Assembly: GCF_027497235.1 (NCBI RefSeq)
Contig: NZ_CP114902.1
Coordinates: 1,253,501-1,317,500 of the forward strand
DNA length: 64,000 bases
Direction of reading: 5' to 3'
Source of the DNA: Micromonospora sp. WMMD1128
GTDB lineage: Bacteria; Actinomycetota; Actinomycetes; Mycobacteriales; Micromonosporaceae
The notes beneath the pieces are model-generated. The model was not told where the DNA came from. It saw nothing but the letters and a program-made list of their open reading frames with translations, and did no database searches. Positions 1-64,000 of the stretch are shown here, in pieces (within the stretch, counting starts at the first letter, position 1; every line of letters starts with the position of its first letter). Position numbers and translations under genes: made by a program.

Positions 1-1671
1 CACGACCGGCCGGCCGAGGCGCTGCGGCACGCGCTCGCCGCCGGCGAGTGGGCCGACGCCACCGACCTGCTGATCACCCGTTGGCCGGAGCTGGCGCCGG
101 GTGAGCCGGACCGGGCTGCCGCGCCGGCCCCGCCGGAGCCGCCGGCCGAGGCGGTCCGCCGGGATCCCGAGCTGGCGCTGGCGGCAGCCGCCGAGCGGGC
201 GTACGCCGGGGACCCGGCCGCCGCCGACGGGCAGTTGCGCCGGGCGGTGGCCCACGCCGCCGGCCTCCCGGCGCCGCGCCGCGACCGGTTCCGCCGGCTG
301 GCCACCGCAGTCGAGGTGAGCCTGGCCCGGCTGGCCGGCGACCACCAGGGGGTACGCCGGGCCGCCGACCGCCTGCTCGCCACCGCGCCCACCGTCTCCG
401 GCGGACCCGCCACGCCCACCGCGCCCGGCGCGCCCACTGCGCCCACCGCGCCCACCGCGCCTGGCGGGCCTGGCGGTCCCGGGGTCGACCCGCGGGCCGG
501 GAGCGTCGATGCGGACGATGTACGGGCGGTCGCGGGCGCCGCGCTGGGGCTGGTGGCGTTGGCCGAGGGGGACCTGTCGGCGGCGGGCGGATGGTTCGGC
601 ACGGCGCTCGCGGCGGCGCGGCGGGCCGGACGGCCGCGTACCGAGCTGCTCTGCGCCAGCCGGTCGGCGGTGCTGGAAGCGGCCCGGGGCGCGCTGCGGA
701 CCGCCGAGGAACACGCCCGGGCGGCCCTGTCGATGCCGCCCTGCCAGGGCTGGTCGTCGCGGGCGGACTGCGGCTACGCGTACCTGGCGCTGGCGTTCGC
801 GGCCTGGCACCGGGACCGGCCGGCGGAGGCCGCGGCCCACCTGGCGCTCGCCGGGCCGGCCGGCGCGGAGCCGGGCGGGGCGGCGTTGGCGGCGCTCTGC
901 CGGGCCGGGCTGCTCGCTGACGGCGGCGAACCGGCGGCGGCGTCGCGCACGCTCACCGCGGCCCGGACGGTGGCGCCCGGCGGCGAGCTGGCGGCCTGGC
1001 TCACCGCCGGTGAGGCCCAGCTCCGCGCCGCGGCCGGTGACCTGGGCGGGGCCCGCGCGTTGCTGGACGCGAGCGGCGGCGAGCCGACCGATCCGGCGCT
1101 GGCGCTGGCGTCCGCCCGGCTGTGGTTGCGGTCCGGTGACTCCCGCGCGGCCGAGCGGGCGCTGCCCGACTGGACCGATCCGGCCGCGACCGGCTGGCCG
1201 TTGCCGGTCCGGCTGGGGGCCGGACTGCTCGACGCGGCGCTGGCCGGGGCGGCGGGGGACGGGCGGCGGGCCGGGCGGCTGCTGGAGGAGGTGCTGGCAC
1301 TGGCCGAGCCGGAGGGATGCCGGCGCGTCTTCACCCGGGCCGAGCCGGGGGTACGCGACCTGCTGGCCACCCACCGGGACACCGGCACGGCGTACTGGGC
1401 GACCGTGGACGACCTGGTACGCGACGTGGACGCGCGACGCGCGGACGGGACGCCGGAGGTGCCGGCGCGGGGGTTGGACGAGCCGCTCACCGAGCGGGAG
1501 GTGACCGTCCTGCGCTACCTACAGAGCATCCTGACCAACGTGGAGATCGCCGCCGAGCTGTCGTTGTCGGTCAACACGGTGAAGACCCACGTGCGCAACA
1601 TCTACCGCAAGCTCGACGCGACCCGCCGCCGGGAGGCGGTCCGGCGGGCCCGCGAGCTGCGGTTGATCTGA
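1..1671 (+). CDS. LuxR-family transcriptional regulator, C-terminal part (5' end outside window)
   Basis: The reading frame is open from base 1, so the start lies upstream of the window. The visible 556 residues are Ala/Arg/Leu-rich helical sequence like the TPR-like sensor region of large MalT/LAL-type regulators. They end in a clear LuxR-type helix-turn-helix in the last 65 residues (LTEREVTVLRYL, then LSVNTVKTHVRNIYRKL). A Pro/Thr/Ala repeat (codons near 405-480) forms a flexible linker. The protein should bind DNA through its C-terminus; the effector is unknown because any N-terminal ATPase domain is not visible. It converges on the DsbA-like gene with only 10 bp between the stop codons. 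Confidence 0.85.
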   Translation, partial: HDRPAEALRHALAAGEWADATDLLITRWPELAPGEPDRAAAPAPPEPPAEAVRRDPELALAAAAERAYAGDPAAADGQLRRAVAHAAGLPAPRRDRFRRLATAVEVSLARLAGDHQGVRRAADRLLATAPTVSGGPATPTAPGAPTAPTAPTAPGGPGGPGVDPRAGSVDADDVRAVAGAALGLVALAEGDLSAAGGWFGTALAAARRAGRPRTELLCASRSAVLEAARGALRTAEEHARAALSMPPCQGWSSRADCGYAYLALAFAAWHRDRPAEAAAHLALAGPAGAEPGGAALAALCRAGLLADGGEPAAASRTLTAARTVAPGGELAAWLTAGEAQLRAAAGDLGGARALLDASGGEPTDPALALASARLWLRSGDSRAAERALPDWTDPAATGWPLPVRLGAGLLDAALAGAAGDGRRAGRLLEEVLALAEPEGCRRVFTRAEPGVRDLLATHRDTGTAYWATVDDLVRDVDARRADGTPEVPARGLDEPLTEREVTVLRYLQSILTNVEIAAELSLSVNTVKTHVRNIYRKLDATRRREAVRRARELRLI

Positions 1672-1681
1672 CCCGAGCCGC

Positions 1682-2233
1682 TCAGGCGCCGGCGGCGGCG
1701 TCCACCACGGCCAGGAGTTCGGCCAGTTCGTAGCCGCCGTCGTGGCGGACGTCGTTGACGAACAGCGACGGGGTGCCGGTGACGCCGCTGCGAATTCCGC
1801 CCACGAAGTCCTGCCGGACCCGGTCGGCGTGGGCCTGCCGGGCCACCTCCGCGTTGACCTCGTCGAGCGGCAGGCCGACCTGCTCGACGCCGAGCGACAG
1901 GTGCACCGGGTCGAGCTGGTCCTGGTGCTCGTAGAGCCAGTCGTGCATCTCCCAGAACCGGCCCCGGGCGCCGGCGGCCTCGGCGGTCTCGGCCGCGTTC
2001 TCCGCGTGCGGGTGGACGTTCGTGATCGGGAAGTGGCGGTACGCCAGCCGCACCGTGTCGGCCCGTTGGCGCAGCACCTCGGCCAGGTTCGGGTAGGCGG
2101 CGCCGCAGTACCGGCACTGGAAGTCGCCGTACTCGACGATCGTCACCGGGGCGTCGGCCGGCCCGCGGACGTGGTCCCGTTCGGTGACCGGGACGCGCAG
2201 CCGCGCGGTGGTGACCTGCAACGGTGTGCTCAT
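1682..2233 (-). CDS. DsbA-family thioredoxin-fold oxidoreductase
   Basis: 183 aa. The N-terminal third holds the redox motif FQCRYC in the context VTIVEYGDFQCRYCG, which is typical of the actinobacterial DsbA/FrnE-like 'thioredoxin_4' group. The cis-Pro loop appears as GVTGTPSLFVN near residue 155. There is no signal peptide or membrane anchor, so a cytosolic thiol-disulfide role is more likely than an exported one. The ATG at 2233 follows a weak GGTGAG. The family is secure; the partner proteins are unknown. Confidence 0.85.
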   Translation of the reverse strand: MSTPLQVTTARLRVPVTERDHVRGPADAPVTIVEYGDFQCRYCGAAYPNLAEVLRQRADTVRLAYRHFPITNVHPHAENAAETAEAAGARGRFWEMHDWLYEHQDQLDPVHLSLGVEQVGLPLDEVNAEVARQAHADRVRQDFVGGIRSGVTGTPSLFVNDVRHDGGYELAELLAVVDAAAGA

Positions 2234-2339
2234 CGGGCGCTCACCTGCCGCCCGGGTGCGATCAGCCCGTTCGGATCACTCATGGCTCCCATCCTGGTCC
2301 GCGCCCGGGTGAGCCGTCCTCACCCGGAAAGGATGACCG

Positions 2340-2353
2340 TGGGAGCGCTTCCA
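2340..2353. promoter_or_regulatory. CebR/CelR-like operator upstream of the xyloglucanase gene
   Basis: The 14-mer TGGGAGCGCTTCCA differs at one base from the palindrome TGGGAGCGCTCCCA bound by the cellobiose-responsive LacI-family repressors CebR (Streptomyces) and CelR (Thermobifida). It lies 140 bp upstream of the GH74 start. It overlaps a possible -35 (TTCCAA, 2349-2354) that is 17 bp from a possible -10 (TACGCT, 2372-2377). The match is seen directly; repression relieved by cello-oligosaccharides is inferred. Confidence 0.6.
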
Positions 2354-2493
2354 AAGATCGATCGGACGGCGTACGCTGAGGGTCCCTCGGCTGCGGGAGC
2401 CAGCAAGCCGACGGGGAGCCCGGGCAGCTCCCCGACGAGGCGTCACCCCCTGCTCCCGTCCCCCCATCAGGGCAACCGAGAGGACCGCCCCCC

Positions 2494-5238
2494 ATGCGCA
2501 CACGTCTCGCCGGCCTGGCCGCCGTCGCGCTCGCCGCCACGGTCGCAGCCGTCGTCGTGCCGCTCGCCAGCACCGGCATCTCCCCGGCCGCCGCCGCCGC
2601 GGCCGAGCCGTACACCTGGAAGAACGTCCGGATCGACGGCGGCGGCTTCGTCCCCGGCATCGTCTTCAACCCCACCGAGAAGAACCTGATCTACGCCCGG
2701 ACCGACATCGGCGGGGCGTACCGCTGGGAGCAGACCACCAAGTCGTGGACGCCGCTGCTGGACTGGGTCGGCGCGGACCGGTGGGGCTGGAACGGCGTGG
2801 TCAGCCTCGCCACCGACCCGGTGCAGACCAACCGGGTGTACGCGGCGGTCGGCATGTACACCAACGACTGGGACCCGAACCACGGGGCGATCCTGCGCTC
2901 GACCGACAAGGGCGCCACCTGGCAGGCCACCGAGCTGCCGTTCAAGAACGGCGGCAACATGCCCGGCCGGGGCATGGGGGAGCGGCTGGCGGTCGACCCG
3001 AACCGCAACAGCGTCCTCTACTACGGCGCCGAGGGCGGCAACGGCCTGTGGCGCAGCACCGACTACGGGGCGACCTGGGCCAAGGTCACCGCGTTCCCGA
3101 ACGTGGGCAACTACCGGGCCGACCCGAACGACAGCACCGGCTACCAGAGCCAGAACCAGGGCCTGACCTGGGTCAGCTTCGACAAGAGCACGGGTACGGC
3201 CGGCACCGCCACGAAGACCATCTACGTCGGGGTGGCGGACAAGCAGAACCCGGTCTACCGCAGCACCGACGCCGGCGTGACCTGGGAGCGGATCCCCGGT
3301 CAGCCCACCGGCTACCTGGCGCACAAGGGCGTGGTGGACCCGGTCGGCGGCTACCTCTACATCGCCACCAGCGACACCGGCGGCCCGTACGACGGCGGCA
3401 AGGGCGACGTGTGGAAGTTCAACCGGGCCACCGGCGCCTGGACGCAGATCAGCCCGGTCCCGGCGTCGAGCGGTGACGCCTACTTCGGCTACTCCGGGCT
3501 GACCATCGACCGCCAGCACCCGAACACGCTGATGGTCGCCACCCAGATCTCCTGGTGGCCGGACGCGATCTTCTGGCGCAGCACCGACGGCGGCGCGACC
3601 TGGACCCGGATCTGGGACTTCACCAGCTATCCGAACCGCAGCAAGAAGTACGCCATGGACGTCAGCTCGGTGCCGTGGCTGACGTTCGGCGCCAACCCGG
3701 CGCCGCCGGAGGAGACCCCGAAACTGGGTTGGATGAACGAGTCGCTGGAGATCGACCCGTTCGACAGCGACCGGATGATGTACGGCACCGGCGCGACGAT
3801 CTACGGCACCACCGGCCTGACCAAGTGGGACACCGGCGGCACCTTCACCATCACGCCGATGGTCAAGGGGCTGGAGGAGACCGCCGCGCTCGACCTGATC
3901 AGCCCGCCCACCGGGGCGCCCCTGATCAGCGGGCTCGGCGACATCGGCGGCTTCCGCCACACCGACCTGGGCGCGGTGCCGTCGATGATGTTCACCCAGC
4001 CGGTCTTCACCAGCACCACGAGCCTCGACTACGCCGAGACCAAGCCGGCGATCATGGTCCGGGCCGGCAACTTCACCGACTCCGACCGACCCAACGACAG
4101 CCACGTGGCGTTCTCCACCGACGGTGGCGCGAACTGGTTCCAGGGCACCGAGCCGGGTGGGATCAACAACGGCGGCACGGTGGCCGCGTCCGCCGACGGC
4201 AGTCAGTTCGTCTGGTCGCCGGGCGACGCCGGCCAGCAGGTCGTCCGCTCGGTCGGCTTCGGCAACTCGTGGACCGCCGCCACCGGCATCCCGGCCAACG
4301 CCACGGTCGAGTCGGACCGGGTCAACCCGAACAAGTTCTACGGGTTCAGCGGCGGGAAGTTCTACGTCAGCACCAACGGCGGGGCGGCCTTCACCGCCAC
4401 CGCGGCGACCGGCCTGCCCACCACCGGGGTCAAGTTCAAGGCGCTGCCCGGGGTCGAGGGCGACATCTGGCTGGCCGGCGAGGGTGGTCTCTGGCACTCC
4501 ACCAACTCCGGCGCGAGTTTCACGAAGACGTCCGCCGTGTCCACGGCGGTGAACGTCGGCTTCGGGAAGGCAGCCCCGGGGAAGACGTACCCGGCGTTGT
4601 TCACCATCGGCACGGTCGACGGCACGCACGGCGTGTACCGCTCCGACGACGCGGGCGCGACCTGGGTGCGGATCAACGACGACCAGCACCAGTACGGCAA
4701 CGCGGGCGAGGCGCTCACCGGCGACCCGCGCGTCTACGGGCGGGTCTACCTGGGCACCAACGGCCGGGGCGTGCTGGTGGCGGACCGGCTCGGCGGCACG
4801 CCCTCGCCGACGCCGACCTCGGCCAGCCCGACGCCGACCCCGACGTCGCCGAGTCCGACCCCGACGCCCACGTCGCCGAGTCCCACGCCCACGCCGACCT
4901 CGGCCAGCCCGACGCCGACCCCCACGTCGACCGGGCGCGGCTGCGCGGCCACCTACACGATGACGAACACCTGGCCGGGTGGTTTCCAGGGGGAGGTGGC
5001 GGTGCGCAACTCCGGCACCACGCCGATCGCCGGGTGGACGCTCACCTGGACCTTCCCGGACGGCCAGCGGATCAGCCAGCTCTGGGGCGGGTCGCACACC
5101 CAGACCGGCTCGGCGGTGACGGTGACCGACGCCGGCTGGAACGGCAACCTCGCCGTCGGCGGATCGACCACGGTCGGCTTCACCGGCACCGTCACCGGCG
5201 GCAACCGGGCGCCGACGGTGTCCTGCGCGGCCCGCTGA
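2494..5238 (+). CDS. Secreted xyloglucanase, GH74 with C-terminal CBM2
   Basis: 914 aa. A signal peptide (Arg, then an Ala/Val-rich core, cut near ATAAAAAEP) is followed by a GH74 double beta-propeller (about residues 35-765) with repeated Asp-box-like motifs (STDGGATW, SDDAGATW). The GH74 catalytic aspartates fit YARTDIGGAYRW near residue 70 and GLGDIGGFRHTD near residue 485. A Ser/Pro/Thr linker of SPTPTPT repeats (about 769-813) leads to a cellulose-binding CBM2 with its bounding Cys residues. The expected role is endo-xyloglucanase on plant cell walls, outside the cell. An AGAGGA ribosome site precedes the ATG. A CebR-like box upstream predicts induction by cello-oligosaccharides. A strong terminator follows. 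Confidence 0.93.
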   Translation: MRTRLAGLAAVALAATVAAVVVPLASTGISPAAAAAAEPYTWKNVRIDGGGFVPGIVFNPTEKNLIYARTDIGGAYRWEQTTKSWTPLLDWVGADRWGWNGVVSLATDPVQTNRVYAAVGMYTNDWDPNHGAILRSTDKGATWQATELPFKNGGNMPGRGMGERLAVDPNRNSVLYYGAEGGNGLWRSTDYGATWAKVTAFPNVGNYRADPNDSTGYQSQNQGLTWVSFDKSTGTAGTATKTIYVGVADKQNPVYRSTDAGVTWERIPGQPTGYLAHKGVVDPVGGYLYIATSDTGGPYDGGKGDVWKFNRATGAWTQISPVPASSGDAYFGYSGLTIDRQHPNTLMVATQISWWPDAIFWRSTDGGATWTRIWDFTSYPNRSKKYAMDVSSVPWLTFGANPAPPEETPKLGWMNESLEIDPFDSDRMMYGTGATIYGTTGLTKWDTGGTFTITPMVKGLEETAALDLISPPTGAPLISGLGDIGGFRHTDLGAVPSMMFTQPVFTSTTSLDYAETKPAIMVRAGNFTDSDRPNDSHVAFSTDGGANWFQGTEPGGINNGGTVAASADGSQFVWSPGDAGQQVVRSVGFGNSWTAATGIPANATVESDRVNPNKFYGFSGGKFYVSTNGGAAFTATAATGLPTTGVKFKALPGVEGDIWLAGEGGLWHSTNSGASFTKTSAVSTAVNVGFGKAAPGKTYPALFTIGTVDGTHGVYRSDDAGATWVRINDDQHQYGNAGEALTGDPRVYGRVYLGTNGRGVLVADRLGGTPSPTPTSASPTPTPTSPSPTPTPTSPSPTPTPTSASPTPTPTSTGRGCAATYTMTNTWPGGFQGEVAVRNSGTTPIAGWTLTWTFPDGQRISQLWGGSHTQTGSAVTVTDAGWNGNLAVGGSTTVGFTGTVTGGNRAPTVSCAAR

Positions 5239-5260
5239 CCGCGACTGCCGATCACACAGG

Positions 5261-5290
5261 TGGCCGCCCCCGGAGTACCGGGGGCGGCCA
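5261..5290 (+). terminator. Intrinsic terminator after the GH74 gene
   Basis: A perfect 13-bp stem (TGGCCGCCCCCGG with its complement) closes a 4-nt AGTA loop, 22 bp after the stop codon. The tract after it is only mildly T-rich (TCGCTTTCGT), as is common in actinobacteria. It lies between convergent genes. Confidence 0.75.
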
Positions 5291-5349
5291 TCGCTTTCGT
5301 GACCGGAGCCGTGACCGAGGACGGCTGCCGCGTGCGGGACGAGGTGCGG

Positions 5350-5754
5350 TCAGCCGTCCAGGCCGGCCGGGGAGTTCGGCCGGTCGACGTCCACGAACTC
5401 GATCTCGTCGGCGTCGCGTCCCCGGCTGCCGGCCGCCCGGGCGGCCGTGCCGGCGGCCCAGCCGATGGCGGCGCCGGTCAGGGCCGCCGCGATCAGCAAC
5501 GTCCACGGCAGCGCGGGCCGGCGTCCGGCGAGCGCGTCGAAGGCGAGGCCGGCCCGGCGGCGTGCCTCGTCGGCGGCGGAGCCGACCAGGTCGGTGGCGT
5601 CGTCGGCCAGGCCGGAGGAGTTGCGGCGGGCGGAGAGGGCGGCGTCCCGCACGCTGTCACCGGCGGCGCCGACGGCAGTGAGCAGGTGCTGCCACGCCTG
5701 GTCGGCGACCCGCTCGGGCTTGCTGCGGCGGTCCATCAGGCTGGATCCGAACAT
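5350..5754 (-). CDS. Small single-pass membrane protein, function unknown
   Basis: 134 aa from the ATG at 5754, which follows a near-perfect AGGAGGT ribosome site; a longer upstream frame would run back through the family B repeat and is not used. The first 80 residues are amphipathic and charged (KPERVADQAWQHL, SVRDAALSARRN). A hydrophobic segment follows (LPWTLLIAAALTGAAIGWAAG). The acidic tail ends in EIEFVDVDRP. The layout resembles small actinobacterial membrane or stress proteins, but I recognise no named family. Confidence 0.75.
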   Translation of the reverse strand: MFGSSLMDRRSKPERVADQAWQHLLTAVGAAGDSVRDAALSARRNSSGLADDATDLVGSAADEARRRAGLAFDALAGRRPALPWTLLIAAALTGAAIGWAAGTAARAAGSRGRDADEIEFVDVDRPNSPAGLDG

Positions 5755-5878
5755 CGTTCTACCTCCTCGGGTGCCGAAGCCCGACGGCCACTTCGGACTC
5801 CGGCGTTCATCCGGCGCGTCACGGTTCACTCCCACGCGCAGTGCCCCGGGAAGCCCTCCGCCAAACCCCACGCGGCTG

Positions 5879-5926
5879 GATCTTGGTATTAAGCCGCCCC
5901 CGGAGGGGCGATTCCGTACCAAGATC
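5879..5926. repeat. Family B interspersed repeat, copy 1 (48 bp)
   Basis: GATCTTGGTA at the left end and GTACCAAGATC at the right end are inverted repeats. Between them lies a small hairpin, GCCCCCGGAGGGGC. From GATC to GATC it is 48 bp, the same as the copies at 24569, 36458 and 47572. It sits in the intergenic space between divergent genes, about 125 bp upstream of the gene starting at 5754. Confidence 0.9.
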
Positions 5927-6059
5927 TCCGGGCTCCCGAGATGCGGACGGCGGGTACCGGGAGGTGGGAAGCGGGGGCGGAACGGGACGAAGCGGGTGAA
6001 CGCGCCGAGCGGGCGGGTGTTGGTCGCGACGTGCCTGCGCCCGCTACCCTGGGTCAGCG

Positions 6060-6093
6060 GATCGGCCGACTCGGACCTGTCGTTCGGCCGATC
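6060..6093. repeat. Inverted repeat upstream of the STAS gene
   Basis: Perfect 10-bp arms (GATCGGCCGA and TCGGCCGATC) are separated by 14 bp, about 180 bp upstream of the STAS-domain gene. It could be an operator or an RNA hairpin; nothing visible decides. The rest of the 515-bp gap (5755-6269) holds family B copy 1 and no other feature I recognise. Confidence 0.45.
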
Positions 6094-6269
6094 GCGGTCC
6101 GCGTCGAAGGGGAAATCGGAACCCGTAAGTCCGGATTGGGTTCGCCCAGGTGTGCCCAGTCCGCAAATTGCTCATCCCCGGGGGTGGCGACCGGGGCCGT
6201 TGGAGGAATACTCTCGGTCGCGGCCCGCGTACTGATGAGGCGCCCGAAGGGGCGAGTGGAGGTGCTCGC

Positions 6270-6629
6270 GTGAGCCTGTCGATCGTGAAGTCGATGCGTC
6301 CGGGTGGGGTTGTCCAGATCGCGCCCCGTGGGGAGATCGATGTCGACACCGCATACGAGGTGCGGGAGTCGATCGCCGAGGTGCTGGCCAAGGGCCGCCC
6401 CGCACGGATCGAGCTCAACATGCGGCTCGTCACGTTCATCGACTCCGTCGGCATCAGCGCCATGGTCGCCGGCTTCCAGACGTGCGAGGTCAGCGGCGTC
6501 AAGCTCGTGGTCACCGAGCCGAGCCGGTTCGTGCACCGGCAGCTCTGGGTGACCGGCCTGCTGGGCCTCTTCGGCGCGCCCGAGCCCTGGTTCGCCGACG
6601 AGGCGCCCGAGGTGCTCCCCGGCGCCTGA
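6270..6629 (+). CDS. STAS-domain anti-sigma factor antagonist
   Basis: 119 aa from the GTG at 6270, preceded by GGAGGT. The whole protein is one STAS domain like SpoIIAA/RsbV: an N-terminal beta strand (VQIAPRGEIDVDTA), then the phosphoacceptor loop FIDSVGISAM near residue 57, whose serine is the expected target of a partner anti-sigma kinase. The protein would release a sigma factor by binding its anti-sigma factor in the cytosol. No kinase or sigma gene is adjacent, so the partner must be encoded elsewhere. The C-terminal tail (about 20 residues) is slightly longer than usual. Confidence 0.88.
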   Translation: MSLSIVKSMRPGGVVQIAPRGEIDVDTAYEVRESIAEVLAKGRPARIELNMRLVTFIDSVGISAMVAGFQTCEVSGVKLVVTEPSRFVHRQLWVTGLLGLFGAPEPWFADEAPEVLPGA

Positions 6630-6765
6630 CCGTCACCGGCCCACCCCACGTCGGCGCGTCGCGTTGACTCCACTCGGCCCTCGCCGGTCGGGGACCTTCG
6701 ACCCGTTGCCAGCCCGGCCCCGGTACGGGACGATCGTCCGGACCCATGACGGCGAGGGGGGCGGG

Positions 6766-7218
6766 TTGCAGAGCAGCGACAGCTTCAGCTACACCGTGCA
6801 GGCCCGGTGCAGCCGGGCGGACGCGGTGGCCCTGCTCGGCGACCTGAGCCGGCAGGGCGAGCTGCATCCGTTGATCGTCCGGGTCCGGCAGTTGCCGCCC
6901 CGGCCGGGCGCGCTGGCGAGCTACGCGATCACCGACCGGTTGGAGCTCGGCCCGCTGCACTTCCCGGTGACCTACCAGGCGGACGTGTTGATCGCCAACG
7001 AGGACGAGGTGGTCACCGTGGCCCGGCAACAGCCGGCGACGACGGTGCGCAACCACACCCGGATGCGCGACGAGACCGACGGCGTGGTGCGGATCGACGT
7101 GGAGATCACCCTCACCGCACCGGCACCGCTGTTCGGCTACGCGTTCCGGCAGGCCCGGGCCGCCCACCTGGGTCTCGCCGCCCGTCTCGGCGCGACCCTG
7201 GAGGGTCGACCGGCCTGA
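6766..7218 (+). CDS. SRPBCC/polyketide-cyclase-like protein
   Basis: 150 aa using TTG at 6766, which follows a G-rich GAGGGGGGCG site; an in-frame TTG at 6664 is possible but has no good ribosome site. The sequence reads as a helix-grip (START/SRPBCC) fold: SFSYTVQARCSRADAVALL at the start, alternating strands, and a long C-terminal helix (ARAAHLGLAARLGATL). Such proteins bind hydrophobic ligands; the ligand cannot be told. It follows the STAS gene by 136 bp and converges with the membrane gene at 7228. Confidence 0.7.
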   Translation: MQSSDSFSYTVQARCSRADAVALLGDLSRQGELHPLIVRVRQLPPRPGALASYAITDRLELGPLHFPVTYQADVLIANEDEVVTVARQQPATTVRNHTRMRDETDGVVRIDVEITLTAPAPLFGYAFRQARAAHLGLAARLGATLEGRPA

Positions 7219-7227
7219 CGTGGCGAC

Positions 7228-7698
7228 TCAGCCGCTGCGGCGCAGCCGACCCCACGGCTTGTACGTGGACAGCACGGTGGCGACCAGGAGCAGCGTGGTC
7301 GAGACGGCCGGCGGCACCACCAGATCCACCCGCAGGTGGGTGTCGGCGGCCCCGGCGAGCGCGCCGAGGTGCCGGATCCGGGGAGTGAGCAGGAGCAGCA
7401 CCAGGCCGAGCATCACGGTGGTGAGCGCGAACTTCACCAGCACCCAGCGCCAGCGCAGCAGACCCCACGGGGTGAGCAGCGCGCTGGCGGTGCCGACCAA
7501 CCAGACCGCCACGCTCAGCGGCGCGAACAGCCAGGTGGCGAGCAGTGCCGCCGCCGGGTACACCACCTCCGGGTCGGCGCCGCGCAGCCCGGCCACGCCG
7601 AGCGCGAGCAGCCCCAGGTCGGTGCCGAGCCAGCCCAGCGAGGTGACCAGGTGCGCGGTGAGCAGCGCCTTACGGCCGGCGGGGGAGAGTCGTCCCAT
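7228..7698 (-). CDS. Four-helix integral membrane protein, function unknown
   Basis: 156 aa from the ATG at 7698 (GTG at 7740 is an alternative; neither has a strong ribosome site). Four hydrophobic segments are visible: LLTAHLVTSLGWLGTDLGLLALGV, LLATWLFAPLSVAVWLVGTA, VLVKFALTTVMLGLVLLLL and VSTTLLLVATVLSTY. The layout, with His and Trp in the first helix and KPWG after the last, resembles DUF2269-like small membrane proteins. That comparison is weak. Confidence 0.75.
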   Translation of the reverse strand: MGRLSPAGRKALLTAHLVTSLGWLGTDLGLLALGVAGLRGADPEVVYPAAALLATWLFAPLSVAVWLVGTASALLTPWGLLRWRWVLVKFALTTVMLGLVLLLLTPRIRHLGALAGAADTHLRVDLVVPPAVSTTLLLVATVLSTYKPWGRLRRSG

Positions 7699-7776
7699 GC
7701 GTCGATCGTCGACCGCCGCGTGGCCCACGTCGTGGGCCACGCGGCGACACCCGGTGTACGTCGGGGAGCGTAGTGC

Positions 7777-8859
7777 TCAGTAGACCGACAGGTGCACGTG
7801 GTTGGTGTGGTCGCTGGACGGGTCGCCGTTGCCCCCGCTGTAGGACTTCCAGCCGCTGCTGGGCAGCCAGATCTCCTTGAACCAGATCACGTAGAGCACG
7901 GCGAGCCGGTCGGCGTTGCGGATGAAGTACGCGGACAGGTTGTTGCCGTACGTCTTGTCGCCGCCGCTGGCGACGCCGCCGAAGCCGTTCTTCTGGGCCG
8001 CGAAGTCGCAGGCCCGCCCCTTCGGGTGTTCACCCGAGCCGCTGGGTCGGTGGCAGGAGACGTACCTGGTGAAGCCGGCCGCCTTGGCCTGTTGCAGCGC
8101 GTGCAGCGTGCGCGGGGTGATGCAGCCGCTGGCCGGCGTCGGGTCGTTGACGCTGCACGACTCCGCCGGCCACGAGCCGTCGGAGTTGCGCTTGGCCGGC
8201 TTCGCGTTGGCCGAGGACGAGCCTCGGGCGCTGCTGCCGCCGCCACTGCTGCCGGCGCTCGCCGGCGGCTTGCGGTTGGCCACCTCCAACGCCCGTTCGG
8301 CCTGCTCCTTGCGCTTGGCCATCACCGCGACCTGCTTGCGCTGCTCGCTGATCTCGACGGTGAGCGCGGCGCGGGTGCGGACCGCCTCGTCCCGGGTGGC
8401 GATCAGCTCGCGCAGGGTCCGGTCCTCGTGCGCGGCGACGGTCTCCAGGGCCGCGGCCCGGTCCATGAAACCTTCCGGGCTGTTGCTGGCGAGCAGCGCC
8501 GCGGCGGTGCCCATCCGGCCGGTGCGGTACGCCACCCCGGCGATCTCGCCGACCTTGGCGTCGCGTTCGGTCAGTTCCGCGCCGATCGTGGTGAGCCGGT
8601 CGTTGAGCTGTTTCTGCCGGTTGACCGAGTTGTTCAGCGCGGCCTTGGCCTCCAGCCAGCCCTTGCTCGCGGCGTCGAGCTGGGCGCGCAGGGTCGGTGT
8701 GCCGCCCTCGTCGTCGTCGCCGGGTGCGGCGGCGAGCCGGCCGGTCGGCGCCGCCGTGGCGGGGGAGACCGGCACGGTCGCGACGCCGAGGGCCAGCGTC
8801 GCGACGAGCAGGGCCGCCAACCGGGCGGCCGTCCGTCGTACAGGTGCCACTGTGGGCAT
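7777..8859 (-). CDS. Secreted coiled-coil protein with LAS-type zinc-peptidase-like C-terminal domain
   Basis: 360 aa. A signal peptide ends near residue 36 (ATAAP). A long coiled coil (about 58-200) resembles the N-terminal part of actinobacterial peptidoglycan hydrolases such as RipA. After a Ser/Gly linker the C-terminal domain (about 235-360) holds GEHPKGRACDF (His278 to Asp285) and NHVHLSV (His354, His356). That spacing matches the H-x6-D...H-x-H zinc motif of LAS/M15-like peptidases. The likely role is peptidoglycan cleavage or remodelling outside the cell. A c-di-AMP riboswitch lies directly upstream, in keeping with cell-wall hydrolases in this phylum. GGAAGGA precedes the ATG. Catalytic activity is not proven. 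Confidence 0.82.
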   Translation of the reverse strand: MPTVAPVRRTAARLAALLVATLALGVATVPVSPATAAPTGRLAAAPGDDDEGGTPTLRAQLDAASKGWLEAKAALNNSVNRQKQLNDRLTTIGAELTERDAKVGEIAGVAYRTGRMGTAAALLASNSPEGFMDRAAALETVAAHEDRTLRELIATRDEAVRTRAALTVEISEQRKQVAVMAKRKEQAERALEVANRKPPASAGSSGGGSSARGSSSANAKPAKRNSDGSWPAESCSVNDPTPASGCITPRTLHALQQAKAAGFTRYVSCHRPSGSGEHPKGRACDFAAQKNGFGGVASGGDKTYGNNLSAYFIRNADRLAVLYVIWFKEIWLPSSGWKSYSGGNGDPSSDHTNHVHLSVY

Positions 8860-8877
8860 TCACGTGTCCTTCCGTCA

Positions 8878-8986
8878 ACCGCCGACCGGGTTAGCTGACG
8901 GGTTCGGGACGGAAGATCCCTACCGCTGACGCGGATGCACCCCACGTACGTGGTTCCCCGGCTCGCCCCACGGGCGATTAGGCGAT
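8878..8986 (-). promoter_or_regulatory. c-di-AMP (ydaO/yuaA) riboswitch
   Basis: Read on the minus strand, the leader carries the conserved ydaO blocks in order: CGCCTAATC, GCCGGGGAACC, GGGTGCATC, AGGG, CCGTCCCGAACCC, then GTCAGCTAACCCGGTCGGCG. The closing stem P1 is ATCGCC (8986-8981) with GGCGGT (8883-8878). Only 18 nt separate P1 from the ATG at 8859, so there is no room for a separate terminator. The ribosome site GACGGAAG (8876-8869) is complementary to CTTCCGTC inside the aptamer (8915-8908). Confidence 0.88.
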
Positions 8987-9076
8987 GGCCGCTCCACCGG
9001 CGCCGGAGTGACGCCCGTGGGTTGGCCGCGATCGAGCCTACCGGCGCGGCCCGGACCCGGCTCCACCAGCCGGAGC

Positions 9077-9106
9077 CGAATACCGGGCAAAACCGGCAAT
9101 TGTCAA
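9077..9106 (-). promoter_or_regulatory. Sigma-70-like promoter for the riboswitch-hydrolase transcript
   Basis: On the minus strand a consensus -35 TTGACA (9106-9101) lies 18 bp from TATTCG (9082-9077). This places the RNA start near 9070, about 80 nt before the aptamer. The region 9107-9137 is unusually A/T-rich for this genome. Confidence 0.6.
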
Positions 9107-9137
9107 CAATAGCCACCCAGATTTAAGTTTGTTCTAA

Positions 9138-10052
9138 TTACCACTCGGTCGGGCCGCAGCCGCCGGCGGACGCTCCGGGTTCGATCTGCAACGTGGCGTG
9201 ATCGATCGAGAAGTCCTCGTGCAGCGCGGCCCGGGCGGCGGCGAGCACGGTGGCGACCTCGGCGCGCGGGTCGGTGGTCAGGTGCGCCGAGGCGACGTCC
9301 ATCCCCGAGGTGAGTGTCCACACGTGCAGGTCGTGCACCTCCGCCACGCCGGGCACGGCGGCCAGCCGGTCGTGCACCGCGGTCACCTGGAGGTGCTCCG
9401 GCGCGGCCTGCACCAGGATGCGTACCGCGGCCCGGCCGAGCCGCCAGGTGCGCGGCAGGATGAACAGGCCGATCGCCACCGCGACCACCGGGTCGGCCCA
9501 CCACCAGTCGGTGAACGCGATGACGATCGCCGCGCCGATCACCCCGAGCGAGCCCAGCAGGTCGCCCAGCACCTCCAGGTATGCCCCGCGCAGGTTGATG
9601 CTCTCCTGTGCGCCGGCTCGCAGCAGCGCGAAGGCGGCGATGTTGGCCAGCAGCCCGAGCACGGCCACCACGAGCATCGGCCCGGCGAGCACCTCGGGCG
9701 GCTCGCCGAACCGGCGTACCGCCTCGACCAGGACGTAGACCGCGACGGCGCCGAGCAGCACCGCGTTCGCGAGCGCGGCGAGCACCTCGAGCCGGTAGAG
9801 CCCGAATGTGCGCTGCGGGTCGGTCCGGGCACGCCGGGTGGCGGTGATCGCGGCGAGCGCCATGCCGATGCCGAGCACGTCGGTGAACATGTGCCCGGCG
9901 TCGGAGAGCAGCGCGAGCGAGCCGGTCGTGAAGGCGGCCACCGCCTCGACCAGCATCAGCACGGTGAGCAGCGCGAACGCCGCCCAGAGCCGGCCGGCGT
10001 GGCGCTGCGCCGCGTTGGTCACCGCGCCGCTGTGGTCATGACCTGCACCCAC
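9138..10052 (-). CDS. Cation diffusion facilitator (CzcD/ZitB-like metal efflux)
   Basis: 304 aa from the GTG at 10052, which has GGAGGG seven bases upstream; a longer GTG start at 10100 falls inside a palindrome and is less likely. Six membrane segments are visible, with the CDF metal-site pattern: ALLSDAGHMFTDVLGIGMAL in TM2 (HxxxD) and a matching ESINLRGAYLEVLGDLLGSLGV in TM5, where the usual HxxxD histidine appears as Tyr/Leu in this copy. The C-terminal cytosolic domain (DLHVWTLTSGMDVASAHL) is the metal-sensing CDF dimerisation fold. An N-terminal GHDHSG His motif may bind metal. It exports Zn2+ or a similar divalent cation. Confidence 0.9.
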   Translation of the reverse strand: MGAGHDHSGAVTNAAQRHAGRLWAAFALLTVLMLVEAVAAFTTGSLALLSDAGHMFTDVLGIGMALAAITATRRARTDPQRTFGLYRLEVLAALANAVLLGAVAVYVLVEAVRRFGEPPEVLAGPMLVVAVLGLLANIAAFALLRAGAQESINLRGAYLEVLGDLLGSLGVIGAAIVIAFTDWWWADPVVAVAIGLFILPRTWRLGRAAVRILVQAAPEHLQVTAVHDRLAAVPGVAEVHDLHVWTLTSGMDVASAHLTTDPRAEVATVLAAARAALHEDFSIDHATLQIEPGASAGGCGPTEW

Positions 10053-10094
10053 GCGCACACCCTCCGCCCCATAGCTCGGCCGGAACCAATCTAT

Positions 10095-10114
10095 GCTCAC
10101 ATCGCTATGTGTGC
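10095..10114. promoter_or_regulatory. Imperfect palindrome, candidate operator for the CDF gene
   Basis: GCTCACAT, CGCT, ATGTGTGC: 8-bp arms with one mismatch, 43 bp upstream of the CDF start and 13 bp after the helicase stop codon. The size and position fit a metal-responsive repressor site (ArsR or similar). No regulator gene is adjacent, so this is inference. Confidence 0.4.
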
Positions 10115-10126
10115 AAGTGAGGTGGG

Positions 10127-12244
10127 TCAGCCCACCGGGTCGAGCGTGGTCAGCCGCTGGGTGGCCCGGGAGAGCGCGACATAGAGCGTGCGTACCCCCG
10201 AACCGGGGTCGGCCCGGATCTCGCCCGGCGCGACGAGCACCACCCCGTCGTACTCCATGCCCTTGGCCTGGAGGCTGGTCACCACCTGGAGCCGGCCGGC
10301 GCCGAGCTGGCCCAGCCAGCCGGCCACCTCGTCCCGGCGCGGCACCGGCGTGATCACGCCGACCGTGCCCTCGACCTCGGCCAGCAGCGCCTCGGCCGCC
10401 TCGACCGTGGCCGCGGGCAGCTCGGCCGCGGCCACGGCGCGCTGGACCGGCGGCACACCCGTCGAGCGCACCGCGTCGGGAAGCGTCAGGTCCGGGTACA
10501 GCCGGCGGATCTCCGCCGCCGCCACCGCGAAGATCTCCGCCGAGTTGCGGTAGTTGGTGGTCAGCTCGTAGCGGTGCCGGCGCCGCCGCCCCAACGCCTG
10601 GTCCCGGGCCCGGTCCAGCTCCTGCGGGTCACCCGTCCAGGCGGTCTGCGCCGGGTCGCCGACCACCGTCCAGGACGCCAGCCGGCCGCGCCGCCCCACC
10701 ATCCGCCACTGCATCGGTGAGACGTCCTGCGACTCGTCCACCACCACGTGGGCGTACTCGCGGTAGTCCGCCGGGCGCTCCCGGGCCGCCGCGCGGGCGG
10801 CGCGCTGCCGATCGGCGTACGTGCTCAGCTCGCGCACGCCGCCGGCGAGCTGGTACGGGTCGCGCTTCGGCCGGGCCCGCTGCACCGGCTTGCCCAGCAG
10901 CGCGTCCAACTCGTCGAGCAGGGCGACGTCGGCGACCGTCGGGCCCTCGTCGGCGAGCGTCAGGTAGGCGTCGGTGAGCAGCCGGATCTCGGCCGAGGAG
11001 AGGATCCCGCCGGCGTACCGGCGCAGCCGCTCGGGCCGGGCCAGCCAACCCAGCACGTGGCGCGGGTGCAGCCGGGGCCACCAGGCCCGCAGGAAGTCGC
11101 GGAACTCCGGCCGTTCGATGATCTCGTCCTCGAACGCGGGCTGCTCCGGCAGCCGGCCCACCCGCAGCGTGCGGGCCTGCGCGTAGAGCGCGGCGAGCAC
11201 CGCGTCGAACGCCGCCCGGCGCACCTCGTTGCGGCGCGCGCCCCGGGTCAGCGTCCGGTCCCGCACCGCATCCAACGCCTGCCGCTCCAACCGCAGCAAC
11301 TCACCGCGGTAGAGCAGGCGCAGCTCGGCCGGGGAGTCCGGCACCGCGTCCCGGGCCGCCCGTTCCAGCACCCGGCGCATCCGCAGCGACCCCTTCACGG
11401 CCGCCACCTCCGGCGGGTCGGTCCGCGTCGCCGACAGCCCCGGGAACAGCGAACCGAGCGAGTGCAGGGTGGCGGTCTCCTCGCCGAGCGAGGGCAGCAC
11501 CGAGGCGATGTACTCGACGAACACACCCGACGGGCCGACCACCAGGATGCCGCCGCCGGCATAGCGGGCACGATCGGAATAGAGCAGGTACGCGGCCCGG
11601 TGCAGCGCCACCGCCGTCTTGCCGGTCCCCGGGCCGCCGGAGACGATCGTGACACCGTTGCCGGGGGAGCGGATCGCCTCGTCCTGCTCCCGCTGGATGG
11701 TGGCGACGATGTCCCGCATGCCCCGGCCGGTGGCCCGGGACAGCGTGGCCAGCAGCGCGCCGTCCCCGACCACCGCCATGTCCGCCGGGGCGGCCTCCGG
11801 ATCCAGCAGGTCGTCCTCGATCCGGGTCACCTTCTCGGCCGCCGACTGGATCGTGCGCCGGCGCACCACACCACGCGGCTCGGCCGGGGTGGCCTGGTAG
11901 AACGCGGCGGCGGCGGGGGCCCGCCAGTCCACCACGAGCGTCTCGGCGTCGTCGGCGCGTACGCCGAGCCGCCCCACGTGCAGCACCTGCCCGGTGCGCA
12001 GGTCCAGCCGGCCGAAGACCAGCCCCTCGTGCTCGGCGTCGAGCACGTGCCGGCGCTGCGCGGCGTGGAAGACCATCGCGTCCCGCTCGACAAGCGCGCC
12101 GAAGGTGCCGACCCGCGCCATCCGGTAGCCCTCCCGCTCGGCGTCGGCCGCGGACCGGCGCAGTTCGGCCAGCCGGGCGTACACCCGGTCGAGGTGCCGC
12201 TGCTCGGCGGCGATCTCCCGGTCCAGCGTGGTCTGGTCGGTCAA
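10127..12244 (-). CDS. HelD-like superfamily 1 ATPase/helicase
   Basis: 705 aa from the TTG at 12244, with AGGAG seven bases upstream; an ATG at 12337 would add 31 residues without support. An N-terminal charged coiled coil (REIAAEQRHLDRVYARLAELRRS) is followed by Walker A (GGPGTGKTAVALHRAAY), a Walker B-type HVVVDESQDVSPMQW, and SF1 motifs V/VI (LQAKGMEYDGVVLV, LYVALSRATQRL). The arrangement and length match HelD, which removes and recycles RNA polymerase from stalled complexes, rather than UvrD/PcrA. RNA polymerase recycling is family knowledge and is not shown here. Confidence 0.85.
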   Translation of the reverse strand: MTDQTTLDREIAAEQRHLDRVYARLAELRRSAADAEREGYRMARVGTFGALVERDAMVFHAAQRRHVLDAEHEGLVFGRLDLRTGQVLHVGRLGVRADDAETLVVDWRAPAAAAFYQATPAEPRGVVRRRTIQSAAEKVTRIEDDLLDPEAAPADMAVVGDGALLATLSRATGRGMRDIVATIQREQDEAIRSPGNGVTIVSGGPGTGKTAVALHRAAYLLYSDRARYAGGGILVVGPSGVFVEYIASVLPSLGEETATLHSLGSLFPGLSATRTDPPEVAAVKGSLRMRRVLERAARDAVPDSPAELRLLYRGELLRLERQALDAVRDRTLTRGARRNEVRRAAFDAVLAALYAQARTLRVGRLPEQPAFEDEIIERPEFRDFLRAWWPRLHPRHVLGWLARPERLRRYAGGILSSAEIRLLTDAYLTLADEGPTVADVALLDELDALLGKPVQRARPKRDPYQLAGGVRELSTYADRQRAARAAARERPADYREYAHVVVDESQDVSPMQWRMVGRRGRLASWTVVGDPAQTAWTGDPQELDRARDQALGRRRRHRYELTTNYRNSAEIFAVAAAEIRRLYPDLTLPDAVRSTGVPPVQRAVAAAELPAATVEAAEALLAEVEGTVGVITPVPRRDEVAGWLGQLGAGRLQVVTSLQAKGMEYDGVVLVAPGEIRADPGSGVRTLYVALSRATQRLTTLDPVG

Positions 12245-12430
12245 CGCGGTGCTCCTGTGGTCGGACGGCGCAACGGGCTGAATGAGGGTACGGGCCGCCG
12301 GCAAGCCGGACGTCGGGGCCATGCCGCTGACCGGCACACGCCGGTGCCGGTTGCCCGTTATCCGGCTGTTCCCACCCGTTTCCCGGCCGCCCGTACGCCG
12401 GTCAGGCGGTTACCTGTTCCCGGCCGCGGG

Positions 12431-13399
12431 TCAGGCCGCCACCCGGCGACCGGCCGCCCGGCGTCGCCGACGGGCTACGGCCGGCGCGGCCGACCGGGCG
12501 CCCGGCGCGGCCGGGCCGGCGAGCACCCGGCGCAGCACGCTAGCGACGGCGGCGTTCACCTCGTCCGGGCGCTCCATCATCAGCATGTGACCGGCGCCGG
12601 GGCAGACGGTCAACTCCGCGGTGGGCAGCGCCGCCGCGATGGACTCGGCGCAGGGCGGCGGGGTGAGCCGGTCCCGGTCACCGACCAGCGCGGCGGCCGG
12701 CAGTCCGCCGAGCGCGGCGAGCGTGTCCAGTCGGTGCTGGGCGCCGATCGAGGCGCGGAACCCGCCGATCGAGCGCAGCGTGGCGCGCGCCACCGCGGAG
12801 GTGACCAGCCGGATGTCCGCCGGGTCGCAGCGGTCGCCGAAGAGCATCCAGCGGATGCTGGGGCGCAACGCGCGCAGCAACGCGTGCGGCGGTCGCCAGC
12901 CGCCGCAGCGGGCCAGCACGCCGGCGCCGGTGGTCTCGGCGAGCCGGATCAGCCGCGCGATCCGGGGCGAGAGCCCGTAGACGGTGTGCGTGTGCCCCTC
13001 GGCGGTGGTCGCGACGAAGACCAGGCCGGCGGTGCGGGCGGCGAACCGGTCGGGGTGGCGGTGCGCGTACTCCATCACGGTCATCCCGCCCATCGAGTGC
13101 CCCACCAGCACCACCGGGCCGGACGGGGCGAACTCGTCGACCACCGCGGCCAGGTCGTCGCCGAGCTGGGCCAGGGTGGCGTCGCGCAGCGTCAGGCAGC
13201 TCGACCGGCCGTGCCCGCGCGCGTCGTAGGCGATCACCCGCACCCGGTCACCGAAGCGTTCCCGCAGGTCGGCGACCTGGCGGTGCCAGCTCCGCCCGTC
13301 GAGCGTCCAGCCGTGCAGCAGGACCACGGTGACCTCGGCGTCGACCGGCCCGGTCGCCGTGACGTGCAGGCGTACGTCGTCGGGAAGTCGCAGTTCCAT
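12431..13399 (-). CDS. Alpha/beta hydrolase
   Basis: 322 aa, ATG with GGGAGGTGG just upstream. It has the alpha/beta-hydrolase sequence order: LLHGWTLDGRSW (oxyanion loop), GHSMGGMTVMEYAHRHPDRF (nucleophile Ser), an acid in GDRDRLTPP, and a catalytic His in GAGHMLMMERPDEV. The C-terminal 30 residues are an Arg/Ala-rich tail, probably disordered. The substrate is unknown. It is divergent from the carbonic anhydrase gene across about 145 bp. Confidence 0.88.
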   Translation of the reverse strand: MELRLPDDVRLHVTATGPVDAEVTVVLLHGWTLDGRSWHRQVADLRERFGDRVRVIAYDARGHGRSSCLTLRDATLAQLGDDLAAVVDEFAPSGPVVLVGHSMGGMTVMEYAHRHPDRFAARTAGLVFVATTAEGHTHTVYGLSPRIARLIRLAETTGAGVLARCGGWRPPHALLRALRPSIRWMLFGDRCDPADIRLVTSAVARATLRSIGGFRASIGAQHRLDTLAALGGLPAAALVGDRDRLTPPPCAESIAAALPTAELTVCPGAGHMLMMERPDEVNAAVASVLRRVLAGPAAPGARSAAPAVARRRRRAAGRRVAA

Positions 13400-13544
13400 G
13401 GTCCACCTCCCGGGCCGTCGGGTGCGTCACCGGGGCGACCCGGCGGTAACATCGGCGTTACCCGCCATCACACCACGGCAATCGGGGCGGGAGAAGATTC
13501 ACCGTCCGCCCGCGCCGGGTCGGACCGGTGACCAGGCTGGGGGC

Positions 13545-14180
13545 ATGCCGTCCACCCCCGCCGCCCGCAGCCCCCGCGCCGCCCTGGCTGAGCTGCTCAC
13601 CGGCAACCGCCGCTTCGTCAGCGGCCAGCCCCTGCACGGGCACGACGTCAGCGCCGCCGCCGCGGTGGCCTCCGGCGACCAGCAGCCGTACGCGGTGGTG
13701 CTGGGCTGTATCGACTCCCGGGTGCCGCTGGAGGCGATCTTCGACCAGACATTCGGCTCGATCTGCGTGATCCGCACCGGCGCGCACGTGCTGGACCGGG
13801 CGGTGTGCGGCTCGATCGAGTACGTGGTGGGGCAGCTCGGCGTACGGCTGGTGATGGTGCTCGGCCACGAGCGCTGCGGCGCGGTCGGTTCGGCGGTCGA
13901 CGCGGTGCGCACCGGGCGGCGCCCCGGTGGCGCGCTGGCCTACGTGGTGGACCGGATCGCTCCGGCGGTGGTCGAGGTCGGCGTCGACGACCCGGCCGTC
14001 CACCCGCTGGCGATCCGCCGGCACGTGCGGCGGACGGTGGCCGCGCTGCGCGCCGACGACCGGCTCGCCGGCCCGGTGGCGGCCGGGGACGTGGCCGTGG
14101 TGGGCGCGCTCTACGACCTGGCCACCGGTGCGGTCACGGTGCTGCCGGAGGAGGAGACGCGCGACCGCCCGCCGGGGTGA
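13545..14180 (+). CDS. Beta-class carbonic anhydrase
   Basis: 211 aa from the ATG at 13545. The zinc site is complete: Cys in LGCIDSRVP with the Asp/Arg dyad, then His and Cys in GHERCGAV about 55 residues later. The enzyme hydrates CO2 to bicarbonate in the cytosol, supplying carboxylases and pH balance. The length is normal. The stop codon lies inside a terminator hairpin. A longer frame upstream (from 13329) is antisense to the hydrolase start and is rejected. Confidence 0.92.
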   Translation: MPSTPAARSPRAALAELLTGNRRFVSGQPLHGHDVSAAAAVASGDQQPYAVVLGCIDSRVPLEAIFDQTFGSICVIRTGAHVLDRAVCGSIEYVVGQLGVRLVMVLGHERCGAVGSAVDAVRTGRRPGGALAYVVDRIAPAVVEVGVDDPAVHPLAIRRHVRRTVAALRADDRLAGPVAAGDVAVVGALYDLATGAVTVLPEEETRDRPPG

Positions 14181-14197
14181 TCCCCGACGGGCGGTCG
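14162..14197 (+). terminator. Terminator hairpin overlapping the carbonic anhydrase stop codon
   Basis: A 16-bp arm (CGACCGCCCGCCGGGG) pairs with CCCCGACGGGCGGTCG across a TGAT loop that contains the stop codon; one internal mismatch. It lies between convergent genes, so it may serve both strands. Confidence 0.65.
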
Positions 14198-14218
14198 TGA
14201 TGGTGCGGGTGAGGGGGC

Positions 14219-14548
14219 TCAGCCCTCGAAGACGCCGGCCTCGACGAGACGCTTCTCGGTGGCGTCCCAGCCGTGGTCCGGGTGGGCCGCGGCCAAGCCG
14301 TTCAGCTCGGCACGGATCTTGGCGGCGTGGCCGGCGGCGGCCAGCACCCGGATCTCCTCGACGAAGGCGTCGGAGTCGGTGCGCAGGTGCGCGGTCTTGC
14401 CGTTGGTCAGGTTGCGCACGTAGGCGTGCTTGCCGCCGTTGAGCGGGATCAGGTACTTGAACTCGCCCAGCACGCTGAGGGCGCCACCCTGGCCAGCCTG
14501 GCCGGCCCGGACTGACGCGCGCGCGGTCTTAGAGGTGTTGCTCGCCAC
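14219..14548 (-). CDS. Conserved hypothetical protein, cytosolic
   Basis: 109 aa, ATG at 14548 with AAGGAGTACC upstream. A Ser/Ala/Gly-rich N-terminus (1-25) leads to a mixed alpha/beta core (LGEFKYLIPLNGGKHAYVRNL, then TDSDAFVEEIRVLAAAG). There is no signal peptide or membrane segment. I recognise no named family. The strong ribosome site and codon bias support a real gene. Confidence 0.75.
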   Translation of the reverse strand: MASNTSKTARASVRAGQAGQGGALSVLGEFKYLIPLNGGKHAYVRNLTNGKTAHLRTDSDAFVEEIRVLAAAGHAAKIRAELNGLAAAHPDHGWDATEKRLVEAGVFEG

Positions 14549-14877
14549 GGAGGTACTCCTTGCAGACGTACGGTGGGGACGGCAAGGCCGTCCGGGGGCT
14601 GTGCGAGTGACGCCCGGGGTGAGCGCCGGCCCGCGAAGACGTGCGGCGGCACAGAACCGCCCAGAGAACTGTACACGAACGCGACACCCGGCTGGTGGTC
14701 GCGCCGTTCACCGGACACAACCGGGTCGGCCGCCCGGCTATTTCCCGCCGCCCGACCCCGGCGAATTTTCCGATTCGCTGGCGCACCACCTGCCACAGCG
14801 GTCATCATGTGTGCCAGAGACCACTCGGGTGACGAGGTCGTAGGGGAAGACGCACCTCGGCTCACCGGGAGGTCACC
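14549..14877. other. 329-bp divergent intergenic region
   Basis: This stretch separates the hypothetical gene at 14548 from the DUF3145 gene at 14878. It must hold both promoters. I see no repeat-family copy, no clear terminator and no convincing operator in it. Confidence 0.5.
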
Positions 14878-15369
14878 GTGCCAACGCGTGGCGTCGTATA
14901 CGTCCACTCGACCCCGCTCGCCGTGTGCTCGCACGTCGAGTGGGCGATCGCGCGCGTCCTTGCCGCGCCGGTCAACCTGCACTGGACGGGTCAACCCGTC
15001 GACCCCGGCGCCCGCCGCGCCGAGTGCGGCTGGACCGGCAGCCCGGGGACGGGCGCCGAGCTGGCTGCTGCCCTCCGGCAGTGGCCCATGATCCGTTTCG
15101 AGGTGACCGAGGAGCCCAGTCCCGGCGTCGACGGCGAACGCTTCATGTACGTCCCGGGCCGGGGCCTGTTCCGGGCCACCGTCGGCGCGGCCGGCGACAT
15201 CCAGCTCGGCGAGGACCGGCTGCGCAGCCTGATGGCCGCCGCCCGGGCCCCGGAGGCGCTCGCGCACGCCCTGGACAAGGCGCTCGGCACCGCCTGGGAC
15301 GCCGAGTTGGAGCCCTACCGGTACGCCGGCGACGGCGCGCCGGTGACGCTGCTCACGCGGGTGGGATGA
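14878..15369 (+). CDS. DUF3145 family protein
   Basis: 163 aa from GTG, with GGGAGGTCACC just upstream. The opening TRGVVYVHSTPLAVCSHVEW and the mid-region WTGSPGTGAELAAALRQWPM and FEVTEEPSPGVDGERF are characteristic of the actinobacteria-specific DUF3145 family of about 165 aa. Function unknown; soluble and cytosolic. It precedes the GH3 lipoprotein by 34 bp and may be co-transcribed with it. Confidence 0.85.
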   Translation: MPTRGVVYVHSTPLAVCSHVEWAIARVLAAPVNLHWTGQPVDPGARRAECGWTGSPGTGAELAAALRQWPMIRFEVTEEPSPGVDGERFMYVPGRGLFRATVGAAGDIQLGEDRLRSLMAAARAPEALAHALDKALGTAWDAELEPYRYAGDGAPVTLLTRVG

Positions 15370-15403
15370 CGGTGGAGCGAGTTGCCCCGATACGGTGGGG
15401 CCC

Positions 15404-17128
15404 GTGTCGATATCCCCGCGTCGCTCCGCCGTCGCGCTCGCCGCACTGACCGCGCTGCTCGCCTCCGGATGCTCGGACGGGCCGGACCGGCCCCGACCGG
15501 CCCCGTCGACCCCGGCGTCGTCGTCGAGCACACCGGCCCCGACCGATCCGGCCCCCGCCGACCCGGCCGCCCGGGCCGCCGCCCTGGTCGCCACGCTCGC
15601 CGACGAGGACCTGGTCGGGCAGGTGTTGATGCCGTACGCCTACGGCAGCTCGGCCACCGAGGTCTCGGCCGGCTCGGCCGCCGGGAACCGCGCCTTGGCC
15701 GGCGTCGACACACCCGCCGAGATGGTGGCGAAATATCGCCTCGGCGGGGTGATCCTGGTCGGCTTCAGCGCCGACGACCCCACCTCGGGCAACCAGGAGA
15801 CCACGAACGTCGACAACCCGAAGCAGGTCCGCGGGCTCACCGACGGGCTGCGCGCCGCCGCCGGCAAGCTGCCCGCCGGCGCCGCGCCGTTCCTGATCGG
15901 CACCGACCAGGAGTACGGCGTGGTCACCCGGATCACCGACGGGGTGACCCAACTGCCCAGCCCGCTCGCCGCCGGCGCGGCCGGCGACCCGGCGCTGACC
16001 GAGGCCGCCTGGCGGGCCGCCGGATCCGAACTGGCGGCGATGGGGATCAACCTGGACTTCGCCCCGGTCGCCGACGTGCTTGTCACCCGCAGCACGGTGA
16101 TCGGCTCCCGCTCCTTCGGCGCCACCCCGGCGACCGCCTCCCCCCAGGTGGCCGGCGCGGTCCGCGGGCTCCAGGCCGAGGGCGTCGGCGCCGCGGTCAA
16201 ACACTTCCCCGGCCACGGCCTCACCGCCGCCGACTCGCACTCCGAGCTGCCGGTGGTCGGGCAGTCCCGGGCCGTGCTGGACCGCACCGCGTTCCCGCCC
16301 TTCCGCGCCGGGATCGACGCCGGCGCCATGGCGGTGATGTCGGCCCACCTGGACGTCAAGGCGATCGACCCGGGCACCCCGGCCACGTTCTCCCACAAGG
16401 TGCTCACCGACGTGCTCCGCGGCCAGCTCGGCTTCCAGGGCGTGGTGATCACCGACGGGATGAACATGGCGCCGGCGAAGAAGTGGTCACCGGGCGAGGC
16501 GGCGGTCCGCGCGCTCAAGGCCGGCAACGACCTCATCCTGATGACCCCGAACGTGAGCCAGGCGTACGACGGGCTGCGCGCCGCGCTGACGGACGGCTCG
16601 CTGCCGCGCGCCCGCCTGGTCGAGGCGGTCACCCGGGTGCTGACCATGAAGTTCAAGCTGGCCGGGCGCCCGCAGCCGGCCCTGTCCACGCTTGCCGGCG
16701 CCGACCACCGCAAGGCCGCCACCGACCTGGCCGCCGCCGCGGTGACCGTGCTGCGCGGCAAGTGCGGGGGCGCGGTGAAGGGCCCGATCCGGGTCACCTC
16801 CTCCGGTGGCCGGGACCGCACCCGGGCCGCGCTGACCGAGGCGCTCACCGCCGCCGGGGTGAAGGTGGTGTCTTCCGGCGGGACCGTGGTGCACCTGGTC
16901 GGGTACGGCGACGGCGCGAAGGACCTGCGCGCCGACGCGGCCGTGACGGTGGCGATGGACACCCCGTACGTGCTGTCCGGGGCGAAGTCACCGACGGTGC
17001 TGGCCACCTACTCGTCCACCCGGGCGTCGATGGACGCGCTGGCCGCGGTGCTCGCCGGCAAGGCCCGCCCGACGGGCCACGCCCCGGTGCCCGTCCCCAA
17101 CCTCCCCGCCACCACCTGCGAGGGTTGA
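15404..17128 (+). CDS. GH3 beta-N-acetylhexosaminidase-type lipoprotein
   Basis: 574 aa from GTG at 15404 (GTG at 15395 is possible). A lipobox LLASGC near residue 22 marks a lipoprotein, followed by a Pro/Ser/Thr-rich tether. The GH3 N-terminal barrel contains FLIGTDQEYGVVTRI, GINLDFAPVADVL, KHFPGHG with TAADSHSELP, and the nucleophile Asp in VVITDGMNM. The KHFPGHG plus D-x-H loop is the signature of NagZ-type hexosaminidases with an Asp-His acid/base. It probably trims muropeptides or chitin fragments at the cell surface. A C-terminal domain of about 170 residues follows the barrel. Family A copy 1 starts 3 bp after the stop codon. Confidence 0.88.
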   Translation: MSISPRRSAVALAALTALLASGCSDGPDRPRPAPSTPASSSSTPAPTDPAPADPAARAAALVATLADEDLVGQVLMPYAYGSSATEVSAGSAAGNRALAGVDTPAEMVAKYRLGGVILVGFSADDPTSGNQETTNVDNPKQVRGLTDGLRAAAGKLPAGAAPFLIGTDQEYGVVTRITDGVTQLPSPLAAGAAGDPALTEAAWRAAGSELAAMGINLDFAPVADVLVTRSTVIGSRSFGATPATASPQVAGAVRGLQAEGVGAAVKHFPGHGLTAADSHSELPVVGQSRAVLDRTAFPPFRAGIDAGAMAVMSAHLDVKAIDPGTPATFSHKVLTDVLRGQLGFQGVVITDGMNMAPAKKWSPGEAAVRALKAGNDLILMTPNVSQAYDGLRAALTDGSLPRARLVEAVTRVLTMKFKLAGRPQPALSTLAGADHRKAATDLAAAAVTVLRGKCGGAVKGPIRVTSSGGRDRTRAALTEALTAAGVKVVSSGGTVVHLVGYGDGAKDLRADAAVTVAMDTPYVLSGAKSPTVLATYSSTRASMDALAAVLAGKARPTGHAPVPVPNLPATTCEG

Positions 17129-17130
17129 TG

Positions 17131-17183
17131 TAAGGAGGGGGCCCCGCTTAACGCCTGCGGTATAGGCGGGGCCCCTTCTTAAC
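17131..17183. repeat. Family A interspersed repeat, copy 1
   Basis: Two GGGGCCCC modules (TAAGGAGGGGGCCCCGCTTA and GGCGGGGCCCCTTCTTAA) flank the spacer ACGCCTGCGGTATA. It lies just after the GH3 stop codon and can fold as a hairpin, so it may also act as that gene's terminator. Confidence 0.9.
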
Positions 17184-17243
17184 ACCTTCGGCGCGCGCCG
17201 AAACCGGATGCGGCGCGGGGCGCCCGGGTGGCAGGGTGCGCCC

Positions 17244-17465
17244 ATGGGAGAGGCGCCGCAGGGTTTCCGTTACGTCGAACGCGCCGACGGCGCCGTGGTG
17301 ATCACGCATCACGGGCGGGTCGCCGGCATGCTCCGTGGCGGTCGGGCCGCGCAGTTCCTGGCCGAGGTGCAGGACGACCCGCAGCTGGTGATGGCGCGAT
17401 GGACCGGCAACTACCGGCGCGGCAACGAGCGGACCGCCCGCCAGCACCCCCGCAACCGGAGGTGA
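17244..17465 (+). CDS. Small conserved-looking protein, function unknown
   Basis: 73 aa from ATG at 17244. The sequence GFRYVERADGAVVITHHGR, then GMLRGGRAAQFLAEV and MARWTGNYRRGNERTARQH reads as a small folded alpha/beta protein with a basic tail, and codon third positions are strongly G/C. Many actinobacteria carry small proteins like this, but I cannot name it. Its TGA stop codon lies in the first bases of family A copy 2. Confidence 0.7.
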   Translation: MGEAPQGFRYVERADGAVVITHHGRVAGMLRGGRAAQFLAEVQDDPQLVMARWTGNYRRGNERTARQHPRNRR

Positions 17466-17514
17466 GGAGGGGCCCCTTCTTAACACACGTGTGTTAAAAA
17501 GGGGCCCCTCCTTA
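17463..17514. repeat. Family A interspersed repeat, copy 2 (near-perfect palindrome)
   Basis: Arms of 21 bp with one mismatch (17467-17487 and 17492-17511 side) meet at ACGT in the centre, each carrying GGGGCCCC and TTAA. It sits between convergent genes (stops at 17465 and 17521) and supplies the stop codon of the first. It is well suited to act as a bidirectional terminator. Confidence 0.9.
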
Positions 17515-17520
17515 CACGTC

Positions 17521-18747
17521 TCAAGGGCGGGTGAAGACCAGCGCCACGTTGTGGCCGCCGAAACCGAACGCGTTGTTCAGCGCGGCGGGGATCTCCAGGT
17601 GCCGGGCCTTGTGCGCGGCCACGTCCAGGTTCAACCCGTCGTCCGGGTCGTCCAGGTTGATCGTGGGCGGCACCACGCCGTCCCGGATGGACAGGATGGT
17701 GGCGATCGACTCCAGCGCGCCGGCCGCGCCGAGCAGGTGCCCGGTCATCGACTTGGTGGCGGTGAGCAGCACGTGGTCGCCGACCGCCTGGCGCAGCGCG
17801 CCGATCTCCAGCATGTCGCCGACCGGGGTGGAGGTGGCGTGCGCGTTGACGTGCACGATGTCCCGGCCGGGCAGGTCCGCGTCGGCGAGCGCCCGGGCGA
17901 TGGCCCGCACCGCGCCCTCACCCTCGGCGTGCGGCTGCACGATGTCGTACGCGTCCGAGGTGATCCCGGCGCCGGCCAGGCGCGCGTAGATCCGGGCGCC
18001 GCGGGCGGCGGCGTGGTCGGCCCGCTCCAGGACCACCACGCCCGCGCCCTCACCGAGCACGAATCCGTCCCGACCCTTGTCCCACGGCCGGGAGGCCCGC
18101 TCCGGGTCGTCGTTGCGGGTCGACATGGCCCGCATCGAGGCGAATCCGGCGATCGGCAGCGGGTGGATGACCGCCTCGGTGCCGCCGGCCACCACCACGT
18201 CGGCCCGGCCGGCGCGGATGAGGTCCAGCCCCAGCGAGATCGCCTCCGCGCCGGTCGCGCAGGCGCTGGCGACCGCGTGCACCCCGGCCTTGGCGCCGAG
18301 CTCCAGCCCGACCCAGGCGGCGGGACCGTTCGGCATCAGCATCGGCACCGTGTGCGGTGAGACACGCCGCGGGCCGGACGCCTCCAGGATGTCGTCCTGG
18401 GCGAGCAGGGTGGTGGCGCCGCCGATGCCCGAGCCGACGCTGACCGCGAGCCGTTCCGGGTCCGGCCCGGCGTCGGCCAGCCCGGCGTCCGCCCACGCCT
18501 GCCGTGCGGCGATGAGGGCGATCGCCTCGGACCGGTCCAGCCGGCGCAGCTTCACCCGGTCGAGCACCTCGGACGGATCCACCGCCAGTTGGGCGGCGAT
18601 CCGGACGGGCAGCTGCCCGGCCCACTCCTGGGTGAGCGGACCCACCCCGGAGCGGCCGGCGAGCATGGCGTCCCAGGTCGACGCGACGTCCCCGCCGAGC
18701 GGGGTCGTCGCGCCGAGCCCGGTGACGACGACGTCGGGGCGACTCAT
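17521..18747 (-). CDS. fabF: Beta-ketoacyl-ACP synthase II
   Basis: 408 aa, full length for FabF. The thiolase-fold catalytic triad is visible: Cys in VASACATGAEAISLG, His in VNAHATSTPVGD, and His in TKSMTGHLLGAAGA. The enzyme elongates acyl-ACP with malonyl-ACP in type II fatty acid synthesis. It starts 2 bp after the acpP stop codon and is last in the fabD-fabH-acpP-fabF operon. The order matches Streptomyces and argues for primary fatty acid synthesis, not a polyketide cluster. Confidence 0.95.
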   Translation of the reverse strand: MSRPDVVVTGLGATTPLGGDVASTWDAMLAGRSGVGPLTQEWAGQLPVRIAAQLAVDPSEVLDRVKLRRLDRSEAIALIAARQAWADAGLADAGPDPERLAVSVGSGIGGATTLLAQDDILEASGPRRVSPHTVPMLMPNGPAAWVGLELGAKAGVHAVASACATGAEAISLGLDLIRAGRADVVVAGGTEAVIHPLPIAGFASMRAMSTRNDDPERASRPWDKGRDGFVLGEGAGVVVLERADHAAARGARIYARLAGAGITSDAYDIVQPHAEGEGAVRAIARALADADLPGRDIVHVNAHATSTPVGDMLEIGALRQAVGDHVLLTATKSMTGHLLGAAGALESIATILSIRDGVVPPTINLDDPDDGLNLDVAAHKARHLEIPAALNNAFGFGGHNVALVFTRP

Positions 18748-18749
18748 GA

Positions 18750-18989
18750 TCAGGACTGCGCCTCGATGTAGCTGACCGCGTCCCCGACGGTCTTGAGGTT
18801 CTGCACCTCGTTGTCCGGGATCTTGACGCCGAACTTCTCCTCGGCCGCCACCACGACCTCCACCATCGAGAGCGAGTCGACGTCGAGGTCGTCGGTGAAG
18901 GACTTCCCCTCGGCCACGTCGTCCGGGTTCACGCCGGCAACCTCTTCGAGGATCTCGGCGAGGCCGGCGGTGATCTCGTCACGGGTCAT
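18750..18989 (-). CDS. acpP: Acyl carrier protein
   Basis: 79 aa, acidic. The phosphopantetheine serine is in DDLDVDSLSMVEVV (near residue 40), the canonical DSL motif. It carries acyl chains between FabD, FabH and FabF. It lies 85 bp after fabH and 2 bp before fabF, all on the same strand. Confidence 0.95.
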   Translation of the reverse strand: MTRDEITAGLAEILEEVAGVNPDDVAEGKSFTDDLDVDSLSMVEVVVAAEEKFGVKIPDNEVQNLKTVGDAVSYIEAQS

Positions 18990-19074
18990 TGCGGTTGGTT
19001 CCTCTCATCGGGTTTTCCGGTGGCCGGCGACGCCGACCACCGCGCCTGGAGCGCGTTCGCGCCCGAGGGGGTCT

Positions 19075-20019
19075 TCAGGGGCAGCGGACGACCTGACCGG
19101 CGTAGGTCAGGCCGCCACCGAAACCGAACAGCAGCACCGGGGCGCCCGAGGGCACCTCACGCCGCTCGATCAGCTTCGACAGGGCCAGCGGGATGCTCGC
19201 CGCCGACGTGTTGCCGGACTCGACGATGTCCTTGGCGATGATCGCGTCCGGGATGTTCAGCCGCTTGGCGATGCCGTCGATGATCCGGCCGTTCGCCTGG
19301 TGCGGCACGAACGCGGCCAGCTCCGACGGGTCCACTCCGGCCCGCTCGCAGGCCTGGAGCGCGAGCGGGGCCAGCGCGGTGGTGGCCCAGCGGAAGACCG
19401 ACTGGCCCTCCTGCGCGACGTACGGCTGCCAGCCCTCGATCCGGACCGCGTCGCTCTTCTCCGGCGCCGAACCCCACACCACCGGGCCGATGCCGGCCGG
19501 CTCGTCGTCGGCGGTCGCGGTGACCACGGCCGCACCGGCGCCGTCGCCGAAGATGATGCACGTCGACCGGTCGGTCCAGTCGGTGAAGTCGGAGAGCTTC
19601 TCCGCGCCGACGACGATCGCGTTGCGCGCCGCGCCGGCCCGGACCGCGTGGTCCGCCGTGCCCAACGCGTACGCGAAACCGGAGCAGGCGGTGTTGATGT
19701 CGTACGCCGCGGGGGCGTTGATGCCGAGCTTGGCCGCGACCCGGCAGGCCACGTTCGGGCTGCGGTCGACGGACGTGCAGGTCGCCACCACGACGAGGTC
19801 GATGTCGGCGGCGGTGAGGCCCGAGTTGGCGAGCGCCTTGCCGGCCGCGGCGGTGGCCATGTCGGCCACCGTCTCGTCACCGGCGATCCGGCGGGAGACG
19901 ATGCCGACCCGGTCCCGGATCCACTCGTCGTTGGTGTCGACCATCTGCGCGAGTTCGTCGTTGGTGACTACGCGGGAGGGCTGGTAGTGCCCCATCGCGG
20001 CGATCCGGCTGCCGGCCAT
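19075..20019 (-). CDS. fabH: Beta-ketoacyl-ACP synthase III
   Basis: 314 aa. The Cys-His-Asn triad is present: DINTACSGFAYALG, FVPHQANGRIID and VESGNTSAASIPLAL. FabH starts fatty acid chains by condensing acyl-CoA with malonyl-ACP; in actinobacteria it prefers branched primers, which sets membrane iso/anteiso content (family knowledge). Its ATG directly follows the fabD TAA with no gap, so the two are translationally coupled. Confidence 0.95.
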   Translation of the reverse strand: MAGSRIAAMGHYQPSRVVTNDELAQMVDTNDEWIRDRVGIVSRRIAGDETVADMATAAAGKALANSGLTAADIDLVVVATCTSVDRSPNVACRVAAKLGINAPAAYDINTACSGFAYALGTADHAVRAGAARNAIVVGAEKLSDFTDWTDRSTCIIFGDGAGAAVVTATADDEPAGIGPVVWGSAPEKSDAVRIEGWQPYVAQEGQSVFRWATTALAPLALQACERAGVDPSELAAFVPHQANGRIIDGIAKRLNIPDAIIAKDIVESGNTSAASIPLALSKLIERREVPSGAPVLLFGFGGGLTYAGQVVRCP

Positions 20020-21189
20020 TTAGTGCGATCCTCCGATGCGGACGAGGGGCTGGCCCGGTGCGACCGGGTCGTCGTGGTGCGCGAGCCATGCGGTGAGCGG
20101 CCCGGTGTGGTGGGCGGTCACCTCGACCGGCCCCTGCCGGCCGGTGACGTGGCCGACGACCTGGCCGGCGCCCAACTCGGCGCCCTCGGCCAGGTCGGCC
20201 GCCGGCGTGAAGACGCCGGCGGCGGGGGAGACCACCACCCGGAAGCGGGACGCCGGCGGGCGGACGGCGGGACCGCCGTGTCGGGCGATGAGGTTCCGTG
20301 CGGCGGGCAGGTCGTCGGGGGTGTTCAGGGTGACGATCTCCGGTGCGCCCTCGCCCTTGAGCTCCCGCTTGACCAGGCCGGCCAGGGTGCCGGCCGGCGG
20401 CAGCTCGATCACGCCGGTGACGCCCAGGTCGGCCAGGGCGCGCATGCACAGGTCCCAGCGGACCGGGGCGGTGACCTGGCGGACCAGCCGCTGGACCGTC
20501 TCCCGGCCGTGCCCGACCGGGGTGCCGTCGAGGTTGGACAGGAGGATGCGGGTCGGGTCGGCCACGGTGACCCCGGCGGCCACGCCGGCCAGGGCGGCCT
20601 CGGCCGGCGCCATGTAGGGGGTGTGGAACGCGCCGGCCACCTGGAGCCGGATGATCCGGACCCGGCCCGGCGGCTCGGCGGCGAGCTTTTCCAGCCCGGC
20701 GACCGCTCCGGCGGCGACGATCTGGCCGGCGCCGTTGCGGTTGGCCGGGTGCAGCCCGTACGTGTCGAGCGCGGCGAGCACCTCGTCCGGGTCGCCGCCG
20801 AGCACGGCGGCCATCCCGGTCGGCTCCAGCGCGCAGGCGGCGGCCATCTCCCGGCCGCGTACCCCGGCGAGCGTCACGGCCGCTTCGGCGGGCAGCACTC
20901 CGGCCAGCGCGGCGGCGGCCAGCTCACCCACGCTGTGCCCGGCGACCAGCGCGACGTCGTGCATCGGCAGGTGCTCGGCGGCGAGCAGCGCGGCGGCGAC
21001 CAGCAGCGGCTGGGTGCGGGCGGTGTCCTTGATCTCGTCCGCGTCCGCCCGGGTGCCGAGGTGGACCAGGTCGGCCCCGGCCAGCGCCGACCACCAGCGC
21101 AGGCGCGCCTCGACGCCGGCGAGGTCGAGCCAGGGGTTCAGGAAACCGGGCTTCTGTGAACCCTGTCCGGGGGAGAGTACGGCGAGCAC
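20020..21189 (-). CDS. fabD: Malonyl-CoA:ACP transacylase with C-terminal lipoyl-like domain
   Basis: 389 aa, about 75 longer than usual FabD. Residues 1-305 are the transacylase: LSPGQGSQKPGF, GHSVGELAAAALAG (nucleophile Ser), VAGAFHTPYM (His) and a substrate-binding Arg in GVRGREM. Residues 310-389 are extra and read like a biotinyl/lipoyl hammerhead: a VVVSPAAGVF strand, AELGAGQVVGHV, then TAHHTGPLTAWL and DPVAPGQPLVRIG. The lysine normally modified at the beta-turn is absent (GPVEVTAHHTG). The domain may therefore be structural or docking rather than cofactor-bearing. Start is GTG. Confidence 0.93.
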   Translation of the reverse strand: MLAVLSPGQGSQKPGFLNPWLDLAGVEARLRWWSALAGADLVHLGTRADADEIKDTARTQPLLVAAALLAAEHLPMHDVALVAGHSVGELAAAALAGVLPAEAAVTLAGVRGREMAAACALEPTGMAAVLGGDPDEVLAALDTYGLHPANRNGAGQIVAAGAVAGLEKLAAEPPGRVRIIRLQVAGAFHTPYMAPAEAALAGVAAGVTVADPTRILLSNLDGTPVGHGRETVQRLVRQVTAPVRWDLCMRALADLGVTGVIELPPAGTLAGLVKRELKGEGAPEIVTLNTPDDLPAARNLIARHGGPAVRPPASRFRVVVSPAAGVFTPAADLAEGAELGAGQVVGHVTGRQGPVEVTAHHTGPLTAWLAHHDDPVAPGQPLVRIGGSH

Positions 21190-21244
21190 GTGTACGACTC
21201 TGACGGATATTCGCGGGTCGCGCTGTAACGCACGGCACGAAACC

Positions 21245-21273
21245 GCACTAGAAGCTTTAGAGGAATCCTACAA
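21245..21273 (-). promoter_or_regulatory. Possible promoter of the fabD operon, overlapping the fasR stop codon
   Basis: On the minus strand TTGTAG (21273-21268) is 17 bp from TAGTGC (21250-21245). The TAG of the -35 is also the stop codon of the regulator gene. In Streptomyces coelicolor FasR activates the fabDHPF operon from this intergenic region (family knowledge). The match to consensus is only moderate. Confidence 0.35.
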
Positions 21274-22533
21274 AGATCGGCGGCGATCATCGCCGCTTCG
21301 GGTGGCTTTGCGCCCCGACGCGCTCGCTGTCTGGTTCGGGACGGGTGTGACCACGGGTGACACCGGGTCCAGCCGGCCGACCGTCAGCGCGAGCTGGAGC
21401 GCGAAGGCGTCCCGCGGGGCGAGCGGCGAGAAGCCGGTCACCTCGGCGATCCGCTTCAGCCGGTAGCGCACCGTGTTCGGGTGCACGAACAGCGCCCGCG
21501 CGGCGCTCTCCAGCGTGCCGCCGGCGGCGAAGAACGCGTCGAGCGTCTCCAGCAGTTCGCCGCCGGCGCGGGCCAGCGCCGCGTACACGTCGTGGCGCAG
21601 CCGGCGACGGGCCTCGGCGTCGCCGGCGAGCGCCCGTTCGGGCAGCAGCTCGGCGGCGGCGACCGGGCACGGCGCGGTCGGCCAGGCCGGCGCGGCCCGG
21701 AAGCCGGCGAGCGCGGCCCGCGCGGACTCGGTCGCCTCGTCCAGGCTGGGCACGGCGGGACCGACCACCACCGGCCCGTCGCCGAACGCCGGTCGCAGCT
21801 TGTCGGCGGCGGCCAGCGGATCGGCCGCCCCACCGAGCACTATCACCAGGCGGTCGCCGTGCACCCCGCCGATCACCTCGACGCCGATCCGCCGGGCCTG
21901 CCGGTAGACGGTGTGCAGCACGGCCGCCACCTCGCCGCCGGGCGAGCGGCCCACCGCCACCGCCACCGGCGGCGCGTCCGACCAACCAAGCGCCGCGGCC
22001 CGGCTGGCGAGCACGTCCGGCGAGTCGCCGCGCAGCAGCGCGTCGACGAGCAACGCCTGCAACCGGGCGTCCCAGGAGCCGCGGGTCTCGGCGGCCCGGG
22101 CGTAGACCCGGGCGGCGGCGAACGCGATCTCCCGGGAGAAGCGCAGCACCGCCTCCCGCAGCGACTGCTCCTCGCCCGGCACGGCCAGCTCCGACACCTG
22201 CTCCTCGACCACCTCGATGGTCACCTTGATCAGCGCCACGGTCTGTTGGAGGCTGATCGAGCGGGCGAGGGCCTGCGGCGCGGCGTCGAAAACCTCGTCC
22301 GACACCTCCTGGGTGCGGTCGGTCGCGCCGCCGCCCTGACGCAGCCACTGCACGAGCGACCGCACGCCGGCCTGTGCGACGAGCATCACCCAGGAACGCT
22401 GGTCGGCCGGCAGCTCCCGGAACCACGGCAGGCTCTCGTCCATCCGGGCCACGCTTGCGGTGGCCAGGGTGCCCGCCGCCCGCTCGATCCGGCGCAGCGT
22501 CGCCGACGTCTCCGTTCCGCCCGGTTCGCTCAC
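21268..22533 (-). CDS. fasR: PucR/CdaR-type regulator of fatty acid synthesis
   Basis: 421 aa from the GTG at 22533, giving SEPGGTETSATLRRIERAAG, which resembles the S. coelicolor FasR N-terminus; a longer ATG frame at 22608 is not favoured. The middle is a GGDEF-like CdaR sensor region. The C-terminus holds a PucR helix-turn-helix (LETLDAFFAAGGTLESAARALFVHPNTVRYRLKR, split around residues 330-365). It lies directly upstream of fabD on the same strand, as fasR does in Streptomyces and its homologue Rv2242 does in M. tuberculosis. It should activate the fab operon. Confidence 0.88.
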   Translation of the reverse strand: MSEPGGTETSATLRRIERAAGTLATASVARMDESLPWFRELPADQRSWVMLVAQAGVRSLVQWLRQGGGATDRTQEVSDEVFDAAPQALARSISLQQTVALIKVTIEVVEEQVSELAVPGEEQSLREAVLRFSREIAFAAARVYARAAETRGSWDARLQALLVDALLRGDSPDVLASRAAALGWSDAPPVAVAVGRSPGGEVAAVLHTVYRQARRIGVEVIGGVHGDRLVIVLGGAADPLAAADKLRPAFGDGPVVVGPAVPSLDEATESARAALAGFRAAPAWPTAPCPVAAAELLPERALAGDAEARRRLRHDVYAALARAGGELLETLDAFFAAGGTLESAARALFVHPNTVRYRLKRIAEVTGFSPLAPRDAFALQLALTVGRLDPVSPVVTPVPNQTASASGRKATRSGDDRRRSL

Positions 22534-22707
22534 CGCATCAGCCTGGCACGCCCTGACCAGCGGATCCACTCCGATCCCACGGCGTCGCCGCGGACGGACG
22601 ATCTCCACCGGTACGCGCTGACGATCTCGTCGGGTCGGGCCAGTACGGTGTCAGGGCGCGTCGGGGAGTTCCGCCCGACGGGCGAAGGCGAAGGTGAGGA
22701 GACCGGG

Positions 22708-23019
22708 ATGGCGCACGGGGAGGCCGAGCACGGCTGCGCCCAGGACGAGCCGTGCCGGATGGGCCACGACCAGCCGCGCCGGGTGGGCCTGACCCACCCG
22801 GGCGAGCCGGCCGCCGGGTGGACGCCCGAGCGTGCCGACGAGGACGCGGCGGTGCCGCGCCAGCGGTCCGGCGAGCCGGCGCACCCGGCCGTCGAGCCGG
22901 CGTCGGACCGGAGCTGCCTGAGCGACCAGGGCGGCTGGGCGGGCGGTCACCAGCACGGCGCGGTGCGCCCGCGGAACCGCACCGTCCGCCGGGAGCGTCC
23001 GCCGCGCCGCTGGTGCTGA
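22708..23019 (+). CDS. Small hydrophilic hypothetical protein
   Basis: 103 aa from ATG at 22708 with GAGGAGACCGGG upstream. Nearly all codon third positions are G or C, which supports real coding. The protein is rich in His, Gly, Glu and Arg, with scattered Cys (HGCAQDEPC, SDRSCLSDQGG) and a basic C-terminus (VRRERPPRRWC). There is no membrane segment. It has no recognisable family and is likely disordered. The opposite-strand frame here has poor codon structure and was rejected. Confidence 0.5.
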   Translation: MAHGEAEHGCAQDEPCRMGHDQPRRVGLTHPGEPAAGWTPERADEDAAVPRQRSGEPAHPAVEPASDRSCLSDQGGWAGGHQHGAVRPRNRTVRRERPPRRWC

Positions 23020-23071
23020 CCACGCGCCTGGCGGGTGCGGGCGGCGCTGACGGCCGGCCCTGAGCCGAGGC

Positions 23072-23734
23072 TCAGCGGGTGCGGCGGCGCACCAGGAGCG
23101 CGATGCCGGCCAGCCCGACGGTGATGACAAGCACCACCCCGACGTTGAGCAGCAGCAGCCGCTGCAGGTCGCCGAGCGCGGTGTCCAGGTTGCCCACCGG
23201 ATCGAGCGCGTCCTCCGGCAGCACGCGCTCGCCGCCGCCGATGCCGCCGGAGATGGTGTCGAACCGGGGCGCCAGCGGCACCCCGACGGAGCGCAGCGTC
23301 TCGGACATGTTGAGACGCCCGAAGAACCAACCCGCCCGGGGGTGGCTCAGGTCGGGCTGCTTCGCCGGCCGGTAGACCCGGGGGCCGCCCTTGGCCAGCG
23401 GGAACAAGTCGTAGGTGTGCTGCGGGCTGCCGGCGCTGAGCACCACCACCGTGTACTTCGGACCGAGATCCTTGGCCGCGGGGCCGCGCAGCTGCCCGGT
23501 CGTACCCAGCCACTTGACCTGGTCGATGACCAGGCTGACGTCGGCCGGGCGGGTGTCGGCCCGGAGCTGCAGCGGCTGGTCGAGCTGGTCGCCGGTGATG
23601 TCCACCCCGGTCGGGGCGAGCTTGGGCTTCGGCGCGGCCTGGGCCGCCGTGGCGCCGGTGAGGGCCAGCGAGCACGTGAGTGCCAACGCCGCTCCGGCCA
23701 CGACCGCCGTCAGCCGTCTCACCTTACGGACCAT
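23072..23734 (-). CDS. Secreted, membrane-anchored protein of unknown function
   Basis: 220 aa from ATG at 23734, behind GAGGAGGCGGCG. A signal peptide ends near ATAAQAAP. The extracellular middle has beta-rich sequence (LRADTRPADVSLVIDQVKWLG, KYTVVVLSAGSPQHTYDLF). A C-terminal membrane segment (LLLLNVGVVLVITVGLAGIALLV) and an RRRTR stop-transfer anchor it. No family is recognised. It is divergent from the CopC-domain gene, with 191 bp between the starts; those promoters probably share that region. Confidence 0.8.
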   Translation of the reverse strand: MVRKVRRLTAVVAGAALALTCSLALTGATAAQAAPKPKLAPTGVDITGDQLDQPLQLRADTRPADVSLVIDQVKWLGTTGQLRGPAAKDLGPKYTVVVLSAGSPQHTYDLFPLAKGGPRVYRPAKQPDLSHPRAGWFFGRLNMSETLRSVGVPLAPRFDTISGGIGGGERVLPEDALDPVGNLDTALGDLQRLLLLNVGVVLVITVGLAGIALLVRRRTR

Positions 23735-23925
23735 CGCCGCCTCCTCGCCCCGTTCGATGGCTGGCTTCCGCTGCCGGTCACACTGGACCTGCTCCACCTC
23801 AAAGACTCCGCAGAACGTCGCGTGGTTGCAGCTGGTGGAAGAGTATTTGGAACTATCTGCGAGCTGAGACCGACAAACGAGTGGCCGATGATCAGTGGCC
23901 GGATCTTACCCGGACGGAGGAGTTC

Positions 23926-24534
23926 ATGGGGGGCAGGGTCGCCCGTAGGGCACGTACCTGGCTTGCGGTGCTCGGGGTGGCGGCGGTGGTGCCGCTGTTG
24001 CTGCCGGCTGCGCCGGCCGCCGCGCACAACTCGCTGACCGGCAGCGATCCGCGGAACGCGGCCCGGGTGGCCACCGCGCCGAAGCGGATCGAGCTGCGGT
24101 TCCTCGCCACGCCGAAGGAGGCCACGACGAAGGTCACCGTTACCGGGCCGGACGACGTGTCCGCCGCGGGTGGCGCGCCGACGTTCTCCGGCAAGCGGGT
24201 GAGCGTGCCGTTCACCCCGGGTGCGGCCGGGCTCTACACCGTGGCCTACCAGCTCGGCTCCGACGACGGACACCCGATCAAGGGGGAGATCCGGTTCACC
24301 CTGACCACCCCGGCGGAGGCGCCGTCGCCGAGCACGGCGTCCAGCAGCGCCGCGCCCACCAGCGCCCCTCCCACCAGCACCGCCGCGTCGCCGTCGCCGG
24401 TGAGCCCGACGCCCGCCGCGGCGGCGGACGACGACGGGGGTACGGGCTGGCTGTGGGTGGCCGCCCCGGTGGTGGTGCTCGCCGCGCTTGCCGCTGGAGC
24501 GCTGCTGCTGCGCCGCCGCGCCGCCCGCCGCTGA
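23926..24534 (+). CDS. CopC-domain exported protein with C-terminal anchor
   Basis: 202 aa from ATG at 23926 with GGAGGAG five bases upstream. The signal peptide ends in PAAAHNSLTGSDP; the His at the mature N-terminus is the CopC copper ligand. The CopC beta-sandwich (about 35-125) includes RIELRFLATP and YTVAYQLGSDDGHPIKGEIRFTL, where the Asp-x-His pair is the second metal motif. A Ser/Pro/Thr linker and a C-terminal membrane helix (WVAAPVVVLAALAAGALLL) follow. It probably handles copper outside the membrane. No CopD domain is fused or adjacent. Confidence 0.88.
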   Translation: MGGRVARRARTWLAVLGVAAVVPLLLPAAPAAAHNSLTGSDPRNAARVATAPKRIELRFLATPKEATTKVTVTGPDDVSAAGGAPTFSGKRVSVPFTPGAAGLYTVAYQLGSDDGHPIKGEIRFTLTTPAEAPSPSTASSSAAPTSAPPTSTAASPSPVSPTPAAAADDDGGTGWLWVAAPVVVLAALAAGALLLRRRAARR

Positions 24535-24568
24535 CCGCCCGCCCGTCGCACACGGGGACCCGTACCCG

Positions 24569-24616
24569 GATCTTGGTACGCAGCCGCCCTCCCGAGGGCG
24601 AACCCGTACCAAGATC
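24569..24616. repeat. Family B interspersed repeat, copy 2 (48 bp)
   Basis: GATCTTGGTACG and CGTACCAAGATC are the inverted ends; GCCCTCCCGAGGGC is the inner hairpin. It lies between the CopC-like gene (stop 24534) and the convergent gltX (stop 24672). Confidence 0.9.
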
Positions 24617-24671
24617 CGCGGTGTGCCCGTGTGCGGCGGGGCGACCGAGGTCGCGGGTGGTGCGGCGGGGG

Positions 24672-26081
24672 TCAGACCAGGCGGATCCGGGCGGCGCGCA
24701 GGCGGGTGAGCGTGCGGTCGCGGCCGAGCACCTCGAGCGACTCGAACAGCGGCAACCCGACGGTGCGCCCGGTGACCGCGACCCGCACCGGCGCCTGCGC
24801 CTTGCCGAGCTTCAGCCCGCGCTCCGCGCCGACCGCCTCCAGCGTCGCCTTCAACGACTCGGCGTCCCAGCGCTCCAACGCCTCGAACGCGGTGATCGCC
24901 GCGTCCAGCAGCTCGGCCGCGCCCTCCTTCATCGCCTTCGCCCAGGCCGCCTCGTCGATCAGCGGGTCGGCCAGGAAGAGGAAGTCGACGTTCGGCACGA
25001 TCTCGCTGAGCACCGCGATCCGGGTCTGCGCCAGCGGGGCCACCGCCGCGAACGCGGCCGGGTCGAACTCGTCCGGCTGCCACGGCGGCGGGACGATGGT
25101 GTCGGTGCCGGTGAGCCACGGCTGGCAGGCGGCGACGAACTCGTCGACCGGCAGCGCCCGGATGTACTCCCCGTTGAAGGCGCGCAGCTTCTTCTCGTCG
25201 AAGAAGGCCGGGGACGGGTTGACCTCGTCGAGCCGGAACTCGTCCTCGATCACCGACCAGGGCACGATCTCCCGGTCGCCCGACGGCGCCCAGCCGAGCA
25301 GCATCAGATAGTTGCGCATCGCGTCGGCGAGGTAGCCCTCGTCCCGGTACGCCTCCAGGGCGACCTTGTCCCGCCGCTTGGACAGCTTCTGCCGCTTCTC
25401 GTTGACCACCACCGGCACGTGCGCCCAGATCGGCGGTTTGACCCCGAGCGCGTCCCACAGCAGCTGCTGCTTCGGGGTGTTGGGCAGGTGCTCCTCGGCC
25501 CGGATCACGTGGGTGATCCCCATGGTCATGTCGTCGACCACGTTCGCCAGCAGGAACACCGGGGAGCCGTCGCCGCGGGCGATGACGAAGTCCTCGATCA
25601 GCTTGTTCTCGAACGTCGGCTCGCCGCGGATCAGGTCGACCACCACGGTCTCGCCCTCGTCCGGGGTGCGGAAGCGCAGCGCCCGGCCCTCGCCGGCCGA
25701 CAGGCCCCGGTCGCGGCAGAAGCCGTCGTAGCCGCGGTGCTGAGAGCCGGTACGCGCCTGCACGGCCTCTCGGGTGCAGTCGCAGTAGTACGCCCGGCCG
25801 CCCTCGTACAGCCGCTGCGCGGCGGCGCGGTGCTCGCCCGCGTACGCGGACTGGAAGTAGGGGCCCTCGTAGCTGCCGCGCGCGATGCCGATCCAGTCGA
25901 GCGCGGAGAGGATGCCCTCGGTCCACTCGGGCCGGTTGCGGGCCGCGTCGGTGTCCTCGACGCGCAGCACGAACACCCCGCCCTGCTGCTTGGCGAAGAT
26001 CCAGTTCTGCAGGGCCGAGCGGGCGCCGCCGACGTGGAACATTCCGGTCGGGGAGGGGGCGAAGCGTACACGTACCGTCAC
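24672..26081 (-). CDS. gltX: Glutamyl-tRNA synthetase
   Basis: 469 aa. The class I signature is at the N-terminus as [18 protein letters not shown] (HIGH-type), and the KMSKS-type loop is [11 protein letters not shown] near residue 254. It charges tRNA-Glu, and probably tRNA-Gln too, since actinobacteria generally use the GatCAB route (family knowledge). The length is normal. Family A copy 3 begins 30 bp upstream of the start. Confidence 0.96.
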
Positions 26082-26110
26082 GTTCCCCAGCCTACGTCCG
26101 CCGGCCAGCG

Positions 26111-26165
26111 GTTAAGGAGGGGGCCCTTCTTAACGCATTCGGATGTGGCGGGGCCCCCGCCTAAC
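26111..26165. repeat. Family A interspersed repeat, copy 3
   Basis: GTTAAGGAGGGGGCCCTTCT and GGCGGGGCCCCCGCCTAAC modules flank a diverged spacer (TTAACGCATTCGGATG). It lies between the MFS stop codon (26187) and the gltX start (26081), both on the minus strand, so it may terminate the sugar operon. Confidence 0.88.
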
Positions 26166-26186
26166 ACGCGGCGAAGGACGCGGCGC

Positions 26187-27464
26187 TCACGGTACGGAGC
26201 GGATCTTCACGACCAGCGCGCTGCCGAGCAGCGTGACGGCCGCGGTGACCGCGTACAGGGTCGGGTATCCGCCCAGGTGGACCACGATCGGGGCGGAGAG
26301 CGCCGGCCCCAGCACCTGCGGCGCGGAGTTCGCGATGTTGATCACCCCGAGATCCTTGGCCCGGTCGGTGGCGGCGGGCAGCACCTGCGTGATCAACGCG
26401 GCGTCCACCGCCAGGTAGACCCCGTAGCCGGCGCCGAGCAGCAGCGCGGCGACGATCGCCATCGACCAGACCGGCGCCACCGCGAGCAGCGTCGCCGCCA
26501 CCGCCATGATCAGCCCGGAGACGATCACGAAGACCTTGCGTCGTCCGGACCGGTCGGAGATCCGTCCGGCGACCACGGCGGTGAGCATCATGCCGAGCGT
26601 GTAGAGCAGGATCAGCACCAGCAACGATCCCTCGGGATCGGCCACCCGCACCCCGTCGGTGAGGAAATAGAGCAGGTAGAGCGTGCCGAGCGCGTTGCCG
26701 GTCTGCACCAGGAACCGGGTGAACCAGGCCCAGGCGAAGTCGGGGTGGCGACGCGGGCTGATCCACATCGAGGCGAGCAGGGCGCGCCCCCGCAGCGGCG
26801 ACCGGTGCTCCCGGGGCAGCGGGTCGTCCTGGGTGAGCAGCGCGAACGGCAGCGACAGCAGCAGCACGGCGAGCGCGATCGCCGCGTACCCGGCGGCGTT
26901 GCCGGTGACCACGGCGGTGACCAGCACCGCGCCGACGACCAGGCCGAGCGCCTGCGGGATGCCCACCCAGCCGGAGACGCCGCCGCGCTGGGCCACCGGG
27001 ACCCGGTCCGGGATCGCGGCGGTGAGGCTGGCCAGCATGGCGTTGAAGCAGACCTGCGCGGCCACCCAGGCGACCGCAACCCCGGCGATGCTGTCCTGCC
27101 GGGCCAGCAGCACCAGGGCGAGCGCGCCGACCACCGCGCCGGTCGCGGTCCAGACGTGCCGGCGGCCGAAGTGCCGGTTGGCCAACCGCAGGGAGGTACG
27201 GTCCGACAGCGCGCCGGCGAGCGGGTTGGCCAGCACCGCGGCGAGCGCGCCGAGGCCGGTCACCACCGCCAGCATGGCCTCCTTGTCGGCCGGTGCGATG
27301 CGTTCCACCTGCTGCGGCAGCAGCACCTGGATCGGGGTGAAGAACGCCATCCAGACGCCCAGGTTCGCCGCGAAGATCAGCGCGATCCAGCTCCGCCGCA
27401 CCGGCACGGTCGGTTCGGCGAGCGCCGCCGGCAGCGAGGCCGGCGTCGGGCTGACCGTGGTCAT
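26187..27464 (-). CDS. MFS transporter, probable sugar/disaccharide permease
   Basis: 425 aa from ATG at 27464. About twelve hydrophobic segments are visible, with MFS-type loops (GALSDRTSLRLANRHFGRRH between TM2 and TM3, and GRISDRSGRRKV at the equivalent place in the second half). This internal symmetry is standard. The ATG overlaps the beta-glucosidase stop codon as ATGA, so both come from one transcript. That suggests uptake of a beta-glucoside or its product (inference). Confidence 0.87.
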   Translation of the reverse strand: MTTVSPTPASLPAALAEPTVPVRRSWIALIFAANLGVWMAFFTPIQVLLPQQVERIAPADKEAMLAVVTGLGALAAVLANPLAGALSDRTSLRLANRHFGRRHVWTATGAVVGALALVLLARQDSIAGVAVAWVAAQVCFNAMLASLTAAIPDRVPVAQRGGVSGWVGIPQALGLVVGAVLVTAVVTGNAAGYAAIALAVLLLSLPFALLTQDDPLPREHRSPLRGRALLASMWISPRRHPDFAWAWFTRFLVQTGNALGTLYLLYFLTDGVRVADPEGSLLVLILLYTLGMMLTAVVAGRISDRSGRRKVFVIVSGLIMAVAATLLAVAPVWSMAIVAALLLGAGYGVYLAVDAALITQVLPAATDRAKDLGVINIANSAPQVLGPALSAPIVVHLGGYPTLYAVTAAVTLLGSALVVKIRSVP

Positions 27465-28789
27465 CGCCGGACCAGGTCCCGGAACCAGGCGTACGACGAC
27501 TTGGGGGTACGCCGCTGCGTCGGGTAGTCGACGTGCACCAGGCCGAACCGCTTGGTGAACCCCTCCGCCCACTCCCAGTTGTCCAGCAGGGACCAGACGA
27601 AGTACCCGGTCACCGGCACGCCCTCGGCCATCGCCTCGCGCATCGCGCGCACGTGCCCGTCCAGGTAGGCGATCCGCTCCGGGTCGTCCACCCGGCCCTG
27701 CGCGTCCGGCGCGTCGTCGTACGCGCAGCCGCTCTCGGTGACCTGGACGGGCGGCAGCGCGTCGCCGTACCGGTGGTGGAGTTGGCGCAGCAGCTCGCGC
27801 AGCCCGTCCGGGGCGACCGGCCAGTCGAAGGCGGTACGCGGGTAACCGTCGAGCGGCACCATCTCGAACGGTAGTGGCGAACCCTCCTCGGGCGCCCGGA
27901 CGCCGGTCGGGTTGTAGTAGTTCACCCCGAGCACGTCGATCGGCGCGGCCAGCACGTCCAGGTCGCCGTCGCGGATCACGGCCGGGTCGAGGCCCGGCGC
28001 GTCGGGGTAGCCGCGGCCGAGTAGCGGATCGGTGAAGAGCCGATTGTGCAGCGCGTCGTACGCCTGCGCGGCGGCCCGGTCCGCGTCGGTGTCCCCGACC
28101 TGCCGCACCGGCGAGTAGTTGTTGGCGATCGCGACCGGGCTCGCGGTGCGGGCGCGCAGCGCGGCGACCGCGAGACCGTGCCCGAGGAGTTGGTGGTGTG
28201 CGGCCGGGAAGGCGTCGAAGAGCAGCGCCCGGCCGGGCGCGTGGGTGCCGATGCCGTAGCCCAGGGTCATGTGGATGAACGGCTCGTTGAGTGTGATCCA
28301 GAGCTTGACCCGGTCGCCGAGGCGGGTCGCGGTCAGGTCGGCGTACTCGGCGAAGCGGGCGGCGGTGTCCCGGTGGAGCCAGCCGCCGGCGTCCTCAAGG
28401 GGTTGCGGCAGGTCCCAGTGGAAGAGCGTGGCGACCGGGTCGATGCCGGCGGCGAGCAGGCCGTCCACCAACCGGTCGTAGAAGTCCAGCCCGGCGGTGT
28501 TCGCCGGGCCGGTGCCGGTGGGCTGCACGCGCGGCCAGGCGATCGAGAACCGGTACGCGGACACGCCCAGCCCGGCCAGCAGCGCGGTGTCCTCGGCGTG
28601 CCGGTGGTAGTGGTCGCACGCCTGGTCACCGGTGCTGCCGTCGACGATCCGGCCGGCCTCGTGGGCGAACGTGTCCCAGATGGAGGGCCCGCGGCCGTCG
28701 ACTGTGGTCGCCCCCTCGATCTGGTACGCGGAGGTGGACACCCCCCAGCGGAAGCCGGCGGGGAAGTCGGGCATCGGCACGGTCGTCAA
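27461..28789 (-). CDS. Beta-glucosidase, GH1
   Basis: 442 aa using TTG at 28789, which is five bases after GGGAGGG; GTG at 28780 and ATG at 28774 are alternatives. GH1 hallmarks: FRWGVSTSAYQIEGA (glycone pocket), acid/base Glu in TLNEPFIHM, nucleophile Glu in QVTESGCAYDD, and SLLDNWEWAEGFTKRFG near the end. There is no signal peptide, so it cleaves beta-glucosides or cellobiose in the cytosol. It is first in an operon with the MFS gene. No CebR-type operator is seen upstream, unlike the GH74 gene. Confidence 0.92.
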   Translation of the reverse strand: MTTVPMPDFPAGFRWGVSTSAYQIEGATTVDGRGPSIWDTFAHEAGRIVDGSTGDQACDHYHRHAEDTALLAGLGVSAYRFSIAWPRVQPTGTGPANTAGLDFYDRLVDGLLAAGIDPVATLFHWDLPQPLEDAGGWLHRDTAARFAEYADLTATRLGDRVKLWITLNEPFIHMTLGYGIGTHAPGRALLFDAFPAAHHQLLGHGLAVAALRARTASPVAIANNYSPVRQVGDTDADRAAAQAYDALHNRLFTDPLLGRGYPDAPGLDPAVIRDGDLDVLAAPIDVLGVNYYNPTGVRAPEEGSPLPFEMVPLDGYPRTAFDWPVAPDGLRELLRQLHHRYGDALPPVQVTESGCAYDDAPDAQGRVDDPERIAYLDGHVRAMREAMAEGVPVTGYFVWSLLDNWEWAEGFTKRFGLVHVDYPTQRRTPKSSYAWFRDLVRR

Positions 28790-28976
28790 TTCGCCCTCCC
28801 GAGACGTGAAGTGTATTCGCGACTCTAGGGCTCCGGTGAGCGACGCGCTATAGGCCGGGAAGGCGGCCCGACGCAAGGGGGTTCGGCGTGTCTTCTCCAA
28901 TCCCGTCCGCTTAAGTCCGATTTACACATAGAGTGCCAAATATCGCGGATGTGATTTAAGTGGGGGAAAGACACTA

Positions 28977-29423
28977 ATGATCCTCGTGGAACGTAGCGCA
29001 CACGTGGTGGCGCCTGTGGAAGAGGTCTGGGACGTCGTGCAGCGGGCCGAGCAGCTGCCGGCCTGGCTGGCGGGGGTCCGCGCGGCCGAGGTTCTGTCCG
29101 GGGAGGGGTTCGGCCGACGGCAGTTGGTCCAGGCCGGACGCGGCGCCGCCCACGAGGCCGAGGTGATCGCCTATCAGGAGCCGACCCTGATCGGCTGGCG
29201 CGAGCGGGCCAAGGGCGCCGGTGCCCGGGCCGAGGCGCGTACCGAGATCTACGTCCAGCTGACCTCGGACGAGGAGGTCGGCGGCACCGTGGTCCGGTTG
29301 ATCGTCGTGCGGTGGCCCGCGGGGCCGGTCAAGGCCGCCATGCTGCGGCTCGGCCTGCGCCGGGTCGGCGCCGACCTGGAGGACTCGCTGGCCCGGCTGA
29401 CCGACCTGGCCGCCGTCGGCTGA
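28977..29423 (+). CDS. SRPBCC-fold protein
   Basis: 148 aa, ATG with GGGGGAAAG upstream. It has a helix-grip pattern: ILVERSAHVVAPVEEVWDVV, a strand-rich middle (EAEVIAYQEPTLIGWRERA) and a C-terminal helix (RRVGADLEDSLARLTDL). It belongs to the polyketide cyclase/dehydrase or coenzyme Q-binding type family; the ligand is unknown. The upstream region (28860-28970) is unusually A/T-rich, likely its promoter. A long hairpin terminator follows. Confidence 0.75.
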   Translation: MILVERSAHVVAPVEEVWDVVQRAEQLPAWLAGVRAAEVLSGEGFGRRQLVQAGRGAAHEAEVIAYQEPTLIGWRERAKGAGARAEARTEIYVQLTSDEEVGGTVVRLIVVRWPAGPVKAAMLRLGLRRVGADLEDSLARLTDLAAVG

Positions 29424-29452
29424 TCGGGTCGCAGTCCCGGCGTCGCCCGCAA

Positions 29453-29498
29453 CGACGATGGTCCGGCATCCCCACCAGGGATCGCCGGACCATCGTCG
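29453..29498 (+). terminator. Terminator hairpin after the SRPBCC gene
   Basis: A 15-bp stem (CGACGATGGTCCGGC and complement, 29453-29467 with 29484-29498) with a second inner stem ATCCC/GGGAT. It starts 29 bp after the stop codon and is immediately followed by family A copy 4. Confidence 0.7.
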
Positions 29499-29506
29499 TC
29501 GCCTGT

Positions 29507-29556
29507 GAGAAGGGGCCCCTTCTCTACCGGAGGCGTTAAGAAGGGGCCCCTCCTTA
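29507..29556. repeat. Family A interspersed repeat, copy 4
   Basis: GAGAAGGGGCCCCTTCTC and TTAAGAAGGGGCCCCTCCTTA modules flank TACCGGAGGCG, the reverse-oriented spacer. It ends 3 bp before the aceE stop codon, between convergent genes. Confidence 0.9.
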
Positions 29557-29559
29557 CAT

Positions 29560-32304
29560 CTAGCTGTCGCCGCCGGTCTCGCCCACCGGGGCGGCCGTCA
29601 CGTCGTCGAGCGCGTACTTGCGGGCGGCGTCGGCCGGCACGTGGGCCGGGACGGCGCCGCGCAGCGCGAGCTGCCGCAGCGTGGCGACCGCGATCGACTC
29701 GGCGTCGACGTGGAAGTGGCGGCGCAGCGCGTGCCGGGTGTCCGACATGCCGAAGCCGTCGGTGCCGAGCGAGGTGTAGTCGCCCGGAACCCAGCGTGCG
29801 ATCAGGTCCGGCACCGCGCGCATCCAGTCGCTCACCGCGATCTTCGGCCCGTCGGCGTCGGCCAGCTTCCGCTGGATGTACGGCACCCGCTGCTCCTCGC
29901 CGAGGTTGAGCAGGTTGTGCTCCTCGCACTCCACCGCGTCGCGGCGCAACTCGGTCCAGGACGTCACCGACCACACGTCGGCGGCCACGCCCCAGTCCTC
30001 GGCGAGGAGTTGCTGCGCCTTGAGCGCCCACTGCATGCCGGTGCCGGAGGCGAGGATGTTCGCCTTCGGTGCGTCGTCGCCGACCTGCGGCGCCGGCGAG
30101 TAGCGGTAGATGCCCTTGACGATGCCCTCGGCGTCCACACCCTCCGGCTCGGCCGGCTGGAAGATCGGCTCGTTGTAGACGGTGAGGTAGTAGAAGACGT
30201 TCTCCTGCGCCTCGCCGTACATCCGGTGCAGGCCGTTCTCCAGGATGTGCGCCAGCTCGAAGGCGAACGCCGCGTCGTACGCGACCACCGCCGGGTTGGT
30301 GGCGGCGAGCAGCAGCGAGTGGCCGTCCTCGTGCTGGAGCCCCTCGCCGTTGAGCGTGGTCCGGCCGGCGGTGGCACCGAGCACGAAGCCCCGCGCCATC
30401 TGGTCGGCCGCCGCCCAGAACCCGTCGCCGGTGCGCTGGAACCCGAACATCGAGTAGAAGATGTACATCGGGATCATCGGCTCGCCGTGCGTGGCGTACG
30501 ACGTGCCGGCGGCGGTGAACGAGGCGACCGAACCGGCCTCGTTGATCCCCTCGTGCAGGATCTGCCCGGTCGTCGACTCCTTGTACGACAGGAACAGCTC
30601 CCGGTCGACCGAGGTGTAGCGCTGGCCGTGCGGCGAGTAGATCTTCTGGGTCGGGAAGAGCGAGTCCATGCCGAAGGTGCGGGCCTCGTCCGGGATGATC
30701 GGCACCCAGCGCCTGCCGAACTCCTTGTCCTTCATCACGTCCTTGAGCAGGCGGACGAAGGCCATCGTGGTGGCCACCTTCTGCTTGCCCGACCCGCGCT
30801 TGACGTCGGCGAACCGTTCGCTGCCCGGGATGGCGAGCGTCTTGGGCGCGGTGGTGCGCGACGGGAGGTAGCCGCCGAGCTGGCGACGCCGCTCCCGCAG
30901 GTATTCCATCTCGTCCGACTTCTCGTCCGGCGTGAAGTACGGCGGGAGGTAGGGGTTCTCCTCCAACTGCTTGTCCGGGATGTCGAGGTAGAGCCGGTCG
31001 CGGAACAGCTTCAAGTCGTCCAGCGTCAGCTTCTTCATCTGGTGCGTGGCGTTGCGGCCCTCGAAGTGCGAGCCGAGCGTCCAGCCCTTGATGGTCTTGG
31101 CGAGGATCACCGTCGGCTGGCCGGTGTGCTCCGTCGCCGCCTTGTAGGCCGCATAGAGCTTGCGGTAGTCGTGGCCACCCCGCTTGAGGTTCCAGATCTC
31201 GTCGTCGGAGAGGTGCTCGACCATCTTGCGGGTCCGCGCGTCCCGACCGAAGAAGTGCTCCCGGACGTACGCCCCGGACTCCGCCTTGTAGGTCTGGTAG
31301 TCACCGTCGGGCGTGGTGTTCATCAGGTTGACCAGCGCGCCGTCGGTGTCCGCCGCGAGCAGCGGGTCCCACTCCCGGCCCCAGACCACCTTGATGACGT
31401 TCCAGCCGGCGCCCCGGAAGAACGCCTCCAGCTCCTGCATGACCTTGCCGTTGCCGCGGACCGGGCCGTCCAGCCGCTGGAGGTTGCAGTTGATCACGAA
31501 GGTGAGGTTGTCCAGCTCCTCGCGCGCGGCCACGCCGATCGCGCCGAGCGACTCGACCTCGTCCATCTCGCCGTCGCCGAGGAACGCCCAGACGTGCTGC
31601 TGGGAGGTGTCCTTGATGCCGCGGTGGTGCAGGTAGCGGTTGAACCGGGCCTGGTAGATCGCGTTCAGCGGGCCGAGGCCCATGGACACGGTGGGGAACT
31701 CCCAGAAGTCCGGCATCAGCCGCGGGTGCGGATACGACGGCAGCGCGCCCCCGGGGTGCGACAGCTCCTGCCGGAAGCCGTCGAGCTGCTCGGAGCTGAG
31801 CCGGCCCTCCAGGAACGCCCGCGCGTACATGCCGGGGGAGGCGTGACCCTGGTAGTAGATGTGGTCGCCGCCGCCGGGGTGGTCCTTGCCCCGGAAGAAA
31901 TGGTTGAAGCCCACCTCGTAGAGGGACGCGGAGCTGGCGTACGTGGAGATGTGGCCGCCCACGCCGATCTCCGGGCGCTGCGCCCGGTGCACGAGCATGG
32001 CGGCGTTCCACCTGATGTAGGCCCGCAGCCGCCGCTCGATGTGCTCGTCACCGGGGAACCACGGCTCGCTCTCCGGCGGGATAGTGTTGATGTAGTCGGT
32101 GGTGGTCAGGGAGGGCACCCCGACCTGGCGCTCGCGGGCCCGCTCCAGCAGGCTCAACATGACGTACCGGGCGCGTTTGGTTCCGCGCTCGTCGATGACA
32201 CCGTCGAGCGACTCGACCCATTCGCTTGTCTCTTCAGGGTCGATGTCCGGAAGCTGGCTCGGCAGACCAGCGGTGATCACCGGGCGCTTGCGTTCCGTAG
32301 CCAC
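29560..32304 (-). CDS. aceE: Pyruvate dehydrogenase E1 component, homodimeric type
   Basis: 914 aa from GTG with GAGGGAAC upstream, normal AceE length. It contains the TPP-binding motif ([16 protein letters not shown] followed by [16 protein letters not shown]), an N-terminal region with [21 protein letters not shown], and the transketolase-like pyrimidine domain ([20 protein letters not shown]). It decarboxylates pyruvate and acetylates the lipoyl domain of E2, feeding acetyl-CoA to the TCA cycle and fatty acid synthesis. No E2/E3 genes are adjacent. In mycobacteria aceE also lies near the fasR/fabD locus. Confidence 0.96.
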
Positions 32305-32370
32305 AGGCGTTCCCTCGGTTCTGAGTGGGATAGGTCTCTAGCGCCATCCTGCCCCCTCGTGGCGCTCGTC

Positions 32371-32442
32371 GTCACGTCTGGCTCCCCCAGACGCGACGCT
32401 GAACACAGATACCCGCCGGTAACTTTGTGCGACCGGCGGGTA
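32371..32442. repeat. Two hairpins in the aceE-yjbQ divergent intergenic region
   Basis: Hairpin 1 (32375-32393) has a 7-bp stem CGTCTGG around CTCCC, extended by GTC/GAC outside a mismatch. Hairpin 2 has perfect 11-bp arms TACCCGCCGGT (32410-32420) and ACCGGCGGGTA (32432-32442). They lie upstream of both genes and may be operators or RNA structures. Confidence 0.45.
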
Positions 32443-32491
32443 CGCCGACCGCACCGGCGGGGGACCGGGCCGCTGCGGCAGAATGCGCCCT

Positions 32492-32896
32492 ATGCGCAGT
32501 GAGGTGATCAACGTCCGGACCGGTTCCCGGCCCACGGTCCGGGACATCACGGCCGAGGCGGAACGCTTCGTCGCCGGGGCCGGCGACGGGCTGCTGCACG
32601 TCTTCGTCCCGCACGCCACGGCCGGGCTGGCGATCATCGAGACCGGCGCCGGGTCGGACGACGACCTGCTCCGCGCGCTCGACGACCTGCTTCCCACCGA
32701 CGACAGGTGGCGGCACCGGCACGGCTCACCCGGGCACGGCCGGGACCACGTGCTGCCGGCGTTCGTGCCGCCGTACGCGACGCTTCCGGTGCTCGGCGGC
32801 CGGATCCAGCTCGGCACCTGGCAGTCGATCTGCCTGGTCGACCCGAACGGCGACAACCCCGACCGCCAGGTCCGCCTCTCCTTCCTCCCCGCCTGA
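32492..32896 (+). CDS. YjbQ (UPF0047) family protein
   Basis: 134 aa from ATG at 32492; an ATG three codons upstream is also possible. Conserved motifs are HVFVPHATAGLAIIETG, HGSPGHGRDHVLPAF and LGTWQSICLVD, diagnostic of the compact beta-barrel YjbQ family, which has weak thiamine phosphate synthase activity in E. coli and an unclear role. His residues in the motifs probably bind metal. It is divergent from aceE. Confidence 0.88.
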   Translation: MRSEVINVRTGSRPTVRDITAEAERFVAGAGDGLLHVFVPHATAGLAIIETGAGSDDDLLRALDDLLPTDDRWRHRHGSPGHGRDHVLPAFVPPYATLPVLGGRIQLGTWQSICLVDPNGDNPDRQVRLSFLPA

Positions 32897-32954
32897 TCCC
32901 CCGGGGGCGGTGCCCCTCGCCGAACACGTGGCCTGCGGAGGAGTGCGGGCTACG

Positions 32955-33725
32955 TCAGCCGAGCAGCCGGCGAAGCTCACCCGGGGTGTGGCCGAGGTGG
33001 GCGCGGACCGTGCGGGTCAGGTGCGCCTGGTCGGCGAAGCCCAGCTCACCGGCCAGCTCGGCCAGGCGCACCTGACCCTGCTCGATCCGGTCCAGCAGCC
33101 GCGCCACGCGCAGGCCGTTACGGTAGCGGGTCAGCGGCACCCCCACCCGGGCCTGGAACTCGCGGCTGAGCCGGTAGGGCGAGACGCCGAGCGCCCGGGC
33201 CAGCGGCAGCAGCCCGGCGGCCTCCGGGGCGTCGTCGTGCAGCGCGGCCCGGGCCCGTTCCACCAGCCGGCGACCCGGCCCGCCGCCGCTCGTCACCGGT
33301 GCGGCGGCGCGGCCGACCAGACGGACCAACCGCTCGGCCGCCGCGTGGTCGGGGTCGGCGACGTCGCGCAGCAGCAGCCGGTGGGCGAGATCCACGTGGC
33401 CGTCCACGTGCACCGTGCCCGGCACCGGCCGGTCGTCGAACAGCTCCCGCCACAGCCGCTGCGACAGGTGCACGGAGGTGCACTCGTCGCCGCCCGCCGG
33501 ATGGGCGAACCGTTCCTCCTCGCCCGGCACACTGAGGTAGGCGACCGTCGGCCCGACCCACGTCTCGCCGCCGCGCCCGGCCCGCCGGAACGCGCCGCGC
33601 CGGGTGAGCACCAGACCGTACGCGCCGGCCGGCTCGGGCGCGGACCAGCCGGTGTGGTCGTCGCGGCAGCGCACCACGCTGACCCGGAAGTCCGGGTGGG
33701 CCAGCAGTCGACTCGCGGTGCGCAC
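32955..33725 (-). CDS. AraC-family transcriptional regulator
   Basis: 256 aa from GTG at 33725. The N-terminal 120 residues are a cupin-like ligand domain (AYGLVLTRRGAFRRAG, VGPTVAYLSVPGEEERF). The C-terminal 100 residues hold two helix-turn-helix motifs (LARALGVSPYRLSREFQARV and LAELAGELGFADQAHLTRTV), ending with LGHTPGELRRLL. It is divergent from the MFS exporter gene across about 90 bp, so it probably controls that gene. Confidence 0.86.
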   Translation of the reverse strand: MRTASRLLAHPDFRVSVVRCRDDHTGWSAPEPAGAYGLVLTRRGAFRRAGRGGETWVGPTVAYLSVPGEEERFAHPAGGDECTSVHLSQRLWRELFDDRPVPGTVHVDGHVDLAHRLLLRDVADPDHAAAERLVRLVGRAAAPVTSGGGPGRRLVERARAALHDDAPEAAGLLPLARALGVSPYRLSREFQARVGVPLTRYRNGLRVARLLDRIEQGQVRLAELAGELGFADQAHLTRTVRAHLGHTPGELRRLLG

Positions 33726-33814
33726 GCGGATCAGCGTAGGCGGCCCGGCCGACACGCGGCGGCCCGCAAGGATCGACAAGACCCGGGCGGCGCGCGGCCG
33801 GCAGGGTGGCCGGC

Positions 33815-35227
33815 GTGACCGCATCGCCCCCACGTCCCGCCGCACTGCTCGTCGTCCTGCTCACCGGCCAGGCGATGGCCTCGATGGACACCTCGATCGC
33901 GGCCGTCGCCGCCCCCGCGATCCGCGCCGACCTGGGCGGCCCGGCCGCCGTCCAGCAACTCGTGCTCGCCGGCTACACGCTCACCTTCGCCGTGCTCGTG
34001 GTGGTCGGCGCGCGGCTCGGCGCCCGACACGGCGGCCCCCGGGTCTTCCTGCTCGGCCTGGCCGGCTTCACACTCGCCTCGGCCGCCTGCGGACTCGCTC
34101 CGACACCTGTCGCGCTGGTGTTCGCCCGGGTGGCCCAGGGCGCGGCCGGCGCGCTCATGGTGCCGCAGGTGCTGGCGCTGATCCGCAGCGCGCTGCCGGA
34201 CGCGACCCGCGCGCGGGCGATCGGGGCGTACTCGATGGTTCTCGCCCTCGGCGTGGCCGCCGGCCAGATCCTCGGCGGGCTGTTGGTGACGCTCGACCTC
34301 GGCGGGCTCACCTGGCGGTTGGCGTTCCTGGTCAATGTGCCGGTCGGGGTGGTCCTGCACCTCGTCGGCCGGCGGGTCCTGGCCGACCCGCCGGCCGTAC
34401 CGCTCCGGCGGGAGCCACTCGACCTGCCCGGCGCCGCGCTGCTGGCAGCGGCGATGCTCACGCTCGTGCTGCCGCTGGTCCTCGACGCCGCCACGTGGAT
34501 CCGCGTGGTCGCGGTCGCCACCGGCGCCGTCGGGCTACGGCTGTTCCTCCGGTACGAGCAGCGGCGGGCCCGGCGGGACCAGGCGCCCCTGCTGGACGTG
34601 ACGGTGCTGCGCCATCCTGTCGTGCCGGCCGGACTGTTCGCCTGCTGCGTGGTGATGGGCTGTTACGCCGGCTTCCTGTTCGTGTTCACCCTGCGGGCGC
34701 AGGACGTGCTGGGACTCAGCGCGCTCGCCGCCGGGCTGGCCTTCCTCCCGTACGCCACCGGTTTCGCCCTGTGCGGCCTGGCGGTGGCCCGACTTCCCGG
34801 ACCGGTCCGGGTGATCCTGCCGGTGGCCGGGCCGTTGGTGCTGGCCGCGGCGACGGTGGCCGTCGCCGGACTGTCGGCGCGGGGCTGGCCGTGGGCGGCC
34901 GGCAGCGCGTTGCTGCTGCTCGGTGGGGCGGCGCACGCGGCGGCGTTCAGCCCGCTCGTCACCCGGCTCGCCGACGTCGTCCCGGCGAGCGCGGCGGCTG
35001 CTCTCTCCGCGTTCGTCTCCACCGGCACGCTGCTCGCCGCCGTGCTCGGCGTGACCGTGGTGGGCGGCCTGCACCTGGGCCTGACGGCCGCCGGGGCGGA
35101 CGGGAGCGCGCTCGCGCTGCCACCGGCGCTCGCCACCGCCGCGCTGCTGCTGGCCGGCGCGTTCGCCGCCCGCCGGGCGGTCCGGCCGGCAGTGGTCGGC
35201 GCGGACGTCGGTGCCCGGACCGCATAG
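33815..35227 (+). CDS. MFS drug:H+ antiporter, DHA2-like
   Basis: 470 aa from GTG at 33815 (GTG at 33806 is possible). About 14 hydrophobic segments. [20 protein letters not shown] in TM1 and the [21 protein letters not shown] motif-C-like region are typical of DHA2 multidrug exporters. AraC upstream and MarR downstream both suggest ligand-inducible efflux. The substrate is unknown. Confidence 0.85.
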
Positions 35228-35230
35228 TAG

Positions 35231-35248
35231 ATCAGCTCAATTGTTGAT
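35231..35248. promoter_or_regulatory. Candidate MarR operator
   Basis: ATCAGC and GTTGAT (5 of 6 bases complementary) flank TCAATT, forming an imperfect 18-bp dyad, the A/T-rich type bound by MarR dimers. It lies 21 bp upstream of the MarR gene, consistent with autoregulation (inference). Confidence 0.45.
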
Positions 35249-35268
35249 GAATCACGTATGCTGGCCTG

Positions 35269-35739
35269 ATGGCGCCACCCACCGTGCCCACCGACGGCGA
35301 ACGGGCCGGCCTGGCCGGAGACACCGTGCGTCGGCTCCTGCACGTCGCCGCCGCCATGCGGCACCACCAGGACGAGGGGATCGCCGCGCTGGGACTCACC
35401 CCGGCCGCCGCCCGGGCGCTGTACGCGCTGGACCCGGATCATCCGCTGCCGGCCCGTGAACTCGCCGAGCAACTGGGCTGTGACCGGTCCAACGTCACCG
35501 GCCTGGCCGACAAGCTGGAGCAGGCCGGTCTGGTGCAGCGGCGTACCGACCCGACCGACCGGCGGCAGAAGGCGCTCGTGGTCACCGCCCGGGGCCGGCA
35601 GGTGCGCGAGCAGGTCGGGCGGGTGATGTCGGACTCCCGACTGCTCGACGGCTTGAGCGTCACCGAGCTGACCACGCTGCGCGAGCTGGTCTGGAAGGTG
35701 TCCGACGGTGGGTGCCCGGCGGAGTGCGGCGAGAACTGA
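35269..35739 (+). CDS. MarR-family transcriptional regulator
   Basis: 156 aa. The winged helix is clear: [30 protein letters not shown], then the wing [18 protein letters not shown]- and C-terminal helices form the dimer interface. It probably represses the exporter upstream and itself in response to a small aromatic or toxic ligand (family knowledge). Confidence 0.9.
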
Positions 35740-35790
35740 GCCACGCCGCGTGGAACGTGTCCGACTGGGCGAGGTGGGCATCAGTCGGTA

Positions 35791-38700
35791 ATGCTGTCCG
35801 ACGTGACCACCCCGCACGATCTCGACGACCAGCTCCGCGCCGACCTGGCCGCGCTCGGCGCGCCGGACCAGCGGCGCGACCTCGACGAGCCGCTGCCGCG
35901 CGACGGTGAGTCGCTGCCGCGCGACCGCAATCCGTCCCGTGACGGTGAGCCGCCGCGTTCTGGTGGACTGCCGAGTGATGGCGGGCTGGCGCGGGACGGT
36001 GCGGCGCGGCCCGATGGTCGGGGGCTGACCGGGGCGCAGGCACTGGCGCTGTTCGACGCGCAGGTCACCAGCCGGCTGCTCGACCTGGCCGGGCGCTGGC
36101 TGCGCGGCTTCGGTGAGGGCTACTACACGATCGGGTCGGCCGGCCACGAGGGCAACGCCGGGGTGGCCGCCGCGCTCCGCCCCACCGATCCGGCGTTGTT
36201 GCACTACCGCTCCGGCGCCTTCTACTGCCTCCGCGCCGCCCAGGCCGCCGGTGCCTTCCCAGCCAGCGCGCCACCGGCGCCCGCCCCACTCGACTCGCCG
36301 GCGCTCGCCCCACTCGACTCGCCGGCGCCCGCTCCACCCGCGCCCGCTTCGCCCGACTCGCCGGTACCCGCTTCGCCCGACTCGCCGACGCCCGGCCCGG
36401 GCGCCCGCACCGATCCCGCTTTCCGAGATGGATCTTCTGAAGTGCGGGATGCGAGTAGATCTTGGAAGGAAAGTGCCCCTATGGGGGCCATTTCGTACCA
36501 AGATCTCGAACCTGTGCCTGGCTCTGCGGCGGCTAGCGCTCGGGTTGGGCGGCTGGAAACGGATGAAGCCGCCATCTCGGGCGGGGTTACCGGCTCGGGT
36601 GGAGATGCCGCCTCCAGTGGGGCCGATTCGGGTGAGGTCGCCGCTTCGGGCGAGGACAGTGCCGAGGCGGGTCGCCTCGCGGCGGGAACGGACGCCGAGG
36701 CGGGCGGCCTCGCGGCGGGAACGGACGCCGGTGCGGGTCGCCTCGCGGCGGGTGCCGGCGCGGGCGGGACGGCTGCCGGTGCGGGTGCGGAAGCGGGTCG
36801 CCCTGCGGCCGGGGCGGAGGTGGAGGCGGCCAGCCTGCCGGCGGGAGCGGGCGTCGCCGTGGACGCGGACGGCGACGCCACTGTCGGCGTACCCGGATTG
36901 CCGCCGCCGGCCCTCGACGACGCCTACGCGTCGGCGGCGCGTGACGTGCTGCGGGGCATGGTCGCCTCGGCGGCGGAGCCGCTCGCCGGCGGCCGGCACA
37001 AGGTCTTCGGCCGGGCGGACCTCGCGGTCGTGCCGACCACCTCGACCATCGGCTCGCACCTGCCCCGGGCCGTCGGCCTGGGCCTGGCCCTGGAGCGGCT
37101 GCGCCGGGACGGGCGGCGCGTCGACGGCGACCCGGAGGTCGTGTCCTGGCCGCCGGACGCGGTGGTGGTCTGCTCGTTCGGCGACGCCTCGGTCAACCAT
37201 GCCACGGCCACCGCCGCGCTCAACACCGCCGGGTGGTACGACCACACCGGCCTGCGCATCCCGGTGCTGTTCGTCTGCGAGGACAACGGGTTCGGGATCA
37301 GTGTGCGCTCACCGCAGGGGTGGGTGGCCGCCACGCTGCGGTCGCGGCCCGGCCTCCGCTATTTTGCCGCCGACGGCACGGACGTGGTGGAGACCCACCG
37401 GGTGGCGGCGGAGGCGGCGGCCTGGGTACGCCGGCACCGCCGGCCCGCCGTGCTGCACCTGAGCACGGTACGACTGATGGGGCACGCCGGCGCGGACGCG
37501 GAGTCGGCGTACCGGAGTCCGGCGGAGATCGCCGCGGACGTGGCGCGGGATCCGCTGCTGGTCACCGCCCGCCGGCTGGTCGCGGCCGGCTTCGCGAGCG
37601 GCGAGGAACTGCTGGCCCGGTACGACGAGCGGGGCTGGCAGCTACGCCGGATCGCCGAAGAGGTGCTGGACGAGCCGAAGCTGACGTCCCCGGTCGAGGT
37701 GGTGGCGGAGCTGGCGCCGCGCCGCCCGGCGCGGGTGTCCCGGGCGATCGCCGGGTCGGCGGCGTACGCGGCGGGGCCGGGCGCGGGCGCGCGGGCGGAG
37801 GCGTTCGGCGGCAAGCCGCCGGAGTTGACCGGGCCGCTGACGCTGGCGCAGAGCATCAACGCGGCGCTCGCCGACGGCATGCTCGACCATCCCCGGATGG
37901 CCGTGTTCGGTGAGGACGTGGCCGCCAAGGGCGGGGTGTACGGGGTGACGAAGGGGCTGCGGGACCGGTTCGGGGCGGCGCGGGTGTTCGACACGCTGCT
38001 GGACGAGACGTCGATCCTCGGGCTCGGGCTCGGCGCCGGGCTGGCCGGCATGCTGCCGGTGCCGGAGATCCAGTATCTGGCGTACCTGCACAACGCCGAG
38101 GACCAGTTGCGGGGCGAGGCGGCCACCATGCGGTTCTTCTCCCGGGGCGCGTTCCGCAACCCGATGGTGGTACGGGTGGCCGGGCTGGCGTACCAGGAGG
38201 GCTTCGGCGGGCACTTCCACAACGACAACTCGGTGGCGGTGCTGCGTGACGTGCCGGGGCTGGTGATCGCGGTGCCGGCCCGGCCGGACGACGCCGCACC
38301 GATGCTGCGTACCTGCCTGGCCTCGGCCCGGGTGGACGGCGCCGTCTGTGTGTTCCTGGAGCCGATCGCGCTCTACCACGCCCGCGACCTCTACGCCGAC
38401 GGTGACGGCGAGTGGCTGGCCGAGTATGCCGAGCCGGGCGCCTGGGCGGACCGGCACGTGCCGGTCGGCCGGGCCCGGGTGTACGGGATCGGCTCGGCCG
38501 AGGACCTCACCATCATCACCTTCGGTAACGGGGTGCGGATGTCGTTGCGGGCGGCGGCGACGCTCGCCGACGAGGGCGTCGGCAGTCGGGTGGTGGATCT
38601 GCGCTGGCTCGCCCCGCTGCCGGTGGCGGACATCATCCGGGAGGCGTCGGCGACCGGCCGGGTGCTGGTGGTGGACGAGACGCGGCGCTCCGGCGGGGTG

Positions 38701-38862
38701 GGCGAGGGGGTGCTGGCCGCGCTCGTCGACACCGGCTACGTGGGCGCGGCGCGACGAGTGGCCGCACTTGACTCGTTTGTACCATTAGGTCCGGCTGCTC
38801 ACCAGGTGCTCGTCTCCGAGGAAGCCATCACCCAGGGTGCCCGTACGCTGCTGGCACGGTAA
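35791..38862 (+). CDS. Fused E1 alpha-beta 2-oxoacid dehydrogenase with a repeat-derived insert
   Basis: 1023 aa. The alpha half has [50 protein letters not shown] and the TPP motif [10 protein letters not shown]...EDNGFGIS (near residues 460-495). The beta half starts near residue 680 ([29 protein letters not shown]). It resembles branched-chain 2-oxoacid E1 fusions found in actinobacteria. Odd: about 220 residues (155-373) of Ala/Gly/Pro/Ser repeats split the alpha domain between [11 protein letters not shown] and [10 protein letters not shown], and residues 223-239 are encoded by a family B repeat. A second low-complexity tract (31-78) is near the N-terminus. The frame stays open, so the insert is probably a tolerated disordered loop. 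Confidence 0.85.
36253..36909 (+). repeat. Low-complexity/tandem-repeat insert within the E1 coding sequence
   Basis: Short degenerate repeats (Asp-Ser-Pro-Ala/Pro units at 36283-36400; Gly-Arg-Leu-Ala-Ala-Gly-Thr units at 36661-36770) surround the family B copy. The insert has no counterpart in the usual E1 alpha fold, which continues on both sides. Confidence 0.7.
36458..36505. repeat. Family B interspersed repeat, copy 3 (48 bp, inside a CDS)
   Basis: GATCTTGGAAG and GTACCAAGATC ends with GCCCCTATGGGGGC in the middle. It is read in frame as [17 protein letters not shown]. About 40 bp upstream it also resembles copy 4 (GAT-GATCT...GTAGATCTTGG), so the mobile unit may be longer than 48 bp. 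Confidence 0.9.
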
Positions 38863-38973
38863 ATTCCCTTCCAACCGGTGCGCCACTTGCGCAGCGAGCC
38901 GCAACTGTGTGGACTGGGCCGGACGGTGTCACGGGGCACCACGAGCAGGGACGAGATGAGGAGGCACGCGACA

Positions 38974-39411
38974 GTGAGCGCGACCGCTGGTCAGGCCGCC
39001 GACGGGGTACGCAGCCTGGCGGACCGGTTCGGCATCGAACCGGGCATGGTCGTCATGGAGATGGGCTACGACGACGACGTCGATTCCGATCTCCGGGACG
39101 CCCTGACCGACCGCTGTGGAGAACTTGTCGATGAGGACACCGACGAGGTGGTCGACGCGGTACTGGTCTGGCACCGGGACGGCGACGGTGACCTCTTCGA
39201 GCTCCTCGTCGACGCCCTCGGGCCGCTGGCGGACAACGGCGTGGTCTGGCTCCTGACGCCCAAGGCCGGCCGGGACGGCCACGTCGAGCCGAGTGAGGTC
39301 GCCGAGAGCGCGCAGAGCGCCGGCCTCCAGCAGACCTCCACCATCAACGCCGGCCGCGACTGGAACGGCGCCCGCCTGGTGCTGCGGCGCGGCTCCAAGA
39401 GCAAGAAGTAG
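38974..39411 (+). CDS. DUF3052 family protein
   Basis: 145 aa from GTG at 38974, preceded by GAGGAGG; an in-frame ATG at 38956 is possible. Acidic core: SLADRFGIEPGMVVMEMGYD, DLRDALTDRCGELVDED, then LFELLVDALGPLADNGVVWLLTPK. This is the actinobacterial DUF3052 family, found next to ahpE in mycobacteria (Rv2239c-Rv2238c, recalled). Function unknown. It sits 8 bp before ahpE and is co-transcribed with it. Confidence 0.85.
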   Translation: MSATAGQAADGVRSLADRFGIEPGMVVMEMGYDDDVDSDLRDALTDRCGELVDEDTDEVVDAVLVWHRDGDGDLFELLVDALGPLADNGVVWLLTPKAGRDGHVEPSEVAESAQSAGLQQTSTINAGRDWNGARLVLRRGSKSKK

Positions 39412-39419
39412 GAGCACGC

Positions 39420-39887
39420 ATGCCCATCGAGGTTGGCGCCGAGGCACCCGACTTCCTGCTCAAGGACCAGAACAACCAGGAGGTCCGGCTCTCGGACCTC
39501 CGGGGGCGCAAGACCGTGCTGCTGGTCTTCTACCCGCTGGCCTTCACCGGCATCTGCCAGGGCGAGCTGTGCGAGGTGCGGGACAACCTCGACGACTACG
39601 CCAACGACGACGTCCAGGTGCTGACCGTCAGCGTCGACTCGGTCTACGCCCACAAGATCTGGGCCGACCGGGAGGGCTACCAGTTCCCGATGCTCGCCGA
39701 CTTCTGGCCGCACGGCGCGGTGGCCCAGGCGTACGGCGTCTTCAACGACGTCGCCGGCATCGCCAACCGGGGCACCTTCGTCATCGACAAGGCCGGCGTG
39801 GTCCGCTTCGCCGAGATGAACATGCCCGGCGAGGCACGCGACCAGCAGGGCTGGCGCAAGGCGCTGGCGGAGGCCGTCGCCGCCTGA
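39420..39887 (+). CDS. ahpE: Peroxiredoxin, AhpE type
   Basis: 155 aa. It follows the M. tuberculosis AhpE sequence closely: APDFLLKDQNNQEVRLSDL, then PLAFTGICQGEL with the peroxidatic Cys46, then DFWPHGAVAQAYGVFN and ANRGTFVIDKAG. It reduces hydroperoxides and peroxynitrite in the cytosol. Odd: a second cysteine at 51 (CQGELC) has the spacing of the BCP-type resolving cysteine, while mycobacterial AhpE is described as 1-Cys. Confidence 0.92.
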   Translation: MPIEVGAEAPDFLLKDQNNQEVRLSDLRGRKTVLLVFYPLAFTGICQGELCEVRDNLDDYANDDVQVLTVSVDSVYAHKIWADREGYQFPMLADFWPHGAVAQAYGVFNDVAGIANRGTFVIDKAGVVRFAEMNMPGEARDQQGWRKALAEAVAA

Positions 39888-39965
39888 TCCCACCCCCAGA
39901 CACGTTCGACCGGGCCGGAGGCCGGCAGGTAAGCTTGCCGCTCCGGCCCGCCGTACGGGCGTACC

Positions 39966-40040
39966 GGGCGCGTAGCTCAGCGGGAGAGCACTCGCCTTAC
40001 AAGCGAGGGGTCGCAGGTTCGAAACCTGCCGCGCCCACCA
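39966..40040 (+). tRNA. tRNA-Val (anticodon TAC), CCA encoded
   Basis: 75 nt. Acceptor GGGCGCG pairs with CGCGCCC; D arm GCTC...GAGC; anticodon stem CTCGC/GCGAG around loop CTTACAA (anticodon TAC, reading GTA); T arm GCAGGTTCGAAACCTGC; then A discriminator and genomic CCA. No flanking att-like duplication or integrase is visible. Confidence 0.95.
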
Positions 40041-40054
40041 CCCACCAGCACAGT

Positions 40055-41041
40055 TCAGGGCGTGTAGCCCGGGTCGGCGACGGTCTCGGCGATGCGGGTG
40101 AGCCAGTGCGTGTCGTTCGCCCGGGACTCCGCACTGGCACCGGGGTCGAGGATGCCGGCGAGGAACGCGGCGACGTCGTCGAGGTGCCGCTCGGCGCGGT
40201 AGTAGCTCAGCAACGTCGGCTCCGGCTCCGCCGGCCCGTACCCCTGGCGGAAGAGCGCGGCGCGGCGCGCGTCGATCGGGTGGTCGCCGAAGTCCCGGCT
40301 GTGCACGAACATCAGGTCCCGCTCGCGCGGCGCGCGGATCGGCGCGTCCCAGTCCACCACGTGCAGCGGGCCGTCGCCGTCGGCGATCAGGTTGCCGGGG
40401 TGGATGTCGGCGTGGCAGATGACGTGCGGGGCCGGCGGCACGCTCGCGGCCAGCTCGTCGACCGTCTCCGCCAGCCGGTGCAGCGGATCGCCGTACCGGT
40501 GCCAGAACGCGCCGAGGGTCGCGCTCGTCGCGGCCTGCCCGCCCAGTGTCCGCAGCCGCTGCCCGGCCCGCGACCGGTAGGTCTCGACCGGCAGGACGGC
40601 GGCGATCTCGGGGCTGGGCGGGACCGCGTGCAGGTGGGCGAGGAACTCGCCGTACTCGATCCACTGGCGGTCGGTGAGACCGCGACCCCAGAGGCTGCCG
40701 CCGTCGCGGTACGGGTAGAGCAGGAGCTGGTAGTCGCCGAACCGGTGGGCGGTTCCGCCGCCGGCCAGGTCCACCGGCGCCACGACCTGCCGGACGCCGC
40801 GGGTGCGGAGGAAGCCGGGCAGCCGGACGGCGGCGGAGGTGAACTCGCCGCGCCGCAGTTTCAGGAACCACCGCCCGCCGTCGGACGTGTCCACCCGGTA
40901 GGCCCATGCCTGCCCGTCCAGCCCGACCGGGAGGAACACGAGGTCGGCGACGTCCACGGCCCAGGCGTCGGCCACCTCGGCCGCGAGGAGCCGCTCGTCC
41001 ACGCCCGGCTTGTCGATCATTGCCGGAGCGTCCCAGGTCAT
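40055..41041 (-). CDS. Aminoglycoside phosphotransferase-family kinase (APH-like)
   Basis: 328 aa from ATG at 41041. APH/ChoK fold: ATP-site Lys in GGRWFLKLRRGEF, catalytic loop HADIHPGNLIADG and metal-binding HVVDWDAPIRAP. Substrate not predictable; many actinobacterial members are not resistance genes. It follows the PH-like gene by 18 bp on the same strand. Confidence 0.82.
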   Translation of the reverse strand: MTWDAPAMIDKPGVDERLLAAEVADAWAVDVADLVFLPVGLDGQAWAYRVDTSDGGRWFLKLRRGEFTSAAVRLPGFLRTRGVRQVVAPVDLAGGGTAHRFGDYQLLLYPYRDGGSLWGRGLTDRQWIEYGEFLAHLHAVPPSPEIAAVLPVETYRSRAGQRLRTLGGQAATSATLGAFWHRYGDPLHRLAETVDELAASVPPAPHVICHADIHPGNLIADGDGPLHVVDWDAPIRAPRERDLMFVHSRDFGDHPIDARRAALFRQGYGPAEPEPTLLSYYRAERHLDDVAAFLAGILDPGASAESRANDTHWLTRIAETVADPGYTP

Positions 41042-41059
41042 GGCTTCTTCGGCAAGGCA

Positions 41060-41539
41060 TCAGGCGAGCGGGTCGACGACGCGGACGCCGTGGTCGCGCA
41101 GCGCCGCCTCGATCCGCTCGCGGCTCTCCGGGTCGGGCTGCCGCCACAGCCAGACCTGCCCGACCATGACCGCGCTGTTCGGGCCGGGCACGTCCCACCG
41201 GCCGCCGTCCGGGTACACGGCGAGCGCGAGCCGGCCGAAGCCGGGACGGGCGAGCCCGGCCTGGTGGATCTCGGACCACCGGTAGCTCCGGGTGACAGTG
41301 CCCCGATGTCGGACCAGCAGCCCGGTGGCGTCGGCGAGCAGCGCGCCGTCCCGGTGCAGCCAGGCCGAGACGACGGTGGCGGCGGTCGTCCCGATGAAGA
41401 CGATGAGGGAAGCGGCGTGCAGCCGGACGCCGATCGCGACCGCCACGGCGAGCAGGCCGAGCGGTACGAGCACCGCCGGCCACCACCGGGACGCGAACAA
41501 CACCACCGGCTCCGCGCCGGCCCCCCGTTCCTCCGCCAC
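41060..41539 (-). CDS. Membrane protein with PH-like domain
   Basis: 159 aa if started at GTG 41539; the frame extends to 41596 but the added residues look non-coding. Two membrane helices lie at the N-terminus (WWPAVLVPLGLLAVAVAIGV, ASLIVFIGTTAATVVSAWL). A small beta-rich domain follows (GALLADATGLLVRHRGTVTRSY, WSEIHQAGLARPGFGRLAL), as in bacterial PH-domain (DUF2581-like) proteins. It is upstream of the APH gene and probably co-transcribed. Start uncertain. Confidence 0.65.
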   Translation of the reverse strand: MAEERGAGAEPVVLFASRWWPAVLVPLGLLAVAVAIGVRLHAASLIVFIGTTAATVVSAWLHRDGALLADATGLLVRHRGTVTRSYRWSEIHQAGLARPGFGRLALAVYPDGGRWDVPGPNSAVMVGQVWLWRQPDPESRERIEAALRDHGVRVVDPLA

Positions 41540-41644
41540 AACGCTCTGGTGCCCACATCGGCGGTGATCGACACCACTACGCCGACATGGCGGCATCGGA
41601 CCGACCGGGACCCCGCCACCTCACCGGAATGGAGTCGATCAAGC

Positions 41645-41710
41645 GCCCGAGCCCGAGCCGGAGCCCGAGCCCGAACCGGAGCCCGAGCCGGAGCCCGAGC
41701 CCGAGCCCGA
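41645..41710. repeat. Tandem hexamer array, 11 units
   Basis: Eleven GCCCGA/GCCGGA units in a row (one ACCGGA), between the PH-like gene start and the GH15 stop codon (41722). The units have one orientation. It is probably replication slippage rather than a binding array. Confidence 0.85.
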
Positions 41711-41721
41711 GGCGAGCCGGG

Positions 41722-43602
41722 CTACTGGCGGCGGCGGGCGTCGGCCTCGGCGTCGATCAGGTCGTTCAGCGCCAGCGCCGAGTTGATCAGGGAGAGGTGG
41801 CTGAACGCCTGCGGGTAGTTGCCGATCTGCTCACCCGTCGCGGCGATCTCCTCGGCGTACAGGCCGAGGTGGTTGCTGAACGTGATCATCTTCTCGAAGG
41901 TGAGGCGGGCGTCGTCCAGGCGTCCGGTGCGGGCCAGCGCCTCGACGTACCAGAAGGTGCACATGTTGAAGGTGCCCTCGTGGCCGGGGAGGCCGTCGGG
42001 GGAGTGCACCGGGTCGTAGCGGTGGACCAGGCTGTCCGAGACCAGGTCCCGTTCGATCGACGCCAGGGTGGAGCGCCACAGCGGGTCGCTCGGCGTGACG
42101 AAGCCGACCGACGGCATGGCCAGCAGCGCGGCGTCGAGCACGTTCTCGTCGTACGCCTGCACGAAGCTTTCGCGTTCCCGGTGGTAACCACGGGCCATGA
42201 CCTGGTTGTAGATCCGGTTCCGCTGCTCGATCCAGCAGCTCATGTCTCCGGGGCGGCCGGTGCGGGTGGCCAGCCGGATGGCCCGGTCAAGCGCCACCCA
42301 GGACATCACCCGGCCGAAGGTGTAGTTGCGGGGGTGGTGCCGGCTCTCCCAGATGCCGGCGTCGCGCTGGTCCCAGTTGTGGCAGAGCCAGTCGACCATC
42401 CGGACGGTGCTCTTCCACACCTGGTGGGACACCCGGATGCCCTGCTCGTCGGCGAGGTGCATGGCGTAGAGCGCCTCGCCGTGGATGTCGAGCTGGAGTT
42501 GGTCGGCCGCGCCGTTGCCGATCCGCACCGGGCGGGAGCCGCGGTAGCCCTCCAGGTGGTCGAGCACCTCCTCGTGCAGGTCGGAGGAGCCGTCCACCCG
42601 ATACATGATCTTCAACGGGTCCTGGTGGTCGCCGGCCTCGCGGATCCGCTCGTCGAGCCAGTTCATGTAGCTGCTGACCTCGTCGGTGAAGCCGAGGCCG
42701 AGCAGCGCGTGCACGGAGAACGAGGTGTCGCGTACCCAGGTGTAGCGGTAGTCCCAGTTGCGCGTGCCGCCGACCAGCTCGGGCAGCGCGGCGGTGGGCG
42801 CGGCGATCATCGCGCCGGTCGGCGCGTACGTCATGAGCTTCAGCGTGATGGCGGAGCGTTCGACCATCTCCCGCCACCGGCCGGTGTAGCGGGAGCGTTC
42901 GACCCAGCGCCGCCAGTAGTCCCGGGTCCACTCGAACATCCCCTGGACCTCTTCCGGGGAGATGATCCGTGGTTCCGTGCCGGCCGTCTCCAGGACCACC
43001 CCGCCGGTGTCGCCCTCGTTGAGCGTGCCGTACGCGACCAGGTCGTCGTCGTCCAGGCGGATGTCGCCGCCCTGGGCGATGAGCTGCCGCACCGGGTCGA
43101 CCGGGTTGAACGTGAGGGTCTCCGACGGGCTGCGGAAGACGTACCCGTTGCGGTGGCGTTCGAGCTGGTGCTTCTGCCGGGCGTAGTCGAACCGGGGCCG
43201 GCACTCGACTTTGAAGCGCATGCTGCCCCGGACCATGTTGACCATGCGGACCAGGCGGTGCGCGTCGGTGATCCGCTCGCCGGTGACCGGCATGAAGTCC
43301 ATCACCTCGGCGACGCCGTCCGCGCTGATGAACCGTGTGATCAGGATCGGGGTGCCGGGCAGGTAGAGCTGCTTGGTGACGTACCTGACGTCGTGCGGGG
43401 CGATCCGGAAGTAGCCGCCCTTCTCCCGGTCCAGCAGCGCGGCGAAGATGCTCGGCGAGTCGAAGCGCGGCGCGCAGAACCAGTCGATCGTGCCGTCGCA
43501 GGTCACCAGCGCGGCGGTTTGCAGGTCGCCGATGAGCCCGTGATCCTCGATCGCCGGATAGCTCTCCACGTCGCCCCCCGCGCTCGACTGCCTCCTGCGC
43601 AT
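41722..43602 (-). CDS. GH15 family glucoamylase/trehalase-like protein
   Basis: 626 aa with ATG at 43602; GTG at 43569 (VESYPAIEDHG) is an alternative. The N-terminal beta-sandwich starts IEDHGLIGDLQTAALVTCDGTIDWFCAPRFDSPSIFAAL. The (alpha/alpha)6 barrel has NWDYRYTWVRDTSFSVHALLGLGF, with the acid/base region in WVEALARTGRLDDARL. The family hydrolyses alpha-glucosides; actinobacterial members include trehalases (Rv2402-like). It is cytosolic (no signal peptide). A symmetric CCTAACCT...AGGTTGG lies at the promoter. Confidence 0.9.
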   Translation of the reverse strand: MRRRQSSAGGDVESYPAIEDHGLIGDLQTAALVTCDGTIDWFCAPRFDSPSIFAALLDREKGGYFRIAPHDVRYVTKQLYLPGTPILITRFISADGVAEVMDFMPVTGERITDAHRLVRMVNMVRGSMRFKVECRPRFDYARQKHQLERHRNGYVFRSPSETLTFNPVDPVRQLIAQGGDIRLDDDDLVAYGTLNEGDTGGVVLETAGTEPRIISPEEVQGMFEWTRDYWRRWVERSRYTGRWREMVERSAITLKLMTYAPTGAMIAAPTAALPELVGGTRNWDYRYTWVRDTSFSVHALLGLGFTDEVSSYMNWLDERIREAGDHQDPLKIMYRVDGSSDLHEEVLDHLEGYRGSRPVRIGNGAADQLQLDIHGEALYAMHLADEQGIRVSHQVWKSTVRMVDWLCHNWDQRDAGIWESRHHPRNYTFGRVMSWVALDRAIRLATRTGRPGDMSCWIEQRNRIYNQVMARGYHRERESFVQAYDENVLDAALLAMPSVGFVTPSDPLWRSTLASIERDLVSDSLVHRYDPVHSPDGLPGHEGTFNMCTFWYVEALARTGRLDDARLTFEKMITFSNHLGLYAEEIAATGEQIGNYPQAFSHLSLINSALALNDLIDAEADARRRQ

Positions 43603-43623
43603 TCCAACCTAGGGGAAGAATTG

Positions 43624-44607
43624 TCAGGTTAGGGCCGTTTCGCGCGGTCGGTCGCCCCCGCGACGTGCCTCGACCGCCGCGCGCGTCTCCGCGGCCACCA
43701 GATCCGCGTTGATCATCGCGGCCGTCCGGGCGCCGGCCGCCGCCGCGGCGCCGACCTGCGCCGACAGGTCGGTCACGTTGCCCGCCACCCACACCCCGGG
43801 AACCTCGGTACGCCCCGCCGGGTCGGCCGGCACGTACTCGCCCGACCCGCTCTCGTGCGGCACCGCGCGCAACCCCAGCGCCGCCAGGAACCCGGCCCGC
43901 GCCACCATCCGGGGCGCGACGGTCAGCACCTCGCGGGCGACCGTGCGACCGTCGCGCAGGCGTACCCCGGTCAGCCGGTCCCCGACCACCTCGACGGCCG
44001 CGACCTCGCCCTCGACCACCGGCACGCCGCGCGCGGCGAGCTGCTCGGCCTGCTCGTCGGTGAGCGGCGGCGCGGCGTGGCGGAAGAGGACCACGTCGTC
44101 GCTCCACTGCCGGAACAGCAGCGTCTGGTGCACCGACATCGGGCCGCTGCCGATCACCCCGATCGGCCGGTCGCGCACCTCCCACCCGTGGCAGTACGGG
44201 CAGTGCACCAGGTCCCGGCCCCAGCGCTCGCGCAGCCCGGGCACCTCCGGCAGCTCGTCCACCAGACCGGTGGCCACCAGCACCTGGCCGGCGCGCACCC
44301 GGCGGCTGTCGGCGAGCGTCACGTCGAACCCGTCGCCGTCGCGGCGTACCGCCTCGACCTCGCCGGTGAGCAGGTGCCCGCCGTAGCGGCGGACCTCGTC
44401 CCGCCCGCGCGCCAGCAGCTCGGCCGGCGGCACGCCGTCGAGGGCCAGCAGCGCGTGCACCCCGTCGGCCGGCGCGTTGCGCGGGTTGCCCCCGTCGACC
44501 ACCAGCACCGACCGGCGGGCCCGGGCCAGCATCAGCGCCCCGCTCAGCCCGGCCGCGCCGCCGCCGATCACCAACACCTCGTAGCCGTCTTCCCTCAGTT
44601 CGGTCAT
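43624..44607 (-). CDS. Thioredoxin reductase-like FAD oxidoreductase
   Basis: 327 aa from ATG at 44607 with GGAGGTGG upstream. FAD site VLVIGGGAAGLSGALMLARA; redox centre HCPYCHGWE (CxxC); NADPH site VIGSGPMSVHQTLLF; C-terminal FAD motif VPGVWVAGNVTDLSAQVGAA. It transfers electrons from NAD(P)H to a disulfide partner; the partner is unknown. It is divergent from the XRE-cupin regulator with an operator-like dyad between the two. Confidence 0.88.
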   Translation of the reverse strand: MTELREDGYEVLVIGGGAAGLSGALMLARARRSVLVVDGGNPRNAPADGVHALLALDGVPPAELLARGRDEVRRYGGHLLTGEVEAVRRDGDGFDVTLADSRRVRAGQVLVATGLVDELPEVPGLRERWGRDLVHCPYCHGWEVRDRPIGVIGSGPMSVHQTLLFRQWSDDVVLFRHAAPPLTDEQAEQLAARGVPVVEGEVAAVEVVGDRLTGVRLRDGRTVAREVLTVAPRMVARAGFLAALGLRAVPHESGSGEYVPADPAGRTEVPGVWVAGNVTDLSAQVGAAAAAGARTAAMINADLVAAETRAAVEARRGGDRPRETALT

Positions 44608-44662
44608 CGTGACCACCTCCGAGCCAAGCGTGCGACGGTCCCTGGCAAAACCGCAAGCCTTG

Positions 44663-44677
44663 TTGCCGTTGTGGCAA
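44663..44677. promoter_or_regulatory. Palindromic operator between the FAD oxidoreductase and XRE-cupin genes
   Basis: TTGCC, GTTGT, GGCAA: a perfect 5-bp dyad with a half site GGCAA nearby at 44644-44648. It is 10 bp upstream of the regulator start and 56 bp from the oxidoreductase start. It is likely the binding site of the adjacent XRE protein. Confidence 0.5.
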
Positions 44678-44686
44678 ACTGGGGGC

Positions 44687-45265
44687 ATGGATGACGACCT
44701 CGACCAGGCCCTCGACGCGGTCGGCCCCCGGCTGCGCGCCCTGCGCCGCGAGCGGGAGACCACGCTCGCCGACCTCTCCGCCGCCACCGGCATCTCGGTC
44801 AGCACGCTGTCCCGGCTGGAGTCCGGTGGCCGCCGGCCCACGCTCGAGCTGCTCCTCCCGCTGGCCAAAGCGCACGGCGTCACCCTCGACGAGCTGGTCG
44901 GCGCGCCACCCACCGGCGATCCGCGCATCCACCTGCGGCCGGTCGCCGCGTTCGGGATGACCATGCTGCCGCTCACCCGACGGCCCGGCGGCATCCAGGC
45001 GTACAAGCTGATCATCCCGGCCGGCGGCCGGGCCGAACCCGAGCCGAAGACCCACGAGGGGTACGAGTGGGTCTACGTGCTCAACGGACGGCTGCGCCTG
45101 GTGCTCGGCGAACACGACCTGGTGCTCGCCCCCGGCGAGGCGGCCGAGTTCGACACCCGGGTGCCGCACTGGTTCGGCCGCGCCGACGACCAGGGGGTGG
45201 AGTTCCTCAGCCTCTTCGGCAGCCAGGGCGAGCGCGCCCACCTGCGCGCCCGCCCCCGCGGCTGA
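44687..45265 (+). CDS. XRE-family regulator with C-terminal cupin
   Basis: 192 aa. N-terminal HTH (TTLADLSAATGISVSTLSRLESG, residues 27-50) and a cupin domain (about 105-175: HEGYEWVYVLNGRLRLVLGEHDLVLAPGEAAEFDTRVPHW). This layout matches small-molecule-responsive repressors of the SutR/PuuR type. It probably represses the divergent oxidoreductase gene and itself. Confidence 0.88.
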   Translation: MDDDLDQALDAVGPRLRALRRERETTLADLSAATGISVSTLSRLESGGRRPTLELLLPLAKAHGVTLDELVGAPPTGDPRIHLRPVAAFGMTMLPLTRRPGGIQAYKLIIPAGGRAEPEPKTHEGYEWVYVLNGRLRLVLGEHDLVLAPGEAAEFDTRVPHWFGRADDQGVEFLSLFGSQGERAHLRARPRG

Positions 45266-45309
45266 GCGAACGCACCCGCCGACGCGGCCCGCGGCGGCAC
45301 GATCAGGCG

Positions 45310-46095
45310 GTGAGCTATGCGGACGTACGCGGGCTGCGGATCTGGTACGAGGAGCACGGCGCCGGCAAGCCGCTGGTGCTGCTGCACGGCTCCTACGGCT
45401 CGACGGAGACGTTCGCGGCGGTCCGGCCCGCGCTCGCCACCCGCCGCCGGCTGATCGCGGTCGACCTCCAGGGCCACGGCCGCACCGCCGACGTGGCCCG
45501 GCCGCTGCGCCACGAGTCGATGGCCGACGACCTGGCCGCGCTGCTGGACCACCTCGACCTGCCCGAGGTCGACCTGCTCGGCTACTCGCTCGGCGGCGGG
45601 GTGGCCCTGCGTACCGCCATCCAGCACCCCACGCTTGTCCGCCGCCTGGTCCTGGTCTCCACGCCGTTCCGGCGGCGGGGCTGGCACCCGGAGCCGCTGG
45701 CCGCGATGTCCGCCCACGACGAGCGCGCCGCCGAACGGATGCGCGGCACCCCGGCCCACGAACGGTACGCGCGGGTCGCGCCCCGGCCGCAGGACTGGCC
45801 CACGCTCTGGGCGCGCAGCGGTGAGCTGCTGCGCCGCGACTACGACTGGTCGGCCGAGGTGGCCGCGCTGCCGATGCCGGTGCTGCTGGTCTTCGCCGAC
45901 GCCGACGCGATCCCGGTGCGCCACATGGCCGACTTCTTCGCCCTGCTCGGCGGCGGCCGGCGGGACACGGACGACCGCCCAGCGTCCCGGCTGGCCATAC
46001 TGCCCGGCCTGACCCACGCCGACGTGGTCACGTCGCCCGCCCTGCCGGCGGCGGTCCTGCCGTTCCTCACCCACAGCGCACGGGCTCCCGGCTGA
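45310..46095 (+). CDS. Alpha/beta hydrolase
   Basis: 261 aa from GTG. LVLLHGSYGSTETF, nucleophile GYSLGGGVALRTAI, acid in FADADAIPVRHM and GLTHADVV as the catalytic His region. It resembles epoxide hydrolase/haloperoxidase relatives. It follows the XRE-cupin gene by 44 bp and may be in its regulon. Substrate unknown. Confidence 0.87.
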   Translation: MSYADVRGLRIWYEEHGAGKPLVLLHGSYGSTETFAAVRPALATRRRLIAVDLQGHGRTADVARPLRHESMADDLAALLDHLDLPEVDLLGYSLGGGVALRTAIQHPTLVRRLVLVSTPFRRRGWHPEPLAAMSAHDERAAERMRGTPAHERYARVAPRPQDWPTLWARSGELLRRDYDWSAEVAALPMPVLLVFADADAIPVRHMADFFALLGGGRRDTDDRPASRLAILPGLTHADVVTSPALPAAVLPFLTHSARAPG

Positions 46096-46188
46096 GCCGC
46101 CACCCGCGCCGGATCGACCGTGCGTGCCGTCGGAACGGTGCGGTCTATCCTCGGATGACACGAGACGTGTCCGCTGACGAGGTGGTCG

Positions 46189-47415
46189 ATGCTGAAGGAT
46201 CTGGCCGCGGACCGGCAGGCGCAGGGGGACACCCGTCGCCGCAACCTCGGCGCGCTGCTCCGCCGGGTCCACCTCGGCGGCCCGGCCTCCCGCGTCGAGC
46301 TGGCCGACCGGATGGGCGTCAACCGCAGCACGGTCCTGGCCCTCACCTCTGAACTCGCGGCGGCCGGCCTGGTCCGGGAGGTGCCCGCCACGGCGAGCGG
46401 CCGGGCGGGGCGTCCGTCCTTCGTGGTCCGGCCGGAGTCGGACACCGTCTACGTCCTGGCCTTCGACATCGCGGTCGACCGGCTCGTGGCCGCCCGCGTC
46501 GCCCTCGGCGGGGCGGTGTCGGCCCGGCTGGAGGCGACCCGGCCGCGGGCGGGCGTCGACCTCGACTCGGTGGTTTCCGTGCTCGCCGGTTTCGGGCGGG
46601 AGCTGCACCGGGACGCGCCGCCGGGGGCGGTGTGCGTGGGCATCGGAGCGTCCTACTGCGGGATGATCCGGCCGGGCGACGGGATGGTCCGGTTCGGGCC
46701 GGACCTGGGCTGGGTGGATCAGGCGTTCGGCGCCGAGCTGGCCCGGCGGCTGGACCTGGGCCTGCCGGTGCTGGTCGGCAACGAGGCCCACCTCGGCGCG
46801 ATGGCGGAACACCAGCGCGGCGCCGGCGTCGGTGCGCAGAACCTGATCTACCTGCACGGCGACGTCGGCGTCGGCGGCGGGATCATCGTCGGCGGGGAGC
46901 TGCTCGGCGGCGACGGCGGGTACGGCTCCGAGGTGGGGCACATGCTCGTCAACCCGTACCAGGGTCGGCCCTGCGGCTGCGGCTCCCGGGGCTGCCTGGA
47001 GGCCGAGGTCGGCGAGCGGGCGCTGCTCGACGAAGCCGGCCGCCCGGCCGACCACCGGGGACGCGACGCGGTCCGGGCCGTGGTCGCCGCCGCCGAGCAG
47101 GGCGACGCCGCCGCCCGGGCGGCCCTGCGGCACATCGGTGACTGGCTGGGCATCGGGGTGGCCAACCTGATCAACCTGTTCAACCCCGGTGTGGTGATCT
47201 TCGGGGGCACGCTGTGCGAGGTGTTCCCCGGCGCGGCCACCCAGGTGCGCAGCCGGATCGCGGCGAACGTGCTGCCTGTCTCGCGGGACAAGGCCCGGCT
47301 TGCCGTCTCGGCGCTGGGCTACGACGCCACCCTGATCGGGGCGGCCGAACTGGGCTTCTCCCCGCTGCTGACCGACCCGCTCGGCATCCCGGCCCTGGCA
47401 CCGCCCCGCCGGTAG
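46189..47415 (+). CDS. ROK-family transcriptional regulator/sugar kinase fold
   Basis: 408 aa. N-terminal winged helix (SRVELADRMGVNRSTVLALTSEL, residues 40-62) followed by an ROK ATPase fold with VLVGNEAHLGAMAEH, the glycine loop GDVGVGGGIIVGGEL and the zinc motif CGCGSRGCLE. Such proteins repress sugar catabolic genes until sugar binds; no sugar operon is adjacent. Length normal for NagC/XylR-type repressors. Confidence 0.9.
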   Translation: MLKDLAADRQAQGDTRRRNLGALLRRVHLGGPASRVELADRMGVNRSTVLALTSELAAAGLVREVPATASGRAGRPSFVVRPESDTVYVLAFDIAVDRLVAARVALGGAVSARLEATRPRAGVDLDSVVSVLAGFGRELHRDAPPGAVCVGIGASYCGMIRPGDGMVRFGPDLGWVDQAFGAELARRLDLGLPVLVGNEAHLGAMAEHQRGAGVGAQNLIYLHGDVGVGGGIIVGGELLGGDGGYGSEVGHMLVNPYQGRPCGCGSRGCLEAEVGERALLDEAGRPADHRGRDAVRAVVAAAEQGDAAARAALRHIGDWLGIGVANLINLFNPGVVIFGGTLCEVFPGAATQVRSRIAANVLPVSRDKARLAVSALGYDATLIGAAELGFSPLLTDPLGIPALAPPRR

Positions 47416-47421
47416 CCCACA

Positions 47422-47510
47422 CCCGCTCGCGCCCCCGTGCCCGCTCGTGCCCCCGTGCCCGCTCGTGCCCCCGTGCCCGCTCGCGCCCCCGTGCCCGCTC
47501 GTACTCCGTG
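47422..47510. repeat. Tandem 18-bp array, 4.9 units
   Basis: Unit CCCGCTCGTGCCCCCGTG, with T/C variation at one position, repeated head to tail right after the ROK stop codon; the last unit decays. There are no spacers, so it is not CRISPR. Confidence 0.9.
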
Positions 47511-47571
47511 CCCCTCCGCCCGCTTCCCTCTCGCCTGTCGGGATAGATCTCTCGATAGGTGAGAGCGTAGA

Positions 47572-47619
47572 GATCTTGGTAGCAAAGTGCCCCTGTGGGG
47601 GCCGTTCCGTACCAAGATC
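47572..47619. repeat. Family B interspersed repeat, copy 4 (48 bp)
   Basis: GATCTTGGTAG and GTACCAAGATC ends with GCCCCTGTGGGGGC between. It lies in the 357-bp ROK-GNAT intergenic region, together with the 18-bp array, a CCCGCA hexamer array and a long inverted repeat. Confidence 0.9.
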
Positions 47620-47624
47620 TCCGA

Positions 47625-47654
47625 CCCGCACCCGCACCCGCACCCGCACCCGCG
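47625..47654. repeat. Hexamer array CCCGCA, five units
   Basis: Five head-to-tail units directly after family B copy 4 (last unit CCCGCG). It is likely slippage. Confidence 0.8.
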
Positions 47655-47663
47655 AGCTGCGTC

Positions 47664-47732
47664 GATCATGGAGTTGTGGTCGTGGACGAAACGGTCGAAG
47701 GTGGCATTCCCTGGCACCGCAACTCCATGACC
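47664..47732. repeat. Long imperfect inverted repeat (69 bp)
   Basis: Arms GATCATGGAGTTGTGGT and ACCGCAACTCCATGACC match at 15 of 17 bases, with 35 bp between. It resembles a small hairpin element, but only one copy is seen here. Confidence 0.75.
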
Positions 47733-47772
47733 GGCGTGATCGCCGAGGAGGGGCGGGCGGGGCGGGGGGAGT

Positions 47773-48222
47773 TCAGAGGTAGCGGCGGTAGCCGGTGGCG
47801 GACGGCGTGAAGCCGGCGCTCTCGTAGAAGCGGTGCGCCTCGACGCGGCGTCGGTTCGAGACCAGTTGGACCTTGTAACAGTTGGCGGACCGGGCGCTGT
47901 CGACGGCGGACCGCATCAGCGCGCCGGCCACCCCCCGACGCCGGGCCGCCTCGTCGACGACCACGTTCTCCACCAGCATGAACGGCCGCGCCCCGTGGGT
48001 CAGGTTCGGCACGACCAGGGTGTCCACCGTGCCGACCAGTCGCGGACCGAGGAAGGCCAGCAGCAGCGTCCGGCCCGGTTGGGCGTGCAGATCCCGCCAC
48101 GCGCCGGCCAGAGCGTCCGGGTCGGGGCGGTCGTCCGAAGGGGCCAACTGCCACAGCAGGTCGAAGATCCGGTCGGGGTCGTCGTCCGGCGTCGCCGGAC
48201 GTACCGTCAGCTCGGCGGGCAC
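47773..48222 (-). CDS. GNAT-family N-acetyltransferase
   Basis: 149 aa from GTG at 48222. LTVRPATPDDDPDRIFDLLWQL at the start, motif A FMLVENVVVDEAARRRGVAGALM (acetyl-CoA pyrophosphate loop RRRGVAG), and YKVQLVSNRRRVEAHRFYESAGF near the end. Substrate unknown. A longer frame upstream is not supported. Confidence 0.88.
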   Translation of the reverse strand: MPAELTVRPATPDDDPDRIFDLLWQLAPSDDRPDPDALAGAWRDLHAQPGRTLLLAFLGPRLVGTVDTLVVPNLTHGARPFMLVENVVVDEAARRRGVAGALMRSAVDSARSANCYKVQLVSNRRRVEAHRFYESAGFTPSATGYRRYL

Positions 48223-48233
48223 GGTGGTCGAGC

Positions 48234-48569
48234 CTAGGCCGGTCCGACCACACCCCGGCGGTACGGGCCCCAACCGACGAACCTGTCGAACAGCTCGCGG
48301 GGCGTGGGCCCCGCGTGCGGGTCGAGCCGGAACAGGTCGTGGGTGGCCTCGTGATAGAGCCCGGACAGATAGACGGCCAGGTCGACGGGGCGGTCGGCGT
48401 ACTCGGCCGTGAGCAGCAGCCGCGCCTGAGCGCAGGGCCACGGCGAGCCGCAGGCGCGGCAGAGCCAGAGCGGTCGGATCGGCAGGTGCGCCGGTTGGCC
48501 CGGCGGGCAGGCGCGAGGCCGGTCCGGGTGCGGCCCGAGCCGGGGTACGGGAAACGCGGCCACGTTCAT
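48234..48569 (-). CDS. Small Cys-motif protein next to a DUF5753/DUF397 module
   Basis: 111 aa from ATG at 48569, GGAAGG upstream. It has LWLCRACGSPWPCAQARLLL, a CxxCxxxxPC cluster that may bind zinc, then a helical region (VDLAVYLSGLYHEATHDLFRL). Such small genes commonly neighbour XRE-DUF5753/DUF397 pairs in actinobacteria. Function unknown. It ends 11 bp before the GNAT start on the same strand. Confidence 0.75.
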   Translation of the reverse strand: MNVAAFPVPRLGPHPDRPRACPPGQPAHLPIRPLWLCRACGSPWPCAQARLLLTAEYADRPVDLAVYLSGLYHEATHDLFRLDPHAGPTPRELFDRFVGWGPYRRGVVGPA

Positions 48570-48785
48570 CACGACCTTCCTTCGAGGCGGAGGGTGGGCC
48601 GCCCCGGCATCGGGGGGACATCGGGGCGGCCCGGTGGCGGCCGAGCGGGAATCGGACCACCGGATGACAGTCTGTAGAGGACGGCACTACGGTGGGAAGC
48701 CGCCACGTCGTTCCTGGTAGCGGCTGGGTGGGCTCGGGGCTGGGCCCGGGCGGGCGTGGGAGTTTTCGACGCGAAAGGGGAAAGC

Positions 48786-49586
48786 GTGGGTGGGTCGTGG
48801 TGGGACTTCATCGCCGGCGAGCTGCGCCAGGCGCGCGTGCGGGCCGGGCTCAGCCAGGAGGAACTGGCCCGGCGGATCAACTACTCCCCGTCGCACGTGT
48901 CGGGGGTGGAGACCGGTCAGCGCCCGCCGAAGATCGATTACCTGACCGCGATGGATCAGGCGCTGGAGACGGGCGGCCTGTTCCTCCGCATGCTCCGCCA
49001 CGCCTCGGCTGCTGATGCGACGCCGCCATGGCTACGCGCCTGGGTGGACAGCGAAGGAGAGGCGACTCTGCTGCGGTGGTATGAACCGGCTTACGTGCCG
49101 GGCATCCTGCAGACCGAGGCTTACGCTCGGATGACGCTTGCGGAGAGCCTGCTCACCGAGGAGGAGATCGACAAACGGGTGGTCTCCCGGCTGGGCAGAC
49201 AGGGGATCCTGACCCGCGCCCATCCCTGCCCGCTCATCGCCGTGCTGGACATCATGGTGTTGCGACGGCCGCTGGTGGAGCACACCGAACTGATGGGACA
49301 GCAGCTCGCCCACCTGGTGAAGATGGCGGCACTGCCCAGCGTGCAGATCCTGGTGGTGCCCGAGGAAGCTGGCCTCTACCCTGCCTTGCAGGGCGGTTTC
49401 ATTCTGGCCACCTTGAGTGACGGATCAGTGTTGGCTCACCTCGATCACCAGGTTCGGGCGCAGGTCGTCAACCAGAGTGATGACCTTGCTAGCCTGCAGC
49501 GGAAGTGGGAGGCCGTCCGTGGCGAGGCACTGTCCCGCAGAGAGTCCTTCGACCTGATCAAGGAGGCCGCCGGCTCATGGATCTGA
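48786..49586 (+). CDS. XRE regulator with DUF5753 domain
   Basis: 266 aa from GTG at 48786 with AAAGGGGAAA upstream (GTG 48756 possible). N-terminal HTH (LRQARVRAGLSQEELARRINYSPSHVSGVETG, about residues 12-43) followed by DUF5753 (about 85-262: LRWYEPAYVPGILQTEAYARM). This is the typical actinobacterial regulator paired with a DUF397 gene, often linked to development or antibiotic control. It overlaps the next gene by 10 bp. Confidence 0.9.
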   Translation: MGGSWWDFIAGELRQARVRAGLSQEELARRINYSPSHVSGVETGQRPPKIDYLTAMDQALETGGLFLRMLRHASAADATPPWLRAWVDSEGEATLLRWYEPAYVPGILQTEAYARMTLAESLLTEEEIDKRVVSRLGRQGILTRAHPCPLIAVLDIMVLRRPLVEHTELMGQQLAHLVKMAALPSVQILVVPEEAGLYPALQGGFILATLSDGSVLAHLDHQVRAQVVNQSDDLASLQRKWEAVRGEALSRRESFDLIKEAAGSWI

Positions 49587-49771
49587 CGGATGCGCGCTGG
49601 CGCAAGTCAGCCCGCTCGGGCTCGAACGGCGGCTCGTGCGTCGAGGTGGCCGACAACCTGCCCGGTGTCGTCGGCGTGCGGGACAGCAAGGACCCGTCCG
49701 GCCCGGCGCTCACCTTCGCTCCGGCGTCCTGGCGCGTCTTCGTCGCGTATACGAAAGCGGCCGGACGCTGA
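49577..49771 (+). CDS. DUF397 family protein
   Basis: 64 aa. Contains WRKSARSGSNGGSCVEVADN and VGVRDSKDPSGPALTF, the DUF397 signature. It is translationally coupled to the XRE-DUF5753 gene (10-bp overlap). The pair works as regulator and antagonist in Streptomyces. Its 3' end is duplicated three more times downstream. Confidence 0.9.
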   Translation: MDLTDARWRKSARSGSNGGSCVEVADNLPGVVGVRDSKDPSGPALTFAPASWRVFVAYTKAAGR

Positions 49772-49917
49772 CCTTCGGCCCGGTGTCCTGACGTCGCGTA
49801 TACGAAAGCGCCCGGCGCTGGGCTTCGGGCCGGCGTCCTGACGCGTCGCGCACCCGAAGCGGCGCGACGCTCACCTTCGCGTCCTGGCGCGCTTTCGTCG
49901 CGTACACGAAGCGGGTT
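49706..49917. repeat. Degenerate tandem duplications of the DUF397 3' end
   Basis: Four units of about 50-58 bp (49706, 49764, 49814, 49866), each with GCGCTCACCTTCG..., GCGTCCTG and GTCGCGTATACGAA-like blocks. Unit 1 is the coding 3' end (ALTFAPASWRVFVAYTKA); the other three follow the stop codon and have decayed. They fill the space up to the APH stop codon (49923). Confidence 0.85.
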
Positions 49918-49922
49918 TGACC

Positions 49923-50861
49923 TCATCGACCCAGTCGGCGGGCGAGCCACGGCAACAGCGCGTCGGCCTGTAGGCGCTGGAACGCCCGGACGGTCGGGAT
50001 GCCCGGCGGCGGCGGCTGCCGGGCGCCGTCGAGGAAGAAGCCGGTGAAGCCGGCCAGCGCCCCGGTCAGGTCGGCCGGGTCGACGCGCGCGGTGAGCGGC
50101 CGGGTGGCCAGTAGGGCGTCCGGGTCGTGGCCGCCGTGCACCTGGACGTTGACGACGGCGAGCAGGGTGTCCAACCAGGCCGGCCCGCGGCAGGCCCAGG
50201 GCCAGTCGACCACGGTGACCCGGCCGTCCGGGCCGAGCAGCAGGTTGTCCGCGCGGACGTCGAGGTGGCAGAGGGTGTCGCCGGCCAGGGCGGCCAGGCC
50301 CCGGTCGGCGGCGGCGCACAGCTCGGACAGGTGCGCCCGGGCCCACGGGTCGAGGTCGGCCGGCGGGTCGGCGGCGATCCGGCGCCAGCCGGCGAAGTCG
50401 TGGGCGAGCGACTCGGTCGCGGTGGCGGTGGCGACGGCGGGGGCCGGGGTGAGCGTGGCCGCCATCGACTCCAGGGTGGACAGTACGGCGGCCAGCTCGC
50501 CGGTGTCCCACGGGGTGACCGGGTGCCGGCCCTCGACGTCGGCGTAGACGAGCGCGATCCAGTCGCCGTCGTCGTGGCTGCCGAGCAGCCGGGGCGTCGG
50601 CGCGTGCGCGGGCAGCGCGGCGGCGATCCGGGCCTCGGCCCGGTGCATGGTCGGGCTGCGGTCGTTCTGCGCCGGGCTGACCGCCTTGACGAAGGCCCGC
50701 CCGCCGCGCGCGGTGCGGACCCGGTCGGCGGTGCCTGGGGAGAAGCCGCCCGGCTGCGACTCCGCCGCCACCACCCGGTCGTCGAGGATGGCCTCGACCG
50801 CGGTACGGACGTGTGCCGGCAACTCGTGCCAGCGGACGCGGATCTTCGACTGACTGCTCAC
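49923..50861 (-). CDS. Aminoglycoside phosphotransferase-family protein (second, APH-like)
   Basis: 312 aa from GTG. KAVSPAQ as the likely ATP-site Lys strand, catalytic HLDVRADNLLLG and VTVVDWPWACRGPAW. It resembles the APH/choline kinase family; phosphate acceptor unknown. It is divergent from the pyruvyl transferase gene, with family A copy 5 between them. Confidence 0.84.
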   Translation of the reverse strand: MSSQSKIRVRWHELPAHVRTAVEAILDDRVVAAESQPGGFSPGTADRVRTARGGRAFVKAVSPAQNDRSPTMHRAEARIAAALPAHAPTPRLLGSHDDGDWIALVYADVEGRHPVTPWDTGELAAVLSTLESMAATLTPAPAVATATATESLAHDFAGWRRIAADPPADLDPWARAHLSELCAAADRGLAALAGDTLCHLDVRADNLLLGPDGRVTVVDWPWACRGPAWLDTLLAVVNVQVHGGHDPDALLATRPLTARVDPADLTGALAGFTGFFLDGARQPPPPGIPTVRAFQRLQADALLPWLARRLGR

Positions 50862-50900
50862 CGTCCCACCGTGCGTGTCGCGCGCCCACCGGGCAACCGG

Positions 50901-50984
50901 GTTAGGCGGGGGCCCCTATTAACGCCTCGCGGTGAGAGGGGGCCCCTTCTCTACCGGAGGCGTTAACAAGGGCCCCCGCCTAAC
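50901..50984. repeat. Family A interspersed repeat, copy 5 (three-module variant)
   Basis: Three GGGGCCCC-type modules (starting GTTAGGCGGGGGCCCC, then GAGGGGGCCCCTTCTC, then AAGGGCCCCCGCCTAAC) with two spacers in opposite orientation. This looks like a duplication within an element or two overlapping insertions. It lies in the divergent region between the APH-like and pyruvyl transferase genes. Confidence 0.9.
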
Positions 50985-51077
50985 CCGCGCACTTTGGGGG
51001 TTGAAGGGTGCTTTGGCGGGGTTACCTGACCGGGAACGCGGGAACGCCACCGCGACGCCCCGGGGAAGGAGCCACGG

Positions 51078-52223
51078 ATGCGGGAACGCACCGGACTGAC
51101 CATCGGCGTGCTCGGCTCGTACGGCGGACGCAACCTCGGCGACGAGGCGATCCTCACGGGTCTCCTGGCCGATCTGCGCCAACACGAGCCGAACGCGCGG
51201 ATCATCGTGTTCTCCCGCAACCCGGCGCACACCGCGCTGGCGCACCCCGACGTCGAGGCGGTGCCGTGGGAGGGCGTCAGCCGGGTCGACTCCTCGCAGG
51301 TGCTCCACCAGCTCGACCTGCTCATCCTCGGCGGTGGCGGGATCCTCTACGACAAGGAGGCCCGGCGCTACCTGCGGGTGGTCCGGGTCGCCCAGGAGCG
51401 GGGTCTGCCGCTGCTCACGTACGCGGTCGGGGTCGGCCCGCTCACCGACGGGGTGGACACCGGCATGGTGCGCGAGACCCTGGCGCAGGCGGTCGAGGTG
51501 ACCGTCCGCGACCAGGAGTCGCGGATGGTGCTGGAGGAGGCCGGTCTGGTCAACCCGATCACCGTCACCGGTGACCCGGCGTTCCTGCTCACGCCGGAGG
51601 AGTTCCCCGCGCAGTGGCTGCGCGAGGAGGGCGTGCCGGCGGGCTCCCGGCTGGTCGGGTTGAGCGTGCGGGAGCCGGGGCGGGCCGCGGAACGCCTCGA
51701 CGTCGACGGCTACCACCGGCTGCTCGCCCAGATCGGCGACTTCCTGGTGCACCGCATCGACGCGCATGTGCTGTTCGTCCCGATGGAACGCGACGACATC
51801 CGACACTCGCACGGGGTGTTGTCCCACATGATCGCCGCGGACCGGGGGCGGATCCTGCACGGCGACTACCGTCCGGCGCAGATCCTCGGCCTGATGCGCC
51901 ACTTCGACCTCGCGGTCGGTATGCGGCTGCACTTCCTGATCTTCGCGGCGATGATGAACACGCCGTTCCTGCCGCTGCCGTACGCCGGAAAGGTCTTCGA
52001 CCTGGCCCAGCGGCTCGGCGTGCCGGCGCTGCGCGGCATGGAGCGGGAGGTGGAGGGCCCGCTGCTGGCCGAGGTGGACCGGCTCTGGGACGAGCGGGCG
52101 GCCCGGGCCGGCGAGACCGCCCGCCGGGTGGCGGAGGTGTGCGACCAGGCGCGCGGCACCTCGCAGGTGACGCGGAGCGTGCTGGACAGCATCCGGGCCC
52201 GCACGCTGACCCCGACCGCCTGA
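51078..52223 (+). CDS. Polysaccharide pyruvyl transferase family protein (CsaB-like)
   Basis: 381 aa. Starts with LTIGVLGSYGGRNLGDEAILTGLL and has the GT-B-like halves typical of PS_pyruv_trans (LLILGGGGILYDKEARRYL, LTYAVGVGPLTD, GDPAFLLTPEEF, VGMRLHFLIFAAMMN). It may transfer pyruvyl ketals from PEP to a cell-wall polysaccharide, or belong to a sugar-binding relative. Soluble, no signal peptide. Confidence 0.88.
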   Translation: MRERTGLTIGVLGSYGGRNLGDEAILTGLLADLRQHEPNARIIVFSRNPAHTALAHPDVEAVPWEGVSRVDSSQVLHQLDLLILGGGGILYDKEARRYLRVVRVAQERGLPLLTYAVGVGPLTDGVDTGMVRETLAQAVEVTVRDQESRMVLEEAGLVNPITVTGDPAFLLTPEEFPAQWLREEGVPAGSRLVGLSVREPGRAAERLDVDGYHRLLAQIGDFLVHRIDAHVLFVPMERDDIRHSHGVLSHMIAADRGRILHGDYRPAQILGLMRHFDLAVGMRLHFLIFAAMMNTPFLPLPYAGKVFDLAQRLGVPALRGMEREVEGPLLAEVDRLWDERAARAGETARRVAEVCDQARGTSQVTRSVLDSIRARTLTPTA

Positions 52224-52287
52224 GCCTTCCGACCGCCCAGCGGCCCGGGCGGCCCAGCGGCCGAGGCGGCTCGGTGGCCCGGCGCGG

Positions 52288-52494
52288 TCAGGCCGCCGGG
52301 CCGCGCCAGCTGTAGACCCACTCGTGCTCCGGCCGGTCCCCGGACTCCAACTCGTAGATCTGCGCCTCGGCCAGCCCACCCGGCCCCAGGTGGTGGTGGG
52401 TCAGCGGCGGGCGGCCGTTGGCGTCCAGCTCGACCGTGACGGTTTCGCCGTCGGCCGCGCCGCCGACCAGTGGGATGTGCACCGAGGAAGCCAT
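52288..52494 (-). CDS. Small hypothetical protein
   Basis: 68 aa from ATG. VHIPLVGGAADGETVTVELDANGRPP then EAQIYELESGDRPEHEWVYSWRG suggests a small beta-barrel. Codon bias supports coding. I recognise no family. Confidence 0.65.
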   Translation of the reverse strand: MASSVHIPLVGGAADGETVTVELDANGRPPLTHHHLGPGGLAEAQIYELESGDRPEHEWVYSWRGPAA

Positions 52495-52577
52495 ACGACC
52501 ATCCTGCCCCGGGCGGAGGGCACGCGCAGCGGATAGCGGGGCAGCGGGCGGCCCGGTCCGGCGACTAGGGTCCGGAG

Positions 52578-53099
52578 ATGGCGACCCCGACGATCGATCC
52601 GACGCTCGGCCCGGTCCTCGCCCGCACGGGCGACGAACGGGCGATCCTCGACGCGTTCCTCGACTTCCACCGCGCCACCGTGCTGCGCAAGGCGCGCGGT
52701 CTCACCGACGCCGACGCCGCCCGGCGGCTGGTGCCCTCGCTGACCACCCTGGCCGGGCTGCTCAAACACCTCGCCCTGGTCGAGGGCAACTGGTTCGCCC
52801 GGCTGTTCGCGCCGGAGCCGGGCGACGTCTACCTCACCTCCCAGGCCGACGCCGACGCCAGCTACACGCTCGGTCCCGACGACACCGTCGAGGCGCTCGC
52901 CGCGGCGTACGAAGCGGCCTGCGCCCGGTCCCGGGCCATCGCCGCCCGCTTCGACCTCGACCACGTGGTGCCGCACCCGCAGCTCGGCGAGGTGTCGCTG
53001 CGCTGGGTGCTCGTGCACCTGATCGAGGAGACCGCCCGGCACGCCGGGCACGCCGACATCCTGCGCGAGCTGACCGACGGCGAGACCGGCGCGATCTGA
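52578..53099 (+). CDS. DinB/DUF664 family protein
   Basis: 173 aa. A helical bundle with metal-ligand His positions: LLKHLALVEGNWFARLF and VHLIEETARHAGHADILREL, the DUF664 hallmark. DinB-superfamily members often act with mycothiol or bacillithiol (S-transferases). The substrate here is unknown. Confidence 0.88.
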   Translation: MATPTIDPTLGPVLARTGDERAILDAFLDFHRATVLRKARGLTDADAARRLVPSLTTLAGLLKHLALVEGNWFARLFAPEPGDVYLTSQADADASYTLGPDDTVEALAAAYEAACARSRAIAARFDLDHVVPHPQLGEVSLRWVLVHLIEETARHAGHADILRELTDGETGAI

Positions 53100-53102
53100 G
53101 AG

Positions 53103-53378
53103 TCAGTCGCGGGGCAGTAGCCCGTCCGGATATTCCATCCCGTCGTGGGCGCACGCGGCGGCGGCCACCCGGGCGGCGTACCGGGCCGCGTCCCGCGTGC
53201 CGGCGCCGCGCAGCCGGGCGGCGATCAGCCCGGCGGCGAAGGCGTCCCCGGCGCCGGTGTTGCCGATCCGCAGATCGACCGGGGGCACGGTCAGCGAGTC
53301 TGCGGCGGGCAGCGGCAGCGCGGGCACCCGGGCGCGGACGTCCACGCCCAGCCCGCCGAGCACGAGAAGGTCGACCAT
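53103..53378 (-). pseudogene. PfkB-family carbohydrate kinase remnant with internal deletion
   Basis: 91 residues from ATG at 53378. The first 30 resemble a PfkB N-terminus (VDLLVLGGLGVDVRARVPALP). The rest is the family's C-terminus with the GAGD catalytic motif (GNTGAGDAFAAGLIAARLRG) and AARVAAAACAHDGMEYP. The middle, about 200 residues of substrate and nucleotide domain, is missing, and the two parts join at GNTG in frame. It cannot be a working kinase; the join may reflect recombination between GNTG-like codons (inference). Confidence 0.6.
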
Positions 53379-53443
53379 GGCGCCGACGATATCCACGCCC
53401 GGCCGCCTATCCTTGCCCCGGGCGTCGTCGAGGGGGAGAGCAC

Positions 53444-56400
53444 GTGCTGGTCATCCACGGGCTGTGGCTGCCCGGCGCCGGGCTCGCCCTGTGGGCCGAG
53501 GACAGCACGCTGCCGCCCCGGGCGCCCCGCCGGCCCGGCCGCGTCCCGCGCGAACGGCCGCACCCCTTCGCCGCCGACCACGCCACGCTGGCCGCCGCGC
53601 TCGACGCGACGTCCGGTCAGCCGGTCTCCGTACTGCTCGGCCTGCCCACCCGCGCCGGCTCGCCGGTGGACTCGCCGGAGCTGGTCCGGACCGCCGTCGC
53701 GGACCCGGCCCGCGGTCCGGTCACCCGCGCCGGTTGGCGGGTCCCCGCCCTGGCGTACGCCCCGGACGACGCCTACGCGCTGCTGCGCGCGCCCCGCCCG
53801 GACCCGATCGGGGCGAGCCTGCGGCACCTGGCCGAGTTGGCCGACTTCGCCGCCGACCTGGTGACCCGTGGCCGCCTGCTCCCCACCCTGCTCGGTAAGG
53901 CGGGGGCCCCGCTTAACGCCTCCGGTATAGGAGGGGGCCCCGCTTATCACTCGGCGGCGGACGGGCGAGGGCGGCGGGCGGCGGGCGAGGCCGGCGCGGT
54001 GGCCGCTCACTCGCCTGCCTCCCGGCGGAGGCGGCGGACGGTGGACGAGGCCACCGCGCTGGCGCTCTGGCGGCCGTTGCTCACCGGCACGGACGCGGCC
54101 TGGGCCCGCGACCTGGCGCTGGCCCTGCCCCCGGCGGCCCGCGCCGCCCGCGAGTGGCAGCCGGCGGCTTCGGGTGCATCTGTTGTTGCCCAGGCGACAA
54201 CAGACGCACCCAAACCGCCGGGCAGCGCGGGTGCCACGCATCTGCTAGGGGCGACCGGGCGGGCGGACGGCGTCGGGGCGGGTGAGCTGGTGGCGGAGGC
54301 GCTCGACGCGCTTGTCGACGCCGCCGCCCGGGTGGCCCTGGCCGACACCCGGCTGTCCCGGGGGATGCGCCCCGTCGGCGCGGTGCCGGGCTGGTTGGCC
54401 GCGCTCACCGGCCCGCAGCGTGTCGTCACCGCCGACCCGGCCGCGCTGGCGACGCTTGGCGCCGAGTTGGACGCCTGGCAGCGCGATGCCGCAGGTGGTG
54501 CGGTACGGGCCACGTTCCGCCTGGTCGAGCCGGCCGCCGACCCGGTCGCCGAACTGGTCGAGGGCGGCGCCTGGCAGGTGGAGTTCGGCCTGCACCCGGC
54601 CGACGAGCCGGGGCTCGTGGTCGACGCCGGGCACATCTGGCAGCGGCCCGCACCGGCGCTCGCCGCCCGCGGGGTGGATCCGCAGGAGACGCTCCTGGCC
54701 GAGCTGGGCCGCGCCAGCCGACTGTGGCCGGAGGTGGACGCCGCCCTGCGTACCGCCGCGCCTGAAGGAATGGAGCTGGACGCCGACGGCGCGCACCGGT
54801 TCCTGCGCGAGGGCGCGCCGGTGTTGCACGCGGCCGGTTTCGGGGTGCTGCTGCCGTCCTGGTGGCGGCGCTCGTCGTCGCGCCTGGGCGCGCGGCTGCG
54901 GGCGCGCAGCCGCAGCGCCCCGGGCGCGGTCGCCGCGACCGCCGGCACGTTGGGGCTGGACGCGCTCGTCGACTACCGCTGGGAGGTGGCCCTCGGCGAC
55001 CAGCCGCTTACCGCCGAGGAGTTGGCCTCGCTCGCCGACCTGAAGTCGCCGCTGGTGCGGCTGCGCGGCCGGTGGGTCGAGCTGGATCCGCAGCGGCTGG
55101 AGGCCGGGCTGCGGCTGCTCCGCTCGTCGGGCGAGCTGACCGTGGCGGACCTGCTGCGGATGGGACTCTCCGGCGAGGAGCGTGACGGCGCGGAACGCGG
55201 CGGTGAGCTGCCGGTGCTCGACGTGGTCGCCGACGGGGCGCTCGGTGAGCTGCTCGCCGGGGAGGCGGAGCGGCGGCTCACCCCGGCCGACCCGCCGCCG
55301 GGCTTCATCGGGACGCTGCGGCCGTACCAGCGGCGCGGGCTGGCCTGGCTGGCCTTCCTCCAGTCGCTCGGCCTGGGCGGGATCCTCGCCGACGACATGG
55401 GGCTGGGCAAGACCGTGCAGTTGCTCGCGTTGCTCGCCGGTGACCCGCCGGAAGCCGGGCCCACGCTGCTGGTGTGCCCGATGTCGCTCGTCGGCAACTG
55501 GCAGCGGGAGGCCGCGACGTTCGCGCCGGAGCTGCGGCTGCACGTGCACCACGGCGCCGAGCGCGCCCGGGGCGACGAGTTCACCGCCGCCGTCGCAGCG
55601 GCGAACCTGGTGCTCACCACCTACTCGGTGGCCGCCCGGGACGCCGTCGACCTGGCCGGCGTCGACTGGCACCGGGTGGTGGTGGACGAGGCACAGGCGA
55701 TCAAGAACGCCGCGACCCGCCAGGCCGAGGCGGTCCGGTCACTGCCCGCGCGGCACCGGGTCGCAGTCACGGGTACGCCGGTGGAGAACCGCCTCGCCGA
55801 CCTCTGGTCCATCATGCAGTTCGCCAACCCGGGGCTGCTCGGCCCGGCCGCCACGTTCCGCAAGCGGTTCGCCGAACCGATCGAGCGGCACGGCGACGCC
55901 GAGGTCGCCGAACGGCTGCGCCGGGTCACCGGCCCGTTCGTGCTGCGCCGGCTCAAGACCGACCCGTCGATCATCACCGACCTGCCGGAGAAGCTGGAGA
56001 TGGAGGTGCTCTGCAACCTCACCGCCGAGCAGGCCGCTCTCTACCGGGCCGTGGTCGACGACATGATGGCGAAGATCGAGTCCAGTGACGGGATCGAGCG
56101 CCGGGGGCTGGTGCTGGCCACCATGACCCGGCTCAAGCAGGTCTGCAACCACCCGGCCCAACTGCTGCACGACGGCTCCGCCCTGGCCGGGCGCTCGGGC
56201 AAGCTGGAACGCCTCGACGAGATCGTCGACGAGGTGCTCGCGGCGGGCGAGAAGGCGCTGCTGTTCAGCCAGTACGCCGAATTCGGCGGGATGCTGCGCG
56301 GGCACCTCTCGGCGCGTACCGGAAGGGAGGTGGTGTTCTTGCACGGCGGCGTCGGCAAGGCCGAGCGGGACGCCATGGTGGCGCGGTTCCAGTCCCCGGA

Positions 56401-56734
56401 CGGGCCGCCGCTGTTCGTGCTCTCGCTGAAGGCCGGCGGCACCGGGCTCACCCTGACCGCGGCCAACCACGTGGTGCACGTGGACCGCTGGTGGAACCCG
56501 GCGGTCGAGGACCAGGCCACCGACCGGGCGTTCCGCATCGGCCAGCGCCGGCGGGTGCAGGTACGCAAGTTCGTCTGCGCCGGCACGGTGGAGGAGAAGG
56601 TGGCCGCCATGATCGCCGAGAAGCGGAGCCTGGCCCGGTCGGTGGTGGGCAGCGGTGAGCAGTGGGTGACCGAGCTGTCCACCGACACGCTGCGCGAACT
56701 GTTCACGTTGGAGTCGGGGGCGGTGGTCGAGTGA
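53444..56734 (+). CDS. SNF2-family DEAD-like helicase with repeat-encoded segments
   Basis: 1096 aa from GTG with AGGGGGAGAG upstream. The N-terminal 600 residues are the SNF2-associated region found in actinobacteria (HRFLREGAPVLHAAGFGVLLPSWW). ATPase core: GGILADDMGLGKTVQLLALL (Walker A), VVVDEAQAIKN, SLKAGGTGLTLTAAN, DRAFRIGQ. Odd: residues 152-168 are encoded by a family A repeat and residues 243-256 by a 40-bp hairpin, both in frame in a linker between N-terminal segments. The next gene (SWIM) overlaps its stop codon as GTGA. The pair probably remodels DNA-protein complexes. Confidence 0.9.
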   Translation: MLVIHGLWLPGAGLALWAEDSTLPPRAPRRPGRVPRERPHPFAADHATLAAALDATSGQPVSVLLGLPTRAGSPVDSPELVRTAVADPARGPVTRAGWRVPALAYAPDDAYALLRAPRPDPIGASLRHLAELADFAADLVTRGRLLPTLLGKAGAPLNASGIGGGPAYHSAADGRGRRAAGEAGAVAAHSPASRRRRRTVDEATALALWRPLLTGTDAAWARDLALALPPAARAAREWQPAASGASVVAQATTDAPKPPGSAGATHLLGATGRADGVGAGELVAEALDALVDAAARVALADTRLSRGMRPVGAVPGWLAALTGPQRVVTADPAALATLGAELDAWQRDAAGGAVRATFRLVEPAADPVAELVEGGAWQVEFGLHPADEPGLVVDAGHIWQRPAPALAARGVDPQETLLAELGRASRLWPEVDAALRTAAPEGMELDADGAHRFLREGAPVLHAAGFGVLLPSWWRRSSSRLGARLRARSRSAPGAVAATAGTLGLDALVDYRWEVALGDQPLTAEELASLADLKSPLVRLRGRWVELDPQRLEAGLRLLRSSGELTVADLLRMGLSGEERDGAERGGELPVLDVVADGALGELLAGEAERRLTPADPPPGFIGTLRPYQRRGLAWLAFLQSLGLGGILADDMGLGKTVQLLALLAGDPPEAGPTLLVCPMSLVGNWQREAATFAPELRLHVHHGAERARGDEFTAAVAAANLVLTTYSVAARDAVDLAGVDWHRVVVDEAQAIKNAATRQAEAVRSLPARHRVAVTGTPVENRLADLWSIMQFANPGLLGPAATFRKRFAEPIERHGDAEVAERLRRVTGPFVLRRLKTDPSIITDLPEKLEMEVLCNLTAEQAALYRAVVDDMMAKIESSDGIERRGLVLATMTRLKQVCNHPAQLLHDGSALAGRSGKLERLDEIVDEVLAAGEKALLFSQYAEFGGMLRGHLSARTGREVVFLHGGVGKAERDAMVARFQSPDGPPLFVLSLKAGGTGLTLTAANHVVHVDRWWNPAVEDQATDRAFRIGQRRRVQVRKFVCAGTVEEKVAAMIAEKRSLARSVVGSGEQWVTELSTDTLRELFTLESGAVVE
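53896..53946. repeat. Family A interspersed repeat, copy 6 (inside the SNF2 CDS)
   Basis: TAAGGCGGGGGCCCCGCTTA and GGAGGGGGCCCCGCTTA modules flank ACGCCTCCGGTATA. It is read in frame as GKAGAPLNASGIGGGPAYH. Although the element contains TAA in the reading orientation, the SNF2 frame avoids it. Confidence 0.9.
54172..54211. repeat. 40-bp hairpin inside the SNF2 CDS
   Basis: 19-bp arms GGGTGCATCTGTTGTTGCC and GGCGACAACAGACGCACCC match at 17 positions around CA. Its A/T content is higher than the surrounding gene. It codes GASVVAQATTDAPK. It is likely another small insertion element. Confidence 0.8.
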
Positions 56735-57753
56735 CCACGGGACGCTTCGAGGACTTCGGGCCGCCGCGGCGGGTCGAAGGTGGACTGCGGGCGCGCAGCA
56801 CCCGGGGCGCGATCGGGCAGTCCTGGTGGTCCCGGCGTTTCCTGGAGGTGCTGGAGTCGTTCGCGCTCGGCTCCCGGCTGACCCGTGGCCGGGCGTACGC
56901 GCGCCGGGGCCAGGTGCTCCGGCTGGACGTCTCGCCGGGGCTGGTCACCGCCGAGGTGCAGGGGTCCCGGCCGCGCCCGTACCCGGTGCGGATCGGGCTT
57001 CCGGCGTACCCGGAGAAGGTCTGGCGGCGGGTGGAGGCGGAGCTGGCGGGGCAGGCGTTCTTCAGCGCCCGGCTGCTCGCCGGTGACCTGCCGGCGGAGT
57101 TGGAGGAGCTGTTCGACGCGGCGGGCGCGCCGCTGTTCCCGGCCGACGTCGACGAGCTGGCGCAGCGGTGCGGTTGTCCCGACTTCGCGGTGCCGTGCAA
57201 GCATCTGGCGGCGACCTTCTACCTGCTGGCCGAGGCGTTCGACGCCGACCCGTTCCAGTTGCTGCACTGGCGCGGCCGGTCCCGCGGCGACCTGCTCGAC
57301 CGGCTGCGTACGCTGCGCGGTGTCCGCCCCGGCGGCACGGTTCCGGCCGCGCCGCCCGGGACCTCGGCGGACCTGGCCGCGCCGGCCGGTGTCGCGGCGG
57401 CCGGTACCGCGGCGGCCGGGACTGCGGCGGCCGGTGTCGCGCCGGCCGGGACTGCGGCGGCGGCCGGCGACGCGGCGGAGCTGGCTTCGGTTGGTGGGCC
57501 GCCGGTCGCGGCGTCGCCGGTGGCCGGCGCCGGGCGGGTGCTGGCCGGGCTGCCGGCGGTCGACCCGGCGGCGGAGGTGGACCGGTTCTGGCTCGCCCCG
57601 GTGCCGCTGCCCGACCGTCCGCCCACCCTGGACACCGGCTCGGAGTTGCTGCTGCGGCAGTTGCCCCCGCCCGGCCCGGAGATCGGCGGTCCGGGCCTGG
57701 CCGAGCGGCTGCGCCGGGCGTACCGGGAGTTCGGGCGCCTGCCGAACGGTTAA
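56731..57753 (+). CDS. SWIM zinc-finger protein, partner of the SNF2 helicase
   Basis: 340 aa from GTG at 56731, overlapping the SNF2 stop codon (GTGA). N-terminal half: SWWSRRFLEVLESFALGSRLTRG, then the SWIM finger CGCPDFAVPCKHLAATFYLL (CxC...CxH, about residues 148-167). The C-terminal half contains an Ala/Gly-rich repeat (residues 212-258, GTAAAGVAPAGT-type units) before a conserved tail. It forms a coupled pair with SNF2, common in actinobacteria. The stop codon falls inside family A copy 7. Confidence 0.87.
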   Translation: MTTGRFEDFGPPRRVEGGLRARSTRGAIGQSWWSRRFLEVLESFALGSRLTRGRAYARRGQVLRLDVSPGLVTAEVQGSRPRPYPVRIGLPAYPEKVWRRVEAELAGQAFFSARLLAGDLPAELEELFDAAGAPLFPADVDELAQRCGCPDFAVPCKHLAATFYLLAEAFDADPFQLLHWRGRSRGDLLDRLRTLRGVRPGGTVPAAPPGTSADLAAPAGVAAAGTAAAGTAAAGVAPAGTAAAAGDAAELASVGGPPVAASPVAGAGRVLAGLPAVDPAAEVDRFWLAPVPLPDRPPTLDTGSELLLRQLPPPGPEIGGPGLAERLRRAYREFGRLPNG

Positions 57754-57801
57754 GCGGGGGCCCCTCCTATACCGGAGGCGTTAAGCGGGGGCCCCTCCTT
57801 A
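57749..57801. repeat. Family A interspersed repeat, copy 7
   Basis: GTTAAGCGGGGGCCCC and TTAAGCGGGGGCCCCTCCTTA modules flank TATACCGGAGGCG. It lies between convergent genes (stops at 57753 and 57805) and its TTAA supplies the TAA stop of the SWIM gene. Confidence 0.9.
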
Positions 57802-57804
57802 CGC

Positions 57805-58062
57805 TCACATCAGGCGGCGGCGGAAGCGCCACATCACGGCGGCGTTGGCGACCAGCACCATGGCGCAGATCGCCCCGGCCAACCGCCCGGCAAGCACGGT
57901 CATCGCCGGCAGCGAGGCCCACAGCACGATTGTCAGCAGCATCATGTACCGGCCCCGGCGGCCCCGGACCCGGTTGTCCAACCGGGCGAAGAACCGCGGA
58001 TCGCTCTCCCGTAGCTGGCGGGTGATCTGTGCGAACCTGCGCTGATCCTCTTGGCTGAGCAT
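57805..58062 (-). CDS. DUF3040 family membrane protein
   Basis: 85 aa from ATG. LSQEDQRRFAQITRQLRESDPRF at the N-terminus and two membrane helices (MLLTIVLWASLPAMTVLAG, GAICAMVLVANAAVMW) with an RRRLM end are characteristic of actinobacterial DUF3040. It is possibly a small regulator of membrane enzymes (speculative). Confidence 0.88.
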   Translation of the reverse strand: MLSQEDQRRFAQITRQLRESDPRFFARLDNRVRGRRGRYMMLLTIVLWASLPAMTVLAGRLAGAICAMVLVANAAVMWRFRRRLM

Positions 58063-58155
58063 GGCGATGCCTTCCCCTCACGGCTTCAGCGGTTCGGCGG
58101 CATACCCGAATTCCCGCCCTCTCACGCCCCCCGCCCCGCGCGGCATGCGCCCTGT

Positions 58156-58205
58156 TTCACGGAAAGAGTGGCCATCCGCGCGCGGACAGGCACTCTTTCC
58201 GTGAA
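58156..58205. repeat. 50-bp near-palindrome in the DUF3040-DUF1800 intergenic region
   Basis: Perfect 15-bp outer arms TTCACGGAAAGAGTG / CACTCTTTCCGTGAA and a perfect core TCCGCGCGCGGA, with a few mismatches between. The region 58070-58440 holds no gene I can support and has repeated GTCTTAAG blocks (58255, 58409). Confidence 0.8.
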
Positions 58206-58443
58206 TGGCCGGGGAGGGGGAGTGCGGGGCGGAGGGGTAGGAGGGGCTTAGCGGCGTCTTAAGTTTGTCTGAGGGCTTGAACGTGGGTGGGATGGGCGAT
58301 GCGGGGCTGAACCGCGCGTTCGGGCGGTCGGCGGGCAGGTCGGCCCTGCTCCGGGGGGTGCCGGCCGGAGTGTGGGCCCGGGGTGGGCCGCCCCGGGGCC
58401 TGAGCACCGTCTTAAGTGCGCCCACGAGCCGGTCGGGGTCGCC

Positions 58444-58472
58444 TTGAGCTGCGGCGGAGGCGTGGCTACTTT
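58444..58472 (+). promoter_or_regulatory. Promoter of the DUF1800-DUF1501 operon
   Basis: -35 TTGAGC (58444-58449), 17-bp spacer, -10 TACTTT (58467-58472), 93 bp upstream of the DUF1800 start. Fit to the housekeeping consensus is good for this genome. Confidence 0.55.
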
Positions 58473-58564
58473 CCCGTAACAACTCTCCGGCAACCGTCGC
58501 CGCCCCTCCCACCCAACCCCCGGGTGGCAGGCGTGCCGGCGCTCGAAGAAAACGGGATAGGTAC

Positions 58565-60637
58565 ATGGCCGACCTGAACGTGCCACCGCGTCGACCCCGG
58601 GACGACCGCGGCTGGGACGGATACCAGCACCCCCACCCGGACGGGTACCGCGACCTGCACCCTGCCGCGCCGTACGCCGGCGGTCACCCCGCCCCGGCGC
58701 CGCAGCCCGCCCCGGGTCCGCAGTGGGTCGGACCGAACGGCTTCGCCCAGCCCGCCGGCGGGTACGTGCCGGCGGCCGGCGGGCCCGGCTACACCCAGCC
58801 CGCCGGCGGGTACGTACCGCCGGCCGGCCCGGGACTGCCCCACTTCGACGACGACGAGGACGACGCCCCGCGTCGCGGCCGGCGTCGTGCCCTCGCCACG
58901 CTCGGCGGTGCGGCGGTGGTCGCCGGTGGCGCGGCCCTGGCCCTGTCCCCGCAGCTTCGTGGCCTGTTCACCGACGGCGCGGCGGCCGGTGACGCCACCG
59001 GCACGGTGACCACCGACGGCACCCAGGCCCGGCCCAGCGGCCAGCAGCCCAGCACGGTGCGCACCTACACCGAGCAGAACGAGAGCTACATGGGCTCCCG
59101 GGCGGGCGCGGCGCTCAAGCGCAACGCCCCGACCGGCGGCCGGCTCTTCGGCGGCCCGGCGGCAGCCGCCGCGGCGACCGAGGTGACCGTGAAGACGGTG
59201 CTCGCGAAGGACCCGATCCGGCACCTCGCCAGCCGGGCCACGTTCGGCCCAACGCCGAAGGTGATCGCCGACATCAAGAAGCTCGGCATCGACGACTGGC
59301 TGCGTCAGCAGTTGGAGCCGGAGAAGATCGCCCCGACGAAGGGCGAGCTGAAGCTGTCCGAGCTGCCCTCGCTCAAGCTCAGCCCGACGCAGCTCCGCGA
59401 CCAGCGGGACCAGCTCAACGAGCGCGGCGTCGACCCGGCGCGGGAGACGGTGGACGCCACCATCGCCCGGCAGATCTGGTCCGACCGCCAGCTCTTCGAG
59501 GTGATGGTCGACTTCTGGAACGACTTCCTGCACGTGGCGGCCGACTTCGACGGCGGCGAGGTCTACCGCAACGCGTTCGACCGGGACGTCATCCGCAAGC
59601 ACGCGCTCGGCAGCTACCCGGACATGCTGGTCGCCGCGAACAAGCACCCGGCGCTGCTGCTCTATCTGAACCAGGTCGACTCGCGCAAGGACGCGATCAA
59701 CGAGAACCTGGCCCGGGAGAACCTGGAGCTGTACTCGGTCGGCGTCGACGGCGGCTACACCGAGAAGGACGTGCGGCAGGCCGCCATGCTCCAGACCGGG
59801 CGCGGCGTCGCCGACGGCAAGTACATGTTCTTCGGCGACCGGCACTACGTGGGCAAGGTGAAGATCCTCGGGTTCACCCACGCCAACAACTCGAACGACC
59901 CGAAGGTCGCCGACAAGGTGATCGACTCCTACATCAGGTACATCGCGCTGCACCCGTCCACCGCGAAGTACGTGGCGCAGAACCTGGCCACCCGGTTCGT
60001 CTCCGACACCCCGCCGAAGTCGATCGTGGACCGGCTGGCCAAGGCGTACACCACGAACAAGGGCAACATCCGGCCGGTGCTGGCGACGCTGTTCAGCTCC
60101 TCGGAGTTCTGGGCCGCGGTCGGCCAGAAGGTGCGCCGCCCGATGGAGTACCTGGTGGCCACGTACCGGTCGCTCGGTGTCGGGCCGGACGCGACGGCCG
60201 GGTTCGAGGGCGACAAGCGGCGCACGCCGTTCGCCCAGGGCCTGCGGCAGATCCAGGACAAGCTGCGCGAGCTGGGCCACTACCCGATGGGCAAGCCCAC
60301 CCCGGACGGCTACGCCGACGTCTACCTGGCGTGGACCTCGGCCGGCACCATGGTCGACGGCTGGAACGAAGCAGGCGACCTGCTCGGCGGCTGGCGCAAG
60401 CAGTTCACCTACGTCAAGCCGGAGAAGCTGGTGGCGAAGCCGCCGACGACCGCCGGGGCGTACGTGGACGCGCTGGCCCAGAAGCTCGTGCACCAGAAGC
60501 TCAGCGCCAAGGAGAAGAAGCTCGTGCTCGCCGTGGCCGGGGTGTCCGAGGGCGCCAAGGTCGACGCCACCTTCGACGGGGCCATCGCCGCGGTCGCGCG
60601 GACGATCCTCGCGTCCCCCCAGCACCACCTCCGGTGA
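58565..60637 (+). CDS. DUF1800 family exported protein
   Basis: 690 aa. The N-terminal 100 residues are Pro/Gly/Tyr-rich with GGYVPAAGGPGYTQPAGGYVP repeats, then a twin-arginine-like signal (RRGRRRALATLGGAAVVAGGAALAL). DUF1800 body: LASRATFGPTPKVIADIKKLG, VDFWNDFLHVAADF and ENLARENLELYSVGVDGGYTEKD. Family often sits beside DUF1501 in secreted operons; function unknown. The next gene starts 8 bp later. Confidence 0.88.
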   Translation: MADLNVPPRRPRDDRGWDGYQHPHPDGYRDLHPAAPYAGGHPAPAPQPAPGPQWVGPNGFAQPAGGYVPAAGGPGYTQPAGGYVPPAGPGLPHFDDDEDDAPRRGRRRALATLGGAAVVAGGAALALSPQLRGLFTDGAAAGDATGTVTTDGTQARPSGQQPSTVRTYTEQNESYMGSRAGAALKRNAPTGGRLFGGPAAAAAATEVTVKTVLAKDPIRHLASRATFGPTPKVIADIKKLGIDDWLRQQLEPEKIAPTKGELKLSELPSLKLSPTQLRDQRDQLNERGVDPARETVDATIARQIWSDRQLFEVMVDFWNDFLHVAADFDGGEVYRNAFDRDVIRKHALGSYPDMLVAANKHPALLLYLNQVDSRKDAINENLARENLELYSVGVDGGYTEKDVRQAAMLQTGRGVADGKYMFFGDRHYVGKVKILGFTHANNSNDPKVADKVIDSYIRYIALHPSTAKYVAQNLATRFVSDTPPKSIVDRLAKAYTTNKGNIRPVLATLFSSSEFWAAVGQKVRRPMEYLVATYRSLGVGPDATAGFEGDKRRTPFAQGLRQIQDKLRELGHYPMGKPTPDGYADVYLAWTSAGTMVDGWNEAGDLLGGWRKQFTYVKPEKLVAKPPTTAGAYVDALAQKLVHQKLSAKEKKLVLAVAGVSEGAKVDATFDGAIAAVARTILASPQHHLR

Positions 60638-60645
60638 GGCATTCG

Positions 60646-62025
60646 ATGGAGATGACCGTGAACCCGTACCCCCTGCACCCCGAATGCCCCGACCTGCGGC
60701 GGCTGGCCGACCACCCGGCCGAAGCGCTGCTGCGCGCGGAGGCGGACATCGTCGCGGCCGAGAGCGCGGCCGAGACTGACCGGTACCGCCGGCTGGAGGA
60801 GGTCGAGGAGGCCCAGCAGGACGGCCGGGGCGTCACCCGGCGTACCTTCGTGGCCGGCGCCGCGGCGACCGCGACCGCGCTCGCCACCGCGCAGTTCGTC
60901 ACCACCTCCGCGTCGTTCGCGGCGACCAAGACCGGCACCCTGATCCACGTCTTCCTCTACGGCGGGCTGGACGGGCTGAGCCTGGTCGCGCCGGCCAGCG
61001 ACCCGGTGCTCGGCAAAGCCCGCCCGGACCTGCTGCTCGGCAACGATTCGCTGGCCCTGGACCGTGGGTTCAAGCTGACGAGCGCGTTCGCCCCGCTGGA
61101 GAAGTGGCTCAAGGCCGGGCAGCTCGGCTTCGTGCCGGCGGTGTCCGACCCGCGGCTGTCCCGCAGCCACTTCCAGGCCGCCGACGCCTGCAACCTGGGC
61201 GGCCTGCCCGGCGAGACCGGCGGCCGGGGCTGGCTGGACAGCCTGGTCGACGCGCTCGGCAAGGGCACCGCGTTCCGCAGCGTCGGCATCGGCAGCACGC
61301 TGCCCCGGTCGCTCGTCGGCGTGAACGGCGCGCTCGCCCTCAACAGCGTCGGCGAGCTGCGGCTCAACGGCGCCGACAAGTACCGCGCGGCCACCGAGAA
61401 GGCCATCCGCGGCCTGTTCACCGGGATCAACCACCCGGTGGAGGACGCGGTCATCGAGGGCATGGGCGCGCTCGCCACCGCGCAGAAGCTCGCCGCGAAG
61501 CCGTACGCCGCCGCGGCCGGCGTCAAGTACGAGGGCGTCGGCAACGCGTTCAAGCAACTCGCCCAGCTCATCAAGGGCGGGGCGAACGTGCGGGTGGCGA
61601 CCGTCGGCATGGGCGGCTACGACACCCACGAAAACCAGGGCACCGCCCAGGGCGGCCAGCTCTGGCGGCGGCTCAACGAGCTGGCCAACGCCATGGCGGC
61701 GTTCTTCACCGACCTGGGCGACCAGGCGTCCGACGTGACGATCATGGTGTCCAGCGAGTTCGGCCGGCGGGTCGCCTCGAACAGCGGCGGCACCGACCAC
61801 GGGCACGGCGGTGTGGTCACCGTGCTGTCCGGGCGCAAGCTCACCGGCTCGCTGCTCGGCACCTGGAACGGGTTGGACAAGTTGGACAGCGGCGACGTGC
61901 CGGAGTACAACAACATGTTCAACGTCTACGGATCGGTGGCCCAGGGCCGCTTCGGCCTCACCGCCGCCCAGGTGGACAAGGTCTTCCCCCGGCAGAAGTT
62001 CACCCCGATCAAGATGTACGCGTGA
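60646..62025 (+). CDS. DUF1501 family Tat-exported protein
   Basis: 459 aa from ATG at 60646. N-terminal cytosolic stretch, then a Tat signal (GVTRRTFVAGAAATATALATAQ). The body has VFLYGGLDGLSLVAP, PRLSRSHFQAADACNLG, GMGGYDTHENQ and MVSSEFGRRVASNSGGTDHGHGG, the DUF1501 signature; the fold is related to sulfatases/alkaline phosphatases. It probably acts outside the membrane as a folded cofactor protein. Its stop overlaps the start of the reductase gene. Confidence 0.88.
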   Translation: MEMTVNPYPLHPECPDLRRLADHPAEALLRAEADIVAAESAAETDRYRRLEEVEEAQQDGRGVTRRTFVAGAAATATALATAQFVTTSASFAATKTGTLIHVFLYGGLDGLSLVAPASDPVLGKARPDLLLGNDSLALDRGFKLTSAFAPLEKWLKAGQLGFVPAVSDPRLSRSHFQAADACNLGGLPGETGGRGWLDSLVDALGKGTAFRSVGIGSTLPRSLVGVNGALALNSVGELRLNGADKYRAATEKAIRGLFTGINHPVEDAVIEGMGALATAQKLAAKPYAAAAGVKYEGVGNAFKQLAQLIKGGANVRVATVGMGGYDTHENQGTAQGGQLWRRLNELANAMAAFFTDLGDQASDVTIMVSSEFGRRVASNSGGTDHGHGGVVTVLSGRKLTGSLLGTWNGLDKLDSGDVPEYNNMFNVYGSVAQGRFGLTAAQVDKVFPRQKFTPIKMYA

Positions 62026-63437
62026 CATACCAGGACACCCACGCCGCCGGCCGTCGTACCGGGCATCCCGCCCCGTACGGCGGCCGTCCGGCTGCTCCCG
62101 TACCACCGGGCCGGCCGCGCCGCGGACCCGGCGGCCGGCGGGTCCTGACGGCGGCCTTCTGGCTCGGCCTGGTCGCCGCCGTGCTGCCGTGGTGGCTGGA
62201 CACCCCGGCCGGCTCGCTCGCCGACACCGCCGACCTGCTCACCGCCGGCGGCCGGATCACCGGCCTGATCGCCGGCTACCTGCTGCTGGTGCAGGTGCTG
62301 GCGATGAGCCGGCTCGGCGTGCTGGAACGCACGCTCGGCGGCGAGCGGATCTCCCGACTGCACCGGGACGTCGGCGCGACGCTGCTGGTGGCGGTGCTCA
62401 CCCACATGTCCCTGCTGGTGGTGGGCTACGCCCGGCAGGAACGCAACTCCGTGTACGGCGAGGTCGGCGCGCTGCTGACCGACTACGAGGACATGCTCTC
62501 CGCGTTCGCGGCAGCAGGCGTCCTGGTGCTCGTCGGGTTCACCGCGGTCCGCGGCGTGCGCCGCCGGCTGCCCTACGAACTCTGGTACGTCCTGCACCTG
62601 ACCAGCTATCTCGCGCTGCTGCTCGGCTACGCGCACCAGTTCAGCAACGGCGCCCAGCTCTACGAGCCCGGCCCGGTGCGCATCGGCTGGATCGGCGCGT
62701 ACCTGCTGGTGGTGGCCGCGCTGCTGTGGGGCCGGGTGATCGCGCCGCTGGCGTTCAACCTGCGGCACCGGCTGCGGGTGGCGGACGTGGTGGCGGAGAG
62801 CCCGGACACCATCTCGATCTACCTGACCGGGCACCGGCTCAACCAGATCGACCTGCTCGGCGGCCAGTACTTCCGCTGGCGTTTCCTCAACCCCGGCTGC
62901 TGGATGGAGTCGCACCCGTTCTCGGTCTCCGCGGCGGCCAACGGCCGGTGGCTGCGGCTCACCGTGAAGGTCGTCGGCAAGCACACCGCCGAGCTGCGGG
63001 ACCTTACCCCGGGCACCCGGGCCTGGGCCGAGGGCCCGTTCGGCACGGTCACCGCCGCGCACCGCACCCGCGAGCGGGCCCTGCTCATCGCCGGTGGCAG
63101 CGGCATCGCGCCGTTGCGGGCGATGCTTGAGGAACTGCCGCCGGGCGCGGCGCTGATCTACCGCGCACGCCAGCCCGCCGACGTGCTGCTGCACCGGGAG
63201 CTGGACTGGCTCGCCCAGGCCCGGCAGACCTCGGTCTGGTACGTCATCGGCCGCCGCGACGACCCCGGGCCGCGCCAGGTGATGAACCCAGAAGGGCTGC
63301 GCCGGCTGGTGCCGGACCTGATCCGGCGCGACGTCTACCTGTGCGGGCCGAGCGGCCTGGTCGACGAGTCCGTCAGGGTGTTGCGGGCGGCGGGCGTGCC
63401 CCGCCGCCAGATCCACCTCACCGCGTTCGAGCTGTAG
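62022..63437 (+). CDS. Membrane bis-haem ferric-reductase-like flavoprotein
   Basis: 471 aa from GTG, overlapping DUF1501 (GTGA). Membrane domain with two His pairs: RLHRDVGATLLVAVLTHMSLL and YVLHLTSYLALLLGYAHQF, spaced 14 and 13 residues apart as in ferric reductase/NADPH oxidase haem sites. C-terminal FAD/NAD(P) domains: HPFSVSA, AGGSGIAPLRAM, VYLCGPSGLVDESV. It probably moves electrons from NAD(P)H across the membrane to an outside acceptor. The FMN-binding gene downstream is a candidate acceptor. Confidence 0.88.
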   Translation: MTYQDTHAAGRRTGHPAPYGGRPAAPVPPGRPRRGPGGRRVLTAAFWLGLVAAVLPWWLDTPAGSLADTADLLTAGGRITGLIAGYLLLVQVLAMSRLGVLERTLGGERISRLHRDVGATLLVAVLTHMSLLVVGYARQERNSVYGEVGALLTDYEDMLSAFAAAGVLVLVGFTAVRGVRRRLPYELWYVLHLTSYLALLLGYAHQFSNGAQLYEPGPVRIGWIGAYLLVVAALLWGRVIAPLAFNLRHRLRVADVVAESPDTISIYLTGHRLNQIDLLGGQYFRWRFLNPGCWMESHPFSVSAAANGRWLRLTVKVVGKHTAELRDLTPGTRAWAEGPFGTVTAAHRTRERALLIAGGSGIAPLRAMLEELPPGAALIYRARQPADVLLHRELDWLAQARQTSVWYVIGRRDDPGPRQVMNPEGLRRLVPDLIRRDVYLCGPSGLVDESVRVLRAAGVPRRQIHLTAFEL

Positions 63438-63450
63438 GAAGGCATCCACC

Positions 63451-64000
63451 ATGCGTCGCGCGCTCCTCGCGATCACCGGACTGGCCGCCGGCACCACCGC
63501 GCTGGTGGTGCTCAAGGGCGGCCCGGGCGCCGGGCCGGCCACCGCCGGTGACGTGCCGGCCGCGCTTGCCCCGGCCACCCCGGGCGGTACGCCCGCGCCC
63601 GGCGGCGCCACCGCCGCGCCCAGCGTCTCCGCGTCGCCCGGCTCGTCGACGAAGCCGTCCGCGAAGCCGAGCGCCACCCTCTCGGCCGAACGGAAGCCGG
63701 CCAGCCGAGGCGGCACCCGGACCAGCACCGCGCCGGCCGCGCCGAAAACCACCACCAAGGCCCCGAAGCCCACCACGCGCACGGTCACCGGGTCGTCGGT
63801 CAGCTACGAGTACGGCTCGCTCCAGGTCCGGATCACGCTCAGCGGCAGCCGGATCGTCGACGCCACCGCGACGGGCATGCCGCTCGGCGGGCAGTCCGGT
63901 CAGCGCAGCGACGACGTGCAGGCCCGCTACAGCGGCAGCTCCGGCGAGGTGGTGGCCAAGCAGAGCGCCAACCTGAGCACCGTCTCCGGCGCCACCTACA
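63451..64000 (+). CDS. FMN-binding domain protein (partial, runs off window)
   Basis: The visible 183 residues show a signal-like N-terminus (RRALLAITGLAAGTTALVVL), a Thr/Pro/Ala-rich spacer and the start of an FMN_bind domain (VSYEYGSLQVRITLSGSRIVDATATGMPLGGQSG), ending in SGATY, where the T of a flavinylation-type motif is expected. It likely carries covalent FMN added by ApbE and accepts electrons from the reductase. An apbE gene may follow outside the window (not seen). Confidence 0.75.
   Translation, partial: MRRALLAITGLAAGTTALVVLKGGPGAGPATAGDVPAALAPATPGGTPAPGGATAAPSVSASPGSSTKPSAKPSATLSAERKPASRGGTRTSTAPAAPKTTTKAPKPTTRTVTGSSVSYEYGSLQVRITLSGSRIVDATATGMPLGGQSGQRSDDVQARYSGSSGEVVAKQSANLSTVSGATY

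Follow-up and report, generated by a model that had tools for sequence, protein, structure and literature searches.

The E1 enzyme encoded in the 64,000-nt stretch of Micromonospora sp. WMMD1128 DNA analyzed here (the window) carries a 231-residue insert in its alpha domain. Our comparisons make it very probable that a permissive surface turn was turned into a hypervariable acidic loop at this site, and that the palindromic hairpin now found inside the loop is a later passenger. With 99 orthologs, paralogs whose site is empty and an order of events that can be read from the gene tree, the locus shows, in an actinomycete of high GC content, a repetitive palindrome whose path into a predicted protein can be traced.

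Position and length of the E1 insert

The gene occupies positions 35791–38862 of the forward strand and encodes a fused E1 alpha-beta, thiamine-pyrophosphate (TPP) enzyme of 1023 aa, an assignment drawn from the open reading frame, domain matches and structure comparison. The domains E1_dh, Transket_pyr and Transketolase_C are matched in that order, with the E1_dh match starting only at residue 393, past the insert. Public orthologs are named thiamine pyrophosphate-dependent enzyme, transketolase, or 2-oxoisovalerate dehydrogenase E1 component, and the structure of the window E1 matches the E1 of BCKDH and of PDH equally. Relative to the E1 of branched-chain or pyruvate dehydrogenase (Thermus 1umb, human 2bff and 1w85), the window enzyme differs in having its alpha and beta parts fused in one chain and its alpha domain split by the 231-aa loop.

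When aligned to homologs, the conserved alpha blocks stop at residue 152 and restart at residue 384. The block preceding the insert (residues 85–152, 36043–36246, forward strand) is conserved in the homolog alignment, and the predicted model is confident in the two ten-residue blocks from residue 141 to 160, with mean pLDDT of 96 and 91. The alpha block past the insert (36940–37710, forward strand), delimited by domain match and motif reading, holds intact FGDAS (463–467), CEDNG (496–500) and GHAG (564–567) segments, of which we take FGDAS/CEDNG to be the TPP/Mg motif and GHAG to be the HAG loop. The beta part, with Transket_pyr and Transketolase_C, follows at 37831–38859 (forward strand; domain matches and structure comparison). 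As a side observation, a second lineage-specific expansion, rich in Gly, Arg, Asp and Pro, lies near the N terminus at window positions 35869–36020 (approximately residues 27–77), and is shorter in strain WMMD998 and the other relatives compared.

The insert itself spans residues 153–383 (36247–36939, forward strand; homolog alignment). A preliminary description made from the DNA alone had proposed that an Ala/Gly/Pro-rich segment splits the alpha TPP domain at residues 155–373; such a segment is indeed present between the conserved blocks, with bounds slightly wider than those proposed. Most of it is predicted to be disordered, with pLDDT under 50 for residues 168–351. Its C-terminal end is more conserved, and residues 352–368 (36844–36894, forward strand; model and ortholog alignment) are predicted to form a beta hairpin with strands at 354–357 and 363–366; a segment resembling it is present in many orthologs, though not all. 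The tandem repeats and the in-frame palindromic element of the same description are likewise found. In-frame repeats with a 24-nt unit and a 63-nt super-unit lie at 36267–36408 and others with a 33-nt (11-aa) unit at 36661–36752, both detected on the forward strand, and the 50-nt palindromic element ("family B") at 36457–36506, together with the next base, codes for residues 223–239. An Rfam search of positions 36200–36950 for structural RNA gave no matches up to E = 1. Assembly error, which the description had named as a possible refutation, is unlikely because the genome is a single contig of 6.81 Mb and because another strain, Micromonospora sp. WMMD998 (P0001), has a 232-aa linker with the same palindromic element.

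Comparison with homologs places this linker at the long end of a wide range. Among the best 80 homologous loci, with L109 left out as alignable to not both blocks, 14 Micromonospora loci have linkers of 56–315 aa, one Plantactinospora locus has 59 aa between the blocks, and the remaining 64 have 4–15 aa; all 55 homologs read outside Micromonosporaceae have 6–11 aa at this site. The gene was found in 114 of 121 Micromonospora genomes. Of these, 13 were left out, L177 and L211 were dropped because they begin inside the gene, and in the 99 main orthologs that were read every linker is long (31–315 aa, median 124), with lengths that vary even under one species label. Homologs without the insert were also sought, and they occur within the genus: a second, shorter E1 alpha-beta homolog (E of 1e-60 or better; L262–L270) is present in 9 of the 121 genomes, and all nine of these paralogs have a 6-aa turn at the insert site. 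Among the best 22 loci from other genera of the family, the corresponding segment measures 6–17 aa in 11, 37–63 aa in 10 and 110 aa in one. These graded lengths imply that the turn lengthened within the family, and most in Micromonospora. Far from being conserved in length or sequence in distant relatives, the segment thus ranges from 4 to 315 aa, a natural loop-length series at one site of a well-studied enzyme fold. Such a series allows direct tests of how far a catalytic domain can accommodate disorder, and of whether repeats caught in a loop stay passengers or are recruited.

Predicted translation and growth of the linker

The reading frame of E1 is free of stops in all 99 linkers, with each of the other five frames holding 30–120 stops in all. 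This frame also gives every one of the 99 linkers a net negative charge (−11.7 per 100 residues when pooled), which neither of the other two forward frames does for any of them. The linker therefore behaves as translated sequence, and it is probably both translated and retained in the mature protein. Together with the assembly into a single contig and the finding of a comparable linker, element included, in a second strain, these features weigh against the insert being something other than part of one translated protein, through assembly error, a programmed skip or a split gene. That reading has in its favor that the codon model scored the linker poorly, did not call it coding and placed the E1 start past it, and that GC3 of the linker outside the element is below that of the core (0.74 versus 0.95 in the window E1); we nonetheless regard it as exceedingly improbable. 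The acidic composition shared by all linkers additionally suggests that some selection acts on the loop, which may therefore have a function.

The preliminary description had called the insert repeat-driven, and this fits the tandem repeats. Tandem arrays occur in 74 of 99 linkers, as compared with 26 of 99 codon-shuffled linkers and 31 of 99 cores, and they cover on average 26% of linker sequence versus 3% and 2%, respectively. Among the 74 linkers with arrays, 72 have a best repeat period divisible by three (20/26 for codon-shuffled linkers, 14/31 for cores), although this property is partly built in, since codon shuffling alone yields 20 of 26. Linker length correlates with repeat-covered length (Spearman 0.62, p 7e-12). 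Repeat duplication would be the main cause of linker growth.

With respect to divergence, the alignable parts of the linker have pS of 0.29 and pN of 0.21, and the core has pS of 0.136 and pN of 0.018. Indels give a mixed picture: gaps fall in multiples of three in 152 of 339 cases among close pairs and in 31 of 64 among 12 filtered pairs. In the 7 filtered pairs with at most 4 gaps the proportion is 15 of 17, in a subset chosen after the rows had been seen; that the poorer figures come from ambiguous alignment is our after-the-fact judgement.

A scenario consistent with these observations would begin with a length-tolerant surface turn of E1 alpha, 4–17 residues long in most relatives read outside Micromonospora. 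In part of Micromonosporaceae, and most in Micromonospora, this turn would have grown by in-frame tandem duplication and point change. The product would be an acidic, Ala/Pro/Gly-rich disordered loop with fast turnover, accompanied by a folded core that stays as it was. Enzyme activity would be unaffected by the insert.

The palindromic element and its capture by E1

The element at 36457–36506 has the ends AGATCT...AGATCT, and its folding z-score is −6.9 against 200 shuffles. On its 5′ side the E1 copy carries a 45-nt side module (36412–36456, forward strand) with a second 7-bp stem, in which 36413–36419 pairs with 36444–36450, as judged from folding and copy comparison. A similar module accompanies three other copies in the genome, and a diverged form is also present in E1 of related species. 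The TCCCG...CGGGA module was found on 4 of 80 palindrome sides (control windows, 2 of 2808). The idea that each palindrome regularly has another hairpin next to it was considered and rejected, with adjacent stems of 7 bp or more at 6 of 40 copies and in 27 of 117 controls.

Within the window, pattern search gives four exact-ended copies (starts 5879, 24569, 36458 and 47572), and the three outside E1 (5879–5926, 24569–24616 and 47572–47619) are intergenic by the codon model. Genome-wide, the pattern GATCTTGG-N24-44-CCAAGATC matches 40 copies, 38 of them 48 bp long; the reversed control has no matches in this genome. The palindrome is present in 97 of 121 Micromonospora genomes, at 0 to 100 copies per genome. 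Of the 40 copies in the window genome, only that in E1 is judged to be intragenic, on the basis of homology and a codon model of limited power. The other 39 lie between convergent genes (16), divergent genes (4) or tandem genes (18), or lack a right-hand gene (1), by a hand count that takes "between genes" from a codon model of limited power that also missed the E1 linker. The copy at L150 was tried as a second intragenic case and is read as upstream of a flavin reductase gene, since the frame spanning it has its flavin reductase domain only past the element. All six frames are open in 26 of the 40 copies (mean 5.4 versus 3.2 in shuffles).

Other repeats occur around these copies. The copies listed for G004, G033 and G055 belong to a second subfamily, which has the same ends but different arms (GATCTTGGACAGTTTCCGT...ACGGAAACTGTCCAAGATC). 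Next to several palindrome copies (L133, L155, L160 and L139) lies all or part of a further repeat, GATCATGAAGTTGGCGG...GACAAAA. Another family, of palindromes containing GGGGCCCC, has seven copies in the window, at 17130, 17462, 26112, 29505, 50901, 53895 and 57749. Five of the 39 palindrome copies outside E1 abut a 6–7-nt tandem array (L128, L132, L152, L154, L163 at about position 2050; window 47422–47653). The idea that the hairpins promote slippage was not convincing, as a tandem array lies near 16 of 39 copies versus 189 of 696 noncoding windows.

The 99 linkers were searched with the repeat consensus, using 342 shuffled linkers as a control. Seven clear carriers score 74–98 and three degenerate carriers (L168, L174 and L253) score 40–45, well separated from the best shuffled linker (28) and the next natural one (25). 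In a tree of the E1 core built without the linker, all ten carriers fall in one 11-row clade with SH-aLRT 100, in a quick search that leaves 32 of 98 inner branches open. The eleventh row, L259, has lost the element. Presence of the element requires two changes on this tree, most simply one gain and one loss. Later reads added as carriers G199, WMMD998, WMMC241 and 13 of 13 M. chalcea records; the W.ESAP motif is absent from the WMMD-type relatives P0002, P0003, P0004, P0006 and P0007. These observations support a single entry of the element into E1, in the ancestor of the 11-row clade.

Several independent insertions into the same linker are conceivable in that most of these genomes have more than one copy of the element. 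Such a history is very unlikely. The carriers among the 99 all belong to a single clade with one gain, and most of them have a related side module on the 5′ side and in the same frame. In addition, GGAAC or GGAGC is common to four E1 copies of the M. chalcea clade and is seen in none of the listed non-E1 copies. Under a single entry, one palindrome copy (the 50-nt core plus the side hairpin, together about 95 nt) would have inserted into the loop. The gene would have stayed open, since stop codons are almost absent from every frame of the palindrome and the loop takes very varied sequence, and the element would have become about 17–32 extra residues of E1.

With regard to the order of events, 88 of the 99 orthologs have the linker and fall outside the single clade that has or had the element. 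As this clade is nested among linker-bearing, element-free species, the linker came first. The preliminary description had envisaged a mobile hairpin and tandem repeats absorbed together without breaking the frame. Both are in frame in E1 alpha as it proposed, but the part that gave the hairpin a hand in making the insert is not supported, because a linker present in 99 of 99 orthologs predates it. That insertion of the hairpin opened up the turn, with the tandem repeats seeded from it afterwards, might be suggested by the presence of both in one insert and by the five other copies that abut short arrays. We consider it highly improbable, given that the gene-tree order contradicts it and that arrays near palindromes are not clearly enriched.

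The closest precedent, by analogy, is the Rickettsia palindromic elements, which are described as a multi-copy palindromic repeat, open in many frames, lying in frame inside a metabolic gene (PMC10969869, on Ogata et al. 2000 and 2002). The E1 palindrome is likewise a palindromic repeat in frame inside an open reading frame. The Rickettsia elements are about 150 bp long with nearly half of them in open reading frames, across many genes. The E1 element differs in its 50-nt core and in its 1 of 40 intragenic copies, as counted by codon model and homology with limited power. Its host is a GC-rich actinomycete, its site is a disordered linker that already existed, and the likeness drawn here is one of description. 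In-frame palindromic repeats are also reported for Wolbachia and Methanocaldococcus, and such insertions are reported to lie typically in non-structured segments (PMC2996958). The PARCEL palindromic coding repeats (PMC2996958) resemble the E1 case in being palindromic DNA within coding sequence, but they are tandem, amphipathic and mostly in membrane proteins, and here a single copy sits in a loop of a soluble-type enzyme. As a genomic repeat, the palindrome also resembles REPs and MITE-like repeats: it is short and mostly intergenic, is found, among the 39 copies, between convergent genes (16) more frequently than between divergent ones (4), and varies from 0 to 100 copies between species. 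Its inverted-repeat ends and a copy number that is variable between relatives are those of a MITE. For the E1 copy, no empty site could be aligned that would show a target-site duplication. It differs from REPs with a RAYT, as the REP-associated transposase Y1_Tnp (PF01797) has no match in the window genome (control genomes were positive in 5 of 14 cases); no RAYT was thus found there as a candidate mobilizer. Among the matches listed in open-licence literature, we found no earlier report of the element in Micromonospora or of the E1 loop. The E1 palindrome is a further case of in-frame palindromic repeats in bacterial open reading frames, in another phylum and in a loop that was already growing.

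Fate of the captured peptide and of the M. chalcea-type enzyme

Once in place, the element-derived peptide (RSW.ESAP.GA.SYQDL) might have been recruited and kept by selection, perhaps to serve the loop as a binding motif. Several observations lean this way. The 17 codons show no net indel among the seven clear carriers, whereas elsewhere the linker is largely unalignable between the more distant ones, and the peptide is kept in all 13 M. chalcea records, WMMD998, WMMC241 and G199. Variation is concentrated in codon 4, and the element has changed less than the rest of the linker, unlike a pure passenger, in a comparison that counts only carriers recognizable by similarity. Against this, pN and pS are similar inside the element (e.g. 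pN 0.07, pS 0.09), the peptide is decayed, gone or without W.ESAP in the relatives given above, and the seven clear carriers include four proteins of the M. chalcea clade, in which the cofactor site is broken. Codon usage in the element is also still foreign (GC3 0.53–0.59 versus 0.95–0.98 in the core). Selection on the DNA of the element was considered and set aside: in most pairs the element is less diverged than the synonymous sites of the core, but the counts are low and similarity was the basis on which carriers were chosen. Carrier comparison, pN/pS and the pattern of losses thus yield no good evidence for recruitment of the peptide, which we judge unlikely. A tolerated passenger is the favored reading, under which the element would have been kept in some lineages and decayed or lost in others. 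It is similarly doubtful that the palindrome was domesticated as protein, with the 17-residue peptide having a role in E1, including in what would be a maintained pseudoenzyme of the M. chalcea clade.

YR, EDN and GED residues have roles in E1. In a five-row M. chalcea-type clade (L250–L254; G018, G062, G059, G097, G020), alterations or deletions affect the alpha TPP motif (CEDN), the HYR segment and the GHAG loop, and M. chalcea proteins (P0042, P0045 and others) have FGRDV where the other proteins compared have FGEDV. Across the 110 loci checked, 15 failed at least one of three motif tests: L250–L254, L177 and L211 (which begin inside the gene), L255 (two motif changes, and a loop that is shortened), and seven others with one change each. 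Despite the lost cofactor-site residues, the reading frames of the M. chalcea-type E1 are open, and core dN/dS is about 0.17–0.34 among L250, L251, L252 and L254, as compared with 0.15–0.24 among L166, L167 and L169. From these sequences, the M. chalcea-type E1 is possibly a maintained pseudoenzyme beside a second enzyme; the short paralog is present in three of the five M. chalcea-type genomes (G018, G059 and G062), and also in G080, the genome of L255.
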